Assembly: GCF_904067045.1 (NCBI RefSeq)
Contig: NZ_CAJFDC010000001.1
Location: 248,001 to 312,000 of the forward strand
Direction of reading: 5' to 3'
Length of the DNA: 64,000 bases
Origin: Pseudomonas sp. FEN
GTDB taxonomy: Bacteria; Pseudomonadota; Gammaproteobacteria; Pseudomonadales; Pseudomonadaceae
Shown here: positions 1-64,000 of the stretch, piece after piece
How positions within the stretch are numbered: position 1 is the first letter of the stretch
Layout: each line of letters begins with the position of its first letter
The notes under the pieces: model-generated
Seen by the model: only the letters and a program-made list of their open reading frames with translations
Databases searched by the model: none
What the model was told of the DNA's origin: nothing
Program-made: the position numbers and the translations under genes

Positions 1-1
1 C

Positions 2-304
2 CTGCACAACGGTTCGGTACCTTCGCTGTATCAGTTGCTCTCGCCCCAGGACGAGCGCGCCAGCAGTTTCTATCGCGGCACCTTCGAATACGACCCGCGC
101 CACCTGGGTTATCGCCCGGAAGCCTTCGCCAACGGTTTCCTCTACGACACCCGGATCAGTGGCAACCACAACAGCGGCCACGAATTCCGCGCCGGCAAGC
201 GCGGCAATGGCGTTATCGGTCGTTTGCTGCAACCCGAAGAACGCTGGGCCCTGCTGGAGTACCTGAAGGTGCTCGGCGGCCCGCTGGAGAAACAACTGCC
301 ATGA
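2..304 (+). CDS. Di-heme cytochrome c family protein, C-terminal part (5' truncated by window)
   Basis: The frame is open from the left edge and stops with TGA at 302-304, so only the last 100 residues are visible. The segment starts with LHNGSVPSLYQLL and continues with FYRGTFEYDP and GYRPE, a pattern known from the C-terminal region of di-heme cytochrome c proteins related to RoxA and the cytochrome c peroxidases. No CXXCH heme motif lies in the visible part; it would have to be upstream. It ends 31 bp before a membrane-anchored catalase-like gene on the same strand, so both are likely one transcript concerned with periplasmic redox chemistry. The substrate is unknown. Confidence 0.6.
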   Translation: MHNGSVPSLYQLLSPQDERASSFYRGTFEYDPRHLGYRPEAFANGFLYDTRISGNHNSGHEFRAGKRGNGVIGRLLQPEERWALLEYLKVLGGPLEKQLP

Positions 305-335
305 CCCCGTGCCTCCACCTTGAAAGGATGTCCAC

Positions 336-1472
336 ATGCTGACCCGACTCTGGCTGCGCCTCGGCGCCTTTCTGGGCAAGAGCCTGCTGATCCTGATCGG
401 CCTCGGGCTGGTCGGCTGGGCCCTGGCCAGTGGCTGGTACGCCTGGCGCCACAGCGGCCCGGTGTCCGCCGAGGAACAGATACCGCCCGGAGAGGCGGCG
501 ATGACCCAGGACATCATCCAGACCGCGGTACGTATCGTCGACCAGCACCGCGAGGGTACCCGCTACCTGCGCGACGCCCATGCCAAGGCCCATGGCTGTG
601 TGAAGGCCGAGGTCCAGGTGCCGAGTGATCTGAGCAGCGATCTGCGCCAGGGTGTTTTTGCCGAACCGGGCAAGACCTGGCAGGCGCTGATCCGGCTGTC
701 CAATGGCAACGCCTATCCGCAGTTCGACAGTATTCGTGACGCCCGCGGCATGGCGTTGAAATTGCTCGATGTACCGGGCAAGCAATTGCTACCGGGGCAG
801 CAGGGGCGCAATGAGCAGGACTTCGTGATGTTCAGCCATCCGAACTTTTTCGTCAGTGACGTCGCCGAGTACCAGCAGAACATCGGGGCCCAGGCGGACG
901 GCAAGCAGGTGCTGGCATTTTTCCCGAGCTGGAATCCGACCACCTGGCAGGTACGCCATCTGTTTATTGCCCTGGCGACCTTGGCCCCGGCGCCGGTCAG
1001 TCCGACGCAGACCACTTACTTCTCGGTCTCGCCGTACAAGTTCGGCAATGACAACGCCAAATTCCGTGTAGCTCCCGATCCGCAGAGCTGCCCGGAATAT
1101 GTCTTGCCGAAGCAGAATGAAGACCTGCCGAACTTCCTGCGCGGCGCCCTGGGCCAACAGTTATCCACAGACCGCGTCCCGGCCTGTTTCGTCTTGCAGA
1201 TCCAGCGGCAGAACGCCCATTTGTATATGCCGATCGAAGACACCAGCATCGAGTGGAAGGAGAGCGACGCGCCGTTCCAGACCGTGGCGCGGATTCGGAT
1301 TCCGGCCCAGGACTTCGATACGCTGGAACAGAACATCGCCTGTGACAACCAGTCGTTCAGCCCCTGGCATGGGCTGGAGGCACACCGACCGATTGGTGGG
1401 ATCAACCGGCTGCGTAAAGCGGTGTATGACGCGGTCAGCGATTACCGGCATAGCCGCAACGCCGAGCAATGA
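336..1472 (+). CDS. Membrane-anchored catalase-family protein (small-subunit, SrpA/KatA-fold type)
   Basis: This 378-residue protein starts with an ATG at 336 behind an AAAGGA ribosome site. Residues about 13-33 form one transmembrane helix, which places the rest in the periplasm. The body resembles the short, divergent heme catalase family: a His-containing block RDAHAKAHG (H82, H86) that would hold the distal histidine, then SNGN, a DFVMFSHPNFFV block, and a basic C-terminal segment ending PIGGINRLRKAVY with candidate proximal tyrosines. Family members have peroxidase or heme-dependent oxidase activity rather than proven catalase activity. The preceding cytochrome gene suggests an electron-transfer partner. 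Function is inferred from fold similarity only. Confidence 0.75.
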   Translation: MLTRLWLRLGAFLGKSLLILIGLGLVGWALASGWYAWRHSGPVSAEEQIPPGEAAMTQDIIQTAVRIVDQHREGTRYLRDAHAKAHGCVKAEVQVPSDLSSDLRQGVFAEPGKTWQALIRLSNGNAYPQFDSIRDARGMALKLLDVPGKQLLPGQQGRNEQDFVMFSHPNFFVSDVAEYQQNIGAQADGKQVLAFFPSWNPTTWQVRHLFIALATLAPAPVSPTQTTYFSVSPYKFGNDNAKFRVAPDPQSCPEYVLPKQNEDLPNFLRGALGQQLSTDRVPACFVLQIQRQNAHLYMPIEDTSIEWKESDAPFQTVARIRIPAQDFDTLEQNIACDNQSFSPWHGLEAHRPIGGINRLRKAVYDAVSDYRHSRNAEQ

Positions 1473-1495
1473 AAGCCTCCCTGCAGACACGTCCC

Positions 1496-1628
1496 TGTGG
1501 CGAGCGGGCTTGCCCGCGCTCGACTGCGCAGCAGTCGCAAAACCGGCTATCTCGGTTTACCTGATGCACCGGATTCGCCGGTTTTGGGGCCGCTTCGCGG
1601 CCCAGCGCGGGCAAGCCCGCTCGCCACA
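1496..1628. repeat. REPIN, family A (GTGGCGAGCGGGCTTGCCCG ends)
   Basis: Two inverted REP copies face each other: TGTGGCGAGCGGGCTTGCCC at the left and its reverse complement at the right end, with a second inner hairpin (AACCGG...CCGGTT) between them. Such REP doublets are typical of Pseudomonas intergenic space and are mobilised by RAYT transposases; no RAYT gene is present in this window. It lies between the catalase-like gene and the tRNA terminator. Copies of the same family are at 6429-6577 and 58125-58271. Confidence 0.85.
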
Positions 1629-1665
1629 AATGGTGTTCGCCGGATGCCCTCTACAAACCCCAGAC

Positions 1666-1695
1666 GACAAAAAGCCCGCACAAGGCGGGCTTTCT
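1666..1695 (-). terminator. Rho-independent terminator of tRNA-Val/tRNA-Asp operon, copy 1
   Basis: On the minus strand AAAGCCCGCC-TTGT-GCGGGCTTT is followed by T residues. It sits about 40 bp downstream of the tRNA-Asp 3' end. An almost identical copy lies after the second tRNA pair. Confidence 0.8.
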
Positions 1696-1734
1696 GTGAT
1701 GACCTGGCGTTCAGTGCTCCAGATCACTTGAAGA

Positions 1735-1811
1735 TGGCGCAGCGGACGGGACTCGAACCCGCGACCCCCGGCGTGACAGGCCGGTATTCTAACCGACTGA
1801 ACTACCGCTGC
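1735..1811 (-). tRNA. tRNA-Asp (GTC), copy 1
   Basis: A 77-nt tRNA with encoded CCA. The acceptor stem is GCAGCGG/CCGCTGC, the anticodon loop reads CTGTCAC (anticodon GTC), and the T arm has GGGTTCGAGTCCC. It is transcribed right to left after tRNA-Val. Identical to the copy at 5105-5181. Confidence 0.95.
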
Positions 1812-1830
1812 GCGTAGCGTTGAAGCGAAA

Positions 1831-1906
1831 TGGTGGGTGATGACGGGATCGAACCGCCGACCCTCTGCTTGTAAGGCAGATGCTCTCCCGGCTGAGCTAA
1901 TCACCC
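1831..1906 (-). tRNA. tRNA-Val (TAC), copy 1
   Basis: A 76-nt tRNA with encoded CCA, acceptor stem GGGTGAT/ATCACCC, anticodon loop CTTACAA (anticodon TAC) and T arm CGGTTCGATCCCG. It precedes tRNA-Asp by 19 bp on the same strand. Identical to the copy at 5201-5276. Confidence 0.95.
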
Positions 1907-2004
1907 TTTCGTTTCGGTGCGGGCGCATTATGCCACAAAAATTCCATAACGCACTGATTTAGATAATCTTTTTTCAGTACATGGTTTTCTCGAGGCCCAC
2001 GGAA

Positions 2005-2056
2005 CAAAAAGCCAGCGGGGAATCGCTGAAATACGGCGGCCAACAGCCTGCTGGCG
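2005..2056 (-). terminator. Possible terminator of the enolase/ACS-transporter cassette
   Basis: On the minus strand CGCCAGC at the left pairs with GCTGGC further on, and the second arm is followed by TTTTTG. The intervening sequence is long (33 bases), so this is a weak candidate. It lies 16 bp past the transporter stop codon. Confidence 0.35.
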
Positions 2057-2071
2057 TTGGCCCGCAATGAG

Positions 2072-3370
2072 CTATTTCAATGCGACCGAAGGACTCGCGC
2101 GATGCCGCTCAACACCAGGCTGAGCATGCCCGCGTACCGCCAGGATGACAACCAGCATACCCAACCCGCACACACCGGCGGTGATCACGAATGCGACATT
2201 GTAACCGCCACCATACTGCACCACCAAGCCGGTCAACGACGGCGCGATAATGCCCGCGAGGTTGGCCAGCAAATGAACAAAACCACCGGTACCACCCACC
2301 CGATTCTTCGGCACGATGTCCTGAATCAGCGCCCAGCAGATCTGTGGCGTGACGAACAGGAAAACACTCGACACCGTGATGCAGGTCACCGCCAAGCTCA
2401 ACGACGAGACCTGGGTGGTGATCATCACGCAAGCCGCCGCGACCCCGAGGCCAACAATCAATACGCACTTGCGCGCCAAGATGACATTACCCAGCTTCCT
2501 GGCCAAAGCATCGGTGACAAAACCACCCCCCAGAAAGCCCAACGCCGCGCCCAACCAGGGGATTACGGCAATGATACTCATGTGCTTGATATCCAGATGC
2601 TGATAGTCCATCAGATAGCTGGGCAGCCAAGTCAGAAAGAAATACAGCACGTAGTTGAAGCAGAAAAACGCGGTCGCGACGGCCAGCACCGGCGCGGAGA
2701 AAATGTAGCTGAGCAGGCTGCGGCCTTCCTGCACCCCGTCTATCAACACCTCGGCACGGCTGACACGAATCAACTCACGCTCGGCCTCGGACACCTTGGG
2801 ATGCTGCTCGGGCGTGTCCTTGAACATCAACAGCCAAGCCAGCAGCCAGAGCGCGCCCAACAAGGCGATCACCACAAACGACACTCGCCAGCCATAATTG
2901 AAAGCCACCAGACCGACGATCGGCCCAGCCAGGGCGGCGCCCAGCGGCTGACCGCAGTTGGTGAAACCCAGCGCCCGCCCGGCCTCTTCCCGAGGGAACC
3001 AGTTGGTGATCGCCTTGTTGGTGGTGGTGCCCATCGGCCCCTCGCCCATGCCGAACAACACCCGAAAAATCAGCAGATGAACGTACCCGGTAATGATCGC
3101 CGTCAAACCACAAAACAGCGACCAGACGCCCGCAGCCCAGGCAAAGACCTTTTTCGGGCCATAGGTATCGGCAGCCCAACCACCGATAAAGCACAGGGCG
3201 CAGTAGCCGATGAAAAAACTGCTGAAGATAAAGCCCATCTGGGCATCGTCTATATGCAGCTCGGTTTTCAACAGCGGCGCCACCACCGACAGGGCGGCGC
3301 GGTCCAGGTAATTGAGCATGCCGGCAAAAAACAGCAGTCCGGCGATTCTCCAGCGATAGTTGCCTTTCAT
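2072..3370 (-). CDS. MFS transporter, ACS (anion:cation symporter) family
   Basis: A 432-residue integral inner-membrane protein with about 12 hydrophobic segments. The N-terminus carries NYLDRAALS in the first helix, characteristic of the ACS family, which imports organic anions such as hexuronates, galactonate, glucarate and tartrate. The motif-A-like loop WAADTYGPKK lies between helices 2 and 3. The start is 46 bp after the end of the enolase-superfamily gene on the same strand, so the two form an operon in which this protein most likely imports the enzyme's sugar-acid substrate. The exact substrate cannot be read from sequence. The whole cassette lies between two copies of a tRNA block. 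Confidence 0.85.
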   Translation of the reverse strand: MKGNYRWRIAGLLFFAGMLNYLDRAALSVVAPLLKTELHIDDAQMGFIFSSFFIGYCALCFIGGWAADTYGPKKVFAWAAGVWSLFCGLTAIITGYVHLLIFRVLFGMGEGPMGTTTNKAITNWFPREEAGRALGFTNCGQPLGAALAGPIVGLVAFNYGWRVSFVVIALLGALWLLAWLLMFKDTPEQHPKVSEAERELIRVSRAEVLIDGVQEGRSLLSYIFSAPVLAVATAFFCFNYVLYFFLTWLPSYLMDYQHLDIKHMSIIAVIPWLGAALGFLGGGFVTDALARKLGNVILARKCVLIVGLGVAAACVMITTQVSSLSLAVTCITVSSVFLFVTPQICWALIQDIVPKNRVGGTGGFVHLLANLAGIIAPSLTGLVVQYGGGYNVAFVITAGVCGLGMLVVILAVRGHAQPGVERHRASPSVALK

Positions 3371-3416
3371 TTTTCATGACCTTTATTATTTTTGGAAGGT
3401 GACAGCATGTGGTGGC

Positions 3417-4556
3417 TCAACTGACCAGCGCGTGGTCCGTGCAATAGGCCCGCAACACCTCGACGTCAGGCACAAAGCCAAGGCCCGGCACGTCGGGCAG
3501 GCTCATGCGCGGCTTGAAGGCGAGTTCGGGATAGAGCAAGCGCTCGAACTCGATGAATGGGACTTCCAGCGCCACGTCCGCCGGCAACAGCGTGCACAGG
3601 TGCGCGACGGCGAGTAACCCGGGGCCGAAATAGAAGCAGTGCGGCACCACGCCGACAGCGTGCTCGCGGGCAATCGCGAAGATCTCCAGCATCGCGCTGA
3701 TGCCTCCGACCTTGGCGACGCTGGGCTGCAAGACATCGACCGCGCCCTGCTCAACCAAGGCGCGCAGACCGTTCACCCCCGCGGCGTTTTCACCGGCGGA
3801 AACCGCCACGCCATGGCGTCGCACCTGGGCCAGACCGCGGAGATCATCGGGCGGCCAGACAGGCTCCTCGAGCCAACCGAGCGCAAGCTCGCGTAACTGC
3901 TCAGCCATGTCGCACGCCTGGGCAACGGTCCACGGGCAATTGACATCCACCATCAACTCACCCGCCGCCAGCGGCAGCGCCGCACGGGCCGCGGCGATGG
4001 CCGCATAGCTGGTTTCATGCAGTTTGATCTTGCGAAAGCCTTGCTGCTGGGCGCGTCTGACCTGAGCAAACACTTCGTCAGGATCGCCGCCATAACTGAC
4101 CAGGCTTGCATACAGCTCGAGTTCGCGCGGCGTGCCGCCCAGCAACCGGTACAACGGCTGGCCGGCCACCTGCGCGGCCAGGTCCCACAGGGCGATGTCG
4201 ATGCCGGACAAGGCGTACACCATTGGTCCGGTCGAGCCAAAACCATGCAGGGCGCGACGCGCGACTTCCAGGGTCTGTTCGCGATCGGCCAGCGCGGTAC
4301 CGATGAACATCGGTGCCACCACTTCAGCCAAGGCCTTGAAGGTCACCGGGTTGCAGCCGTGGCCAAAAGCCTCGCCCCAACCGCTCAGGCCCGTGTCGGT
4401 GGTGACCTTGAGCATCAGGCTTTCCATGCGCCGATGCCGGGGCGATGCGGCATTGAAGGCATCGTCATCCTTGGCCGGCCCGAGGCTCTTGCGCTCAGTG
4501 GTGCCGGCCAAGAACGGAATGCTCAGGCGGATGATCTCGATACTGCGAATAATCAC
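3417..4556 (-). CDS. Mandelate racemase/muconate lactonizing enzyme family protein (enolase superfamily)
   Basis: A 379-residue enzyme with the enolase-superfamily capping domain (about 1-130) and a beta/alpha barrel behind it. Visible catalytic features: KIKLH with K176, K178 and H180 at the end of the second barrel strand; metal ligands D204 (VDVNCP), E230 (WLEEP) and E256 (SAGEN); K282 in SVAKVGG; and H306 in VPHCFYFGPG. The acids bind Mg2+ and the Lys/His residues abstract the alpha proton of a carboxylate. Members are racemases, cycloisomerases or acid-sugar dehydratases; with an ACS transporter next to it, a sugar-acid dehydratase or similar catabolic role is likeliest. First gene of the cassette; no regulator gene adjoins. 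Confidence 0.85.
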   Translation of the reverse strand: MIIRSIEIIRLSIPFLAGTTERKSLGPAKDDDAFNAASPRHRRMESLMLKVTTDTGLSGWGEAFGHGCNPVTFKALAEVVAPMFIGTALADREQTLEVARRALHGFGSTGPMVYALSGIDIALWDLAAQVAGQPLYRLLGGTPRELELYASLVSYGGDPDEVFAQVRRAQQQGFRKIKLHETSYAAIAAARAALPLAAGELMVDVNCPWTVAQACDMAEQLRELALGWLEEPVWPPDDLRGLAQVRRHGVAVSAGENAAGVNGLRALVEQGAVDVLQPSVAKVGGISAMLEIFAIAREHAVGVVPHCFYFGPGLLAVAHLCTLLPADVALEVPFIEFERLLYPELAFKPRMSLPDVPGLGFVPDVEVLRAYCTDHALVS

Positions 4557-4576
4557 AGGCAGGTCTCCAAAAGCTT

Positions 4577-4631
4577 TGTTGATGTTATAAACCGATGAAA
4601 AACACTGTTACGTTATCGTACAACATCAACA
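4577..4631. promoter_or_regulatory. Promoter/operator region of the enolase-ACS cassette
   Basis: A perfect 10-bp inverted repeat, TGTTGATGTT at 4577-4586 and AACATCAACA at 4622-4631, flanks 35 bp that contain AT-rich promoter-like sequence. Read on the minus strand, GTAACA and TATAAC are 16 bp apart and could be -35 and -10 boxes for the gene starting at 4556. Two half sites at this distance would suit a dimeric repressor that loops or brackets the promoter. The regulator is not encoded in the window. The remaining 4632-5037 holds no gene that I can support; a small GGTCTGACC palindrome lies at 4803-4811. Confidence 0.5.
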
Positions 4632-5037
4632 CATGAGGAAGAAATGAATCCTGCCTGCTATCTGATTACTCGTTAAAATTTTCCATTCACAAAAAGCATA
4701 TGACCGCTCTATTACAGTACTTTCATGCATAGATAAGGCTGGCCAAGCAGTACCTGCGGGTGACCGTCGCCATCCCCCGCGCGATTCGCCGCAGCAGGTA
4801 GAGGTCTGACCACATAAGATCAGCCGGTATCAAGGACCGAACGAGATTCGCCTCTCTACTGGCGATGGAGTCGGAAATGCCAGCGTTGCGACCGACCAGG
4901 ATTGATCGCGATGGCGTCGGGGTATTTGAATGCGTAGACACGCACATTGCGAGATGGGAGCCGAATTTACCGGGGCATCGGACCGCCGCAAAAGAACGCT
5001 GCCCGGCTCCGGCAGCGCCTGACAAAATCAACACCCA

Positions 5038-5066
5038 CAAAAAAGCCCGCACAAGGCGGGCTTTCT
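5038..5066 (-). terminator. Rho-independent terminator of tRNA-Val/tRNA-Asp operon, copy 2
   Basis: Same AAAGCCCGCC-TTGT-GCGGGCTTT hairpin with a T-rich tail on the minus strand as at 1666-1695, 39 bp past the tRNA-Asp 3' end. Confidence 0.8.
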
Positions 5067-5104
5067 GTGATGAGCTGGCGTTCAGTGGTCCAGATCATCG
5101 AATA

Positions 5105-5181
5105 TGGCGCAGCGGACGGGACTCGAACCCGCGACCCCCGGCGTGACAGGCCGGTATTCTAACCGACTGAACTACCGCTGC
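5105..5181 (-). tRNA. tRNA-Asp (GTC), copy 2
   Basis: Identical in sequence to the tRNA-Asp at 1735-1811, with encoded CCA. The anticodon loop CTGTCAC gives GTC. Transcribed after tRNA-Val from the rdgC side. Confidence 0.95.
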
Positions 5182-5200
5182 GCGTAACACTGATCACGAA

Positions 5201-5276
5201 TGGTGGGTGATGACGGGATCGAACCGCCGACCCTCTGCTTGTAAGGCAGATGCTCTCCCGGCTGAGCTAATCACCC
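5201..5276 (-). tRNA. tRNA-Val (TAC), copy 2
   Basis: Identical in sequence to the tRNA-Val at 1831-1906, with encoded CCA and anticodon TAC. The AT-rich stretch at 5290-5350 upstream on the minus strand probably holds the promoter of this tRNA pair. Confidence 0.95.
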
Positions 5277-5436
5277 TTCGCTTTCGGTGTGGCGCGCATT
5301 CTACGGAGCACTCCCCACTCTGGCAAGCACTTTCTTTAATATTTTTCTCAGGTCTTCCAAAGACTTAGCGGAGGGTTGGCCTATGGGTCCATGAAGAGAA
5401 TAATGCCCTCCTTTGTATAAAGGAGAGATGCACCCC

Positions 5437-6357
5437 ATGTGGTTCAAGAACCTGCTGATCTACCGCCTGACCCAAGATCTGCCTTTTGATGCCGAGGCGC
5501 TGGAGACCGCACTGGCGAGCAAACCGGCTCGCCCCTGTGCGAGCCAGGAGTTGACCACCTATGGTTTCGTCGCGCCCTTCGGCAAAGGCGAGGACGCGCC
5601 GCTGGTTCACGTCAGCGGCGACTTCCTGCTGGTGGCCGCGCGCAAGGAAGAGCGCATTCTGCCGGGTAGCGTAGTGCGCGATGCACTGAAGGAAAAGGTC
5701 GAGGAGATCGAAGCCGAACAGATGCGCAAGGTCTACAAGAAGGAGCGCGACCAGCTCAAGGATGAAATCATCCAGGCGTTCCTGCCGCGGGCCTTTATCC
5801 GGCGTTCCTCGACCTTCGCCGCCATCGCGCCGAAACAGGGCCTGATCCTGGTCAACTCGGCCAGCCCGAAACGCGCCGAGGACCTGCTGTCGACCCTGCG
5901 CGAAGTGCTCGGCACCCTGCCGGTGCGGCCGCTGACCGTGAAGACCGCGCCCAGCGCGATCATGACCGACTGGGTGAAGACCCAGGCCGCCGCGGAGCAT
6001 TTCTTCGTCCTCGACGAATGCGAACTGCGCGACACCCATGAAGACGGCGGTATTGTGCGCTGCAAGCGCCAGGACCTGACCAGCGAGGAAATCCAGCTGC
6101 ACCTGAGCACCGGCAAGGTGGTTACCCAACTGTCCCTGGCCTGGCAGGACAAATTGTCCTTCGTGCTCGACGACAAAATGGTGGTCAAGCGCCTGAAGTT
6201 CGAAGATCTGTTGCAGGATCAGGCCGAACAGGACGGCGGCGAGGAAGCCCTGGGCCAATTGGACGCCAGCTTCACCCTGATGATGCTGACCTTCGGCGAG
6301 TTCCTGCCACAGCTGTTCGAGGCCCTGGGTGGCGAGGAAATGCCGCAGGGCATCTGA
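5437..6357 (+). CDS. rdgC: Recombination-associated protein RdgC
   Basis: A 306-residue protein, the usual RdgC length, beginning [11 protein letters not shown] as family members do. The ATG at 5437 is chosen because AAGGAGAG ends 9 bases before it; earlier in-frame TTG (5413) and ATG (5428) codons lack a site. RdgC binds double-stranded DNA as a ring-shaped dimer, is nucleoid associated, and restrains RecA loading during recombination and replication-fork repair. Family blocks seen are [22 protein letters not shown]-like text ([12 protein letters not shown]), ATTF-like [10 protein letters not shown] and the acidic C-terminal region. It stands alone between the tRNA pair and a transporter gene. 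Confidence 0.95.
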
Positions 6358-6428
6358 TCGCACGCGGTAAGCTCCGCTCCCACTGAGACCCAGTCGGTCG
6401 ATAAGGAAATCTGAAACCGAGCGCGGTC

Positions 6429-6577
6429 TTGTGGCGAGCGGGCTTGTCCGGACGCCGCACTGCCGCTCTCGGCTGCGAAGCAGTCGTAAACCGGTTATCT
6501 CGGTCTACCTGATAGATCGCATTCGCCGGTTTTAGGGCCGCTTCGCGCCCCAGCGCGGGCGAGCCCGCTCGCCACAA
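6429..6577. repeat. REPIN, family A
   Basis: Inverted REP ends (TGTGGCGAGCGGGCTTG at the left, CGGGCGAGCCCGCTCGCCAC at the right) surround an inner GGTTTACGACTG-like arm. Same family as 1496-1628. It fills most of the gap between rdgC and the BASS transporter gene; the rest of 6358-6650 shows nothing else beyond the downstream ribosome site. Confidence 0.8.
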
Positions 6578-6650
6578 ATTTCGGCCTGGCTTGAGATCGG
6601 GTGGTTGGAAAAAATTCGCTCAGCACCGTACACATAACAAGGAAAACACC

Positions 6651-7616
6651 ATGCGCGCACTGGCCACCCTCAGCCGCTTCGTCGGCAATACCTTCGCCTA
6701 CTGGGTGCTGATTTTCGCCGTGCTGGCGTTCCTGCAACCCGCCTGGTTCATCGCCCTGAAAATCGCCATCGTGCCGCTCCTCGGCCTGGTCATGTTCGGC
6801 ATGGGCCTGACCCTGAAACTCGACGATTTCGCCGAAGTCGCCCGCCATCCCTGGCGCGTGGCCCTGGGCGTGGTCGCCCACTTCATTATCATGCCAGGCG
6901 TCGCCTGGCTGCTCTGCCGGGCCTTCCAGCTGCCGGCGGAAATCGCCGTCGGGGTGATCCTGGTCGGCTGCTGCCCCAGCGGTACCGCCTCGAATGTCAT
7001 GACCTGGCTGGCCCGCGGCGACCTGGCGCTGTCGGTGGCCATCGCCGCCGTCACCACTCTGCTCGCCCCGCTGCTGACCCCCGCGCTGATCTGGCTGCTG
7101 GCCTCGGCCTGGCTGCCAGTGTCGTTCGGCGAACTGTTCTGGTCGATCCTGCAAGTGGTGTTGCTGCCGATCGTGCTGGGGGTCGTCGCGCAACGACTAC
7201 TGGGCCAGCGAGTCCGGCACGCGGTGGAGGTCCTGCCACTGGTTTCGGTGCTGAGCATCGTGATCATCGTCGCCGCCGTGGTCGCGGCCAGCCAGGCGAA
7301 GATCGCCGAATCCGGCCTGCTGATCATGGCCGTGGTGATGTTGCACAACAGCTTCGGCTACCTGCTGGGCTACTTCACCGGCCGCCTGTTCAAGCTGCCA
7401 CTGGCCCAGCGCAAATCACTGGCGCTGGAAGTCGGCATGCAGAACTCAGGCCTCGGCGCCGCCCTGGCCAGCGCGCACTTCTCGCCGCTGGCAGCGGTGC
7501 CCAGCGCGCTGTTCAGTGTCTGGCACAATATTTCCGGTGCCCTGCTCTCCACCTGGTTCCGGCGCATGAGCGAAAAACAGGACCGTGAACGGGCCGCCGA
7601 GCAAGCCCTGGACTGA
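6651..7616 (+). CDS. Bile acid:sodium symporter (BASS) family transporter
   Basis: A 321-residue inner-membrane protein with about nine to ten hydrophobic helices. ATG at 6651 follows AAGGA by 7 bases. Family features are the GMGLTLKLDDF block after helix 2, VGCCPSGTASNVMT in the crossover region that binds substrate and sodium, and MQNSGLGAALA near the C-terminal bundle. Bacterial relatives such as PanS import pantoate or other organic anions with Na+; the substrate here cannot be named. It is monocistronic or co-transcribed with nothing visible; a CTTGATC-GTCA-GATCAAG hairpin without a T-tract lies at 7623-7640 after it. Confidence 0.85.
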   Translation: MRALATLSRFVGNTFAYWVLIFAVLAFLQPAWFIALKIAIVPLLGLVMFGMGLTLKLDDFAEVARHPWRVALGVVAHFIIMPGVAWLLCRAFQLPAEIAVGVILVGCCPSGTASNVMTWLARGDLALSVAIAAVTTLLAPLLTPALIWLLASAWLPVSFGELFWSILQVVLLPIVLGVVAQRLLGQRVRHAVEVLPLVSVLSIVIIVAAVVAASQAKIAESGLLIMAVVMLHNSFGYLLGYFTGRLFKLPLAQRKSLALEVGMQNSGLGAALASAHFSPLAAVPSALFSVWHNISGALLSTWFRRMSEKQDRERAAEQALD

Positions 7617-7660
7617 GGCAAACTTGATCGTCAGATCAAGAGTGGGCAATATAGTGCGCA

Positions 7661-7716
7661 GCGCCGGGACGACCCAGCGGCTTGAGCACAGCATCCATCC
7701 GGGGACGACCCCAGCC
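7661..7716 (+). promoter_or_regulatory. Guanidine-II (mini-ykkC) riboswitch
   Basis: Two short hairpins with identical ACGA tetraloops lie in tandem just before the gdx start: GGG-ACGA-CCC at 7666-7675 and GGGG-ACGA-CCCC at 7701-7712. Each has a C/A mismatch below the top stem followed by further G-C pairing. Paired ACGR-loop hairpins are the diagnostic feature of the guanidine-II riboswitch, in which the two loops kiss around guanidinium. The second hairpin ends 11 bases before the GGAGG ribosome site at 7724-7728, so control of translation is expected. Location ahead of a gdx-type SMR gene is the classical context. Confidence 0.9.
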
Positions 7717-7732
7717 ATAGATGGAGGTTTTC

Positions 7733-8050
7733 ATGTCCTGGATCATTCTGTTTTTCGCCGGTCTCTTCGAAGTCGGTTGGGCCGTTGGCCTCAAGTACAC
7801 CGACGGCTTCAGCCGCCCGCTGGCCACCGCACTCACTGTCGCCGCCATGGCGATCAGTCTTGGCCTGCTGGGCCTTGCCATGAAGGAGTTGCCGCTGGGC
7901 ACCGCTTATGCGATCTGGACCGGTGTCGGTGCGGTGGGCACGGTGATCGCCGGGATCATCCTGTTCGGTGAGTCCATGGCGTTGTTCCGCCTGGCGAGCG
8001 TCGCCTTGATCATTGCCGGGTTGATCGGCTTGAAGGTCTCGGCGGCCTGA
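7733..8050 (+). CDS. gdx: Guanidinium exporter Gdx (SugE-type SMR protein)
   Basis: A 105-residue protein with four transmembrane helices, typical of small multidrug resistance proteins. E13, the essential acidic residue of the family, is present in GLFEVGW. The residues that mark the Gdx subfamily rather than EmrE, G10, W16 and K101, are all there. Gdx proteins are dual-topology dimers that exchange guanidinium for protons. ATG at 7733 is chosen over the ATG at 7721 because GGAGG (7724-7728) lies between them. The guanidine-II riboswitch directly upstream supports guanidinium as the true substrate, so older labels such as quaternary ammonium resistance protein would be misleading. Confidence 0.93.
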
Positions 8051-8076
8051 CCCCCTCCTCGATCCAACACCCCCCG

Positions 8077-8322
8077 GTAGGAGCCAGCTTGCTGGCGATG
8101 AGGCCAGTGGGCCTTGCACCGCCTGGTCGATCGTAATCGCTGGCACGCCAGGCTCCCACAAAGACCGCGTTCAGTCGCAAGGGATGAGGGAGATCCCTTG
8201 TAGGAGCCAGCTTGCTGGCGATGAGGCCAGTGGGCCTTGCACCGCCTGATCGATCGTAATCGCTGGCACGCCAGGCTCCCACAAAGACCGTGTTCAGCCG
8301 CAAGGAATGAGGGCGATCTCTT
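8077..8322. repeat. Tandem duplication of a REPIN, family B (two 123-bp units)
   Basis: The unit starting TAGGAGCCAGCTTGCTGGCG at 8077 recurs at 8200 with a period of 123 bp and only a few substitutions (for example CCTGGTCG against CCTGATCG). Each unit holds two inverted REP ends (GGAGCCAGCTTGCTGGC and GCTGGCACGCCAGGCTCC) plus a spacer. Other family B elements are at 13697-13788 and 62858-62942. Confidence 0.85.
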
Positions 8323-8412
8323 GTGGGAGCAGGATTTATCCGCGAAGAGGCCCGCAAGACCGCCAAAAGCCTGGCGGCGGTGCGGCGATCCGACAGGCAG
8401 CGCTCCCGCACA
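8322..8412. repeat. REPIN, family C (GTGGGAGC ends)
   Basis: Left end GTGGGAGCAGGATTTATCCG and right end GCGCTCCCGCAC enclose a GCGGCGGTGCGGCGATCCGA core found in several other elements here (13829-13918, 59891-59980). It abuts the family B tandem repeat and ends 4 bp from the stop codon of the acyltransferase gene. Confidence 0.75.
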
Positions 8413-8415
8413 CGT

Positions 8416-10293
8416 CTACCGACGTGCCATCCCCCGCAACTGCAACACCTGTTCACGCAACTGCGCCGGCACCGCCACTTCGGCCCCGACCGGGCTCCCC
8501 GCCACCAGGGTCACCCGCGACCACAGGCGCCGGAACAGCCCCTTGCCCGGATCGCGACTGAAGAAACTGCCCCACAAACCTTGCAGCGCCAGCGGAATCA
8601 CCGGCACCGGGGTCTCCTCCAGCACGCGGGTCATGCCACCTTTGAACTCGTTGATCTCGCCATCGGTGGTCAGCTTGCCTTCGGGGAAGATGCACACCAA
8701 TTCGCCATCCTTCAGATACTCGGCGATTTTCCTGAACGCGCGCTCGTAGATCTCCAGGTCCTCACCGCGCCCGGCAATCGGAATGGCCCCGGCCGTGCGG
8801 AAGATGAAGTTGAGTACCGGCAGGCGGTAGATCTTGTAATACATCACGAAGCGAATCGGCCGCCGCACCGCTCCACCGATCAGCAGCGCATCGACAAACG
8901 ACACATGATTGCAAACCAGCAAGGCCGCGCCCTCATCGGGAATCAGTTCCAGGTTGCGGTGCTCGACGCGGTACATGGAATGGCTGAGCAGCCAGATCAT
9001 GAAGCGCATGCTGAACTCGGGCACGATCTTGAAGATGTAGGCGTTGACCGCGACATTCATCAGCGACACCACCAGGAACAACTCGGGAATCGACAGCTTC
9101 ACCACACTGAGCAGCAGGATCGAGACAATTGCCGAGACCACCATGAACAGCGCGTTGAGAATGTTGTTCGCGGCAATCACCCGGGCCCGCTCGTTCTCGG
9201 CGGTACGCGACTGGATCAACGCATACAGCGGCACGATGTAGAAACCGCCGAACACGCCCAGCCCGAGAATATCCACCAACACCCACCAGGCCTGGTGATA
9301 ACCGAGCAGCGCCAGCCAGTCGTAGGCCTGCACATTCTGCGGGAGGTTACCGGAGTGCCACCACAGCAACAGGCCGAACAGGCTCAGTCCGAACGAACCG
9401 AAGGGCACCAGGCCGATTTCCACCTTGCGCCCCGACAGCCGCTCGCAAAGCATCGAACCGGCGGCGATACCAACCGAAAATACCGTGAGGATCAGCGTCA
9501 CCACGGTCTCATCGCCGTACAGCCACTCCTTGGCGTATGCCGGAATCTGCGTCAGGTAGATCGCCCCGACGAACCAGAACCAGGAGTTGCCGACAATCGA
9601 GCGCGACACCGCCGGCGTCTGCCCCAGGCCCAGGCGCAAGGTGGCCCAGGACTGGCTGAAAATATTCCAGTTCAGCCGCAACTGCGGGCTCGCCGCCGAC
9701 GCCCGGGGAATACCGCGACTGGCCAGGTAGCCGAGCACCGCCACCAGCACAATGGCGCTGGACACGATCGGCGCGTAGTGCGCCGAAGACATCATCACCC
9801 CGGCACCGATGGTCCCCGCCAGGATCGCCAGGAAGGTGCCCATCTCCACCAGGCCGTTGCCACCGACCAGTTCCTCTTCATGCAGGGCCTGGGGCAGGAT
9901 CGAGTATTTGACCGGGCCGAACAGCGCCGAGTGGGTGCCCATGGCGAACAGCGTCACCAGCATCAATGACAGGTGATCGAACACAAAGCCCACGGCACCG
10001 ACCGCCATGATGGCAATTTCGCCCAGCTTGATCACCCGGATCAGCGCATCCTTGGCAAACTTTTCGCCAAACTGTCCGGCCAGGGCCGAGAACAGGAAGA
10101 ACGGCAGGATGAACAGCAAGGCACAGAGGTTGACCCAGATGCCGCGATCCCCGGTGAGGGCAAGTTTGTAGAGGATGGCGAGGATCAACGACTGCTTGAA
10201 CAGATTGTCATTGAACGCCCCGAGGGACTGCGTCACGAAGAACGGCAGGAAGCGCCGTGTACGCAGCAGATTGAACTGTGAGGGGTGACTCAT
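8416..10293 (-). CDS. Fused MFS lysophospholipid transporter (LplT-like) and PlsC-type acyltransferase
   Basis: A 625-residue two-domain inner-membrane protein. Residues about 1-410 are an MFS domain with 12 helices, opening with FLPFFVTQSLGAFNDNLFK as in LplT. Residues about 430-625 are a 1-acylglycerol-3-phosphate acyltransferase domain with NHVSFVD (the HX4D catalytic pair) and FPEGKLT (phosphate-binding). This matches the LplT plus acyltransferase half of the LplT/Aas system that recovers lyso-phosphatidylethanolamine from the periplasm, but the acyl-ACP synthetase domain of Aas is absent, so acyl-ACP or acyl-CoA must come from elsewhere. Transcribed alone. The ATG at 10293 follows AGGGAAG closely. 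Confidence 0.85.
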   Translation of the reverse strand: MSHPSQFNLLRTRRFLPFFVTQSLGAFNDNLFKQSLILAILYKLALTGDRGIWVNLCALLFILPFFLFSALAGQFGEKFAKDALIRVIKLGEIAIMAVGAVGFVFDHLSLMLVTLFAMGTHSALFGPVKYSILPQALHEEELVGGNGLVEMGTFLAILAGTIGAGVMMSSAHYAPIVSSAIVLVAVLGYLASRGIPRASAASPQLRLNWNIFSQSWATLRLGLGQTPAVSRSIVGNSWFWFVGAIYLTQIPAYAKEWLYGDETVVTLILTVFSVGIAAGSMLCERLSGRKVEIGLVPFGSFGLSLFGLLLWWHSGNLPQNVQAYDWLALLGYHQAWWVLVDILGLGVFGGFYIVPLYALIQSRTAENERARVIAANNILNALFMVVSAIVSILLLSVVKLSIPELFLVVSLMNVAVNAYIFKIVPEFSMRFMIWLLSHSMYRVEHRNLELIPDEGAALLVCNHVSFVDALLIGGAVRRPIRFVMYYKIYRLPVLNFIFRTAGAIPIAGRGEDLEIYERAFRKIAEYLKDGELVCIFPEGKLTTDGEINEFKGGMTRVLEETPVPVIPLALQGLWGSFFSRDPGKGLFRRLWSRVTLVAGSPVGAEVAVPAQLREQVLQLRGMARR

Positions 10294-10384
10294 CTTCCCT
10301 GTACCTGAGTGGCGCCGAGAGCGGCTTTCTTGTTGGAAGGCGGATCACCACCCCCGGGCCACAACCTTACCTAATATCGGGCAA

Positions 10385-11539
10385 CTATTTCGCTATTCCC
10401 GCCAGGCAAGGTGAAACAAAAAGCTCGCCTTTATAAGCACCGCGCAAGGTCCGCGAACCGACTATCAGCCACAGCACCGCCAGCAAGACCACCAGGACCA
10501 GGCCGAAGCCACTGAAAAAGCCCAGGTGCAAGGTGCTGCCCAACTTCAAGGTCGCCAGCGAATAGACCCCCAAGGGGAAAGTGAAGCCCCACCAGCCGAG
10601 ATTGAACGGCAGCCCCTGACGCAGATAGCGCAGGGTGATCAACACGGCCATCAGCATCCACCACAGCCCAAAGCCCCAGAGAATGATCCCGGCGACCAGG
10701 CCCAGGCCACTGGCGATCTCGCCCATCCCCGACAGGCCGATGCTGGCAAAAATCGCCGGCGAGTCCGCCCCCAGCAGCAACATGCCCAACGCACCGGTGC
10801 CGATCGGCCCCAGGGCCAGCCAGCTCGAGGCCGCCATGTTTTCATGGGGCAACTTGTGCAACGCCATGCGCAACAACAGGATACTCAGGATGCTGAATGC
10901 TACCGGCACCGAGAACGCCCAGAGCACATAGCTGGTGACCAGCACGTTGAACTGCTGCTGGGCATCGAGCAGATGCGGCGCCAACAGGCCTCCGCTGGCC
11001 GCGGCGACCTCCGCGGCCACCACCGGCAACAGCCAGACCGCCGTCATCTGGTCGATACTGTGCTCCTGGCGGGTGAACATCAGGTAAGGAATCAGCACGC
11101 CACAGGCCAGGGACATGGCCACGTCGACCCACCACAGCACTTCGGCGACCCGCACCGCGCTGACGCCCCAGCGCGACACGCCAAACAGCAGGAAGCCATT
11201 GATGATGGTCGCCAACCCCATGGGAATGGTGCCGAAGAACATCGAGACCGTGGAATGCCCGAAAATCCGCCGCGCCTCATGGAAGAACAACACCCAGCGC
11301 GCGCCGTAGAGCAGGCTGAACGCGGCGAACAACAGGATATTGAACAACCACAGAGCTTCGCCCAAGGTCCGCAGTCCCGGCACGGCTATCGGCAACTGTG
11401 CCAGGGCCAGCGCCAGGACCCCGGTGCCCATGGTTGCGGCGAACCAGTTGGGAGTGAACTGGCGAATGACTTCACGGGGGTGCTGCAAATGGCCCAGGGG
11501 CCGGATTCCGGGTTTGACGCTGTTAAGGCATGTTTGCAT
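10385..11539 (-). CDS. TDT-family (TehA/Mae1/SLAC1-type) transporter
   Basis: A 384-residue protein with about ten transmembrane helices and the SLAC1/TehA fold signature FTPNWFAATMGTGVLALAL at residues about 28-46. The family includes TehA, malate permease Mae1 and sulfite exporters; the closest description for this type in bacteria is a C4-dicarboxylate or sulfite/anion exporter. ATG at 11539 follows AGGAGT by 6 bases. Two direct repeats that may be regulatory lie about 50 bp upstream. The downstream cupin/hydrolase genes on the same strand are upstream in transcription but a 105-bp AT-rich gap suggests a separate promoter. Confidence 0.85.
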   Translation of the reverse strand: MQTCLNSVKPGIRPLGHLQHPREVIRQFTPNWFAATMGTGVLALALAQLPIAVPGLRTLGEALWLFNILLFAAFSLLYGARWVLFFHEARRIFGHSTVSMFFGTIPMGLATIINGFLLFGVSRWGVSAVRVAEVLWWVDVAMSLACGVLIPYLMFTRQEHSIDQMTAVWLLPVVAAEVAAASGGLLAPHLLDAQQQFNVLVTSYVLWAFSVPVAFSILSILLLRMALHKLPHENMAASSWLALGPIGTGALGMLLLGADSPAIFASIGLSGMGEIASGLGLVAGIILWGFGLWWMLMAVLITLRYLRQGLPFNLGWWGFTFPLGVYSLATLKLGSTLHLGFFSGFGLVLVVLLAVLWLIVGSRTLRGAYKGELFVSPCLAGIAK

Positions 11540-11587
11540 GACTGACTCCTGTCCTCGGGTGAGGTTGCAGCCATCATAGAACCGGAT

Positions 11588-11625
11588 CGAATATCTATAT
11601 AACGGGTAATATCTCTATATGTTAT
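11588..11625. promoter_or_regulatory. Direct repeats upstream of the TDT gene
   Basis: AATATCTATAT at 11590-11600 and AATATCTCTATAT at 11608-11620 recur with an 18-bp step inside an AT-rich gap (11580-11644) that contrasts with the GC-rich surroundings. It is the likely promoter area of the TDT gene, and the repeats are candidate regulator sites. No experimental motif is recalled that matches. Confidence 0.35.
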
Positions 11626-11644
11626 CTGTTTCATAGATAATAAA

Positions 11645-11956
11645 TCAGAGACTGCCTTCAGCCTCGATCACCAGCACTCGCGCCTCTCCCAAGGGCTCAG
11701 CCAGGTGTTCACAGCCGATTTCGGCATAGAAGATATCGCCGACCTCCAGCACCACGGCCTGCTCGATTCCGTCCTTGCGATAGCGCATGCGCACCCGGCC
11801 ATCCAGCACTGCAAACACTTCCTGCCCGTCATTGATGTGCCAGATATAGGGTTGGTCGGTCCAGTGCAGGCGAACGCCGATGCCCTTCATGCTGGCGATA
11901 TCCAGCGCCGCCCAAGGGCGGTCGCCGGTAAATTCGCGGCTGCGGATGATCGTCAT
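11645..11956 (-). CDS. Small cupin-domain protein
   Basis: A 103-residue single-domain cupin. The ATG at 11956 is part of an ATGA that also contains the TGA stop of the upstream cysteine hydrolase, so the two are translationally coupled. Cupin motif 1 is reduced (HINDGQEVFAVLDG) and motif 2 reads VGDIFYAEIGCEHLAEP with one His, so metal binding may be partial. Stand-alone cupins of this type often bind small carboxylates or modified nucleobases, but no substrate can be assigned. It probably assists the hydrolase reaction or handles its product. Confidence 0.75.
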   Translation of the reverse strand: MTIIRSREFTGDRPWAALDIASMKGIGVRLHWTDQPYIWHINDGQEVFAVLDGRVRMRYRKDGIEQAVVLEVGDIFYAEIGCEHLAEPLGEARVLVIEAEGSL

Positions 11957-12579
11957 GAGCGTTGCCGCGCCTGTTGATTGGAAGCCGGAATCGAAGAACG
12001 GGACAAGGTCACGCCCTCCTCCACGGCAGACAGCCAACGCGCCGTGCTGACCACGGCGGCAAAGCGCGTATGGAAGACCACGCTGAAGACCCGGTGGATC
12101 TCTTCGGCGCTGGCCTGTCCCGCTTCATTGGCATACGGCAGCGAGCCACTGGCATCGCTGAGAAATTCGACCGCCAGGCCACGATGGGTGGCCTCGTAGA
12201 TAGTCGAGGCATCGCAGTTGTGGGTCATGTAGCCCACCACGCTCAAGGTGTCGATATGGCGCGCGGCCAGCCATTGGCCAAGGTCGGTTTCGCTAAAGGC
12301 GCTGGGCAGTGTCTTGTGGATAAGGTGATCGTATGGCCGTGAACCGACCACCGAATGCAGCTCCCAGCCCGGCGAGCCAATGGCAAACAGCGGCGAGCCC
12401 GCCGGGCTGTCGTTCTGCACGATCACTACCGGAATACCGGCGGCATTCGCCACATCGATAGCCCGGCCGATATTGACCAGCGACTCATCCACTGGCGGGT
12501 ATTCGATCAGCAGATTGCCACTGACGTATTCATTCTGTACATCGATGACGATCAGCGCACGGCGCGGGGACTGGGACAT
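11953..12579 (-). CDS. Isochorismatase-family cysteine hydrolase
   Basis: A 208-residue alpha/beta hydrolase of the isochorismatase/nicotinamidase superfamily. The catalytic triad is visible: D13 (LIVIDVQNEY), K89 (HKTLPSAF) and C122 (GYMTHNCDAST). Presence of the Cys rules out true isochorismatases, which lack it, and points to amide or carbamate hydrolysis. Start chosen at the ATG at 12579 behind CCGGAG; the longer frame upstream lacks support. It overlaps the cupin gene by 4 bp and is divergent from a GlxA-type regulator, which often controls a neighbouring amidase of this kind. Confidence 0.85.
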   Translation of the reverse strand: MSQSPRRALIVIDVQNEYVSGNLLIEYPPVDESLVNIGRAIDVANAAGIPVVIVQNDSPAGSPLFAIGSPGWELHSVVGSRPYDHLIHKTLPSAFSETDLGQWLAARHIDTLSVVGYMTHNCDASTIYEATHRGLAVEFLSDASGSLPYANEAGQASAEEIHRVFSVVFHTRFAAVVSTARWLSAVEEGVTLSRSSIPASNQQARQRS

Positions 12580-12702
12580 GATCTGGCTCCGGGTGAATAT
12601 GTTTGAGGCCCCCATGATCGCGCGGCGTCCGGAAAACTCTAAGTGGCCCGAAAGACAATATACGATAATATCAGGCCAAATCGCAGCCCGAGTACCCCGC
12701 GG

Positions 12703-13665
12703 ATGACCACGATCGACATCGCCGTGATCGCCTTCAACGGCATCAGCCCTTTTCACTTGTCCGTACCGACGCTGGTGTTCGCCGAGCAGCACGAAGGTCT
12801 CGAGAGGCCACGCTTTGCCCTGAAGGTCTGCGGATTCGAGCCCGGCCCGCTGAGCACCAGCGCGGGGTTCGATATTCAGGTTCACCATGGCCTGGAAGCC
12901 CTCGGCCAGGCCGACGTGATCATCATGCCGTCCTGGCGCGACACTGAAGAACGCCCGCCCGAGCCGTTGCTTGAAGCACTACAGCAGGCGCACCAGCGGG
13001 GCACCCGCATTGTTGGCCTGTGCCTGGGGGCTTTTGTCCTCGCCGAAGCAGGACTGCTGGACGGACGCAAGGCCACCACGCACTGGAACTGGGCGACTGA
13101 ATTCGCCCGCCGATACCCCCGGGTACTGCTCGATGCCGACGTGCTGTATGCCGAGTCCGACCACCTGCTGACCTCGGCCGGTACCGCCGCCGGCCTGGAT
13201 TGCTGCCTGTACCTGATGCAACAGTTGTGCGGTGCCGAGGTTACACACAAGGTGGCCCGGCGCCTGGTGGTCGCGCCCCATCGCTCGGGTGGCCAGGCGC
13301 AGTTCATCGAGCGACCGCTGCCCATGGCCGGCGAGCAGGATCGCATGGGGTTGCTGTTGCAATGGCTGGGGCGCAACTTCACCCGCAGCCACTCCCTGGA
13401 TGAACTGGCGGACCGGGCGGCGATGAGTCGCCGGTCCTTTACCCGGCACTTCAAGCAACTGACCGGGACCACGGTCGGCCAGTGGCTGTTGGGACAACGC
13501 TTGAGCCATGCCCAGCGTCTGCTGGAAAGCAGCAGCCAGAATATTGAAGCCATTGCCCTGGAGGCGGGTTTCGGCACCGCCCTGTCGTTGCGCCAGCATT
13601 TCAACGCCTCACTGCGGATCTCTCCGTCGGCTTACCGGGCGCAGTTTGTCGGACGCGAAACCTAG
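12703..13665 (+). CDS. GlxA-family AraC/XylS transcriptional regulator
   Basis: A 320-residue regulator with an N-terminal DJ-1/PfpI-like domain (about 1-190, with the nucleophile-elbow-like sequence GLCLGAFVLAEAGLLDG) and a C-terminal AraC domain (about 215-315) with two helix-turn-helix units: LDELADRAAMSRRSFTRHF and IEAIALEAGFGTALSLRQHF. GlxA-type proteins regulate amidase, betaine or nitrogen-metabolite genes. It is divergent from the cysteine hydrolase/cupin operon and probably controls it. The ATG at 12703 aligns with the usual DJ-1 start (TIDIAVIAF). The shared 123-bp intergenic region contains AT-rich direct AATAT repeats. Confidence 0.88.
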   Translation: MTTIDIAVIAFNGISPFHLSVPTLVFAEQHEGLERPRFALKVCGFEPGPLSTSAGFDIQVHHGLEALGQADVIIMPSWRDTEERPPEPLLEALQQAHQRGTRIVGLCLGAFVLAEAGLLDGRKATTHWNWATEFARRYPRVLLDADVLYAESDHLLTSAGTAAGLDCCLYLMQQLCGAEVTHKVARRLVVAPHRSGGQAQFIERPLPMAGEQDRMGLLLQWLGRNFTRSHSLDELADRAAMSRRSFTRHFKQLTGTTVGQWLLGQRLSHAQRLLESSSQNIEAIALEAGFGTALSLRQHFNASLRISPSAYRAQFVGRET

Positions 13666-13696
13666 CGCCGCCCGGCCAATGCCGAACACGGTCCCC

Positions 13697-13788
13697 GTGT
13701 CGGCGCCAGCTTGCTGGCAATTGCGCGCTGATGCTCGACATCGCCGTCGCCTGGAGAATCGCCATCGCCAGCAAGCCGGCGTCTACAA
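13697..13788. repeat. REP doublet, family B
   Basis: GGCGCCAGCTTGCTGGCAAT at the left and TCGCCAGCAAGCCGGCG at the right are inverted copies of the family B REP. It sits just past the stop of the GlxA-type regulator gene. Confidence 0.75.
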
Positions 13789-13828
13789 GTGACCTAACCG
13801 GCGCAAGCCAGCGAAAGCAACGCGTGCC

Positions 13829-13918
13829 TGTGGGAGCAGAGCTTGCTCGCGAAGGGGCCCGTGGGAGCGCTAGAAGCTTCGCGGCGGTGCGGCGATCCGA
13901 CAAGCTCCGCCGCCACAG
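13829..13918. repeat. REPIN, family C, overlapping the 3' end of a gene
   Basis: TGTGGGAGCAGAGCTTGCTC at the left and AAGCTCCGCCGCCACA at the right enclose the GCGGCGGTGCGGCGATCC core. Its right half, 13870-13918, is inside the reading frame of the neighbouring unknown protein. Confidence 0.8.
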
Positions 13919-14649
13919 AAAGCGTGTTCATCCGCCTCTCGCTCCAGAGGATAAAGATCCAGCTGCGCCTCCCTGCGCAGCCAACCGGCATCCAGCACCC
14001 GCTCCATACTCGACGCTGGCCGCTGGATTTCATCGCCCCGCACCAGCGCACCGCGCAAAATGGCAAAACGCGCCCGGTTGATATGCCCGCCGGAGCCATA
14101 GGTAGCCACCTTGCCCAGCTTCGCGGCAACCCCGGTGTCAGCGCCAAACCAACCGACACCGATACCCAGACGCGCCATGACAAATGCATGATCGTGAAGA
14201 GTCGCCGCACAGGCCTGGATCAGCTCAATAAACGCCTGGGTCGTGACATCCATGGCCTCCAGGCCATGCAACTGGGCAATGCGCTTGCCGATCCATACCC
14301 CTCGGGTTTTGAGCAGCAGCGCATCGATGCTGTCATGGGCCAGCTCGACCCGGCGCCGCGGATCGGGCTCATGCAACATCGCCCGCCTCAGCGTCTGCAG
14401 GGCAAAAGCCATGGGCACCGCGCCCTGGGGCCGCATCCGGCGCGTGGGCAGCACGTGGGTCAGCAAGCGATGCAAGCCGAACAGGCTCTCGGCTTGCAGG
14501 AACAGGCCGGCCTGGGCAGACAGCGGTTGCCAGGCCACCTCCTGCAACAGGCTCAGCGCTTGCGTCAGGTCGGCGGACTGAAGCTTCGAGGCCAACTGGG
14601 CGGATGCTGGCAATGGCGTCCGAATTCGAGGGCGTGTGGGAGTCATCAT
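13870..14649 (-). CDS. Hypothetical protein with REP-encoded C-terminus
   Basis: A 259-residue soluble protein that I do not recognise. It has no signal peptide or membrane helix; the middle is rich in Arg, His and Asp (EPDPRRRVELAHDSIDAL, KRIAQLHGLEAMDV) and a Gly-rich stretch GIGVGWFGADTGVAAKLG follows. The last 16 codons (FCGGGACRIAAPP and onward) lie in a family C REP element, so the native stop was probably displaced by REP insertion. The start is uncertain: ATG codons at 14649 and 14646 have no clear ribosome site. It is followed upstream by an MFS gene on the same strand, 89 bp away, and may share its transcript. Confidence 0.6.
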   Translation of the reverse strand: MMTPTRPRIRTPLPASAQLASKLQSADLTQALSLLQEVAWQPLSAQAGLFLQAESLFGLHRLLTHVLPTRRMRPQGAVPMAFALQTLRRAMLHEPDPRRRVELAHDSIDALLLKTRGVWIGKRIAQLHGLEAMDVTTQAFIELIQACAATLHDHAFVMARLGIGVGWFGADTGVAAKLGKVATYGSGGHINRARFAILRGALVRGDEIQRPASSMERVLDAGWLRREAQLDLYPLEREADEHAFCGGGACRIAAPPRSF

Positions 14650-14738
14650 GGCGCGCCGTGGTCATTCCGGTAAAAGTCCCCAGTCTGACCGCCACCCCGC
14701 CGTCGATCTTGCAATAACCGATCAGCCGGCCCACCGGC

Positions 14739-15935
14739 TCAGACCACCAGGTCCCGCGCCGGACGCCGCCACAACAACATCGACAAAGCCCCCAGGGACA
14801 GCATGATCAGCACCGCAGCGTAGCCATCCGTCGTGGCGATCAGACCGAAAGAGCGGCTCAGATTGCCCGCCAGCAATGATGGCAGGCAGAACGCCAGGTA
14901 GCTCAGTGCATAAAAAGCCGACATCAACCCCGCCCGCTCATGGGGCAAGGCCAGCGGCACCACGCTGCGCAACGCCCCCAGAAAGCCCGCGCCGAAGCCG
15001 CTGCCCGCCACCAGGGTGGCAAATAAAAACAGCGCGAGGCTGGCGCTGTGCACGGCCAGTAGAATCAGGCTGACACCGGTCGCCAGCAGCGCCGCGCCCA
15101 AGCGCAGGATCATATGCGCGGGACGATTGCGCAGGGTGAAGATCGCCAGCGCTCCGCTGAGGGTCAGCACCGCCACCAGAACGCCGCCGATCAGGTTGGA
15201 AGTCGAACCGGTCGCGGCCCGCACCAGCGACGGTGCGAGCGACAGGTAGAAACCGCCCATGGCCCAGACCGCGACATCCACTGGCAACGACAGCCACAGG
15301 GCCCGGCGCGCTTGCGGTGGCACGTGCAGGGTCGGGCGCAGCGACGCCAGGGCACCCGGCAATCTACTGACCGTTTCCGGCAAGCGCCAGACAGACAGCG
15401 CCTGCACCAGCAGCAGGCCGAACAGAATCCAGTACACCAACTGCAGGGGGCGTGGCGCGAACTCCACCAGCAAACCGGAGCCCAGACCACCGCAGGCCAT
15501 CCCCAGCAGAGGCGCGATACTGTTGATCAGTGGTCCCTTGCGGTTGTCGTTGTCCAGCAGGGCCGCACCCAGTACGCTGGTCGCCATGCCGGTGGCAAAG
15601 CCCTGCAATGCCCGCGCGGCGATCAGCAATGCGGCGCTGTCGGCCGAGATGAACAGCAACATCGCGCCGATATCCAGCAACAGTGCGACAAAGATCACCG
15701 GCCGGCGCCCCAGATGGTCGGACAGCGAACCGACCGTCAGCAGGGCCGCCAGCAGGCTCAGGGCATACACGCCGAAGATCAGCGTCAAGGTCGCCGCGGA
15801 AAATTGCAGGGTTTCCTGATACAGGTGGTACAAGGGCGTCGGCGCGCTGGAGGCGGCCAGAAAAGTCAACAAGCCGATCGACAGGAACAGCAGGCTGGCG
15901 CGATTGGAAACAGGTATTTCGACGCTATTGGACAT
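14739..15935 (-). CDS. MFS transporter (drug:H+ antiporter type)
   Basis: A 398-residue, 12-helix MFS protein. The MFS motif A is clear (GSLSDHLGRRPVI) and the first helix ends SSAPTPLYHLYQE, a pattern common among multidrug efflux carriers. ATG at 15935 is chosen because TGGAG lies 8 bases upstream and because the family begins near SNRASLLFL; the longer frame to 16100 runs through the intergenic operator region. It is divergent from a TetR regulator 102 bp away, the standard arrangement for an efflux pump with its repressor. Substrate unknown. Confidence 0.85.
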   Translation of the reverse strand: MSNSVEIPVSNRASLLFLSIGLLTFLAASSAPTPLYHLYQETLQFSAATLTLIFGVYALSLLAALLTVGSLSDHLGRRPVIFVALLLDIGAMLLFISADSAALLIAARALQGFATGMATSVLGAALLDNDNRKGPLINSIAPLLGMACGGLGSGLLVEFAPRPLQLVYWILFGLLLVQALSVWRLPETVSRLPGALASLRPTLHVPPQARRALWLSLPVDVAVWAMGGFYLSLAPSLVRAATGSTSNLIGGVLVAVLTLSGALAIFTLRNRPAHMILRLGAALLATGVSLILLAVHSASLALFLFATLVAGSGFGAGFLGALRSVVPLALPHERAGLMSAFYALSYLAFCLPSLLAGNLSRSFGLIATTDGYAAVLIMLSLGALSMLLWRRPARDLVV

Positions 15936-15960
15936 GGGCACGCTCCACATGGAAACCGCA

Positions 15961-15980
15961 AAAGCTAATATATTGCTTTT
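15961..15980. promoter_or_regulatory. Candidate TetR operator between divergent MFS and tetR genes
   Basis: AAAGCTAATATATTGCTTTT contains the 8-bp palindrome AATATATT flanked by AAAGC and GCTTT, an imperfect inverted repeat of about 20 bp. It lies 26 bp upstream of the MFS start and 57 bp upstream of the regulator start, where a TetR dimer could block both promoters. Confidence 0.5.
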
Positions 15981-16037
15981 GCAGCAGTGTGCTACCGCGC
16001 TCATCTTAAAGCAAATTCTTTGTGTTAAGGTTTTGGC

Positions 16038-16577
16038 ATGGCGATCAAAGAAAGCATACGTCCGGGCGGCCGCAGTGCCCGGGTACAGGAATCGATTCAT
16101 CGGGCGGTCCGCGGGCTTCTCGAAGAGCAGGATCGCTCGACCCTGACCGTCCCGCAGATCGCGGCACGGGCCGGGGTCACGCCCTCGACCATCTATCGAC
16201 GCTGGGGCGACCTGGCGGTATTACTGGCGGATGTGGCCTTTGCCCGCATGCGTCCGGAAGTCGAACCGGCCAATACCGGCAGCCTGCGCGGCGACCTGCG
16301 GGCCTGGGCCGAGCAGTATCTGGATGAAATCAGCTCGGAACCGGGCCGACAGATGATGCGCGATGTGCAATGCAGCGCCACGACCGGCTATTGCACGACC
16401 ATTCTCGGCGGGCAGTTACAGACCATTCTGGATCGTTACCCGCAGGCAACGCTACCCAGCGTCGAGCGCCTGCTCGACCTGGTCGTCGCACCGACGGTGT
16501 TCCGGGTGCTGTTCGCGGAAAAGCCGTTGAGTGTCGAGGCTTTGCACCGGCAGATAGAGATCGCCCTGCAAGGCTGA
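16038..16577 (+). CDS. TetR/AcrR family transcriptional regulator
   Basis: A 179-residue repressor. The N-terminal helix-turn-helix reads LTVPQIAARAGVTPSTIYRRWGDL at residues about 37-60, the TetR signature. The C-terminal ligand domain is variable and resembles the TetR_C type found with FPTVFRVLF-like ends (APTVFRVLFAEKPLS). Divergently placed to the MFS exporter gene, it probably represses that gene and itself until a toxic ligand binds. The start ATG at 16038 follows TTAAGG. Confidence 0.88.
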   Translation: MAIKESIRPGGRSARVQESIHRAVRGLLEEQDRSTLTVPQIAARAGVTPSTIYRRWGDLAVLLADVAFARMRPEVEPANTGSLRGDLRAWAEQYLDEISSEPGRQMMRDVQCSATTGYCTTILGGQLQTILDRYPQATLPSVERLLDLVVAPTVFRVLFAEKPLSVEALHRQIEIALQG

Positions 16578-16701
16578 ACAGCCACCCGCGACACTCCACC
16601 ACGCTGCGACCTTGGTCGACACTGACGCCGCCCCGGCCATCGTGCGAGACTGTAGCGCCAGGGCTTGGCTGTCCTGGGGATGTTTTTTGCCGGGAGTTTC
16701 C

Positions 16702-19700
16702 ATGTCGCTGTCCAGCGGGCTGATCGCCGCCGTTGCCCTGGCCTATATGGCCATCATGTTTGCCATCGCCTTTTATGGCGACCGTCGTGGCACGCCCCTG
16801 CCGCCGCGCGTGCGAGCCTGGGTGTACAGCCTGTCGCTGGCCGTCTATTGCACCAGCTGGACCTTCTTCGGCGCGGTCGGCCAGGCCGCCGACCAGCTCT
16901 GGGCCTTCCTGCCGATCTACCTGGGGCCCGTGCTGTTGCTGGTATTGGCGCCCTGGGTCCTGCAAAAGATGGTGCTGATCAGCAAACAGGAAAACATCAC
17001 CTCCATCGCCGACTTCATCGCCGCCCGCTATGGCAAGTCGCAGTCTCTCGCGGTGGTGGTGGCGCTGATCTGCATGGTTGGCGTGCTGCCGTATATCGCC
17101 CTGCAACTCAAGGGCATTGTCCTGGGCGTCAACCTGCTGATCGGTGCCGGCGCCGATGCCATGGGCGTGCGGGCCCAGGACACGGCACTGATCGTGTCGC
17201 TGATCCTGGCGCTGTTCACCATCGTCTTCGGCACCCGCAACCTCGACGCCACCGAACACCACCGGGGCATGGTCCTGGCGATCGCCTTCGAAGCCCTGGT
17301 CAAGCTGTTTGCCTTTCTCGCGGTCGGTGCCTTCGTCACCTACGGCCTGTACGACGGCTTCAACGACCTGTTCGACCAGGCCCGCACCTCGGCCCTGTTG
17401 ACGCAATACTGGGAGGAAACGGTCAACTGGCCGTCCATGGTGGTACAGACCGGCGTGGCGATGATGGCGATCATCTGCCTGCCCCGGCAGTTCCACGTCA
17501 CCGTGGTGGAAAACATCGAGCCGCATGACCTGCGTCTGGCCAAGTGGGTGTTCCCCGCCTACCTGATCCTCGCGGCATTGTTCGTGGTGCCCATTGCCCT
17601 GGCCGGGCGCATGATGCTGCCCGTGGACGTATTGCGCGATTCCTACGTCATCAGCCTGCCCCTGGCCCAGGCCCATCCGGCGCTGGCCTTGCTGGCCTTT
17701 ATCGGCGGCGCGTCGGCGGCCACCGGCATGGTGATTGTCGCCAGTGTCGCACTGTCGACCATGGTCTCCAACGACATGCTGCTGCCCTGGCTGCTGCGGC
17801 GCCAGAATTCCGAGCGGCCATTCGAGGCGTTCCGCCACTGGATGCTCTCGGTGCGGCGGATCAGCATCGTCGCCATTCTGCTGCTGGCCTACGTCAGCTA
17901 CCGCCTGCTGGGCTCGACCGCGAGCCTGGCGACCATCGGCCAGATCGCCTTCGCCGCCGTCACCCAGCTGGCGCCGGCGATGCTCGGCGCGCTGTACTGG
18001 AAACAGGCCAACCGCCGCGGCGTGTTCGCCGGGATCGCCGGGGGCACGTTCCTCTGGTTCTACACCCTGGTCCTACCGATCGCCGCCCGCAGCCTGGGCT
18101 GGTCACTGAGCAGTTTTCCGGGTCTGGCCTGGCTGCACGGCAACCCGCTGAACCTGCCGATCAGCCCCCTGACCCAAGGCGTGGTGCTGTCGCTGGCGGG
18201 CAACTTCACCCTGTTCGCCTGGGTCTCGGTGCTCTCGCGCACACGGGTCTCCGAGCACTGGCAGGCCGGACGCTTTATTGGCCAGGAGCTCAACGCCCGA
18301 CCCAGTGCGCGCTCGATGCTGGCGGTACAGATCGAAGACCTGCTGACCCTCGCCGCGCGCTTTGTCGGCGAGGAACGCGCGCGCCAGAGCTTCATCCGTT
18401 TTGCCTACCGCCAGGGCAAGGGTTTCAACCCGAACCAGAACGCCGACAGCGACTGGATCGCCCACACCGAGCGCCTGCTGGCCGGGGTACTCGGAGCGTC
18501 CTCGACCCGGGCGGTGGTGAAAGCCGCCATCGAAGGGCGGGAGATGCAACTCGAAGATGTCGTCCGAATCGCCGACGAAGCCTCCGAAGTGCTGCAATTC
18601 AACCGTGCCTTGCTGCAAGGCGCCATCGAAAACATCACCCAGGGTATCAGCGTGGTTGACCAGTCCCTGAAGCTGGTGGCCTGGAACCGGCGCTATCTGG
18701 AGCTGTTCAACTACCCGGACGGCCTGATCAGCGTCGGCCGGCCGATTGCCGATATCATTCGCTACAATGCCGAACGCGGCCTGTGCGGCCCCGGCGAAGC
18801 CGAAGTACACGTCGCCCGGCGCCTGCACTGGATGCGCCAGGGCCGCGCGCACACCTCGGAACGCCTGTTCCCCAACGGACGGGTGATCGAACTGATCGGC
18901 AATCCGATGCCCGGTGGCGGCTTCGTCATGAGCTTCACTGATATCACCGCGTTTCGCGAGGCCGAACGGGCCCTCACCGAAGCCAACGAGGGCCTGGAGC
19001 AACGCGTCGCCGAGCGGACCCGCGAATTGTCGCAATTGAACCTGGCCCTGACCGAGGCCAAGAGCACGGCGGAAGCGGCCAACCAGTCCAAGACCCGTTT
19101 CCTCGCGGCGGTCAGCCACGACCTGATGCAACCGCTGAACGCCGCCCGCCTGTTCTCCGCCGCCCTCTCCCACCAGGACGACAGCCTGTCCCGGGAAGCC
19201 AAGCAACTGGTCCAGCACCTGGATAGCTCGCTACGCTCGGCCGAAGACCTGATCAGCGACCTGCTGGACATCTCACGCCTGGAGAACGGCAAGATCACGC
19301 CCAATCCGCAGCCCTTTGCCCTCAACGAACTGTTCGACACCCTCGGCGCGGAATTCAAGGCCCTGGCCCAGGAACAGGGCATGAGCTTCCGGGTCCGCGG
19401 CAGCCGCTTGCCGGTGAACAGCGACATCAAGCTGTTGCGCCGGATCCTGCAGAATTTCCTCACCAATGCCTTTCGCTATGCCAAGGGACCGGTCCTGCTG
19501 GGAGTGCGGCGCCATGGCGGACAGCTGTCGCTGGAAGTCTGGGACCGTGGGCCGGGCATCCCCGAGGATAAGCGCCAGGTGATTTTCGAGGAATTCAAAC
19601 GCCTGGACAGTCACCAGACCCGTGCCGAAAAGGGCCTCGGCCTGGGGCTGGCAATCGCCGACGGGTTGTGCCGGGTGCTCGGGCATCACCTGCAAGTGCG

Positions 19701-20172
19701 CTCCTGGCCCGGGCGCGGCAGCGTCTTCAGCGTCAGCGTGCCGATTGCCAGTCATCAGGCCAACGCGGCCGGCAACAGCGCCCCGGTCAACGGCCATGCG
19801 CTGAGTGGGGCGCAGGTGTTATGCGTGGATAACGAGGACAGTATCCTGATTGGCATGCACAGCCTGCTGACCCGCTGGGGCTGCCGGGTCTCGACCGCGC
19901 GCAATCGCGAGGAATGCGCCGCCTTGCTCGATGGCGGCCTGCGTCCGCAACTGGCGCTGGTGGACTATCACCTGGATAACGGCGAGACCGGTACCGGCTT
20001 GATGACCTGGATGCGCACGCGTCTGGCGGAACCGCTGCCCGGCGTGGTCATCAGCGCCGACCTGCGCCCGGAAACCATCGCGCAGGTGCATGGCGCCGGG
20101 TTGGAGTACCTGGCCAAGCCGGTGAAGCCGGCGGCGTTGCGAGCGTTGTTGAGTCGGCATTTGCCCCTCTGA
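16702..20172 (+). CDS. mxtR: Hybrid sensor histidine kinase with SLC5/SSS transporter domain (MxtR/CrbS type)
   Basis: An 1156-residue membrane protein. Residues about 1-500 form a 13-helix sodium:solute-symporter domain, followed by a linker, a PAS domain (about 640-750), a coiled coil, a HisKA/HATPase kinase core with phospho-acceptor H806 (AVSHDLMQPLNA), N and G boxes (NFLTNAFRYAKGP, DRGPGIPED), and a receiver domain with D1088 (LVDYHLDNG). This is the architecture of CrbS/MxtR, which with the response regulator CrbR/ErdR controls acetate and ethanol utilisation in Pseudomonas and Vibrio. The regulator partner is not next to it. ATG at 16702 follows GGGAG by 7 bases. The gene name is by architecture only. 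Confidence 0.85.
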   Translation: MSLSSGLIAAVALAYMAIMFAIAFYGDRRGTPLPPRVRAWVYSLSLAVYCTSWTFFGAVGQAADQLWAFLPIYLGPVLLLVLAPWVLQKMVLISKQENITSIADFIAARYGKSQSLAVVVALICMVGVLPYIALQLKGIVLGVNLLIGAGADAMGVRAQDTALIVSLILALFTIVFGTRNLDATEHHRGMVLAIAFEALVKLFAFLAVGAFVTYGLYDGFNDLFDQARTSALLTQYWEETVNWPSMVVQTGVAMMAIICLPRQFHVTVVENIEPHDLRLAKWVFPAYLILAALFVVPIALAGRMMLPVDVLRDSYVISLPLAQAHPALALLAFIGGASAATGMVIVASVALSTMVSNDMLLPWLLRRQNSERPFEAFRHWMLSVRRISIVAILLLAYVSYRLLGSTASLATIGQIAFAAVTQLAPAMLGALYWKQANRRGVFAGIAGGTFLWFYTLVLPIAARSLGWSLSSFPGLAWLHGNPLNLPISPLTQGVVLSLAGNFTLFAWVSVLSRTRVSEHWQAGRFIGQELNARPSARSMLAVQIEDLLTLAARFVGEERARQSFIRFAYRQGKGFNPNQNADSDWIAHTERLLAGVLGASSTRAVVKAAIEGREMQLEDVVRIADEASEVLQFNRALLQGAIENITQGISVVDQSLKLVAWNRRYLELFNYPDGLISVGRPIADIIRYNAERGLCGPGEAEVHVARRLHWMRQGRAHTSERLFPNGRVIELIGNPMPGGGFVMSFTDITAFREAERALTEANEGLEQRVAERTRELSQLNLALTEAKSTAEAANQSKTRFLAAVSHDLMQPLNAARLFSAALSHQDDSLSREAKQLVQHLDSSLRSAEDLISDLLDISRLENGKITPNPQPFALNELFDTLGAEFKALAQEQGMSFRVRGSRLPVNSDIKLLRRILQNFLTNAFRYAKGPVLLGVRRHGGQLSLEVWDRGPGIPEDKRQVIFEEFKRLDSHQTRAEKGLGLGLAIADGLCRVLGHHLQVRSWPGRGSVFSVSVPIASHQANAAGNSAPVNGHALSGAQVLCVDNEDSILIGMHSLLTRWGCRVSTARNREECAALLDGGLRPQLALVDYHLDNGETGTGLMTWMRTRLAEPLPGVVISADLRPETIAQVHGAGLEYLAKPVKPAALRALLSRHLPL

Positions 20173-20233
20173 ACACTTCACCGACGCTTTCGCTGCGATG
20201 CGGCGTCCCGATGATCGTGCCCGACCTGACGGA

Positions 20234-21712
20234 TTACTCCGGCATTTGCATCACGCCGTCCTCATCGGTCATCGCCCGCTCCAGCAGCTCCGCCGGCAGG
20301 CTCTTGCTGGCCCGCGCGCCCAGCAGCTTGAGCTGTTCGCTGCGGCTGACCAGGTTGCCACGTCCCTCCGTCAGCTTGTTCCGTGCCGCGGCGTAGGCCT
20401 TGTCCAGTTGCTGGAGGCGATTACCGACCTCGTCCAGGTCCTGGATGAACAACACGAACTTGTCATACAGCCAACCGGCGCGCTCGGCGATTTCCCGGGC
20501 GTTCTGGCTCTGGCGCTCCTGCTTCCAGAGGCTGTCGATCACCCGCAAGGTAGCGAGCAAGGTGGTCGGGCTGACAATCACGATATTGCGGTCGAAAGCT
20601 TCCTGGAACAGGTTCGGCTCGGCCTGCAAGGCCGCCGAAAACGCCGCTTCAATGGGCACGAAGAGCAGGACGAAATCCAGGCTGTGCAGACCCTCCAGGC
20701 GCTTGTAATCCTTGCCGGCCAAGCCCTTCACATGATTGCGCAGCGACAGCACATGCTGCTTGAGCGCCGCCTGGCCGATGACCTCATCATCGGCCCCCAC
20801 GTATTGTTGATAAGCCGTCAGGCTGACCTTGGAGTCCACCACCACCTGCTTGTCACCCGGTAGCAGGATCAGCACATCCGGCTGGAAACGCTCGCCATCC
20901 GGCCCCTTCAGGCTGACCTGGGTCTGGTACTCGCGGCCCTTTTCCAGCCCGGCATGTTCCAGCACGCGCTCAAGAATCAGCTCCCCCCAGTTGCCCTGGG
21001 TCTTCTGGCCCTTGAGTGCCCGGGTCAGGTTGGTCGCCTCATCACTCAGGCGCAGGTTCAGCTGCTGCAGACGCTCCAGCTCCTTGCCCAGGGAGAAGCG
21101 CTCGCGGGCCTCCTGTTGATAACTATCTTCCACGCGTTTTTCGAAGGACTGGATACGTTCCTTCAGCGGATCGAGCAATTGTCCGAGGCGTTGCTGGCTG
21201 TTTTCGGCAAATCGCGCCTCGCGCTCGTCGAAGATCTTTCCGGCCAGTTCGGCAAACTGCGCGCGCAACTCATCCCGCGAACCCTGCAGGTCGTCCAGGC
21301 GTTGCTGATGACTGTCCTGCTGCTCGCGCAACTCGGCGCTCAACGAGGCCGCCTGGGCATCCAACCGGCGCAGCTCGGCCTCCTTCTGGGCGCGCTCGAG
21401 GTTCCAGGCATGGGCGGCGTCGCGGGCGTTGTCACGCTCGATCTGCAGCAATTCGACTTCCCGGCGCAACGCCGCCAGTTCCGCCTGCTTGACGGCATTG
21501 GCCTGACTCAGGTCGCTGACCTCGTCACGGCTGGCATCCAGCTGTGCGCCGAGACCGTCCAACCCCAACCGGGCACCGCTCAAACGCTCGTCCAACAGCA
21601 GCAACTCGGCCTGGGCGACGCTCGCCCGGCGCTGTAACTGCCAGGCCAACGCCAGTAACGGCAGCGCCGCGCCCGCCAAGCCGAGCAAGAGACTGGTCAG
21701 ATCCAACGCCAT
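20234..21712 (-). CDS. rmuC: DNA recombination protein RmuC
   Basis: A 492-residue protein with one N-terminal transmembrane helix (about 5-23), a long coiled coil (about 35-250) and a C-terminal PD-(D/E)XK nuclease-like domain, including QPDVLILLPGDKQVVVDSKVSL, where D and the D-S-K triad mark the endonuclease fold, and DFVLLFVPIEAAF. RmuC limits inversions at short inverted repeats and has been linked to phage defence-like cleavage in some reports. ATG at 21712 is used because GGGAG is 6 bases upstream. It converges on the kinase gene, 61 bp apart. Confidence 0.92.
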   Translation of the reverse strand: MALDLTSLLLGLAGAALPLLALAWQLQRRASVAQAELLLLDERLSGARLGLDGLGAQLDASRDEVSDLSQANAVKQAELAALRREVELLQIERDNARDAAHAWNLERAQKEAELRRLDAQAASLSAELREQQDSHQQRLDDLQGSRDELRAQFAELAGKIFDEREARFAENSQQRLGQLLDPLKERIQSFEKRVEDSYQQEARERFSLGKELERLQQLNLRLSDEATNLTRALKGQKTQGNWGELILERVLEHAGLEKGREYQTQVSLKGPDGERFQPDVLILLPGDKQVVVDSKVSLTAYQQYVGADDEVIGQAALKQHVLSLRNHVKGLAGKDYKRLEGLHSLDFVLLFVPIEAAFSAALQAEPNLFQEAFDRNIVIVSPTTLLATLRVIDSLWKQERQSQNAREIAERAGWLYDKFVLFIQDLDEVGNRLQQLDKAYAAARNKLTEGRGNLVSRSEQLKLLGARASKSLPAELLERAMTDEDGVMQMPE

Positions 21713-22777
21713 AAGGACTCCCAAGGTGCCAACCCAGTGTAAAGAATCAAGGGTAACGAACGTGACCGGCCACGGACAGCTCGACCAGAGTAGAAATCGT
21801 ATCGGCCGTGGACGGCGGCAAGGAACCTGACCGAAGTTTCATGTGGCATTGCACGCCAGATCGCGGGGCGCGCCACTCTACGCTGTTTTTCGTACAGGTA
21901 AAGTCGAAAAAACGCCGCATGCCCGTGCTAGAGCAAGCGCGTGGGACAATCCACAGAAGCTGTGGATAACTCAGTGGACAACCCCTCTCCAACCCTCGCA
22001 AAGCCGCATGGAATGGGGCTCGCAGTCAAACTGTCGATTTTTTCACCAATAAAAAAAGACGATATTTTTCATTGACTTGTATTGGCGATACAGGCATTCG
22101 GGCGACAGATTGCGTGGATGACAGTCCGGTGACAAGCCGTGCCGTAATTGTGCACAAGTAGTGCGACAACGGTTATATCGACGCACCTTTTTTGCACAGA
22201 GCGGGCAAGCCGTCTTTTTTATCAGCCCTGGCGCTCGCACATAATCCCCCTCGCGCCAGAGGCTTCGCAGCCCCGTCGATGAGTCCTCGGCGCGACGGAA
22301 GGCGGCGCCCTGAAGCAGTTTTTTTGCTAAGACACTTCCCTTATCCATTTCAATGCGCTACTATCCGCCTCGTTAGTACCAAGCTGAAAGTCAATTCTGG
22401 TCGAACATATCCCTCCAGGCGCTTTCCAAATGGATCAGCCGCTTGAAAAAGGAATCGACCCCTCGATGGTTTCCAGGTAAATCTTCCCACAGCCCAAATG
22501 TTGAAGGCTGCTGCGGAACGTTATTACTCTGACCGAACCAACCTGCAAGATTGATCAGGATCTTCACCCCGGGCCCAGAACCTTTGCCCTTGTCGTGATT
22601 GCCTGCCCTCCTGAGTACCTACCTGCCAGCCCAAGCGCCACTTATCTCATGCGCTTCAAACTGGCTGCTTTGTTCCAGTCAGGTTCTTCGTCCGCCCCAA
22701 GATGGTTCGACGCTACTGGAACGTTTTAACGTTGCACGGATCAGATTCCGTGTCATTTGCAGGAACACCTAATAATC
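21713..22777. other. Long intergenic region without a recognisable gene
   Basis: About 1 kb separates rmuC from the 74-residue gene. It is notably more AT-rich than the rest between 22030 and 22210. It holds a cluster of DnaA-box-like sequences (21946-21981), a TTGACT followed directly by TGTAT-TGGCG-ATACA at 22072-22092, two short T-runs (22037-22043 and 22214-22219) and several small hairpins. Short open frames here show no family features. The last 400 bases could be a long 5' leader of the small gene or an unrecognised small RNA; sequence alone does not decide. Confidence 0.5.
21946..21981. promoter_or_regulatory. Cluster of DnaA-box-like sites
   Basis: TGTGGATAA at 21961-21969 is an exact reverse complement of the DnaA box TTATCCACA. 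ATCCACAG at 21949-21956 faces it as a perfect 8-bp inverted repeat with a 3-base loop, and AGTGGACAA at 21973-21981 is a two-mismatch copy in the same direction. The three lie within 36 bp. Confidence 0.4.
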
Positions 22778-23002
22778 ATGTCGACTCAAATCCATACCCA
22801 GGATGCCATTCGCACCCTGACCAACGCCTTCGCACCGATGAACTGCCTGATCATGGCCGCTCGCAAAGGCTGCTTCAGCTTCACGCTGGTCAACGAACAC
22901 GGTATCGCCCGTCATAGTGAACGCCTGTATCCGGACCAGTACTCCAGCGCCGAGCCGCTGCAAGCGGTCATCGACCGTACTCGCCAGGCCCTGGTTGCCT
23001 GA
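22778..23002 (+). CDS. Small conserved Pseudomonas protein (74 residues)
   Basis: A 74-residue soluble protein starting at ATG 22778, with AGGA about 14 bases upstream and a clear terminator after the stop. It has no domain name that I know, but the sequence is compact and well formed (CLIMAARKGCFSFTLVNEHG, then a C-terminal helix LQAVIDRTRQALV), codon use matches nearby genes, and similar short proteins occur across Pseudomonas. It would be transcribed from the long AT-rich region upstream. Role unknown; a small regulatory or stress protein is possible. Confidence 0.7.
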   Translation: MSTQIHTQDAIRTLTNAFAPMNCLIMAARKGCFSFTLVNEHGIARHSERLYPDQYSSAEPLQAVIDRTRQALVA

Positions 23003-23057
23003 AGCTCGGCGGCCCACTGAAGCTCGACTGAGTGAGCTTCGAAACAAGCCGTAACCC

Positions 23058-23090
23058 AAAAGCCCGGCCCGCGCAGCCGGGCTTTTTATT
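23058..23090 (+). terminator. Rho-independent terminator of the 74-residue protein gene
   Basis: AGCCCGGC-CCGCGCA-GCCGGGCT followed by TTTTATT, 56 bp past the stop codon. Confidence 0.85.
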
Positions 23091-23214
23091 GCCTGAAGTT
23101 TCGCGATTTTGCCGGTATTACTCAGTACGAATGAATATATAAGCCACGTGCTCACGGCTTAAATATTTTAAAAACAGTCCTTTACAACAAAGATATGACA
23201 CTACACTTCAACTC

Positions 23215-23232
23215 AAGCGGCCCGGGCCGCTT
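23215..23232. repeat. 18-bp perfect palindrome
   Basis: AAGCGGCCCGGGCCGCTT equals its own reverse complement. It sits at the boundary between an AT-rich stretch (23100-23212) and the GC-rich 5' region of the phage-like gene. No T-tract follows, so it is not a standard terminator. Confidence 0.6.
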
Positions 23233-23323
23233 CCGGCGGGCCTGAACGCCTCCACCGCTGCCAGGGGCCAGGCCACGCCGACCAATAAAAATTGCCGATC
23301 ACGGCAGGAGCATCGAGGGTGTC

Positions 23324-23806
23324 ATGGGTATCGCCGCCAGGGAACTGCGCCTTTATGTGATTCGTCCGACCCTGATGTACCTGGGCCGCCACAGCCCGAG
23401 CGCCGAAGCGCTGCTGCTGGGCGTCGCCGCCAGCCAGTCGGACCTGGGCTCGGCCCTGCACGATCGTCACGGCCACGGCCTGTATTGCATCGACGAAAAT
23501 CGCCACGCCGCGCTCTGGGACCGCTACCTGGCCACGGACCCCGAACTGGCCAGCCTGGTTCGCGGTCTTGCCAGCCAGCACGCGTTTTTAAGCAGCCCGC
23601 ACCTGGAACTCGCCGTGAACCTGCGCTACGCCACCGCCATTGCCTGGCTGCTGGTGGAGGAACAACACCCCGACCTGCCCGCCATCGACGATCTGCTCGG
23701 CATGGCCCGGATCTGGCGACAGACTTTCCAGCCCCAGGGACGCTTACGCGACTTCACTCGCGCCTGGCAAAGTTGTGACTCATCAGTCACTCCGATGGTC
23801 TGCTAG
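23324..23806 (+). CDS. Phage-like orphan protein, lysozyme/tail-associated hypothetical
   Basis: A 160-residue protein starting at ATG 23324. The pattern ELRLYVIRPTLMYLG, SAEALLLGVAASQSDLG, GLYCIDENRH and RYATAIAWLL resembles conserved hypothetical proteins of tailed phages in which AAQES...GxYQIEP-like blocks recall a lytic-transglycosylase fold. Here the Glu of AAQES-type motifs appears as Gln/Ser (AASQSDLG), so catalysis may be lost. It stands alone between a small core gene and fadL with no other phage gene near, so it is either a domesticated copy or a remnant. The similarity is from memory and should be treated as tentative. Confidence 0.6.
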   Translation: MGIAARELRLYVIRPTLMYLGRHSPSAEALLLGVAASQSDLGSALHDRHGHGLYCIDENRHAALWDRYLATDPELASLVRGLASQHAFLSSPHLELAVNLRYATAIAWLLVEEQHPDLPAIDDLLGMARIWRQTFQPQGRLRDFTRAWQSCDSSVTPMVC

Positions 23807-23950
23807 AGCAAATGATCAATATCTGAAAAAACCCAGCCATCTTGGTCGGATTGTCCTACAAAACCGCTCTATCTCCTGCAATACAGCCTATAGCGCCGAA
23901 GCGAAAATGTTGGTAGTTTTCGCCACGGTGATCACCACGGAGTTCTAATA

Positions 23951-25213
23951 ATGAAAAAAGTAATGCTCAAGACCACACTCAGCCTCGCCGTTGCTTTGGC
24001 ATCCACCCAGTTGTTCGCGAGTGGCTTTGCCCTCAACGAACAGAGCATCAGCGGGATGGGGACCGGTTATGCGGGTCGATCTTCTTCTGCCGAAGATGCA
24101 AGCACCGTCTACGGTAACCCTGCCGGTATGTCCCGCCTCAAGGGCCAGCAAATCACCGTCGGCGCCGCGGCCATCGATGCTTCGACCGACATCAAGAACG
24201 TCAGCGGCCGCTCAAGCGGCCAGAACGATGGCGATATGGTTCCGTTCACCACGGTGCCAATGGCGTTCTATACCAACCAGCTCAACGATCAATGGTCGAT
24301 CGGCTTCGGTGCCTATGCCCCCTTCGGGCTAATCACCAACTACGGCTCCAACTTCCAGGGCCGTGCCTTCGGCAGCAAGAGCGAAGTCAAGGTCGTGACC
24401 GTCCAGCCAACCATCAGTTATGCCTTCAACGATAAGGTATCGATTGGTTTCGGTCCTACCTTCAACCGTATTTCCGGTGAGCTGCAATCGGACCTGGCGG
24501 TGCCTCTGGCTTCCGGCGATACCAATGTCAGGGTCAAAGGCGACGATACGGCCTGGGGCTACAACATCGGTCTCCTGGTCCAAGCCACCGACACCACCCG
24601 CGTCGGCCTGACCTACCACTCGAAAGTCGACTACAAGCTCGACGGCCACACGGACGTCACTTCCGGTGGCAGCCCCCTGGTACAGACCAATCGCTACGAT
24701 GCCTCGCTGAAAATCGCGACACCAGAATCGTACGACCTGTCGGTCACCCAGAATCTGACCGATGCCTGGAACCTGTATGCCGGTACGACCTGGACACGTT
24801 GGAGCCGCCTGAAAGACATTACCATCAACAACCAGGGCGTGAGCGGCGGGCTCTCTCCAGCACTCTTCAGCACGATCACCGAACCGCAGAACTGGCACGA
24901 TACCTGGGCCTACGCCTTGGGGACCTCCTACCAATTGGACAAACAGTGGGTCTTGCGGGCCGGCTTGAGCTTCGATCAGTCGCCAACCAACAACAAGGAT
25001 CGTTCGCCGCGTATCCCAACGGGTGATCGGAAAATCTTCAGTGTGGGTGCCGGCTATGCCATCACCAATGATCTGACTATCGATGCAGCACTTTCCTACC
25101 TCAAGGAAGAAGATATCTCGGTCAGCAAAAGCAATCCACTGGGCAGCAGCTACAGCGCCACTTACAAGAACAGCGCATGGGGCTACGGCCTGGGCGCTAC
25201 GTACAAGTTCTGA
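23951..25213 (+). CDS. FadL-family outer-membrane transport protein (OMPP1/TodX)
   Basis: A 420-residue beta-barrel porin. A signal peptide ends at about LFA-SGF (residue 24), after which the mature N-terminus begins SGFALNEQSISGMGTGYAGR, the hatch-domain signature of FadL. The NPAGM motif follows at about residue 57. The chain ends in Phe (TYKF), the BamA-recognised terminal residue. FadL proteins take up long-chain fatty acids or other hydrophobic molecules by lateral diffusion. ATG at 23951 follows CGGAG by 9 bases. Monocistronic, with its own terminator. Confidence 0.9.
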   Translation: MKKVMLKTTLSLAVALASTQLFASGFALNEQSISGMGTGYAGRSSSAEDASTVYGNPAGMSRLKGQQITVGAAAIDASTDIKNVSGRSSGQNDGDMVPFTTVPMAFYTNQLNDQWSIGFGAYAPFGLITNYGSNFQGRAFGSKSEVKVVTVQPTISYAFNDKVSIGFGPTFNRISGELQSDLAVPLASGDTNVRVKGDDTAWGYNIGLLVQATDTTRVGLTYHSKVDYKLDGHTDVTSGGSPLVQTNRYDASLKIATPESYDLSVTQNLTDAWNLYAGTTWTRWSRLKDITINNQGVSGGLSPALFSTITEPQNWHDTWAYALGTSYQLDKQWVLRAGLSFDQSPTNNKDRSPRIPTGDRKIFSVGAGYAITNDLTIDAALSYLKEEDISVSKSNPLGSSYSATYKNSAWGYGLGATYKF

Positions 25214-25248
25214 TCCACGACAGGCCTGAACCGCTCGTCAGCTGGATA

Positions 25249-25282
25249 GAAAAAACCCGCATCGTCTGATGCGGGTTTTTTA
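25249..25282 (+). terminator. Rho-independent terminator of the fadL-type gene
   Basis: AAACCCGCATC-GTCT-GATGCGGGTTT followed by TTTTA; A-rich on the other side, so it may also stop transcription from the converging MFS operon. Confidence 0.88.
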
Positions 25283-25361
25283 TTGCACGCTATTTATCAG
25301 AGCCTCGACCCGTACCCGTCTCCAGCCCCTCGATCAGGACCGAGCCCCGGCTGGCCGACCG

Positions 25362-25484
25362 CTAACAACTGCCCATCCCCAGTTGCATCAACGCCAGACC
25401 ACCCTGGCGCCACCCCCACCAGGCCAGCGCCAGTAGCAAGGCGATCACAGTCAAGGCCAGGAGCCGCGACCAGAAGGCCCTCAT
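25362..25484 (-). CDS. Small membrane peptide (40 residues) coupled to an MFS gene
   Basis: A 40-residue frame whose ATG (25484) overlaps the TGA of the MFS gene as ATGA. It begins MRAFWSRLLALTVIALLLAL, giving one strong transmembrane helix (about 8-27) with basic residues before it, and ends in a short soluble tail with a final Cys (QLGMGSC). Codon use is normal. Coupled small membrane proteins of this type recur behind MFS genes in Pseudomonas as far as I recall. Role unknown; a helper or regulator of the transporter is a fair guess. Confidence 0.6.
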   Translation of the reverse strand: MRAFWSRLLALTVIALLLALAWWGWRQGGLALMQLGMGSC

Positions 25485-26689
25485 GCCACGCCCACCTGCG
25501 TCTGCAAGCGTGCCACGGGCCGCTCACGCACCGGCCAGTTCAAGGCGGCCGCCAGCAGGCTCAGCAGGATGGAAACCTGCCAGATCAGCTCGTAGCTGCC
25601 GGTACGGTCATACACCACTCCACCCAGCCAGCCACCGAGGAAAGCCCCCAACTGGTGGAACAGGAACACGATGCCGCCGAGCATCGAAAGATTCCGCACC
25701 CCGAACAGGGTCGCCACGGTGCCATTGGTCAGGGGCACCGTCGACAGCCAGAGAAAGCCCATCGTCATGCCGAACAGGTAGGCACTGAACTGCGTGACCG
25801 GCACCCAGAGAAACACCACGATCACCACCGCCCGCGCCAGGTACAAGGCCGTCAGCAGGCGTGGCTTGGAGATCCGTCCGCCGAGCCAACCGGCGGTGTA
25901 GGTACCGAAGATATTGAACAGGCCGATCAGCGCCAGCACCGTGGTCCCGACGCTGGCGGGCAAATGCTGGTCCACCAGGTAGGCCGGCAGGTGCACACCA
26001 ATGAACACCACCTGGAAACCACAGACAAAAAAACCGAACGCCAGCAGCCAGAAGCCGGAATGGGAACAGGCCTCACGCAGTGCCTCGGACAAGCTCTGCT
26101 CGCCCGCAAGCTTGGGCAACGGTGTGTCCTTGAGCAGGCTCACCAGCGGCACGATCAGCGCCACCAACACGCCCAGCACCAGTAACGCTGTCGACCAGCC
26201 GAGCCAACCGATCAGACCCAAGGTGCCCGGCAACATGGCGAACTGACCGAAGGACCCGGCGGCACTGGCGATGCCCATGGCCATGCTGCGCTTCTCTGGT
26301 GGCACGGCGCGCCCGACCACACCGAGGATCACTGAAAACGAGGTGCCCGACAGACCGATACCGATCAGCAGGCCGGCACTCAGGGACAGGCTCAGCGCCG
26401 AGTCGGAAAGGCCCATGAACACCAGCCCGACGGTGTACAGCACGCCACCGACCATCACCACCTTGGCGGCACCGAAGCGATCGGCCAGGGCTCCGGTAAA
26501 CGGCTGGGCCAGCCCCCAGATCAGGTTCTGCAAGGCGATGGCAAAGGCAAATACCTCGCGGCCCCAGCCGAACTGTGCGCTCATGGGTGGCAAAAACAAT
26601 CCGAAACCATGCCGTACCCCCAGGGACAGCGCCAGAATCAGCGCACTCCCAAGCAGAATCCAGCCACTTGCACGCCACATCGATGTCAT
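25481..26689 (-). CDS. MFS transporter (monocarboxylate/oxalate-formate-like group)
   Basis: A 402-residue, 12-helix carrier. The N-terminal helix has LGVRHGFGLFLPPMSAQFGWGREVF and the motif-A-like loop is GALADRFGAAKV, typical of the YbfB-/OFA-like MFS group. AGGAA precedes the ATG by 8 bases. It lies 52 bp downstream of a MarR gene on the same strand; the gap contains GGTATATACC, identical in core to a site over the MarR promoter, so the MarR protein likely controls both. Substrate unknown. Confidence 0.85.
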   Translation of the reverse strand: MTSMWRASGWILLGSALILALSLGVRHGFGLFLPPMSAQFGWGREVFAFAIALQNLIWGLAQPFTGALADRFGAAKVVMVGGVLYTVGLVFMGLSDSALSLSLSAGLLIGIGLSGTSFSVILGVVGRAVPPEKRSMAMGIASAAGSFGQFAMLPGTLGLIGWLGWSTALLVLGVLVALIVPLVSLLKDTPLPKLAGEQSLSEALREACSHSGFWLLAFGFFVCGFQVVFIGVHLPAYLVDQHLPASVGTTVLALIGLFNIFGTYTAGWLGGRISKPRLLTALYLARAVVIVVFLWVPVTQFSAYLFGMTMGFLWLSTVPLTNGTVATLFGVRNLSMLGGIVFLFHQLGAFLGGWLGGVVYDRTGSYELIWQVSILLSLLAAALNWPVRERPVARLQTQVGVA

Positions 26690-26707
26690 TGTTATTCCTC
26701 ATTTACA

Positions 26708-26734
26708 GGTATATACCCGCTTTATTCGAATAAA
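26708..26734. promoter_or_regulatory. Candidate MarR operator and adjoining palindrome before the MFS gene
   Basis: Two perfect palindromes lie side by side: GGTATATACC at 26708-26717 and TTTATTCGAATAAA at 26721-26734. The first shares GTATATACCCG with the promoter of the MarR gene at 27163-27173. Both fall between the MarR stop and the MFS start. Confidence 0.55.
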
Positions 26735-26741
26735 ACGGCGA

Positions 26742-27155
26742 TTACTCGCCGTCTGCCAACTCTTCCAGCAAGGCCAGCAGCGTCGCGCGCTTTTCCTCCC
26801 CAAGACGCTCCACCAGACGCTGCTGCGAGGCTTCCCAAGCGGGCTGGGCGGCCACCAGTCGCTCAACCCCGGCGTCGGTGAGCCGGACCAGGCGATTACG
26901 CTGGTCGGCGCCTTCGGTCAGGCTTACCAGGCCATCGCCTTCCAGTACCCGCAGGTTGCGCCCCAGGGTACTGCGATCCAGGCCCATGGCTTCGGCCAGG
27001 CTGGAAATGCTCGGCTGGTCCAGGCGCTTGAGATTGCACAGCAGAGAATACTGGGCAACATTGATCCCGAAGCCGTCGAGAGCGCCGTCGTAATGCCTGC
27101 TGACGCCACGAGCGGCGCGACGCAGGCTGATGCACAAGCAGTCGGTTGATAACAT
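26742..27155 (-). CDS. MarR-family transcriptional regulator (leaderless)
   Basis: A 137-residue winged-helix protein: the recognition segment reads SISSLAEAMGLDRSTLGRNLRVLEGDGLVS and the wing DQRNRLVRLTDAG, with dimerisation helices at both ends. The ATG at 27155 has no ribosome site, but a good promoter (TTGTTT, 17 bp, TATACA) places the expected first transcribed base at that A, so the mRNA is probably leaderless. A GTG at 27179 is a less likely start because it lies upstream of the -10 box. It precedes an MFS gene that carries the same operator-like sequence. Confidence 0.85.
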   Translation of the reverse strand: MLSTDCLCISLRRAARGVSRHYDGALDGFGINVAQYSLLCNLKRLDQPSISSLAEAMGLDRSTLGRNLRVLEGDGLVSLTEGADQRNRLVRLTDAGVERLVAAQPAWEASQQRLVERLGEEKRATLLALLEELADGE

Positions 27156-27156
27156 G

Positions 27157-27190
27157 ATGTGTGTATATACCCGTAACACCTTGAAAACAA
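27157..27190 (-). promoter_or_regulatory. Promoter and operator of the marR gene
   Basis: On the minus strand -35 TTGTTT (27190-27185) and -10 TATACA (27067 is not meant; the box is 27167-27162) are 17 bp apart. GGGTATATACAC (27172-27161) overlaps the -10 box and matches the palindrome before the MFS gene, as expected for autorepression. Confidence 0.6.
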
Positions 27191-27257
27191 GTTTTGAGCA
27201 ATATTCAGTGGGATCTGGCTTGCCGGCGATAATCTTCGCCAGGTCGCCGAAGAGCCG

Positions 27258-27995
27258 TCAGACCAACGCCAATCCCACCAACACCAGCACTTCCAGCAGT
27301 TCCAGCAACGCCCCCGCCGTATCGCCGGTCGTGCCACCCAGACGGCGCATCATCAACTGTCGCAGCCAGCAGAAGCCCACCACCGCCAACCCGACCGCCC
27401 AGACGCCCTTGAGCCCGGCCAGCAGTCCACAGAACAGCGCGCTCGCCAGCAGCACATACCATCCGCCCCGACGTGGCAGGTGATCGGCCAGTGCCTGGCC
27501 CAAGCCGCCAGCACGGACATAAGGCGTGGTCAGGAACAGCCCCAGCAGCGCACTACGACCGATCAGCGGCGCAAGCAACAGTGCCAGCATCTGCCGCTGC
27601 TCGATCAAGGCGAGCAAGGCACAGAACTTCAACAGCAGCACCAGCACCAGCGTGACCACCGCAATCGGTCCGCTACGCGGGTCCTTCATGATCAGCAAGG
27701 TCCGCTCGCGGTCGCCAAAGCCACCCAGCCAGGCATCCGCGCTATCGGCCAGACCGTCCAGGTGCAGGCCGCCGCTGAGCAGCACCCAGGCCGTCAGCAA
27801 CAAAGCGCCGTGCAGCAACAGCGGCGCCCCCGCCAACACCCCGTCGAGAACATACAGCACGACGCCGAACAGCAACCCCACCAACGGATAACACAGCAAC
27901 GAGCGCCCCATTTCCCGAGGCTCCGGCATCCCCGCCAAGCGAATCGGCAAGCTGCTGAGAAACTGCAAGGCGATCCAGAACGGCAGCCGGCTCAC
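27258..27995 (-). CDS. cobS: Adenosylcobinamide-GDP ribazoletransferase (cobalamin synthase)
   Basis: A 245-residue inner-membrane protein that joins GDP-activated adenosylcobinamide with alpha-ribazole to make adenosylcobalamin, the last step of the nucleotide-loop branch. The family marks are the N-terminal PFWIALQFLSSLPI, the metal-binding GGLHLDGLADSADAWLGG and KDPRSGPIAV. The GTG start at 27995 overlaps the TGA of cobC. It is the last gene of the operon; in Pseudomonas and Rhizobiales nomenclature it is called cobV. Confidence 0.93.
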   Translation of the reverse strand: MSRLPFWIALQFLSSLPIRLAGMPEPREMGRSLLCYPLVGLLFGVVLYVLDGVLAGAPLLLHGALLLTAWVLLSGGLHLDGLADSADAWLGGFGDRERTLLIMKDPRSGPIAVVTLVLVLLLKFCALLALIEQRQMLALLLAPLIGRSALLGLFLTTPYVRAGGLGQALADHLPRRGGWYVLLASALFCGLLAGLKGVWAVGLAVVGFCWLRQLMMRRLGGTTGDTAGALLELLEVLVLVGLALV

Positions 27996-28567
27996 GCGAC
28001 CTCCCTCAACCCACCGTCGGCCCGTACCTGCAAGGAAAACAAGGCACCATGGGCCACCTCGACCTGCAGCAACTGTTCACGCGGCAAACCGCGAGCCCGG
28101 GCCAGCAGGACCTTCATCACCCCGCCATGGCTGACCAGCAGCACGCGCTGGCCGGCATAACGTTGCCGCAGACGCGATACCGCCGCCAGGACCCGCTCGG
28201 CAAACTGCTCCACCGGCTCGCCTGCAGGCGGTGTAAAGCCATAGGGATCGGACCAGAACCGGCCCAGAGCGTCGGCGTCCGTCTCCATCAACGCCGCCGC
28301 GCTCCGCCCTTCCCAGGCACCGAAATGCAACTCTCGCAGGTCGCTCTCGAGTTCGACCGGCACCCCCAGGCCCGCCCCCAGCGCTTCGGCAAACCGCGCG
28401 CAACGCTGCAAGGGCGAACTGATTACACAGTCCCACGGCCCTTGCCGTGCCACCCCGGCGCGCATCTGCTCCCAACCCGCGGGCGTCAAGGCGTCGTCCA
28501 GGCTGCCGCGCAAGCCGCCGCCCAGCTCGGTTTCGCCATGCCGCAACAGGTCCAGGCACAAGGTCAT
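27992..28567 (-). CDS. cobC: Alpha-ribazole-5'-phosphate phosphatase (histidine phosphatase family)
   Basis: A 191-residue enzyme of the phosphoglycerate-mutase-like superfamily. The phosphohistidine motif is LLRHGETE at residues about 7-14 and the second catalytic His is in VSHGGVM. It removes the phosphate from alpha-ribazole phosphate (or from adenosylcobalamin phosphate). Start ATG 28567 overlaps the cobT stop by 4 bp and is preferred over upstream starts in a frame overlapping cobT. Confidence 0.9.
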
Positions 28568-29619
28568 GCCGGACGATCCGCCACGGCCGCCTCGGCAAAG
28601 GTCGCCATCTGCCCGTGCAGGTCGCAGGCCAGGCGCACCAGCGGTACCGCCAACGCCGCGCCGCTGCCCTCGCCCAGGCGCAGGCCCAGATCGAGCAAAG
28701 GTTCGGCCAACAGACTCTCCAGAATGTGCCGATGGCCGCGCTCGGCGCCACGGTGAGCGAAGATCAGCCACTGCCGGCACTCGGGATTCAGGCGCACCGC
28801 GAGCATCGCCGCGACGGTGCAGATAAAACCGTCGACCAACGCCGCCACACCTTCCTGGGCACAGGCCAGATAGGCCCCGGCCAGCGCCGCGATCTCGAAA
28901 CCACCGAGGCGGAACAAGGCCTGCAACGGATCATCGGTGTGTCCGGCATGCAGCGCCAGCGCCCGCTCGATGACCCGCGCCTTGTGGCTGACACCGGCCG
29001 GGTCGAGCCCGGTGCCGGGGCCTGCCAACAGCGCCGCCGGGCATTTCAACAGGGCACAAGCCACCGCGCTGGCCGAGGCCGTGTTGCCGATGCCCATTTC
29101 GCCGCCGATAAACAACTCAGTGCCCGCCGTCACCGCGCGCCGCACGCTGTCACGCCCGGCTTCCAGCGCCAACCGGCCCTGGGCTTCGCTCATCGCCGGC
29201 CCCTGGGCAAAGTTCGCGGTGCCAGCAGCGATCTGCAGATGACGCACACCCGGCAGGTTGAGCATCGGCGTAACGGTACCGAGGTCGTTGACATCCAGGC
29301 GCGCGCCCAACTGCCGGGCCAGCACGCTGATCGCCGCGCCACCGCCGACGAAATTGGCGAGCATCTGCCCGGTCACTTCCTGCGGGTAGGCCGATACCCC
29401 TTCAGCCACCACGCCATGGTCGCCGGCAAAAATCGCGATCCACAGCGTATCGACCCGCGGTTTGAGCCGCCCTTGCAAACCCGCCAGTTGCACCGCGACC
29501 TGCTCCAACTGGCCCAGGGACCCGGTTGGTTTGGTCAGTTGCTGCTGACGCTGGAACGCCGCATCTTGCGCCTGCGCATCAATCGCCTTGCACGGATTCA
29601 GCCACCACGATTCACTCAT
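28564..29619 (-). CDS. cobT: Nicotinate-nucleotide:dimethylbenzimidazole phosphoribosyltransferase
   Basis: A 351-residue enzyme that transfers phosphoribose from NaMN to dimethylbenzimidazole, giving alpha-ribazole phosphate. Typical blocks are [41 protein letters not shown] and the catalytic-Glu block GEGSGAAL. The ATG at 29619 overlaps the cobU stop by 4 bp. Its lower ligand, dimethylbenzimidazole, is made by the BluB of the same operon. Called cobU in Pseudomonas naming. Confidence 0.94.
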
Positions 29620-30137
29620 AACGCAGTTCCTTTCAAAGTCAGGGGCAAACCGGCGACCGTCAGCACCACACGCTGACAACGCTCGGCCAGAGTTTGATGC
29701 AGCCAACCGGCTTCATCGACATAACGGCGAGTCAACTCGCCCAGCGGCACGATACCCAGACCGGTCTCGTTGCTGACAAAAATGATCTCTCCCGGCAACT
29801 GCGCCAGGCTTTGCAACAGGGCTTCGCGCTCGACCTTCAGGCGCTCGGCGTCGTCCAGCATCAGCAGGTTGGTCAACCACAGGGTCAGGCAATCCACCAG
29901 CAGACAGGCGTCGGGGGCCGCGTTCTCGCGCAGCACCCGGGCCAGTTCCAGCGGCTCTTCGATCAAATGCCACTGGGCCGGACGCCGTTGACGATGCAGG
30001 GCAATCCGCTCATTCAACTCGCCGTCCAGCGGCTGGCTGGTGGCAATATAAGTCACCCGCAGCGCGCTTTCGGCCGCCAGGCGTTCGGCCAGGCGACTTT
30101 TGCCGGAGCGGGCCCCACCGAGGATCAGTTGCAACAT
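29616..30137 (-). CDS. cobU: Adenosylcobinamide kinase/guanylyltransferase
   Basis: A 173-residue bifunctional enzyme that phosphorylates adenosylcobinamide and then attaches GMP. The P-loop GGARSGKS starts at residue 7; [10 protein letters not shown] and the [11 protein letters not shown] block are family signatures, and a His in IALHRQRRP is the site of guanylylation in homologues. 15 bp separate it from cobQ upstream; it overlaps cobT downstream. Also called cobP. Confidence 0.94.
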
Positions 30138-30152
30138 GCTAGGCCGATGTCC

Positions 30153-31607
30153 TTATTCAAGACCGCAGAGCTGACGCAGGCGGTCGGTATCCAGATGATT
30201 TTCCACCAGGTCGGCCAGGCGCTCGATATCGCGCTCGCGCAGGGCGTGATAATCGACCTCCCGCACCTGCGCCAAGCCAGCCCAGCGCAGCAGCGCGGCG
30301 CAGGCCCGAGGCGACTCGAACAAGCCGTGCAGGTAAGTCCCGAGCACCTGTCCGTCGGCGCTTCGAGCACCGTCGCAACGGCCGTCGTCCAGGTACACCG
30401 CGGGCTGTTCCAGCGCCGCGCCGACGGTCACCCCGGCATGGATTTCATAACCACTGACCGCGGCGTCTTCCAGCACCAGGCGACCGCGTACATTGCGCAA
30501 TTGTTTCTCCTGCTCAAGCGCGGTGCTCAGGGCCAGCAAGCCGAACCCCGCACTTGTGCCCGGTGTCCCTTCCAGCCCCAGGGGGTCATGCACCTGCTCA
30601 CCGAGCATCTGCAGGCCGCCGCAGATCCCCAGCACCTTGCCGCCATAGCGCAAGTGACGCTGGATGGCCGTGTCCCAGCCCTGCTCGCGCAGGTAGGCCA
30701 GGTCGCCGCGCACGCTCTTGGAGCCGGGCAGGATGATCAGGTCCGCGGCCGGAATCGCCTGGCCAGGACCGATGAACCGCAGGTCTACCTGCGGATGCAG
30801 GCGCAAGGGATCGAAATCGGTATGGTTGCTGATGCGTGGCAGTACCGGCACCACCACGTTCAACACCTGGTCGGCCTTGTCGACCTGGCGTTGATCGAGG
30901 CCGTCCTCGGCTTCCAGATGCAGGTCCGACACATAGGGCAACACGCCGATCACCGGCTTGCCGGTACGCTGTTCCAGCCAGTCCAGCCCGGACCGCAACA
31001 GCGCGAGATCACCGCGAAAACGGTTGATGATGAAGCCCTTGATCCGCGCCTGCTCGCTGGGCGACAGCAGCTCCAGGGTGCCCACCAGATGGGCGAAAAC
31101 CCCGCCGCGATTGATATCGGCAATCAACAGCACCGGGCAGTCCACTGCCTCGGCGAAGCCCATGTTGGCGATATCGCCAGCGCGCAGATTGATCTCCGCC
31201 GGCGACCCCGCGCCTTCGACCATCACCACGGGATACGCGGCGCTCAGACGTTGGTGCGAAGCCAGCACCGCCTGCATGGCGATGGCCTTGTAGTCGTGAT
31301 AGGCCACGGCGTTCATGCTGGTCACGGCGCGACCGTGGATGATCACCTGGGCGCCGGTGTCGCTATTGGGCTTGAGCAACACCGGGTTCATGTCGGTGTG
31401 GGGCAGCAGGCCCGCCGCCTGGGCCTGGACCGCCTGGGCCCGGCCGATCTCGCCACCGTCGGCGGTCACCGCGCTGTTGAGCGCCATGTTCTGCGGCTTG
31501 AACGGCACCACGCGCACGCCCTGGCGGCTAAGCCAGCGACACAGAGCGGTCACCAGCGTGCTCTTGCCGGCATCGGAGGTGGTGCCTTGGACCATCAGGG
31601 TGCTCAT
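30153..31607 (-). CDS. cobQ: Cobyric acid synthase
   Basis: A 484-residue glutamine-dependent amidase that amidates carboxylates b, d, e and g of adenosylcobyrinate diamide. An N-terminal dethiobiotin-synthetase-like ATPase domain starts [12 protein letters not shown], and a C-terminal class-I-like glutaminase domain carries the nucleophile in [10 protein letters not shown] and a catalytic His in YEIHAG. The ATG at 31607 overlaps the upstream cobD stop by 4 bp. Confidence 0.95.
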
Positions 31608-32596
31608 GACTGTTCCTCGGCAAAGGCGCGCAATGCCTGCTCCAGGCGCAACCAATCGGTGTCATTGGCGGGCAGACCGAAACGCAGGCTGCTGTTCTGG
31701 GCGAACAGCCGCAGCAGAATGCCCCGGCGTGCCATGAACTCATACAACCGCTCGGCCCGCGAAGTCATCAGCCACTGAAACAGCGCGCAACCCCCCTGGG
31801 GCGCCAGGTCGAAACGCGTCAACAACTCCACCAGGCGCTGGCTGGCCTGTTCGCTGCGCACACGCTGGCGCTCGTGCCCGGCGGTATCGCCGAGGCACAC
31901 TTGCCCCACTACCCGCGTCGGCCCGCTGACCGCCCACGGCCCGACCTGTTCAGCGAGCAATTTGAGCAACTTGCCTTCCGCCAGGACAAACCCCAGGCGC
32001 GCACCGGCCAGGCCGAAGAACTTGCCGAACGAACGCAGGACAATCAGGCCGACCTTGTGACTGTGGGCCGCCAGGCTGCGCTGCGGCGTGTTGTCCATGA
32101 AGGCTTCGTCCACCACCAGCCAACCACCGCGCTGGGCCAGTCGAGCATGCCACTGCAGCAACTGCTCCGGGGTCAGGCTCAGGCCCGTGGGATTGTTCGG
32201 GTTGACCACCACCAACACGTCGAGGCTGTCGAGAAAAAACTCGACCTCGTGCTCCAGCACTTCACGCACGATATAACCATTGCGCCGCCAGGCCTCGGCA
32301 TGTTCGGCGTAACACGGGGAAAGCACACCGACCTTGCCCGAACGGCGCAGGCGCGGCAGCAACTGGATCGCCGCCTGGGAGCCGGGTACCGGCAACACCC
32401 GAGGCGCGCCGTAATAGGTACAGGCGGCCCGCTCCAGGCCGTCATCGGTTTCCGGCAGGCGTGCCCAGGCACGCTCGGGGATCGGCGGGATCGGCCAGGG
32501 CCAGGGCGCCAGGCCACTGGACAGATCCAGCCAATCGGCCTCGGCAATCCCATAGTGTTCCACCGCCTTGCGCAAGCGTCCGCCGTGCTCAAGCAT
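31604..32596 (-). CDS. cobD: L-threonine-O-3-phosphate decarboxylase (PLP enzyme)
   Basis: A 330-residue fold-type I PLP enzyme that makes (R)-1-amino-2-propanol phosphate for the corrin side chain. NPNNPTG and the PLP-lysine block [15 protein letters not shown] are clear. The ATG at 32596 overlaps the 3' end of cbiB by 8 bp. In Pseudomonas aeruginosa this gene is named cobC, which should not be confused with the phosphatase further down. Confidence 0.9.
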
Positions 32597-33497
32597 AGAT
32601 CTCAGCTCCCAGACAGAGAATCAGCAACCACAACCACACACCCCGTTGTACCAACTGCCAGCCACGGTCGATGGAGTCGGCGCTGGCCGGCTCCCCCTCG
32701 CCCAGTTGCGGACGCAGATGCAATTCACCGTGATAAATCGCCGCGCCCCCCAACTCGACCCCCAGTGCCCCGGCGCCGGCCGCCATCACCGGCCCGGCAT
32801 TCGGGCTGTCCCAGGCCGGTCCCTGGCGGCGCCAGCACTGCAACGCCAACCCGGTCTTGCCGAGCAGGGCGTAGGTCAGGGCTACCAACCGTGCAGGAAT
32901 ATAGTTCAAGACATCGTCGATCCGCGCCGCCGCCCAGCCAAAACGCTCGAAACGCTCGTTGCGATAACCCCACATGGCGTCCAGGGTATTGCTCAGGCGA
33001 TACAGCACCACGCCGGGCGCCCCGGCGACCACAAACCAGAACAGCGCGGCGAACACCGCATCGCTGCCGTTTTCCAGGACCGACTCGGTGGCCGCGCGGG
33101 CCACTTCGGTGTGATCGAGCTCCGTGGTCTGGCGACTGACCAGGTAGCTCACGCGCTGACGCGCGCGCGCCAGGTCATCGCTGCGCAACGCCTGGGCCAC
33201 GGGGATCACGTGCTCGCCGAGACTGCGCAAGCCGAGGGCACAGTAGAGCGCGAGGATGTCGACGCTCCAGCCGACATAGGGCGCCCACGACAAGGCCGTG
33301 GCCAGGAGCGTCAGCGGCAGCACCGCCAACACCCAGGCGGTGACCCCATGACTGCGCCAGCCTCGTCCGCCGGCGTTGAAACGTTGCTCGATACGCTCCG
33401 CCAGACGGCCGAACGCCACCAGCGGATGCCAGCGTTTAGGTTCACCCAGCAGCGCATCCAGCGCTACCCCGGCGACACTCAACAACGCCACACTCAT
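32589..33497 (-). CDS. cbiB: Adenosylcobinamide-phosphate synthase (CbiB)
   Basis: A 302-residue membrane protein with about four to five helices that attaches aminopropanol (or its phosphate) to adenosylcobyric acid. Conserved blocks are [50 protein letters not shown] and WDSPNAG. The ATG at 33497 overlaps the bluB stop by 4 bp and agrees with the family start ([13 protein letters not shown]). Named cobD in Pseudomonas. Confidence 0.94.
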
Positions 33498-34144
33498 TGA
33501 CTCACTCCCCAATAATTCTCATACAACAGTTCACTCAAGGGGCGCGGTTGCGCCCAACCTTCCAGCACCAGCATCGGTGCCGGATAGAACGCCTCGACCG
33601 GTCCCAGGCAGAGCACCGCCAACGGCTTGGCCCCCGCCGGCAGACCCAGCAGTTGCGCCAGGGCCCGCGGCTCGAACAGCGAGACCCAGCCCATGCCCAG
33701 GCCTTCGGCGCGGGCGGCCAGCCAGAGATTCTGGATGGCGCAGGACAAGGAGGCCATATCCATTTCCGGCAAGGTGCGACGGCCGAAGATATGACGCTCA
33801 CGATCATCCATCAGCGCGGCAACCAGGACCTCGGCACAGTCGTTGATCCCTTCGACTTTCAATTTCATGAATTCATCGGAACGCTCGCCCAGGGCCTCGG
33901 CGGTGCGTACCCGTTCTACTTCCACCAACTGCTGGATCTGGCCGCGCAAGCCGCGGTCGCTGATGCGAATAAACCGCCAGGGCTGCATCAGCCCGACGCT
34001 GGGTGCCTGGTGCGCCGCTTCGAGCAGGCGCGAGAGCAACTCGGGCGCTACGCCGCCACCGATAAAATGGCGCATATCGCGGCGCTCGCCGATGACACGG
34101 TAGACCGCCGCGCGTTCTTCAGGGCTAAAAGCGTTGTTGGTCAT
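33494..34144 (-). CDS. bluB: 5,6-dimethylbenzimidazole synthase BluB
   Basis: A 216-residue flavin-destructase of the nitroreductase fold that converts FMNH2 and O2 into dimethylbenzimidazole, the lower ligand of B12. [10 protein letters not shown] at the N-terminus, [13 protein letters not shown] and [10 protein letters not shown] are the family blocks. It marks the pathway as aerobic. Overlaps cobB upstream and cbiB downstream by 4 bp each. Confidence 0.94.
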
Positions 34145-35499
34145 GGCCTCCGCGCGGTTGAATCCGCGCGCTCCGAGAGTGCGCCGGCCTTGGCAAGGTG
34201 AATATCAGGCGCCAGCAGCGCGGCAATCGCCCGCGGGTTGGACGGAAAATAGAAGTGCACATAAGAGGCGGTCATCCGCCCCTGGCGATACACCGCCTCG
34301 GCACCGCGCCCGCCATTGGGGCTCAGGCCCCGAGCAATCGGCTCGAGCACCGTGGTGGTCAGCGAATGGTGATAGGTGTGACCGCGCAACAGCCCTTCCG
34401 GCAAGGTCACCGCCTGCAGGGCCAGGGCCGCCAGGCGCTTCTGCATCACCGCCTCTCCCGCCAGCAGGCCCAGTAACTCGGCGCGTTGCCCGTCGACATC
34501 GGTCAGCGCCTCGAGCAGATAAAGCATTCCGCCGCATTCGGCGAGCAAGGGTTTGCCGGCCTGATGGTGGGCGCGAATCGCGGTCAGCATCGGGGTATTG
34601 CGCGCCAGGGCCAAGTGATGCAGCTCGGGATAACCGCCGGGCAGGTAAAGACTGTCCGCCTCGGGCAAGACCTGATCGTGGATCGGCGAGAAGAAGCGTA
34701 ATTCGGCGCCCATGGCCCGCAGCAGGTCCAGGTTGGCGCCATAGATGAAGGCAAAGGCCTCGTCATGGGCGACAGCAATCCGCACGCCGGCCAGCAGCGG
34801 TTCGACGACTGGCGGTTCGGGCGCGGCAAACGCCACCGGCGGTGGCAATGCCACCTCGCAACTGCCGGCCAGCGCCTCGGCGGCCGCGTCCAGGCGCTTG
34901 TCCAGGTCATTCAATTCACTGGCCTGTACCAGGCCAAGATGGCGGCTCGGCAACTCGATCCCGGTTTCCCGGGAGAGCGCGCCGTACCAGCGCAAGCCTT
35001 CGGTCAGGCTACCTTCGAGCAACTGCGCGTGACGCAGGGTGCCGACGCGGTTGGCCAGCACCCCGGCGAACGGCAGGTCCGGTTGGTAACGCGCCAGTCC
35101 CAGGGCCAGGGCGCCGAACGTCTGGGCCATGGCGGTACCGTCGATGACCCCGAGCACCGGCACACCGAAATGCCGGGCCAGATCGGCACTCGATGGCGTG
35201 CCGTCAAACAGTCCCATGACCCCTTCGATCAGGATCAGGTCGGCCTCGCCCGCCGCTTCCCAGAGCAGCCGGCGACTATCCTCGGCGCCGACCATCCACA
35301 AATCCAGCTGATAGACCGGCGCACCGCTGGCACGCTCATGGATCATCGGGTCGAGAAAATCCGGGCCGCACTTGAAGACCCGAACCTTGCGCCCCTGATT
35401 GCGGTGCAGGCGCGCCAGGGCCGCCGTCACCGTGGTCTTGCCCTGGCCGGAAGCCGGCGCGGCGATCAGCACCGCCGGGCAATGCCGGGTTTGCTTCAT
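34141..35499 (-). CDS. cobB: (Hydrogeno)cobyrinic acid a,c-diamide synthase
   Basis: A 452-residue glutamine amidotransferase, CbiA/CobB family. The ATPase domain has APASGQGKTT, FKCGPDFLDPMIH and EGVMGLFDG; the glutaminase domain has the nucleophile in AECGGMLYL. It amidates carboxylates a and c. ATG 35499 overlaps the cobO stop by 4 bp. The C-terminal tail beyond residue 440 is poorly conserved. Confidence 0.93.
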   Translation of the reverse strand: MKQTRHCPAVLIAAPASGQGKTTVTAALARLHRNQGRKVRVFKCGPDFLDPMIHERASGAPVYQLDLWMVGAEDSRRLLWEAAGEADLILIEGVMGLFDGTPSSADLARHFGVPVLGVIDGTAMAQTFGALALGLARYQPDLPFAGVLANRVGTLRHAQLLEGSLTEGLRWYGALSRETGIELPSRHLGLVQASELNDLDKRLDAAAEALAGSCEVALPPPVAFAAPEPPVVEPLLAGVRIAVAHDEAFAFIYGANLDLLRAMGAELRFFSPIHDQVLPEADSLYLPGGYPELHHLALARNTPMLTAIRAHHQAGKPLLAECGGMLYLLEALTDVDGQRAELLGLLAGEAVMQKRLAALALQAVTLPEGLLRGHTYHHSLTTTVLEPIARGLSPNGGRGAEAVYRQGRMTASYVHFYFPSNPRAIAALLAPDIHLAKAGALSERADSTARRP

Positions 35500-36107
35500 A
35501 GCTCGATGCCCTTCTGGGCCTTGATCCCGGCCTGGAACGCATGCTTGAGCAGGCCCATTTCGGTCACGGTATCGGCCAGTTCGATCATTTCCGGCTTGGC
35601 GCCGCGTCCGGTGACCAGCACGTGCTGCATTGGCGGACGGGCTTGCAGGTCGGTCAACACCTGGTCGAGGTCCAGATAACCGTGCTTGAGGGCGATATTC
35701 AGTTCATCGAGGACCACCAGGCCGATGCCCGGGTCACGCAGCATTTCCCGGGAGACGGCCCAGGCGGCTTCGGCGGCGGCGATATCGCGCTGGCGATCCT
35801 GGGTTTCCCAGGTAAAGCCTTCCCCCATCACATGGAAGCGCACCTGCTCGGGAAAGCGCCGGAAGAACAGTTCTTCGCCGGTGCTGTTGCGGCCCTTGAT
35901 AAATTGCACCACGCCGCACTGCATGCCATGGCCCATGGCCCGGGCGAGCATGCCGAAGGCCGAGCTGCTCTTGCCCTTGCCGTTGCCAGTGAGCACCAGC
36001 AACAGACCGCATTCGTTCGGGGCGCTGGCGATACGCTCGTCGATCACCGACTTTTTGCGCAGCATGCGCGCCAGATGGCGTTCGTCGCGGTCGGGGGATT
36101 GGTTCAT
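35496..36107 (-). CDS. cobO: Corrinoid adenosyltransferase (CobA/CobO type)
   Basis: A 203-residue ATP:cob(I)alamin adenosyltransferase that puts the 5'-deoxyadenosyl group on the corrin cobalt. The P-loop is TGNGKGKSSS; VVLDELNIALKHGYLD and RGAKPEMIELADTVTEM are family signatures. ATG 36107 follows GGAGAG and is the first gene after the cobalamin riboswitch. This fixes it as the leading gene of the ten-gene operon. Confidence 0.95.
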   Translation of the reverse strand: MNQSPDRDERHLARMLRKKSVIDERIASAPNECGLLLVLTGNGKGKSSSAFGMLARAMGHGMQCGVVQFIKGRNSTGEELFFRRFPEQVRFHVMGEGFTWETQDRQRDIAAAEAAWAVSREMLRDPGIGLVVLDELNIALKHGYLDLDQVLTDLQARPPMQHVLVTGRGAKPEMIELADTVTEMGLLKHAFQAGIKAQKGIEL

Positions 36108-36198
36108 GGCAGCTCTCCGTTGGGGCTGGATAAGGCAAACGGGGGGCAGGGACAAGCGCGGCCGGGGCCGTCCAGCATCGCCCGCCGTGACGCTGTGG

Positions 36199-36412
36199 GA
36201 TGGATCAGGCCGGTCTCCGGGCTCATGAGCGCGTATCCGCGGGACCGCGCGCCTTCCCATGTCGGCTGGACACAGTGGCTCAAGGCGCGGTCTTGACTCA
36301 TTTACCGTTGCGGGGGCAGCGCCGGAATCACACCTGTCGAAGGGCTCACCGGCTTCCCTGTTTCACCCTGTCGGCGGTTCGCCACAGAGCACCTGAAACA
36401 ATCGGCGAAGGT
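36199..36412 (-). promoter_or_regulatory. Cobalamin riboswitch
   Basis: The minus strand carries the ordered elements of the AdoCbl aptamer: the 5' arm GGTGCTCTGTGGCG near 36395, AAACAGGGAAGCCGGTG (36365-36344), the core GTGATTCCGGCGCTGCCCCC (about 36330-36311) followed by GCAACGG, the B12-box AGCCACTG (about 36268-36275) and the closing GGAGACCGGCCTG (36219-36207). The aptamer ends about 90 bp before the cobO start, suggesting translational or mixed control that shuts the whole B12 operon when the coenzyme is abundant. Confidence 0.93.
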
Positions 36413-36457
36413 TAGAGGGTTGGGGGTGGAGCGTCAAATAAAGCCGCCATTGCAAAA

Positions 36458-36488
36458 GCAAACGCCCCGGACCGGCCGGGGCGTTTGC
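36458..36488 (-). terminator. Perfect 13-bp hairpin, terminator-like on the minus strand
   Basis: GCAAACGCCCCGG and its exact reverse complement flank a 5-base loop ACCGG. On the minus strand GCTTTTGC follows, a weak T-tract. It lies between the divergent B12 riboswitch and the unknown gene at 36634, so it is not at the end of any gene. It may insulate the B12 promoter from minus-strand transcription entering from the methyltransferase side. Confidence 0.5.
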
Positions 36489-36633
36489 GGACAATGTGCG
36501 AAGGTTTTTTGCCAAATCCGAGCATTCTTCCAAATCACGACCAGTTCAAAAAGCTGACGCCAGAATTTGTGCTACTTTGATAATCGCGATATCAAATAGC
36601 CATAACCCAATCAAGAATAAAAAGGGAAGCCCC

Positions 36634-37212
36634 ATGCAAGGCCTGATCATCAGCAATCCGAAACTGGAATTCTTGCGCCCCGCCCTGGAGCGCTGGCCCG
36701 AATGCATCGATCGCTACAACCAACTCCTCGGTGACGGGCAGGCGCCCTACTGGTTCAACGAACGGGCCAACCTGGGGCTGTTGTCGGTAGCCGCCTGGGC
36801 CGCGGAAATGGTCACCCTGGAGCATTTCCCGACCAAGAAGCAGCTCGAAGAGGGGAACCGCGGCGGACGCTGCGACCTGCAGATCTCCACCGCACAGGAG
36901 TCGGTCTATATCCAGGCCACGCAACGCTGGCCCAGGGTCAACAACCTCAACCCGATGCCGGCCCTGCTGGATGTAGCGAGCGACGCCAAGAAGATCAGCC
37001 ACCCCCACCACCTGAAACTCGGCTGCCTGTTCGTCTCACCCTTCAAGCCGCAACAGAGCCCCAGCCCGGAGGACCTGCAGGACATGGTCGATGACCTGCA
37101 AAAAGCCAACAGCTGCGCCGCGGCCTGGTACTTCCCCTACGCTTATCGCAAGTTGCACAACGAAGCCGGCCAGTACCACCCCGGCATCGCCCTGCTGTTC
37201 AAGGAAGCTTGA
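36634..37212 (+). CDS. Hypothetical protein with possible degenerate nuclease-like core
   Basis: A 192-residue soluble protein that I cannot assign. ATG 36634 follows AAGGGAAG by 5 bases. The block GGRCDLQISTAQESVYIQATQRW (split: GGRCDLQIS at about 77-85, SVYIQATQRW at about 90-99) resembles the Asp and (E/Q)xK strands of PD-(D/E)XK proteins, but the expected Lys is Thr, so if related it is inactive. It is monocistronic, convergent with the methyltransferase gene (8 bp apart) and divergent from the B12 operon. No signal peptide or membrane segment is seen. Confidence 0.65.
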   Translation: MQGLIISNPKLEFLRPALERWPECIDRYNQLLGDGQAPYWFNERANLGLLSVAAWAAEMVTLEHFPTKKQLEEGNRGGRCDLQISTAQESVYIQATQRWPRVNNLNPMPALLDVASDAKKISHPHHLKLGCLFVSPFKPQQSPSPEDLQDMVDDLQKANSCAAAWYFPYAYRKLHNEAGQYHPGIALLFKEA

Positions 37213-37220
37213 GCGAGCGC

Positions 37221-37883
37221 CTAGACCTTTCGGCACAGCGTCAGACCATCGCCCAGCGGCAACAGCGACAGATCCACCCGCGCGTCATCCTTCAAGGCCC
37301 GATTCAGTGCCTGGATGGCGCGGGTGTCGGCGCTTTGCGCATTCACCTCCAGCACCCGCCCGCTCCACAGCGTGTTATCGAACATCGCCAGGCCACCCGG
37401 ACGCAGCAAGCGCAGGGCACTTTCCAGATATGTCGGGTAATTGGCCTTGTCGGCATCGATGAAGATCAGGTCGAACTGCCCATCCTGCCCTTGCCGCTCC
37501 AGCTGCGCCAGGGTTTCCAGCGCTGGCGCCAGGCGCAGCTCGATACGCCCGGCCAGCCCCGCCTCCCGCCAGTAGCGCAATGCCGTGGCGTTGTAGTCTC
37601 CGGGAATATCGCAGCACAGCAAGCTGCCACCCTCCGGCAAGGCCGAAGCCATGCACAAGGCGCTGTAGCCGGTGAAGGTACCGATTTCGAGCAAGCGCCG
37701 AGCGCCGGTCAGCTTGACCAGCAGCGCGAGGAACTGGCCCTGCTCAGGGGCTACCTGCCAACGCGCATTGGGTAGTTTCCGGGTTTCGTCGCGCAGACGC
37801 TTGAGCAGCGGCGTTTCACGCAGGGAAACGTCCAGCAGATAGCCGTAGAGCGCATCGTCCAGCTTGAGGGTGCGAGCGGTCAT
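37221..37883 (-). CDS. SAM-dependent O-methyltransferase (caffeoyl-CoA/catechol type)
   Basis: A 220-residue class I methyltransferase. The SAM-binding motif I is LLEIGTFTGYSAL, the acidic residue of motif II is in LLCCDIPGDY, and the metal-binding, catalytic region is FDLIFIDADKANYPTY and FDNTLWSGRV, which match cation-dependent O-methyltransferases acting on vicinal diols. The natural substrate is not evident. ATG at 37883 has a GGTTGTC region upstream but no strong ribosome site. Confidence 0.88.
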   Translation of the reverse strand: MTARTLKLDDALYGYLLDVSLRETPLLKRLRDETRKLPNARWQVAPEQGQFLALLVKLTGARRLLEIGTFTGYSALCMASALPEGGSLLCCDIPGDYNATALRYWREAGLAGRIELRLAPALETLAQLERQGQDGQFDLIFIDADKANYPTYLESALRLLRPGGLAMFDNTLWSGRVLEVNAQSADTRAIQALNRALKDDARVDLSLLPLGDGLTLCRKV

Positions 37884-37907
37884 GACAACCTCGCGGCCAT
37901 GCAGGAA

Positions 37908-38444
37908 TTAAGGGTTGCTCGCCAGATGCCCGGCCGGCAACACGCGCTTGGCGTTCAAGTAGGCATGTTGCCAATAGGCCTTGGCCAAGGTGTCCAGCTT
38001 CACCATACCACCAGTGGCCGGCGCATGCACGAAGCGACCTTCGCCGACATAAATGCCAGCATGGCTGACCTGGGAACCACCGTTGGTGGCGAAGAAGATC
38101 AGGTCGCCGGTCTGCAGCGCGTTCTGCGGCACGTTCGGCGCCCGCATCACGATCAGCTCGCGGGTCGAGCGCGGCAGGTTGATGCCCGCCATGTCGCGAT
38201 ACACATAACCGATCAGGCCACTGCAATCAAAACCCGAGTCCGGAGTATTGCCGCCCCAACGATAGGGCGTGCCAACCAGACCCAAGGCACGGAACAGTAC
38301 GTCTTCAGCCTCTGGCGACGAGGGTTGCTGAGGAGCGAATACCATGGGGCGAGCCACGGGCGCAGGCGAATGCGGCGCATGGCCAGCACATGCGCCGAGC
38401 AGCGCTGTGAAGGCAATCAAGGCAATACGGGCCGAGGTCGACAT
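37908..38444 (-). CDS. NlpC/P60 (C40) peptidoglycan endopeptidase lipoprotein, downstream paralogue
   Basis: A 178-residue secreted lipoprotein with lipobox LLGAC (C19). The NlpC/P60 domain has the catalytic Cys in GFDCSGLIGY (C74), His in VSHAGIYVG (H128) and a third polar residue, H140, in RFVHA. Such enzymes cleave D-Glu-mDAP bonds in peptidoglycan stem peptides (Spr/MepS-like). ATG 38444 is chosen for the signal peptide; the upstream frame to 38531 has none. A second copy of the gene lies 232 bp upstream on the same strand. Confidence 0.9.
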   Translation of the reverse strand: MSTSARIALIAFTALLGACAGHAPHSPAPVARPMVFAPQQPSSPEAEDVLFRALGLVGTPYRWGGNTPDSGFDCSGLIGYVYRDMAGINLPRSTRELIVMRAPNVPQNALQTGDLIFFATNGGSQVSHAGIYVGEGRFVHAPATGGMVKLDTLAKAYWQHAYLNAKRVLPAGHLASNP

Positions 38445-38676
38445 GTGCAGAAATCCTGACTGAATGCGGCTTTCTCTGCCGTGGCGTAAAGAAATCAAAA
38501 CCGCGCAAGTAGGGCTTGCGCGGTCAGACACTCAACAATATGTCAGGATTCTAGCGGCTATACGCCAAACTTCAAGTATCACTTTAACTTCGGACGTTTT
38601 TTGTACAAATTGCCTGACGCTGAAGCCTGGCATTTAGCCATCAGCCGGGCCGATGGCGCTGAAAACGTCCGCTTGA

Positions 38677-39312
38677 TTACTTGTTGCTGGCCGTGACCAC
38701 GGTCGGAGCCATCGCCAGGGCGCGCTTGGCTTCAATGAAGGTCTTGCTCCAGTAGCTGTCGCCCAGACTGTCGATCCGGACACCACCGCTGCGGCGGCTG
38801 CTGGAGTGAATGAACTGGTCATCGCCCAGGTAGATCCCGGCGTGGCTGACACGACCGCGACGACCATTGGTGGCGAAGAACAGCAGATCACCTGGTTTGA
38901 GCTTGTTACGCGCAACCAGGGGCGCCTTCACGTTGATCATCTCACGAGTGGAACGCGGCAGGTCAAGGCCCGCTTCCTCACGGAACAGATAACCGATGAA
39001 GCCGCTGCAGTCAAAACCGGAACTCTCGGTGGTGCCGCCAAAACGGTAACGGGTACCGATCAGGGACATGCCACGCTCGAGAATGCTGTCGGCAAGGACC
39101 GGCAAGCGGTAAGGCTTGCCGTCGGCGAACTCGGCGAGTTCTTTTTCCGTGGCCAGCTCGTCATCCAGTACGGATGAAGATTTGACGCCAGAAACCGAAG
39201 CGGTTTTGAGCGAATTATCGACCTGTTGCTGCGAAACCGGCGTATGTGCCGCGCAACCAAATAACAGGGTAACAAGTGCGAGAGGCACGAGGGGTGCGAA
39301 GCGATTTAGCAT
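38677..39312 (-). CDS. NlpC/P60 (C40) peptidoglycan endopeptidase lipoprotein, upstream paralogue
   Basis: A 211-residue lipoprotein with lipobox LLFGC (C20), a spacer of about 60 residues and the same NlpC/P60 domain: C102 in GFDCSGFIGY, H157 in VSHAGIYLG and H169 in FIHSSS. It is a paralogue of the gene downstream, with a longer linker. The ATG at 39312 is used; a GTG 6 bases earlier is in frame. MepS-like role in opening peptidoglycan for growth is expected; partial redundancy between the two is likely. Confidence 0.9.
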   Translation of the reverse strand: MLNRFAPLVPLALVTLLFGCAAHTPVSQQQVDNSLKTASVSGVKSSSVLDDELATEKELAEFADGKPYRLPVLADSILERGMSLIGTRYRFGGTTESSGFDCSGFIGYLFREEAGLDLPRSTREMINVKAPLVARNKLKPGDLLFFATNGRRGRVSHAGIYLGDDQFIHSSSRRSGGVRIDSLGDSYWSKTFIEAKRALAMAPTVVTASNK

Positions 39313-39523
39313 GGGCACGACCGTGGCTGAATTATTAGTAAGGCGTGACTATGCCTTCTATCACCCTCATTTGCAAATTTTATGGGACAAGATGTGACTC
39401 GGTCGTTTCTTGAAAACATCTAACGACTTAATACCCAAACGGTTCCCGCGCGCCCGAAAAAAGCTTCTGGCGTGGGTTTTGTGACGTCTGGAATTTGGCG
39501 AAAAAGCGCTGAAAGCCCCGGTT

Positions 39524-40228
39524 TTACCAGCCCAGGGTCTCTTTGAGAAAGGGGATGGTCAGCTTGCGCTGGGCCTGCAAGGAGGCCTGATCGAGCCGCT
39601 CGAGCAATTCGAACAAGGCGCTCATGCTACGAGTCCCACGCGTCAGGATGAAATGCCCTACTTCGTCGGTCAAATGCAGACCACGCCTTGAAGCACGCAG
39701 TTGCAAAGCCCGCAGCTTGTCTTCGTCCGAAAGGGGGCGCATCTGGAAGATCAACGCCAGGGTCAGGCGCGATTTCAGGTCGGCCAGCTTGACCGGCAGT
39801 TCACGTGGCGAGGTCGATGCGGCAATCAGCAGGCGCCGACCGCTGTCACGCAGACGGTTGAACAGGTGAAACAGTGCCTCTTCCCAATCCGCGCGCCCGG
39901 CGACCACTTGCAGGTCATCCAGGCACACCAGTTCGTACTGCTCGAGGTTATCCAGCAACTCGACACCGCGATCCATCAACTCCGCCAGCGGCAGGTACAC
40001 CGCTGGCTCCCCCATCTGCTCGAAGCGCAGGCAGGCCGCCTGCAACAGGTGGGTACGCCCCACGCCGTCCTTGCCCCAGAGGTAGATCAGGCTTTCGGTC
40101 CACCCGGCGTCGGCTTCGCATAGCCGCTCGACATAGCCGAGTGCAGCGGCATTGGCGCCTGGGTAGTAGTTGATGAAGGTGGCGTCATCGCGCAGACGCA
40201 CACCTAGGGGCAGCTGAATCGGTTTCAT
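39524..40228 (-). CDS. hda: DnaA regulatory inactivator Hda
   Basis: A 234-residue AAA+ protein related to DnaA domain III. With the beta clamp it stimulates ATP hydrolysis by DnaA after initiation. It begins MKPIQLPLGVRL, which contains the clamp-binding QLPLGV sequence. The Walker A region is LYLWGKDGVGRTHLLQA and Walker B is LVCLDDLQ. ATG 40228 is chosen because it places this motif at the N-terminus; no clear ribosome site precedes it, and a hairpin lies just upstream. Confidence 0.93.
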   Translation of the reverse strand: MKPIQLPLGVRLRDDATFINYYPGANAAALGYVERLCEADAGWTESLIYLWGKDGVGRTHLLQAACLRFEQMGEPAVYLPLAELMDRGVELLDNLEQYELVCLDDLQVVAGRADWEEALFHLFNRLRDSGRRLLIAASTSPRELPVKLADLKSRLTLALIFQMRPLSDEDKLRALQLRASRRGLHLTDEVGHFILTRGTRSMSALFELLERLDQASLQAQRKLTIPFLKETLGW

Positions 40229-40236
40229 GCTGACTG

Positions 40237-40256
40237 AACGGTTACCGGGAACCGTT
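40237..40256. promoter_or_regulatory. Inverted repeat before the hda start
   Basis: AACGGTT-ACCGGG-AACCGTT is a perfect 7-bp inverted repeat that ends 9 bases before the hda ATG, in the place where a ribosome site would be expected. In the minus-strand mRNA it would fold as a hairpin in the 5' leader. Confidence 0.45.
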
Positions 40257-40352
40257 AGTGGCCTCTGTGTAAAGTTTGCAAAGTTTATACCCGTGAGGCT
40301 GGGTGCACAATGCAACAGACCACAAGCAAAATCAAAGGTTTGCGAGCATTCA

Positions 40353-41426
40353 TCAGAGATCGGGATCCTCCTGGCCGCCATACATGTCCGAACGTTTGTA
40401 CAGATCGTGCACATGCCGCACCAGGACCATGATCACCGCCGCCACCGGCAAGGCCAGCAATACACCGGTGAAACCGAACAATTCACCACCGGCGAGGATC
40501 GCGAAAATCACCGCCACCGGATGCAGGCCGATGCGGTCACCGACCAGTAGCGGCGTCAGCACCATGCCTTCCAGGGCCTGGCCAATCATGAACACCGCGA
40601 CGATCGCGATCATCGGGTACAGCTCACCGCCGAACTGGAACAGACCGGCAACCAGCGCCGCGCCGATGCCGATCACAAAGCCCATATAGGGAACGATGGC
40701 CGCCAAGCCGGCCAGCAGACCGATCAACAGGCCCAGCTCCAGGCCAACCAGCATCAGGCCACCGGCATAGATCCCCGCCAACGCCAGCATGACCAGCAAC
40801 TGGCCGCGCACGAAGGCACCGAGCACGTCGTGGCACTCGCCCGCCAGGCCCACGATGCGCGCCTCCCGATCACGAGGCAGCAGGCTGCGGATCTTCGCCA
40901 TCATCAGGTCCCAATCGCGCAGCAGGTAGAAACTCACCACGGGCACCAGCAACAGGTTCGCCGCGAAGCCGATCAGGGCCAGGCCCGAGGCCGTCGCCCG
41001 GGACAGCACCACGCCGACGATGTCGGTGGTCTGGCCCATGTGCTCAGTGATAGCCGCCTTGACCTTGTCGAACTTCCAGAAGCCGTCGGCCAGGCCGAAC
41101 TTGTGCTGGGCCCAGGGCATGGCGGTGTGTTGCAGCCAGTCGAGCATCTGCGGCGCCAGCTCGTACAAGCGGAAGAATTGCTTGGCCAGCATCGGCACCA
41201 GCACCAGCAGCAAGGCCATCAACACCAGGATAAACAGGGCGAACACCGACACCACGCCCCAGGTCCGGGACATCCCGAGTTTTTCCAGGCGATCGACCAC
41301 CGGATCGAACATATAGGCCAGCAGCAGACTCACCAGGAACGGCGAGAGGATCGGATGCAGCAAGTACACGAACAAGCACAGCACAAACGCCGCGCCCAAC
41401 CAGAACCATTGACGTGTGTCGGTCAC
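40353..41426 (-). CDS. AI-2E family transporter (PerM/YdiK type)
   Basis: A 357-residue inner-membrane protein with about eight helices and the AI-2E_transport fold: LYLLRDWDLMMAKIRSLLPR-like block (FYLLRDWD), GQLLVMLALAGIY and IVPYMGFVIG. Members have been assigned to AI-2 export, Na+ or permease functions without consensus. Start at GTG 41426 behind AGGGG, matching the family start TDTRQWFWL. The stop is 124 bp upstream of hda, on the same strand. Confidence 0.88.
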   Translation of the reverse strand: MTDTRQWFWLGAAFVLCLFVYLLHPILSPFLVSLLLAYMFDPVVDRLEKLGMSRTWGVVSVFALFILVLMALLLVLVPMLAKQFFRLYELAPQMLDWLQHTAMPWAQHKFGLADGFWKFDKVKAAITEHMGQTTDIVGVVLSRATASGLALIGFAANLLLVPVVSFYLLRDWDLMMAKIRSLLPRDREARIVGLAGECHDVLGAFVRGQLLVMLALAGIYAGGLMLVGLELGLLIGLLAGLAAIVPYMGFVIGIGAALVAGLFQFGGELYPMIAIVAVFMIGQALEGMVLTPLLVGDRIGLHPVAVIFAILAGGELFGFTGVLLALPVAAVIMVLVRHVHDLYKRSDMYGGQEDPDL

Positions 41427-41475
41427 GGACGACCCCTGCCTTATATATAGAAAGAAATTCGATAGAACCGAAAAC

Positions 41476-42531
41476 CTACCAGCGGAACCGCAACTGCGCC
41501 GTCGGTGCCGCTGGCGCAACAGGTGCCGCGGCCCCGGGGACTGGCGCTGGCGCGCTGGCCACCACCGGCACCCCTTCGCCCGCCGGAATCTCCTGCAACT
41601 TCGCCAGCCCCAACTGTGCCCGCAACTGCTCCGCGCTGCCGTTGACCTGATAGACGATCCGATCGCCATCCACGCTCAGCGGTCGACCGCCAAAGGGTTC
41701 GAGCAAATGCGTCAGGGCCGCGTAACGTTCCAGGTTCATGCCCTGCACCTCCAGCAGTTGTTCGCTCGACACTCCAGGCTTGGCCGCGAAGCGCGGCGCC
41801 AAGCGCTCGCTCACCGCCAACAGCACGGCATCCGCCAGCTCGGCGGGATTGGCGCCCTGGGCCGTGCCCTGGTCCTTCTGCTCGCCCAGCCACAAGCGCC
41901 ACTTCGCCTGCCACTGCCCACCCTCTTCATGGGCATGCACCGCCAGCAGCGCATCGGCACCGTAGCGCTCGGACACCGCGCGCAACGGCGAAGCATCACT
42001 GCCCTCGAGGTTCTTCGCCGTGGCCACGATCTGTTCATCCAGGTCGGCCAACGGCAGGCGCAAGGGCAGGCCACGGTGTTGCGCCGCCCGGCGCAGCGGC
42101 TCGGCGGCCGCTTGCCCGTCGCCGACCAGGTTGGAACCGTCGGTCGCATCGTTCAGCCACCAACCGAGAATCGCCGGTCGGTTGCTGCCCCATAGCGCCA
42201 GCCCGGCACCGCGCAGCGCGCGGTCGGTGCTCACCGGGTCGAAATCCACCTGCAGGCTCTCCGGTGGTCCGGCGTCGTAGCCGTACTGGCTGATGATCTG
42301 CTGCGGATCCTTGCGCACCTCGGCCAGGCCAGGGCTCTGCAGCGCCTTGGGGTCGCCGGTCAGGCGCAACACCAGGGTTTCCAGGGCGCGCTGGCTGGCC
42401 TGGTTGCGTTCTTCCGGGGCCTGGCTGCCGACCGGTTCGCGCACCTGGTACAAGCCATTCAGGGTTTGCGCCTGGATGGCCAGGCTCAGCAGGGAAAGAC
42501 AGCCGACACTCAATAATTTGAACAGACGCAT
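41476..42531 (-). CDS. DUF2066 domain-containing exported protein
   Basis: A 351-residue protein with an N-terminal signal peptide (MRLFKLLSVGCLSLLSLAIQA, cleavage about residue 21) and the DUF2066 pattern: LYQVREPVGSQAPEERNQAS, LETLVLRLTGDP, then a central WGSNRPAILGWWLND. Function of DUF2066 is unknown; the C-terminal Pro/Ala-rich tail (AAPVAPAAPTA) is variable. It is followed by the AI-2E-type gene (49 bp gap) on the same strand and is divergent from purM, an arrangement conserved in Pseudomonas. Confidence 0.85.
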   Translation of the reverse strand: MRLFKLLSVGCLSLLSLAIQAQTLNGLYQVREPVGSQAPEERNQASQRALETLVLRLTGDPKALQSPGLAEVRKDPQQIISQYGYDAGPPESLQVDFDPVSTDRALRGAGLALWGSNRPAILGWWLNDATDGSNLVGDGQAAAEPLRRAAQHRGLPLRLPLADLDEQIVATAKNLEGSDASPLRAVSERYGADALLAVHAHEEGGQWQAKWRLWLGEQKDQGTAQGANPAELADAVLLAVSERLAPRFAAKPGVSSEQLLEVQGMNLERYAALTHLLEPFGGRPLSVDGDRIVYQVNGSAEQLRAQLGLAKLQEIPAGEGVPVVASAPAPVPGAAAPVAPAAPTAQLRFRW

Positions 42532-42910
42532 GAAAAATCCCCGACGGGCAGAAAGCGGCAGGTAACGACCGCATGAAGACAGAGCGACAGTCCTAGGACC
42601 GCGGCGCAGTGCCATCATTCACACAATCGTTGAAAGTTTTTCCCCTGTCATAAAGACAGCGGATCAAAGGCTATACCTTATACAGCCGCGTCAATTGCAG
42701 CCAGCACGAGCGCACAGGGATTTTTTTAACGCGATATGACCCTGCCGTCGGCCCGAGGATGGCCGCTGCTGCCCAAGCCTGATAAAATCGCGCGCCTTCG
42801 CAGACCGGCGAGCATCAGCCCCTCAAGGAAACTCGAACCCGTTCGTTTTCCCCATGGCGCCCAAGCGCTCCCGGTCGATACCCCCTGAATCCCCCCTAAA
42901 GGCCTGGATC
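42532..42910. other. Intergenic promoter region between DUF2066 and purM
   Basis: This 379-bp gap separates two divergent transcripts. It contains AT-rich stretches (42628-42690, with TTGAAAG and TATACC/TTATACAG hexamers, and a T7 run at 42721-42727) that could hold promoters for both sides. No clear repeat, RNA gene or further frame with support was found. Confidence 0.5.
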
Positions 42911-43969
42911 ATGAGCAAGCAACCCTCCCTGAGCTACAAGGACGCCGGTGTAGACATCGACGCCGGTGAAGCATTGGTCGAACGCATCAAGAGCGTGGCC
43001 AAGCGCACCGCGCGCCCGGAAGTCATGGGTGGCCTGGGCGGTTTTGGCGCCCTCTGCGAGATCCCGGCCGGTTACAAGCAACCGGTCCTGGTCTCCGGCA
43101 CCGACGGCGTCGGCACCAAGCTGCGCCTGGCGCTGAACCTGAACAAGCATGACAGCATCGGCATCGACCTGGTGGCCATGTGCGTGAACGACCTGGTGGT
43201 CTGCGGTGCCGAGCCGCTGTTCTTCCTCGATTACTACGCCACCGGCAAGCTCAATGTCGACACCGCCGCCCAGGTGGTGACCGGCATCGGCGCCGGCTGC
43301 GAACTGGCCGGCTGCTCCCTGGTGGGCGGCGAAACCGCTGAAATGCCGGGCATGTACGAAGGCGAAGACTACGACCTGGCCGGTTTCTGCGTCGGCGTGG
43401 TGGAAAAAGCCGAGATCATCGACGGCTCGAAAGTCGCCGCCGGCGACGCCCTGCTCGCCCTGCCGTCTTCCGGCCCGCATTCCAACGGCTACTCGCTGAT
43501 CCGCAAGATCATCGAGGTGTCGGGTGCCGACATCGAAAACATCCAGCTCGACGGCAAGCCGCTGACCGACCTGCTGATGGCCCCGACCCGCATCTACGTC
43601 AAACCGTTGCTCAAGCTGATCAAGGATACCGGCGCGGTCAAGGCCATGGCCCATATCACCGGCGGCGGCCTGCTGGACAACATCCCGCGCGTGCTGCCCA
43701 AAGGTGCCCAGGCCGTGGTCGACGTGGCCAGCTGGCAGCGTCCGGCGGTCTTCGACTGGCTGCAGGAAAAGGGCAACGTCAATGAAACCGAAATGCACCG
43801 CGTGCTGAACTGCGGCGTCGGCATGGTCATCTGCGTCGCCCAGGAACACGTCGCGGCGGCGCTGAACGTGCTGCGCGAAGCTGGCGAACAGCCATGGGTC
43901 ATCGGCCAGATCGCCACCGCCGCCGAAGGCGCTGCCCAGGTCGAGCTGAAGAACCTCAAGGCGCACTGA
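42911..43969 (+). CDS. purM: Phosphoribosylformylglycinamidine cyclo-ligase
   Basis: A 352-residue purine-biosynthesis enzyme that closes FGAM to AIR with ATP. It starts at ATG 42911 with [15 protein letters not shown], the family N-terminus. The substrate and nucleotide region is [14 protein letters not shown] and the later blocks [13 protein letters not shown] and [14 protein letters not shown] are typical. It overlaps purN in TGATG, so they are translationally coupled. Confidence 0.97.
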
Positions 43970-44631
43970 TGGCCGAGCCGATGACCTCGACCTGTAACGT
44001 CGTGGTGTTGCTGTCCGGCTCCGGCAGCAACTTGCAGGCCCTGATCGACAGCGTGCGGTCCGGCGAAAGCCCGGCCCGCATCGCCGCGGTGATCTCCAAC
44101 CGCGCCGATGCCTACGGCCTGCAACGCGCCCGGGACGCCGGTATCGAAACCCGCACCCTGGACCACAAGGCCTTCGAAGGCCGCGAAGCCTTCGATGCCG
44201 CGCTGATCGAGCTGATCGACACCTTCAATCCGCAACTGGTAGTCCTGGCCGGTTTCATGCGCATTCTCAGCGCTGGCTTCGTCCGCCACTATCAGGGTCG
44301 CCTGCTCAATATCCACCCCTCTCTCCTGCCCAAGTACAAAGGCCTGCACACCCATCAGCGCGCGCTGGAGGCCGGTGATCGGGAACATGGCTGCAGCGTG
44401 CACTTCGTCACCGAGGAACTCGATGGCGGGCCTCTGGTCGTACAGGCTGTGGTTACGGTAGAGTCTGATGATTCCACGCACAGCCTGGCGCAACGGGTCC
44501 ATGCCCAGGAACACAGGATTTATCCGCTGGCGGTACGCTGGTTCGCCGAGGGACGCTTGGTCCTGAGTGAACAGGGTGCATTGTTGGACGGTCAATTACT
44601 CGCGGCCAGCGGCCATTTGATTCGAACCTAG
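43969..44631 (+). CDS. purN: Phosphoribosylglycinamide formyltransferase
   Basis: A 220-residue enzyme that transfers a formyl group from 10-formyl-tetrahydrofolate to GAR. LLSGSGSNLQALID binds the phosphate; NIHPSLLPKYKG holds the catalytic Asn and His, and the general Asp is in ELDGGPL. The ATG at 43969 overlaps the purM stop by one base; the alternative ATG at 43981 would drop only four residues. Confidence 0.97.
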   Translation: MAEPMTSTCNVVVLLSGSGSNLQALIDSVRSGESPARIAAVISNRADAYGLQRARDAGIETRTLDHKAFEGREAFDAALIELIDTFNPQLVVLAGFMRILSAGFVRHYQGRLLNIHPSLLPKYKGLHTHQRALEAGDREHGCSVHFVTEELDGGPLVVQAVVTVESDDSTHSLAQRVHAQEHRIYPLAVRWFAEGRLVLSEQGALLDGQLLAASGHLIRT

Positions 44632-44639
44632 GAGATTTT

Positions 44640-45353
44640 ATGCGTCGTGCCCTGCTCTTCGCCCTTACCCTGCTCGCCTTGCCGGCCGTGCAAGCGGCGG
44701 ATCTTCAACCTTTCTCCGCCAGCTACACCGCTGACTGGAAGCAACTGCCCATGAGCGGTTCGGCCGAGCGCAGCCTGTCGAAAAACGACAATGGCACCTG
44801 GACCTTGAGCTTCAAGGCTTCCATGGTCATCGCCAGCCTGACCGAGGCCAGCACCATTCGCCTCGACAAGGACACCCTGTTGCCACAGAGCTATATGTTC
44901 GAACGCGGTGGACTGGGCAAGGCGAAGAAAATCGACCTGGATTTCGACTGGTCTTCGAAGATGGTCACCGGCACCGATCGCGGTGACCCGGTCAAGGTAC
45001 CGCTCAACAGCGGCATGCTGGACAAGTCCACCTATCAGTTGGCCTTGCAGCGCGACGTCGCGGCCGGCAAGAAAAGCATGAGCTACCAGGTGGTCGAAGG
45101 TACCGACACCGACACCTACGACTTCCGGGTGCTGGGTGCGGAAAAAGTCAGCACCAAGGCCGGCTCGGTCGATGCGATCAAGGTCGAGCGCGTGCGCGAC
45201 CCGACACAGAACAAGCGCACCACCGTGATGTGGTTCGCCAAGGACTGGGACTACTTGCTGGTCCGCCTGCAACAGGTGGAAACCGATGGCAAGGAGTACA
45301 ACATCATGCTCCAGGAAGGCACCGTGGCCGGCAAAGAGGTCAAGGGCAGCTGA
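44640..45353 (+). CDS. DUF3108 domain-containing exported protein
   Basis: A 237-residue protein with a signal peptide (MRRALLFALTLLALPAVQA, about residue 19) and the DUF3108 beta-rich body (PFSASYTADWKQLPMSGSAE, WSSKMVTGTDRGD). It is probably periplasmic or outer-membrane facing; function unknown. It begins 8 bp after purN, preceded by an AGGAG, so it ends a purM-purN-DUF3108 operon. A terminator follows. Confidence 0.85.
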   Translation: MRRALLFALTLLALPAVQAADLQPFSASYTADWKQLPMSGSAERSLSKNDNGTWTLSFKASMVIASLTEASTIRLDKDTLLPQSYMFERGGLGKAKKIDLDFDWSSKMVTGTDRGDPVKVPLNSGMLDKSTYQLALQRDVAAGKKSMSYQVVEGTDTDTYDFRVLGAEKVSTKAGSVDAIKVERVRDPTQNKRTTVMWFAKDWDYLLVRLQQVETDGKEYNIMLQEGTVAGKEVKGS

Positions 45354-45371
45354 TTCTGGTTGCAAGAAAAC

Positions 45372-45395
45372 GCCCCGCGAATGCGGGGCTTTTTT
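45372..45395 (+). terminator. Rho-independent terminator of the purMN-DUF3108 operon
   Basis: GCCCCGC-GAAT-GCGGGGC followed by TTTTTT, 18 bp past the stop. The rest of 45396-45640 holds no gene; it has a degraded REP-like CTTCGCGGCGGAGCGGCG at about 45446-45463 and an AT-rich end. Confidence 0.85.
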
Positions 45396-45703
45396 ATGCC
45401 CGCTCACTGCTGCATCCAAGTGGATGTCGCCAGGCTCAAGGGCCTCTTCGCGGCGGAGCGGCGTCCCGCATAACCACGCTTGCAGGCATCTGGAATGCTG
45501 TTTTGCAGCGCCCCAAGATGAAACTTTTGTCAGAAAACTTCAGCTCGAAACACGCAAACCCAACCAGTCCGGGCCTTCGGCCATTATTGCATTTCCGGCA
45601 AGAGTAAATTCTGTCTGTTACCGACTTACATAGGAAGCTAATGAATTATATAACAGAGGCCTGCGACGCGTTGCCGCAGTTCAACAGAGACTGGAGCTTG
45701 CAG

Positions 45704-45892
45704 ATGACCGTAAAAGTAACCGAACGCGATGATGCACATATGTCCCATGAAGTCGTAGCCCATGGCATTCGAATCTGGGACGTCCATCAGCAGGACTTGC
45801 TGGTAGGCATGTTTCACAACGAGGCCGACGCGCATAATTATAAAAACGAGCTGGAAACCCTCGAGAAGCAACGCGAGATGCAGGTGTCCTGA
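45704..45892 (+). CDS. Small conserved Pseudomonas protein (62 residues)
   Basis: A 62-residue soluble protein starting MTVKVTERDDAHMSHEV with ATG 45704, 8 bases after TGGAG. An in-frame ATG at 45641 with AGGAAG would add 21 residues (MNYITEACDALPQF...), so the true start is open. It is acidic and His-rich, with a C-terminal helix (NYKNELETLEKQRE). No domain is recognised; similar short proteins are found in Pseudomonas. It converges on the DUF2058 gene, with a strong terminator between them. Confidence 0.65.
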   Translation: MTVKVTERDDAHMSHEVVAHGIRIWDVHQQDLLVGMFHNEADAHNYKNELETLEKQREMQVS

Positions 45893-45915
45893 ACGCCTGG
45901 TAATGACAGACTTGT

Positions 45916-45952
45916 AAAACAACAAACCCCGCTTGGCGGGGTTTGTTGTTTT
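45916..45952. terminator. Bidirectional terminator between convergent genes
   Basis: A perfect 17-bp stem (AAAACAACAAACCCCGC and its complement) with loop TTG; T-runs on both strands. It serves the 62-residue gene (+) and the DUF2058 gene (-). Confidence 0.9.
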
Positions 45953-45959
45953 CAACCGA

Positions 45960-46505
45960 TTACCACATCAGATCGTCCGGGATCTGGTAGGCCGCATACG
46001 GATCATCCTCGTCCGGCACCTGGGTCTCGCTCAGGATATTGAGCTGGACGATACGCTCAGGGGCCCGCTCCTGGATCTTCAGCGCCGCCTCCCGGGGAAT
46101 CACCTCGTAACCACCGCCGTGATGGACAATCGCCAGGGAGCCGTTGCTCAGCTTGTTGCGCATCAGCGTATTGACCGACAGGCGCTTGACCTTCTTGTCG
46201 TCGACGAAGTTGTAGTAGTCCTCGGTGGTCAGCTTGGGCAGGCGCGAGGTTTCGATCAGTTGCTTGACCTGGGCCGCACGGGCCTTGGCCTCGACCTTTT
46301 CCTGCTGCTGGCGGTTCAGTTCCTGGTCGCGCTTGACCTTCTCGGCCTGCGCTTCCCGGGCCAGGCGCGCCTGGGTATCGTCAGCCTCGACCTGGCCCTT
46401 GTGGACCAGGCGCTGCTGTTTCTGTTTCTCTTTGCCGACCTGCTTGGCCTGCTTCTGGTTGACCAGTCCTGCTTTGAGCAACTGGTCGCGAAGGGAAAGA
46501 CTCAT
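45960..46505 (-). CDS. DUF2058 nucleic-acid-associated protein (YaiL-like)
   Basis: A 181-residue protein beginning MSLSLRDQLLKAGLVNQKQAK, the DUF2058 family start. The first 110 residues are a highly charged coiled coil (KEKQKQQRLVHKGQ, EKVEAKARAAQVKQ), the C-terminal half is a compact domain with RDLPKLTTEDYYNFVD-like text and IPREAALKI. YaiL-type proteins are annotated as nucleoprotein or polynucleotide-associated and may bind RNA. It lies 25 bp after mazG on the same strand. Confidence 0.87.
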   Translation of the reverse strand: MSLSLRDQLLKAGLVNQKQAKQVGKEKQKQQRLVHKGQVEADDTQARLAREAQAEKVKRDQELNRQQQEKVEAKARAAQVKQLIETSRLPKLTTEDYYNFVDDKKVKRLSVNTLMRNKLSNGSLAIVHHGGGYEVIPREAALKIQERAPERIVQLNILSETQVPDEDDPYAAYQIPDDLMW

Positions 46506-46530
46506 GGTGCTTACTCACTTGGGCAACGGC

Positions 46531-47364
46531 TCAGCCGCAGCTGGGCCTATTCTTTTCCTGACGTTTGGCTTCGCCCCACAAGGCGTCCAACTCTTCGAGG
46601 GTGCAATCTTCCATGGGACGGTGGGTGTCGCGCAATGCCTGTTCGATAAAACGGAAACGTCTGTCGAATTTACCATTGGCGCCACGCAAGGCATTTTCCG
46701 GGTCGACCTTGAGGTGCCGGGCCAGATTGACCACGGCAAACAGCAGGTCGCCCACTTCATCGGTGATCGCCGCCGGGTCATTGTCGACCATGGCTTCGAG
46801 TACTTCATCCAGTTCTTCGCGGATCTTGTCCACCACCGGCAGCGCGTCCGGCCAGTCGAAACCGACCCCGGCCGCGCGCTTCTGCAACTTCGCCGCCCGG
46901 GACAGCGCCGGCAGGGTGGCCGGCACATCGTCGAGCAGGGAAAGCTGTTCCGGCGCGCGATGGTTCTCGGCGCGCTCCTGCGCCTTTATCTCCTCCCAGC
47001 GCAGCTTGACCTGTTCCTCGCTCAAGCGCGGCAGGTCCACTGGTGCGTATAGATCGCCGGTGGGAAAGACGTGCGGGTGACGACGGATCAACTTGCGGGT
47101 GATGCTGTCGACCACGCCGTCGAATTCGAAACGCCCTTCTTCCCGGGCCAGTTGGCTGTAATAGACCACCTGGAACAGCAAGTCGCCCAGCTCACCCTGC
47201 AAGTGCTCGAAGTCGCCGCGCTCGATGGCGTCGGCGACTTCGTAGGCTTCCTCCAGCGTGTACGGGACAATCGTCGCGTAGGTCTGCTTGATGTCCCAGG
47301 GGCAGCCGTACTGCGGGTCGCGCAGACGGGCCATGAGGTGGAGCAGGTCTTGAAGGTTGTACAT
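46531..47364 (-). CDS. mazG: Nucleoside triphosphate pyrophosphohydrolase MazG
   Basis: A 277-residue all-alpha enzyme with two MazG domains that hydrolyses NTPs and dNTPs to NMP and pyrophosphate. The first domain shows the EExxE...E/D metal motif in TLEEAYEVADAIE and GDLLFQVVYYS; the second shows KIREELDEVLEAM and DEVGDLLFAVVN. Initial sequence DLLHLMARLRDPQYGCPWD is typical. It lies between relA upstream and DUF2058 downstream; a family C REP separates it from relA. Confidence 0.95.
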   Translation of the reverse strand: MYNLQDLLHLMARLRDPQYGCPWDIKQTYATIVPYTLEEAYEVADAIERGDFEHLQGELGDLLFQVVYYSQLAREEGRFEFDGVVDSITRKLIRRHPHVFPTGDLYAPVDLPRLSEEQVKLRWEEIKAQERAENHRAPEQLSLLDDVPATLPALSRAAKLQKRAAGVGFDWPDALPVVDKIREELDEVLEAMVDNDPAAITDEVGDLLFAVVNLARHLKVDPENALRGANGKFDRRFRFIEQALRDTHRPMEDCTLEELDALWGEAKRQEKNRPSCG

Positions 47365-47379
47365 CGATGATGATCTCGT

Positions 47380-47454
47380 TGTGGGAGCGGAGCTTGCCCG
47401 CGAAGCTTTTTAGTAGCCTCAGGGACCTCTTCGCGGACAAGCTCCGCGCCCACA
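47380..47454. repeat. REP doublet, family C, between relA and mazG
   Basis: TGTGGGAGCGGAGCTTGCCC at the left and the inverted GACAAGCTCCGCGCCCACA at the right, with the CTTCGCGG core between. It lies between two genes transcribed in the same direction. Confidence 0.85.
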
Positions 47455-47469
47455 GGTTTGATAGCAATC

Positions 47470-49713
47470 TTACGGGATGCGATTGCGCCGGGTCTCGATG
47501 ATGTTCGGCAACTGGGAAATCCGCCCCAGCAACCGCCCCAGCGCATCCAACCCGGGAATCTCGATGGTCAGGGACATCAACGCGGTGTTGTCCTCCTTGT
47601 TCGAGCGGGTGTTGACCGCCAGCACGTTGATCCGCTCGTTGAGCAGCACCTGGGACACGTCACGCAACAAGCCGGAACGGTCGTAGGCGCGGATGATGAT
47701 ATCCACCGGATAAGTCAGCACCGGCACCGGGCCCCAGCTGACCTGGATGATCCGCTCCGGCTCGCGTCCGGCCAACTGCAACACCGCGGCGCAGTCCTGG
47801 CGGTGAATGCTTACGCCACGGCCCTGGGTGATGTAGCCGACGATGGCATCCCCTGGCAGTGGCTGGCAGCAGCCAGCCATCTGGGTCATCAGGTTGCCGA
47901 CGCCCTGGATCTGGATATCGCCGCGCTTGCCCGGCTTGTAGCCGGTGGCCTTGCGCGGAATCAGTTCCAGCTGTTCATTGCCACGCTCCGGCTCCACCAG
48001 TTGCTGCGCGGCATTGACCAGCTGCGCCAAGCGCAGATCGCCCGCGCCAAGCGCGGCGTACATGTCCTCGGCGGTTTTCATGTTGGCCTTGTCGGCCAGC
48101 TTGTCGAAATCCACCTGTGGCAGGCCCAGGCGCGCCAACTCGCGTTCGAGCAGGGTCTTGCCAGCCGCGACGTTCTGGTCGCGAGCCTGCAACTTGAACC
48201 AGTGGACGATCTTGGCCCGCGCCCGCGACGTGGTGATGTAACCCAGGTTCGGGTTCAGCCAGTCGCGGCTCGGCGTGCCGTGCTTGCTGGTGATGATTTC
48301 CACCTGCTCGCCGGTCTGCAGGCTGTAGTTGAGCGGCACGATCCGCCCGTTGATCTTCGCGCCCCGGCAGTTGTGACCGATCTCGGTGTGCACCCGATAC
48401 GCGAAGTCCAGCGGTGTCGCGCCCTTGGGCAGGTCGATGGCATGGCCGTCGGGGGTGAAGATATAGACCCGATCCGGCTCGATATCGACCCGCAACTGCT
48501 CGGCCAACCCGCCGATATCCCCCAGCTCTTCGTGCCATTCCAGCACCTGACGCAGCCAGGAAATTTTCTCTTCGTAGTGGTTGGAACCGGACTTGACGTC
48601 GGTGCCCTTGTACTTCCAGTGGGCACACACCCCCAGCTCGGCTTCTTCGTGCATGGCATGGGTGCGGATCTGCACTTCCAGGACCTTGCCTTCGGGACCG
48701 ATCACCGCCGTGTGCAATGAGCGGTAGCCGTTCTCTTTCGGGTTGGCGATGTAGTCGTCGAATTCTTTCGGAATATGCCGCCACAGGGTGTGGACAATGC
48801 CGAGCGCGGTGTAGCAGTCGCGCATTTCCGGGACCAGCACACGGACCGCGCGCACGTCATAGATCTGGCTGAACTCCAGACCCTTGCGCTGCATTTTGCG
48901 CCAGATCGAATAGATGTGCTTGGCCCGGCCGCTGATATCGGCCTTGACCCCGGTGGCGAGCAATTCGTTTTCCAGCTGGTTCATCACCTCGCTGATAAAA
49001 CGCTCGCGGTCCAGCCGCCGCTCATGCAGCAACTTGGCGATCTGCTTGTACTGATCGGGTTCCAGGTAACGGAACGACAGGTCTTCCAGTTCCCACTTGA
49101 TATGCCCGATGCCCAGGCGATGGGCCAGCGGCGCATAGATATCGAAGACCTCGCGGGCCACGCGATTGCGTTTCTCGTCGTCGGCGGTCTTCACCGCGCG
49201 GATCGCGCAGGTGCGCTCGGCCAGCTTGATCAGCGCCACGCGCACATCGTCGACCATGGCCACGAGCATCTTGCGCAGGTTCTCCACCTGCGTCTGACTG
49301 CCGAGGACCTGGGACTGGCGCGGGCTGAGGCTGGCGCTGATGGCGGCCATGCGCAGCACGCCATCGATCAGCTTGGCGACCACCGGACCGAACTTCTGGC
49401 TGACCGCGGTCAGGGGGATCTGCCCTTCGCGCACGCAGCGATACAGCACCGCCGCCACCAGTGAATCCTGATCCAATTTGAGATCGGCGAGGATCTCGGC
49501 AATCTCAAGGCCAGTGCTGAAACTGGAACCACCTTCGGGCCAGAGGTTCTGTGCCGCGTTGGTCTGTTGTTCGGCAAGCCTCGCGTATTCGCAGGCTTGC
49601 TTCAAGGCCTCACGGTCCAGCGCCAGATCGACGCTCACCGTATGATCGAGCCATGCCTCGAGATTGATACTGCCGTCGGTGTTGATCGGCTGGTGTGCTC
49701 TCACCTGTACCAT
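47470..49713 (-). CDS. relA: (p)ppGpp synthetase RelA
   Basis: A 747-residue stringent-response protein. The N-terminal HD region is degenerate: FGPVVAKLIDGVLRM and DVRVALIKLAERTCAIRAV lack the HD pair of hydrolases, the mark of RelA as opposed to SpoT. The synthetase domain (about 230-350) has the substrate loop RVLVPEMRDCYTALGIVH, the TGS domain begins DRVYIFTPDGHAIDLPKGATP at about 405, then a zinc-finger-like helical domain and a C-terminal ACT domain (VLTYPVDIIIRAYDRSGLLRD). ATG 49713 has AGGGAAGG upstream. Confidence 0.96.
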   Translation of the reverse strand: MVQVRAHQPINTDGSINLEAWLDHTVSVDLALDREALKQACEYARLAEQQTNAAQNLWPEGGSSFSTGLEIAEILADLKLDQDSLVAAVLYRCVREGQIPLTAVSQKFGPVVAKLIDGVLRMAAISASLSPRQSQVLGSQTQVENLRKMLVAMVDDVRVALIKLAERTCAIRAVKTADDEKRNRVAREVFDIYAPLAHRLGIGHIKWELEDLSFRYLEPDQYKQIAKLLHERRLDRERFISEVMNQLENELLATGVKADISGRAKHIYSIWRKMQRKGLEFSQIYDVRAVRVLVPEMRDCYTALGIVHTLWRHIPKEFDDYIANPKENGYRSLHTAVIGPEGKVLEVQIRTHAMHEEAELGVCAHWKYKGTDVKSGSNHYEEKISWLRQVLEWHEELGDIGGLAEQLRVDIEPDRVYIFTPDGHAIDLPKGATPLDFAYRVHTEIGHNCRGAKINGRIVPLNYSLQTGEQVEIITSKHGTPSRDWLNPNLGYITTSRARAKIVHWFKLQARDQNVAAGKTLLERELARLGLPQVDFDKLADKANMKTAEDMYAALGAGDLRLAQLVNAAQQLVEPERGNEQLELIPRKATGYKPGKRGDIQIQGVGNLMTQMAGCCQPLPGDAIVGYITQGRGVSIHRQDCAAVLQLAGREPERIIQVSWGPVPVLTYPVDIIIRAYDRSGLLRDVSQVLLNERINVLAVNTRSNKEDNTALMSLTIEIPGLDALGRLLGRISQLPNIIETRRNRIP

Positions 49714-49832
49714 CTTGCTTACCTTCCCTACGACGCAGATTCAATGCGTCAAAATCGCTGACCTGTTGTGGCCCCTGCATTCTGGCTGGGCTGACAGAGT
49801 ACGGAGGCGGTCAGTCGGACCAGACGAGCATC

Positions 49833-51185
49833 CTAGCTCGCTACAAATAACGCCATGGCCTCGACATGCGCGGTCTGCGGAAACATATCGAGGATCCCGG
49901 CACGTTTTAACCGGTAGCCCTGCTTGATCAATTCAACCGTGTCGCGCGCCAGCGTCGCTGGATTGCAGGACACGTATACCAACCGTTCGGCACCCAGGGC
50001 GGCGAGCTTGCCCACCACCTCGAAAGCACCGTCACGGGGTGGGTCCAAGAGTACCGCAGAAAAGCCGTCTTTGGCCCAACCGGCATCACTCAAAGGCAGG
50101 GATAAATCGGCCTGAAAAAAATGTACATTATGCAGATTGTTGCTCAGGGCATTGGCGGCGGCACGTTCGACCATGCTCGCCACGCCCTCCACCGCCACCA
50201 CTTCGCGCACCTGACGGGCCAGGGGCAAGGCAAAGTTGCCCAACCCGCAGAACAGGTCCAGCACACGCTCATCGGCACCGCCGTTCAGCCAGTCCAGCGC
50301 CTGGGCAACCATGGCTTCGTTGACGCCGGCGTTGACCTGCACGAAGTCGCCCGGTCGATACGCCAACTCCAGGTCCCAGGTGTCCAGGTGATAGCCCAGC
50401 GGCAATGTCGGGTCTACCGGCTGCGGGCCATCTTCGCCATGCAGCCAGAGTTGCGCGCCATGCGCGCTGCAAAAATCTCGCAGCACTTGCAGGTCCTGCG
50501 CCGACAGTGGCGCCATATGCCGCAACAACAATGCCAGCGCCGAACCGCTGAACAATTCCACATGGCCCAGGGCCTGGGGTTTGCTCAAGCGCCGCAGCAT
50601 CGCTGGCAATTCGCGCATCAGCGGTTGCAAGGCCTGTACCAGCACCGGGCAGTCGTCGATGGCGACGATATCCTGGCTGGAGGCGGCGCGAAAACCGACC
50701 TCCAGGGTCTTGCCCTTGGCGTCCCAACGCACGGCCACGCGGGCGCGACGCCGATAACCGAATTCCGGACCGGTCAGGGGCGCCGCCCACTCCAGCGGTT
50801 CGACGCCGGCGACACGCGACAGTTGCTCGGCGAGCATGCGCTGTTTCAGGGCAAGCTGGTCGTCGTGGGGCATATGCTGCACGCTGCAGCCACCGCAGCG
50901 TCCGGCATGGGCGCAAGGTGCGGGACGGCGCTGTTCGCTGGCGAGGAACACCCGTTCGGCACGCGCCTCGACCACCTTGCCGTGGGCCGCCAGCACCCGC
51001 GCCTCAACCTCTTCGCCAGCGAGGGCGCCGGCGACGAACCAGGTGCGCCCGTCAATAAAGGCAATGCCACGTCCGTCGTTGGACAGCCGCTCGATGCTCA
51101 GGCGCTGCTTCTTGCCAGTCGGTACTTGTGGCGCCCGGCTACCGCCAGTGGGCTGGAAGCGCAGGCCTCGTTCGTGCTTGGCCAT
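49833..51185 (-). CDS. rlmD: 23S rRNA (uracil-1939-C5)-methyltransferase
   Basis: A 450-residue TrmA-family methyltransferase. An N-terminal TRAM domain (about 25-85), an iron-sulfur motif ([15 protein letters not shown]), SAM motif [16 protein letters not shown] and the catalytic Cys in [13 protein letters not shown] identify RlmD. The ATG at 51185 overlaps the cysM stop in TGATG. It is followed by relA (119 bp gap). Confidence 0.96.
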
Positions 51186-52087
51186 CAGTTGGGCGCGTCG
51201 TAGATGCCGGTCGACAGGTAGCGGTCGCCGCGGTCACAGATGATCGCGACCATCACCGCGTTCTCGACTTCCCGCGACAGGCGCAACATCGCCGCCACCG
51301 CGCCGCCGGAGGAGACGCCGCAGAAAATGCCTTCCTCGCGAGCCAACCGGCGCATGACGTCCTCGGCTTCTTCCTGGGCCATGTCGACGATACGATCGAC
51401 CCGTTCGGCCTGGAAAATCTTCGGCAGGTATTCGTGGGGCCAACGGCGGATGCCCGGAATCGAGGCGCCTTCCATCGGCTGCAGACCGACGATCTGCACG
51501 TCGGGGTTCTGCTCCTTGAGGTAGCGCGACACGCCCATGATGGTGCCGGTGGTGCCCATGGAACTGACGAAATGGCTGACGCTGCCCTGGGTCTGGCGCC
51601 AGATCTCCGGACCGGTGCTGGTGTAGTGCGCCTCGGGGTTGTCGCCATTGGCGAACTGGTCGAGCACCTTGCCACGGCCTTCGGCCTGCATGCGCTCGGC
51701 CAGGTCGCGGGCCCCTTCCATGCCCTCCTCGCGGGTCACCAGGATCAACTCGGCGCCATAGGCGGTCATCGCCGCCTTGCGTTCGGCGGTGGAGTTGTCC
51801 GGCATGATCAGGATCATCTTGTAGCCTTTGATCGCCGCGGCCATGGCCAGGGCGATCCCGGTGTTGCCCGAGGTGGCTTCGATCAGGGTGTCGCCGGCCT
51901 GGATCTGCCCGCGCAGTTCGGCGCGGGTGATCATCGACAGTGCCGGACGATCCTTGACCGACCCCGCGGGGTTGTTCCCTTCGAGCTTGAGCAACAGGGT
52001 ATTGCTGGTGACGCCGGGCAGGCGCTGCAAGCGGACCAGGGGCGTGTTGCCGACGCAATCGGCGATGGTGGGGTACTGCAAGGTCAT
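51185..52087 (-). CDS. cysM: Cysteine synthase B
   Basis: A 300-residue PLP enzyme that makes cysteine from O-acetylserine (or phosphoserine) and sulfide or thiosulfate. The PLP lysine is in [12 protein letters not shown] and the substrate loop TSGNTG is at about 70. It begins [20 protein letters not shown] at ATG 52087. The large palindrome of the intergenic region lies 80 bp upstream. It leads a cysM-rlmD-relA-mazG gene row. Confidence 0.95.
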
Positions 52088-52165
52088 GGCGTATTCGCAA
52101 TCCAGACTGCGGGGGCTGACATCATACCGACAAACGTCGGCGCTCCATATCACGCAAAGTATGGT

Positions 52166-52195
52166 GCTTATGGTTTATAGGTATAAGCCATAAGC
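52166..52195. promoter_or_regulatory. 30-bp near-perfect palindrome between cysM and gacS
   Basis: Arms GCTTATGGTTTATA and TATAAGCCATAAGC around a central GG pair match at 13 of 14 positions; the one mismatch (T against G) would still pair as a wobble in RNA. It lies 79 bp upstream of cysM and 211 bp upstream of gacS. AT-rich TATAAA and TATACC cores suggest it covers a promoter. No T-tract follows, so it is more like an operator than a terminator. Confidence 0.6.
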
Positions 52196-52406
52196 AGCGT
52201 GTCACCTTCAATTGCCAGAATACCCGGCGAGCCCTCGGCCGCGGGTGGTTCGCCGAGGGGGCGATCCATGCAATCCTTGCGAACTTTGCGAGATTTACCG
52301 CCCTGCAAATGGCTACACTGCGCAAGTGGAGCGGGCGCAGGACGCGCACGCCGATAATCGAAGATGGCCGTGTCTGCTGGACGCTGTATCTGATGGAGAC
52401 TGTGGC

Positions 52407-55160
<2,754 letters not shown>

Positions 55161-55307
55161 TCCACGACAACCGCTTAGCAGACGGCCGGCGCTGGCCGGT
55201 TGGCCGGCCCAGCCCGCCGCGTCGTCCCTAACCGGATCGAAGGTCGCACGCCGCTGCCATTCGCCCGGCGCCTGCGTGCTAGCATACTGGCCATATTTGG
55301 AGGACCC

Positions 55308-55742
55308 ATGGTCGAACACGATTTCCGCTATAGCCTGATGAACCCGCAACACACCCTGACTGAATGCCGCGCCCTGGTGCCGGGGCGCTATCAGGTCACC
55401 GGCAACGGTGGCTCGATCCGCGCCGATGACGTCCTGCTGGTGACCCTCAAGGGTAGCAAGGACCTGTCCATGCGCCTGACCGTGGACACCGTTCGCCACC
55501 TGATCAACCCGCCAGGCCAATGGGTCGCGGTCGCCAAGGGGCCGATCTTCGGCGAACTGGCGATCCACCAGTGGCAAGTCAACTGCGACGGTTGCGCCAA
55601 GGAACTGAACTTCGAATTCGCGGTGGACGCCAAACTCGGCAACGCCGCGCAAAAACCGGCCGCCACGGCGCGTATCGCCGAGCTGGGTTGGACCACACAG
55701 GGCGAGAAACACCTGTGCCCGAGATGCCAGGAGGCAGAGTAA
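55308..55742 (+). CDS. Hypothetical protein with C-terminal zinc-ribbon-like Cys pairs
   Basis: A 144-residue protein from ATG 55308, 5 bases after GGAGG. Its N-terminal half resembles a small beta domain (ALVPGRYQVTGNG, VLLVTLKGSKDLSM). Cys residues occur as CDGC (93-96 region) and CPRC near the C-terminus, a likely structural zinc site. Possibly PilZ-like in fold, but RxxxR and D/NxSxxG motifs are missing. It overlaps the META-domain lipoprotein gene in TAATG, so the two are co-translated. Confidence 0.6.
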   Translation: MVEHDFRYSLMNPQHTLTECRALVPGRYQVTGNGGSIRADDVLLVTLKGSKDLSMRLTVDTVRHLINPPGQWVAVAKGPIFGELAIHQWQVNCDGCAKELNFEFAVDAKLGNAAQKPAATARIAELGWTTQGEKHLCPRCQEAE

Positions 55743-56146
55743 TGAAACGCGCGGTGATTCTGGGAGTGCTCGGTGCCAGCCTGTTCGGCTGCGCCGGCGA
55801 ACAGGTGCAATTACAACAGGATCACAGCTACGTGCTGGAATGGATCGGCGAACGTCCGTTGATCGACAACAGCCACTTGAGCATTACCCTTGGCGACGAT
55901 GGCCGGGCCTATGGCACCGGCGGCTGCAATCACTGGTTCGCGCCCTACACCCTGGACGGCGCGAACCTGAGCTTCGGCAAGGTCGGCAGTACCCGCAAGC
56001 TCTGCGCACCGGCGCTGATGGAGCAGGAAAGACGCTTCCTCCAGGCGCTGGAAAATGTCCAGCGCTGGGACATCTCGCCCATCGAGCAGGTGCGGTTCTG
56101 GCCACGGGAAGGCAAGCCGCTGCGGCTGTGGTCGGAAGAAGGCTGA
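55742..56146 (+). CDS. META-domain lipoprotein (HslJ-like)
   Basis: A 134-residue lipoprotein with lipobox SLFGC (C17) and a META domain: ERPLIDNSHLSITLGDDGRAYGTGGCNHWF and FGKVGSTRKLCAPALMEQER. HslJ of E. coli, a member of the family, is a heat-inducible outer-membrane-associated protein involved in novobiocin resistance. It is coupled to the upstream zinc-ribbon protein gene and converges on a TlpA-like gene, 9 bp apart. Confidence 0.85.
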   Translation: MKRAVILGVLGASLFGCAGEQVQLQQDHSYVLEWIGERPLIDNSHLSITLGDDGRAYGTGGCNHWFAPYTLDGANLSFGKVGSTRKLCAPALMEQERRFLQALENVQRWDISPIEQVRFWPREGKPLRLWSEEG

Positions 56147-56155
56147 GGCTGAGGC

Positions 56156-56617
56156 TCAGCCTCGCAAGGCCTTGAGCCTGGCCAAGAGCCCTGCCGCGGT
56201 CTGTTCGCCGAGCAACTGTTCGCGCACCTTGCCCTTGTCATCGATGATGTAGGTCACTGGCAAGGCTTCGCTGCGCGGCAGATCGAAAAAGTCCGCCGGG
56301 TCCTGGGCCAGCACCGTGAAACGGATGCCCAGGGCTTCGCCGGCCTTGCGCAGGTCATCGCCCTGCAAACCATCGAAGTTCACCCCGAACACCTCCGCCG
56401 ACTGCCCCTTGAGCTGCTCGGACAAAGCGTTCAACTCCGGGATCTCGGTACGGCACGGACTACACCACTCGGCCCAGTAGTTGAGCACTTTCCACTGCTT
56501 GTCCAGGCGCTCGGACGCGACCTTCTGGCCGTGCTGGTCAACCCCGTAATCGTTGCCACAACCGCTCAGCAGCAACACCCCCATCATCGCCAATGCGGCG
56601 ACCAATCGCCTCGCCAT
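56156..56617 (-). CDS. TlpA-like thioredoxin-fold lipoprotein
   Basis: A 153-residue lipoprotein with lipobox LLLSGC (C20) and a thioredoxin domain whose active site is WCSPC (C52, C55), after KVLNYWAEW. A cis-proline block is LPVTYIIDDKG. Periplasmic proteins of this kind reduce disulfides, for example in cytochrome c maturation. ATG 56617 is used because AGGGGG lies 9 bases upstream. Converges on the META-domain gene. Confidence 0.88.
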   Translation of the reverse strand: MARRLVAALAMMGVLLLSGCGNDYGVDQHGQKVASERLDKQWKVLNYWAEWCSPCRTEIPELNALSEQLKGQSAEVFGVNFDGLQGDDLRKAGEALGIRFTVLAQDPADFFDLPRSEALPVTYIIDDKGKVREQLLGEQTAAGLLARLKALRG

Positions 56618-56734
56618 GTGCTGCATCCCCCTCATCGAATGAGTCATCGACCGCGACCCTTTACCTCACAAGGTTCAGGAGCGCTCGCCAGACAGGTAGA
56701 ATACCCGCCACCTTACGCAAGATGCGACCCGCAC

Positions 56735-58099
<1,365 letters not shown>

Positions 58100-58124
58100 A
58101 AGTGTCTGCGCCGAGTGAGGCCCC

Positions 58125-58271
58125 GTGGCGAGCGGGCTTGCCCGCGTTGGGGCGTGAAGCGCCCCTGAAACCGCTGGTTGCGGTGTATCAGATAGAGCGT
58201 GGTGTCTGATTTTACGGCTGCTTCGCAGCCGAACGCGGCGGCGCGGCGTTCCGACAAACCCGCTCGCCACA
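58125..58271. repeat. REPIN, family A
   Basis: GTGGCGAGCGGGCTTGCCCG at the left and GAACCCGCTCGCCAC-like CCCGCTCGCCACAA at the right, with inner GCTGGTTGCGG/CGGCTGCTTCGCAGCCG hairpin sequence. It lies between convergent genes, 26 bp past the DUF2069 stop. Confidence 0.8.
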
Positions 58272-58301
58272 AGTACTCGCTCGCCACGGAAGTCCGGCGC
58301 C

Positions 58302-58973
58302 TCAATGATTGGTGGTGTACGCCAACATCATCGACAACTGACACATCGGCCGGCCGCTTTCGGCATGCCACTGGTTGAAGGCCTCCTGTACGATCGCCAG
58401 ATCGCGCAGGCTGGTGGGCGCCTTGTCGATGACGTTCTGCGAATTGAGCGCCGCGACCACATCACGGGTCGGGATGAAAGTGTCCTTGCCCACCATCCGC
58501 AAAAAATGCAGCGCCGACAGCCCGCCCAACTGATGGCCATGGTTGGCCAGGTACTTCCACAGTCCGGTAATTTCAGTCACCGGCCAATCGGCGATCAACG
58601 CACCGAAACTGCCCTTCTCCCTGGCCACGTCCAAAACCATCTGCGCATTGCGCGGCACGCTCTTGAGCTTGCCCAGGTGGCGAATGATCCGTGCATCCTG
58701 CATCAGCCGCTCCAGGTGCTCGGCGCCCATCAACACCACTTTTTCCGGGTCGAAGCCAAAAAACACCTGCTCGAACACCGGCCACTTGGCGTCCACCAGA
58801 CTGTGCTTGAGACCGGCGCGGAAGACCCGCAAGGCAATCATCGACAGATAACGATCATCCGCCAGCGCACGCAGTTGCTCTGGACTGGCCGGTACAGGCA
58901 ATTCAGCCTCCAGCGCGGCTGCCGAACCAAAGCGGTTCAGGCAGTACTCATGCAACCATTTGTAGTCGCGCAT
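58302..58973 (-). CDS. DNA-3-methyladenine glycosylase I family protein (TagI-like)
   Basis: A 223-residue protein of the HhH glycosylase superfamily, with FGFDPEKVVLMGAEHLERL, DARIIRHLGKLKSVPRNAQMVLDVA and YLANHGHQLGGLSALHFLRMVGKDTFIPTRDVVAAL, the block where the TagI family aligns. The zinc His/Cys ligands of classical TagI are not all found, so the activity is less sure. The ORF ends 40 bp from a REPIN and lies 1 bp upstream of ttcA on the same strand. Confidence 0.8.
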   Translation of the reverse strand: MRDYKWLHEYCLNRFGSAAALEAELPVPASPEQLRALADDRYLSMIALRVFRAGLKHSLVDAKWPVFEQVFFGFDPEKVVLMGAEHLERLMQDARIIRHLGKLKSVPRNAQMVLDVAREKGSFGALIADWPVTEITGLWKYLANHGHQLGGLSALHFLRMVGKDTFIPTRDVVAALNSQNVIDKAPTSLRDLAIVQEAFNQWHAESGRPMCQLSMMLAYTTNH

Positions 58974-59798
58974 TCAGAGGTTCACTACATTGACGAAGCG
59001 CGAGGCGGCGGTCTCATCGATTCGAAGGTGGGTAAAGTCGAACAGGTTGCGGTCGGCCAACTGCGACGGCACGACGTTCTGCAAGCCGCGGAAGATGCTT
59101 TCGGTACGACCCGGGGTCTTGCGCTCCCACTCCTGGAGCATTTCCTTGACCACCTGGCGTTGCAGGTTCTCCTGGGAGCCACAGAGGTTGCAAGGAATGA
59201 TCGGGAACTGCTTGAAGTCCGAATAGGCCTGGATATCCTTCTCGCTGCAATAGGCCAGCGGCCGGATCACCACGTTACGCCCGTCGTCGGCCCGCAGCTT
59301 GGGCGGCATGGCCTTGAGCGAGCCGTTGTAGAACATGTTGAGAAAGAAGGTTTCGACGATATCGTCTCGGTGATGCCCGAGGGCCATCTTGGTCGCGCCG
59401 ATCTCGTCGGCGAAGGTGTACAGCGTGCCACGACGCAGGCGCGAACACAGCGAGCAGGTGGTCTTGCCCTCGGGCACCAGCTCCTTGACCACCGAATAGG
59501 TGTCCTTCTCGACGATGTGGTACTCCACGCCCAGCGCTTTCAGGTAGGCGGGCAACACATGCTCGGGGAAGCCGGGCTGCTTCTGGTCCATGTTCACGGC
59601 GACGATATCGAACTTGATCGGTGCCACTTTCTGCAAATGCATCAGCACGTCGAGCATGGTGTAGCTGTCCTTGCCGCCGGACAGGCAGACCATGACCTTG
59701 TCGCCCTCTTCGATCATGTTGAAGTCGGCGACCGCCTCACCGGCTTGCCGACGCAGGCGTTTCTGCAGTTTGTTCTGATTGACCGAAAGAGTGCCCAT
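58974..59798 (-). CDS. ttcA: tRNA 2-thiocytidine biosynthesis protein TtcA
   Basis: A 274-residue PP-loop ATPase: the P-loop is LSGGKDSYT, Cys pairs of the iron-sulfur site are in [10 protein letters not shown] and CNLCGSQEN. TtcA thiolates cytidine 32 of certain tRNAs. ATG 59798 is used; the gene is followed directly by the glycosylase gene. Confidence 0.95.
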
Positions 59799-59890
59799 AG
59801 CCCTTGAAATCCGTGAGGTGTGTCGAAAAGCCGATTATTTTACCCATAAACCCACGGCAGGCGAAGACTCCGTGGCGGGAGCAGTGTTTG

Positions 59891-59980
59891 TGTGGGAGCG
59901 GTGCTTGCCCGCGAAGCTTTTGGCGTTCTCCAGGTCCCCTTCGCGGCGGTGCGGCGATCCGACAAGCTCCGCTCCCACAG
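59891..59980. repeat. REPIN, family C, followed by an 8-bp tandem repeat
   Basis: TGTGGGAGCGGTGCTTGCCC at the left and GACAAGCTCCGCTCCCACA at the right enclose the CTTCGCGGCGGTGCGGCGATCC core. Immediately after, GGTTCATG occurs three times in a row (59995-60018). Confidence 0.85.
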
Positions 59981-60204
59981 GTATCTGGTGCACAGGTTCA
60001 TGGGTTCATGGGTTCATGGCTCAGCATACAAATGCGACAATGCGATTACAGCCTTGCCCGACAGTTCAATTTGCTCTAAAGCCCTCCTCCCAGCCTCCCT
60101 ATACTGCGACATAAGGTCGCATACAAATCCAGACCTGACTTCGGCCACTTGGCCCGCAGGCGCTCCATCGGGGGGCGATGGCAATAACAAAAGGAGTGAC
60201 AGGC

Positions 60205-60807
60205 ATGATCCATCACGTAGTCGGACTGTTCACCCATCCTGATCAGGAGTGGCGGCAGATCCGTGGCGATGCCGAGGAAAGCATCGGCCACATGTACCTC
60301 ACCCACACCTTGATCCTGGCGGCCATCCCGGCCATTTCAGCCTTTATCGGCACCACCCGGATCGGCTGGGTCATCGGCAACCGCGCACCGGTGATGCTGA
60401 CCCAGGACAGCGCCATCTGGATGACGCTCATGTCCTACATCGCCATGCTTGGCGGCGTGGCGGTGATGGGCGCGTTCATCCACTGGATGGCCCGCACCTA
60501 CGACGCCAACCCCAGCCTGGCGCGTTGCGTGGCCTTCGCCACCTACACCGCCACACCGCTGTTCATCGGCGGGCTTGCGGCGCTCTACCCGCATATGTGG
60601 CTGGGGATGATCGTCGGCACGGCGGCCATCTGCTACACGGTCTACCTGCTGTACGTCGGCCTGCCGACCTTCATGAACATCCCTTCGGACGAAGGGTTCC
60701 TGTTCTCCAGCTCCGTGCTCGCCGTCGGCCTGGTGGTGCTGGTGGCGATCATGGCCTTTACCGTGATTGTCTGGGGCCTGGGCGTCGGCCCGATCTATAC
60801 CAACTGA
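60205..60807 (+). CDS. Yip1-family membrane protein
   Basis: A 200-residue protein with five transmembrane helices (about 31-50, 70-95, 110-130, 133-150, 170-193) and the Yip1 domain motif HPDQEWRQI at residues 11-19 and a Pro-rich interhelix loop. ATG 60205 is chosen over the ATG at 60178 because AAAGGAG lies 8 bases upstream. Bacterial Yip1-like proteins have no defined role; some adjust membrane-protein insertion or transport. Confidence 0.8.
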   Translation: MIHHVVGLFTHPDQEWRQIRGDAEESIGHMYLTHTLILAAIPAISAFIGTTRIGWVIGNRAPVMLTQDSAIWMTLMSYIAMLGGVAVMGAFIHWMARTYDANPSLARCVAFATYTATPLFIGGLAALYPHMWLGMIVGTAAICYTVYLLYVGLPTFMNIPSDEGFLFSSSVLAVGLVVLVAIMAFTVIVWGLGVGPIYTN

Positions 60808-60942
60808 ATAAAACAAAGCCATAACTGCCAACACGGGCCGCCGCAAGGCGGCCTTTTGGCGCGCCACGACCATTCGGCGCCTGACCGATTCGGAAATCCC
60901 CGGGTTTACGGCATACTCGGTGTCTCTGGAGATCCGTAAAGC

Positions 60943-61437
60943 ATGCCCGAGCAACTCAAGACCCGCGTCGAAGACTGTTTCCAACAAGCCGAAGCCTTTT
61001 TCAAACGACCCTTCAAGCGTCCAGTGGTCAGCCTCAAGCTGCGTGGCCAGAAAGCCGGCGTGGCGCATCTGCATGAAAACCTGCTGCGCTTCAATCCGCA
61101 GCTGTACCGGGAAAACAGCGAAGACTTCCTCAAGCAGACCGTGGCCCATGAGGTGGCGCACCTGATCGCCCATCAACTGTTCGGCGAACGTATCCAGCCC
61201 CATGGCGAGGAATGGCAGTTGATCATGCGTGGGGTCTACGAACTGCCGCCCAATCGCTGCCACACCTATGAAATCCAGCGCCGCCGCGTGACGCGCTATA
61301 TCTACCGCTGCCCGTGCGCCAACAGCGACTTTGCGTTTTCCGGCCAGCGGCATCGGCTGGTGAGCGAAGGCCGGCGTTATCTGTGCCGACGTTGCCGGCA
61401 GACCCTGGTGTTCAGTGGTGAAATGCGGGTGGAGTGA
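60943..61437 (+). CDS. SprT-family zinc metallopeptidase
   Basis: A 164-residue protein of the SprT/Spartan fold. The HExxH motif is AHEVAHL at residues 68-73, third zinc ligand H87 in QPHGEEW, and a C-terminal zinc ribbon with CPCANS and CRRCRQT. Eukaryotic relatives cut DNA-protein crosslinks; the bacterial role is not settled. ATG 60943 follows GGAGAT-like GAGATCC. Stand-alone gene. Confidence 0.9.
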   Translation: MPEQLKTRVEDCFQQAEAFFKRPFKRPVVSLKLRGQKAGVAHLHENLLRFNPQLYRENSEDFLKQTVAHEVAHLIAHQLFGERIQPHGEEWQLIMRGVYELPPNRCHTYEIQRRRVTRYIYRCPCANSDFAFSGQRHRLVSEGRRYLCRRCRQTLVFSGEMRVE

Positions 61438-61458
61438 GTTTTTCAAGCAAGGGTGGCC

Positions 61459-61562
61459 TTGCGGCCTCTTTCGCGGGCAAGCTCCGCGCCCAGAGGTTTT
61501 CGCTCGTACACAAAATCCGGACTCGCCCAGGAACCTTGTGGGAGCGGAGCTTGCCCGCGAAA
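61459..61562. repeat. REP pair, family C
   Basis: CTTTCGCGGGCAAGCTCCGC at the left and GTGGGAGCGGAGCTTGCCCG at the right face each other across about 40 bp. It lies between convergent genes sprT and the CoA-transferase gene. Confidence 0.75.
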
Positions 61563-61585
61563 GCAATAGAACAGGCGCAATAACA

Positions 61586-62767
61586 TCAAGCTATAACACC
61601 GGCCTCTCGCAACACCGCTATACGCTCTTCGCTATAGCCCAGCTCCCGCAACACCTCATCGCCATGCTCGCCCGGCCGCGCACCGATATGCCGAGGCGCC
61701 GGCAAACCCTGGGAAAACTTCAGCGGACAGGCCATCTGCGCCTGCGTGCCGCCATCCCCACGGGGCACCTGAACCACCACCTCCCGGGCCCGCAACTGTG
61801 GATGCTCGACCGCCTCGGCCAGGCTGAGCACCGGCTCGACGCAAGCATCCAACCCAGCAAACAGCGCGCACAGCGCCTCGAAATCACGCTTTTCGAATTC
61901 GACCTGTAGCGCCTGCTTCAACGCCTGTTGTGCCTCGGGCTCCGATAACAGCCCTTGAGCCGCCAATTCCGCTAGCCCCAGGGCTCCACACAACTGCTGC
62001 ATAAACCCCGGTTCCAGGCTACCCACGGAAAACCAGCGCCCTTCCCGGCTACGGTAATAATCATAGAAACTGCCGCCATTGAGCATTTGCTCTTCCGGCC
62101 CCGGTTCAACCCCGCAAGCGAGAAACCCGGCTCCGGCCATGGCATTCAGGCTGAAGGCGCAATCCGTCATGCTGACATCGACGTACTGCCCCAGCCCCGT
62201 TTGCTGCCGGGCGATGACCGCCGCCAGCAAACCGATCACCCCATGCAACGAACCACCCGCCACATCCGCCACCTGCATCCCCAGGGGCAGCGGGCCGCCC
62301 TCCCGGCGCCCGGTATAGCTGGCCAACCCGGACAGCGCCAGATAGTTGATGTCATGTCCGGCGCGATCGCGGTAAGGACCGGTCTGGCCGTAACCGGTGA
62401 TCGACACGTAGATCAACCGTGGATTGAGCGCCTTCAGGGTTTCATAGCCCAGGCCCAGACGGTCCATCACCCCGGGCCGGAACTGCTCCAGGAGGATGTC
62501 ATGCTCGCGCACCAGGCGATGGATCACCGCCAGCGCCTCGGCCTGTTTCAAATCCAGGACCAGGCTGCGCTTGTTGCGGTTGATCCAGGCGTGACTGGCG
62601 GAGACCTCGCCGTCGTGGGGCGGCCAGGCCCGCAACAGGTCGAGGCGGCCGGGGGCCTCGATGCGCAACACCTCGGCGCCCATGTCCGCCAGCAACAACG
62701 AGGCGAACGGCCCCGGCAGCAATGTGGAGAAATCCAGTACCTTGAGTGACGCCAGCGGACCTTGCAT
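61586..62767 (-). CDS. CaiB/BaiF CoA-transferase family protein (alpha-methylacyl-CoA racemase-like)
   Basis: A 393-residue class III CoA-transferase-fold protein. LKVLDFSTLLPGPFAS and GHDINY (the His of AMACR), MQVADVAGGSLHGVIGLLAAV (the Asp region) and GQYVDVSMTD are found. This combination points to racemisation of 2-methylacyl-CoA or CoA transfer to a carboxylate. ATG 62767 is used; the longer frame through the REP region is not supported. No adjacent CoA ligase; substrate unknown. Confidence 0.8.
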   Translation of the reverse strand: MQGPLASLKVLDFSTLLPGPFASLLLADMGAEVLRIEAPGRLDLLRAWPPHDGEVSASHAWINRNKRSLVLDLKQAEALAVIHRLVREHDILLEQFRPGVMDRLGLGYETLKALNPRLIYVSITGYGQTGPYRDRAGHDINYLALSGLASYTGRREGGPLPLGMQVADVAGGSLHGVIGLLAAVIARQQTGLGQYVDVSMTDCAFSLNAMAGAGFLACGVEPGPEEQMLNGGSFYDYYRSREGRWFSVGSLEPGFMQQLCGALGLAELAAQGLLSEPEAQQALKQALQVEFEKRDFEALCALFAGLDACVEPVLSLAEAVEHPQLRAREVVVQVPRGDGGTQAQMACPLKFSQGLPAPRHIGARPGEHGDEVLRELGYSEERIAVLREAGVIA

Positions 62768-62857
62768 GGGCTTTCCATTTTCCGGATCGACAGGCTCCAG
62801 CGTAGGCAGCCCGCCGCCCGGCGGCAAGCACCACAACGCCCAGCAGCACTGATCGTC

Positions 62858-62942
62858 CGTGGAGCCGGCTTGCCGACGATCCAGGCGCCCTGGATTGTCA
62901 GGCACACCGCGCCGATGCCATCGCCGGCAAGCCGGCTCCCAT
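62858..62942. repeat. REP doublet, family B
   Basis: CGTGGAGCCGGCTTGCCGAC at the left and ATCGCCGGCAAGCCGGCTCC at the right. It lies between the CoA-transferase gene and the dctA terminator. Confidence 0.8.
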
Positions 62943-62984
62943 AAGGGCCGTGGCAAGCGTCCTGTCGGGACGTATCGCCCTGGC

Positions 62985-63013
62985 ATAAAAAAACCCATCC
63001 GAAGATGGGTTTT
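62985..63013 (-). terminator. Rho-independent terminator of dctA
   Basis: On the minus strand AAAACCCATC-TTCG-GATGGGTTTT is followed by TTTT, 18 bp past the dctA stop. Confidence 0.88.
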
Positions 63014-63030
63014 CTTATAACCGCTGACGC

Positions 63031-64000
63031 TTACTTGACGCTGGGTGCCGGGCCTTCGGCGACTTCCAGATCGTCCAGTACGCGTTCGTCTTCAATACCG
63101 CGACCGCCGGAAGCCAGTTCCGTATGCAGCTTGTCTTCGTCCAACTCCTTGACCCACTTGGCCACCACCAGGGTCGCCACGGCGTTACCCACCAGGTTGG
63201 TCAGGGCACGGGCTTCGGACATGAAGCGGTCGATACCGAGGATCAGTGCCAGGCCGGCCACCGGCAGGTGACCTACGGCCGACAAGGTCGCCGCCAGGAC
63301 GATGAAACCACTACCGGTGACGCCCGCGGCGCCCTTGGAAGACAGCAGCAACACCAGCAACAGGGTGATCTGGTGGGTGATGTCCATGTGCGTGTCAGTC
63401 GCCTGGGCGATGAACACGGCGGCCATGGTCAGGTAGATCGAGGTACCGTCGAGGTTGAAGGAGTAGCCGGTCGGGATCACCAGGCCGACAACCGATTTCT
63501 TCGCGCCCAGGCGCTCCATCTTGATCAGCATGCGGGGCAGGGCCGATTCCGAAGAGGAAGTACCCAGTACGATCAGCAGCTCTTCACGGATGTAACGAAT
63601 CAGTTTCAGCACGCTGAAACCGTGGGCACGGCAGATGGCGCCCAGCACCACCACCACGAACAGCACGCAGGTGATGTAGAAGCAGATCATCAACTGGCCG
63701 AGTTGTACCAGCGAGCTCACACCGTAGGCACCGATGGTGAAAGCCATCGCACCCAGCGCACCGAGTGGCGCCAGTTTCATGATCATGTTGATGATGTTGA
63801 ACATCACGTGGGCGAAACGATCGATGAAGTCCAGCACCGGCTTGCCGTAGGCACCCAGGCGATGCAGGGCGAAACCGAAGATCACCGAGAACATCAGCAC
63901 TTGCAGGATATCGCCGTTGGCGAAGGCGCCGACGATGGTGTTCGGGATCACGTTCAGGATGAAGCCAACGACGCTCTGGTCCGCGCCAGCAGTGACGTAG
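63031..64000 (-). CDS. dctA: C4-dicarboxylate transporter DctA, C-terminal part (5' end outside window)
   Basis: The last 323 codons of a dicarboxylate/cation symporter are visible; the frame stays open to the right edge. The [11 protein letters not shown]-like block [11 protein letters not shown] and the substrate/Na+ loop [16 protein letters not shown] are diagnostic of the DAACS family, as is [20 protein letters not shown]. DctA imports succinate, fumarate and malate with Na+ or H+, central to Pseudomonas carbon use. Acidic tail [14 protein letters not shown]. Confidence 0.95.

Follow-up and report, generated by a model that had tools for sequence, protein, structure and literature searches.

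A conserved LysR-type dyad upstream of cysM in Pseudomonas as a probable recognition site of CysB

Introduction

The closest described counterparts of the site analyzed here are CysB sites known from E. coli and Salmonella, at the cysK, cysJIH and cysP promoters. According to the accessible part of the source, they are centered 50–60 bp before the start and follow no firm consensus (PMC11329422); indeed, the CysB consensus has been described as “very weak”. The same source cites the BenM half-site pair ATAC-N7-GTAT for CysB and puts forward the proposal that two short pairs of half-sites, no more than ~60 bp in extent, could be bound by a CysB tetramer (PMC11329422, in part). The LysR-type layout, as given in the accessible part of PMC8407307, combines a recognition site with the pattern T-N11-A, often at about −65, with an activation site at −35 and −10. 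In P. aeruginosa, sulfur starvation raises the msu, ssu and cys genes along with LsfA, and several of the cys genes are described as CysB-regulated (PMC12581299, in part). The cysM gene goes unmentioned in the accessible main text of that study and is likewise absent from the main text of a paper on the CysB iModulon (PMC9023270), and CysB is not named in the accessible main text of a P. aeruginosa HT-SELEX atlas. A search of the literature on Pseudomonas CysB and cysM, mostly of listings, yielded no title or opening that describes a cysM site, and a search for FinR as a binder of the site found nothing.

Here we examine the intergenic region between the divergent genes cysM and gacS in a 64,000-nucleotide stretch of the Pseudomonas sp. 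FEN genome (henceforth the window). Like the E. coli and Salmonella CysB sites, the conserved element of this region lies upstream of the −35 region at a sulfur gene; unlike them, it has its predicted center at −63 and is clearly conserved (compared with the accessible part of PMC11329422). The E. coli cysM gene follows cysPUWA and is without such a promoter of its own. The element resembles the BenM pair in that it is short and dyadic, with two half-sites that would together accommodate one pair of DNA-binding domains, as proposed for CysB (PMC11329422, in part), and differs from it in letters and spacing, which at cysM are TAT-N2-C-N5-G-N2-ATA. With the general LysR-type layout it shares a T-N11-A within the dyad, whose predicted center is −63, and a further conserved block that covers the predicted −35 region (PMC8407307, in part), the difference from the described sites being that the regulator at cysM is, on sequence grounds, a candidate only.

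Results and Discussion

The palindrome between cysM and gacS contains a conserved 21-bp dyad

The first-pass annotation of the window drew attention to a 30-bp near-perfect palindrome in the cysM–gacS gap (Table 1), and the element is indeed present: the arms GCTTATGGTTTATA (52166–52179) and TATAAGCCATAAGC (52182–52195) flank a central GG and are complementary in all but one of their 14 positions. A search with 14-nt arms, at most one mismatch and loops of 0–4 nt recovered nine inverted-repeat matches at five places in the window, against a mean of 0.05 and a maximum of one in 60 dinucleotide shuffles of the window, and none of 3000 shuffles of the intergenic stretch 52088–52406 yielded such an inverted repeat. 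The palindrome is not a product of chance. It had also been called the strongest symmetric element of the window, which it is not: longer perfect arms of 17 nt (45916–45952) and 14 nt (25250–25281) are found, perfect 13-nt arms occur at 36458–36488, and a search of the window for repeats did not include the palindrome among those it reported. The span originally assigned to it, 52141–52200, does enclose the palindrome and additionally takes in the conserved −35 block described below.

Table 1. Features of the cysM–gacS region and the genes downstream of cysM, in window coordinates
Feature	Position	Strand	Remarks
relA	47470..49713	-	NF008124, 862.4 bits; 119 bp after rlmD
rlmD	49833..51185	-	NF009639, 554.7 bits; one-base overlap of its start with the cysM stop
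cysM, cysteine synthase B	51185..52087	-	NF008735, 549.5 bits (cut-off 413)
Predicted cysM −10 box, TATGAT in cysM sense	52121..52126	-	dyad starts 61 bp away
Conserved block over the −35 region, ACTTTGCGTGATATGG in cysM sense	52145..52160	-	Proposed activation half of the site
30-bp near-perfect palindrome	52166..52195	.	Lineage-special; at least 10/15 pairs in 2/130 upstreams
LysR-type dyad CTTAT-N11-ATAAG, proposed CysB recognition site of cysM	52167..52187	-	Exact match in the FEN genome; center ~−63
Second dyad	52174..52194	.	7-bp shift, overlaps the first dyad; matrix score 20.0 vs 25.0
Conserved block before gacS, apart from the dyad	52285..52336	+	Also near gacS elsewhere in G030, G004, G017 and G032
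gacS, BarA-type hybrid sensor kinase	52407..55160	+	Best match NF008318 BarA, 836.9 bits, under the cut-off of 890; type also from its domains

Of the 139 Pseudomonas genomes examined, all but one have a detected CysM (138); upstream DNA from 132 of these gave 130 distinct sequences (the six cysM genomes outside the count are G139, G144, G096, G014, G013 and G075; one upstream, L154, lacks an ATG at the inferred cysM start). The upstreams were aligned on the cysM −10 box, a TAT[GCT]AT hexamer present in all 130. Among the 80 named loci kept, the window CysM is nearest to those of Pseudomonas sp. QS1027 and P. gingeri, at 97–98% identity. The annotation had named a lack of conservation in related Pseudomonas as one possible refutation. 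At least 10 of the 15 pairs of the 30-mer form solely in the FEN upstream (L001) and that of genome G006 (L002), the remaining upstreams reaching at most nine, and with its symmetry common to just these two the 30-bp palindrome was rejected as a functional unit. The inner 21-bp dyad, in contrast, is found at a matrix score of at least 10 in 112/130 upstreams, the matrix being derived from the same cysM sites, and is missing in the other 18. The longer palindrome of the FEN lineage exists because a second dyad overlaps the 21-bp dyad at a 7-bp shift.

The dyad holds a constant position in the promoter: with its start 61 bp from the cysM −10 box, at least eight of ten core letters are kept at this fixed register in 106/130 upstreams, and complementary pairs at the dyad register average 5.62 of 10, against 1.69–3.14 in 16 neighboring registers. 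The most conserved letters are TAT at positions 3–5, C8, G14 and ATA at 17–19, with the T-N11-A inside the symmetry represented by T at position 5 in 113 upstreams and A at position 17 in 118. The inner letters vary, sometimes on both sides together, as in TTATAGC...GCTATAA (L121) and TTATGCC...GGCATAA (L126). Since the 130 upstreams share descent, they do not amount to 130 independent events. The predicted transcription start of cysM lies near 52114, and the 61-bp distance thus places the center of the dyad at about −63, a figure that assumes a −10 box beginning at −12 and a predicted start. Downstream of the dyad, the −35 block GCGTGATATGG (~−41 to −31) is present with at most one mismatch in 110/130 upstreams, and the two elements travel together: 109 upstreams have both, three have the dyad only, one has the block only and 17 have neither. 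No sigma-70 consensus promoter was found between 49650 and 52420, where shuffling leads one to expect 0.5, an absence that agrees with an activator-dependent promoter and proves little.

Such an arrangement makes it very likely, as judged from the layout, that a LysR-type protein uses the dyad at cysM. One might instead think of an RNA hairpin, a terminator or a repeat sequence that acts without any regulator, as several other inverted repeats of the window resemble terminator hairpins and a repeat-like run adjoins one similar site (L159). However, the predicted cysM start is downstream of the dyad, the conserved part of the dyad stays at a constant distance from the −10 box while the outer symmetry is lost, and neither an Rfam match nor a terminator-like site was found at the dyad; we consider this reading extremely improbable.

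The dyad goes with cysM and not with gacS

The annotation had suggested an operator of cysM, gacS or both, of which the cysM part is borne out by the conserved dyad and its fixed spacing, and the gacS part is not. In 29 of the 130 loci gacS is at most 400 bp from cysM, and 22 of the 29 have the dyad, as would be anticipated if it were a shared operator of the two divergent genes wherever they are neighbors; yet it is also kept in 90 of the 101 cysM loci without gacS within 400 bp (Fisher p = 0.12 against 22/29). Further, in four genomes gacS is found away from cysM, on another contig (G030 and G004) or far off on the same contig (G017 and G032), and within the 330 bp upstream of these genes the dyad scores at best −9.3 to 0.6, although each keeps the block of its own that precedes gacS. 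Within that block, CTACACTGC is present in all 14 aligned gacS upstreams, whether cysM adjoins or not. The dyad is thus kept without gacS and missing before separate gacS genes, which argues that the site goes with cysM. We hence rejected gacS as a target, given the missing dyad before the four gacS genes that do not adjoin cysM; a shared operator appears highly improbable, and on the present sequence evidence gacS is a neighbor.

Related motifs in the sulfur promoters of the FEN genome and E. coli

The search for the same recognition signal at other genes used a symmetrised weight matrix built from 75 unique cysM sites only. In the FEN genome, eight sulfur genes outscore 684 other upstreams (Mann-Whitney p = 7.9e-4). 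As the background genes are longest-ORF calls, and many of their upstreams sit inside other genes, which lowers the background, the test was repeated with free upstream DNA only, giving p = 2.9e-3 against 359 upstreams that are ORF-free for 100 bp; against 252 AT-matched upstreams, p = 0.017. Of 200 column-shuffled matrices, four equaled the real matrix on the FEN sulfur genes. The cysD, cysH, sbp1, sbp2, cysI and ssuE promoters had been inspected by eye before scoring, and tauA and msuE (TIGR03566, 261 bits) were added later, before their scores were known. The fraction of the background scoring as high is 0.003 for ssuE, 0.009 for cysD, 0.073 for msuE, 0.088 for cysI, 0.10 for sbp2, 0.18 for tauA, 0.25 for sbp1 and 0.69 for cysH: ssuE and cysD stand in the top 1% of FEN upstreams, tauA and sbp2 have weak sites, and by the matrix cysH and sbp1 have none in this genome.

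Across genomes, the best cysD match falls in one conserved block in 12/12 genomes, in seven of which it exceeds the 90% level of the first background, as do seven of nine ssuE loci. A matrix scan additionally recovered two genes that stand outside the above p-values: the peroxiredoxin gene before ssuE, which by position and domains is lsfA and has a match scoring 5.2 to 11.5 at −99 to −107 in all eight of the nine ssuE loci that carry it, and the D-cysteine desulfhydrase gene dcyD (NF003030), whose site lies at −89 to −91 in 6/7 genomes. In the FEN genome the distance from the match to a −10-like hexamer, chosen by pattern, is 62 bp for ssuE, 51 for cysD and 54 for dcyD; cysI and msuE of this genome have no such hexamer at 45–71 bp from the match. 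The second-highest matrix score of the scanned stretches, 21.8, belongs to a site at positions 9178–9198 of L376 (G000:C1:509178-509198), 31 bp before a gene for an Omp85/POTRA protein of 795 aa.

In E. coli, cysD, ssuE, cysZ and tcyP are under CysB control. These four and five further CysB promoters of E. coli K-12 score as follows with the Pseudomonas matrix: cysK 7.9, cysP 8.0, cysD 9.4, cysJ 7.5, tauA 6.1, ssuE 8.9, cysB 16.5, cysZ 9.3 and tcyP 10.8. As a group the nine exceed 129 other upstreams, taken from genes that do not share an intergenic region with a target (p = 1.0e-5), 36 AT-rich ones (p = 9.4e-4) and 65 whose intergenic DNA spans 100 bp or more (p = 1.1e-4), and none of 500 column-shuffled matrices matched the real one on them. 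When confined to the five with published CysB control, namely cysK, cysP, cysJ and cysB (PMC11329422, in part) and tauA (by a reference title on tauABCD in the accessible part of PMC12581299), the comparison with the 65 promoter-like upstreams gives p = 2.3e-3. Single matches are weak: most of them are equaled or exceeded by 12% of these 65 upstreams. With −10 boxes chosen by pattern and not from mapped starts, the distance from the match to a −10-like hexamer is again 61 bp at cysK (TATGCT), cysD (TATAGT) and cysJ (a poor TAACCT), 52 at cysP and 51 at cysB, and tauA and tcyP have no such hexamer at 45–71 bp. The motif is thus common to CysB targets as groups, in the FEN genome and in E. coli, and not to every member. 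The highest match in the E. coli background (16.5, GTTATCGCATTTGGTTATGAG) lies in the gdhA/ynjH intergenic region (L446 42136-42372) and may belong to another LysR-type protein.

Exact CTTAT-N11-ATAAG occurs at four places in the FEN genome, and the three other than cysM were not recognized as sulfur promoters from the ORFs listed for them; with at most one mismatch there are 33 places genome-wide against 62 for the reversed control, so that the exact pattern is not enriched in this genome. Similarly, TTATAGC-N5-GCTATAA (at most one mismatch) was found at 13 places in 12 of 59 genomes, against 27 places for the reversed control; seven of the 13 places are cysM promoters. Across genomes, the sharp form of the dyad was not found to recur at one other gene family, save two algD-like loci.

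In this connection, a dyad-like sequence lies 663–669 bp upstream of an AlgD-like gene in six of 30 loci examined (L266–L271), the 30 being drawn from 55 genomes with a match. It is directly followed by ACCGTTCGT(A/G), which resembles the AlgR motif. Given that CysB is reported to bind the algD promoter of P. aeruginosa (PMC9431422, in part), the algD-like dyad may be a CysB site beside an AlgR-like one, an idea that is suggestive only.

CysB as the candidate regulator of cysM

The annotation knew of no described regulator for the site; the evidence points to a known one, CysB, since the matrix ranks sulfur genes in this genome and CysB promoters in E. coli above background. The observation behind the annotation was thus real and its interpretation half right. 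The FEN genome encodes a CysB (NF009326, 599 bits, cut-off 436) that also matches solved CysB structures and, over an alignment of 324 positions, shares 209 residues with the E. coli protein, 46 of them among the first 60. We consider the dyad at 52167–52187 to be probably the CysB recognition site in the cysM promoter, and do not put this more strongly because backgrounds made of promoters only weaken the p-values. It is conceivable that cysM, and possibly some of the sulfur genes, are instead controlled by another LysR-type regulator, be it a CysB paralogue or an uncharacterised protein: the layout suits LysR-type regulators in general, the sharp dyad has the restricted distribution noted above, and cysH and sbp1 are without a site. 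Nevertheless, the matrix carries over to E. coli CysB promoters and, in the FEN genome itself, to ssuE and cysD, and we hold this alternative to be unlikely.

If CysB is indeed the regulator, one pair of DNA-binding domains of the tetramer would occupy the dyad at −63 and the other pair the −35 block; the positions of the dyad (−63) and the block (−36) agree with the half-site layout proposed for the CysB tetramer (PMC11329422, in part). When sulfur is short, the inducer acetylserine would accumulate and CysB would activate RNA polymerase at the weak cysM promoter, i.e., CysB probably switches cysM on. The comparative data show the conservation of the site, its fixed spacing, the co-occurrence of dyad and block, the attachment to cysM and not gacS, and the related motifs in sulfur promoters of the FEN genome and E. 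coli; CysB binding, activation, the inducer response and the operon discussed below we infer. What emerges from the conserved cysM sites is a dyad of 21 bp that also transfers, at the level of the group, to promoters of E. coli. It may give a sharper definition of the CysB recognition sequence and makes that sequence directly testable.

A possible link from sulfur shortage to RelA

The genes cysM, rlmD and relA are arranged head to tail (47470–52087). The rlmD gene is probably in the same operon as cysM, with transcription of cysM probably running on into rlmD and perhaps into relA. As the rlmD start falls on the last base of the cysM stop and no terminator-like site was found in the rlmD–relA gap, the operon may include relA, for which a place as its last gene is possible; a cysM operon with relA has been predicted for P. 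aeruginosa (PMC12800425, in part). With no terminator-like site before relA, CysB control could reach the stringent-response synthase, which suggests that sulfur shortage may be linked to cysM-rlmD-relA in Pseudomonas. In its fullest form, the proposal would be that CysB reads a portable dyad, TTAT-N2-C-N5-G-N2-ATAA, with a distance of 61 bp to the −10 box preferred from Pseudomonas to E. coli, and drives cysM-rlmD-relA such that sulfur shortage raises RelA. We offer this combination tentatively and with considerable doubt. Were it true, a definite dyad would replace the “very weak” CysB consensus, and a short supply of sulfur would directly raise the supply of the (p)ppGpp synthase RelA.

Other features of the window

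Elsewhere in the window, a cobalamin riboswitch (104.7 bits) is found on the minus strand at 36191–36411, and the perfect 13-nt hairpin at 36458–36488 (plus coordinates) lies upstream of it. Finally, the same two tRNA matches are found at both 1738–1906 and 5108–5276, 3370 bp apart and equal in score, which suggests a duplicated segment.
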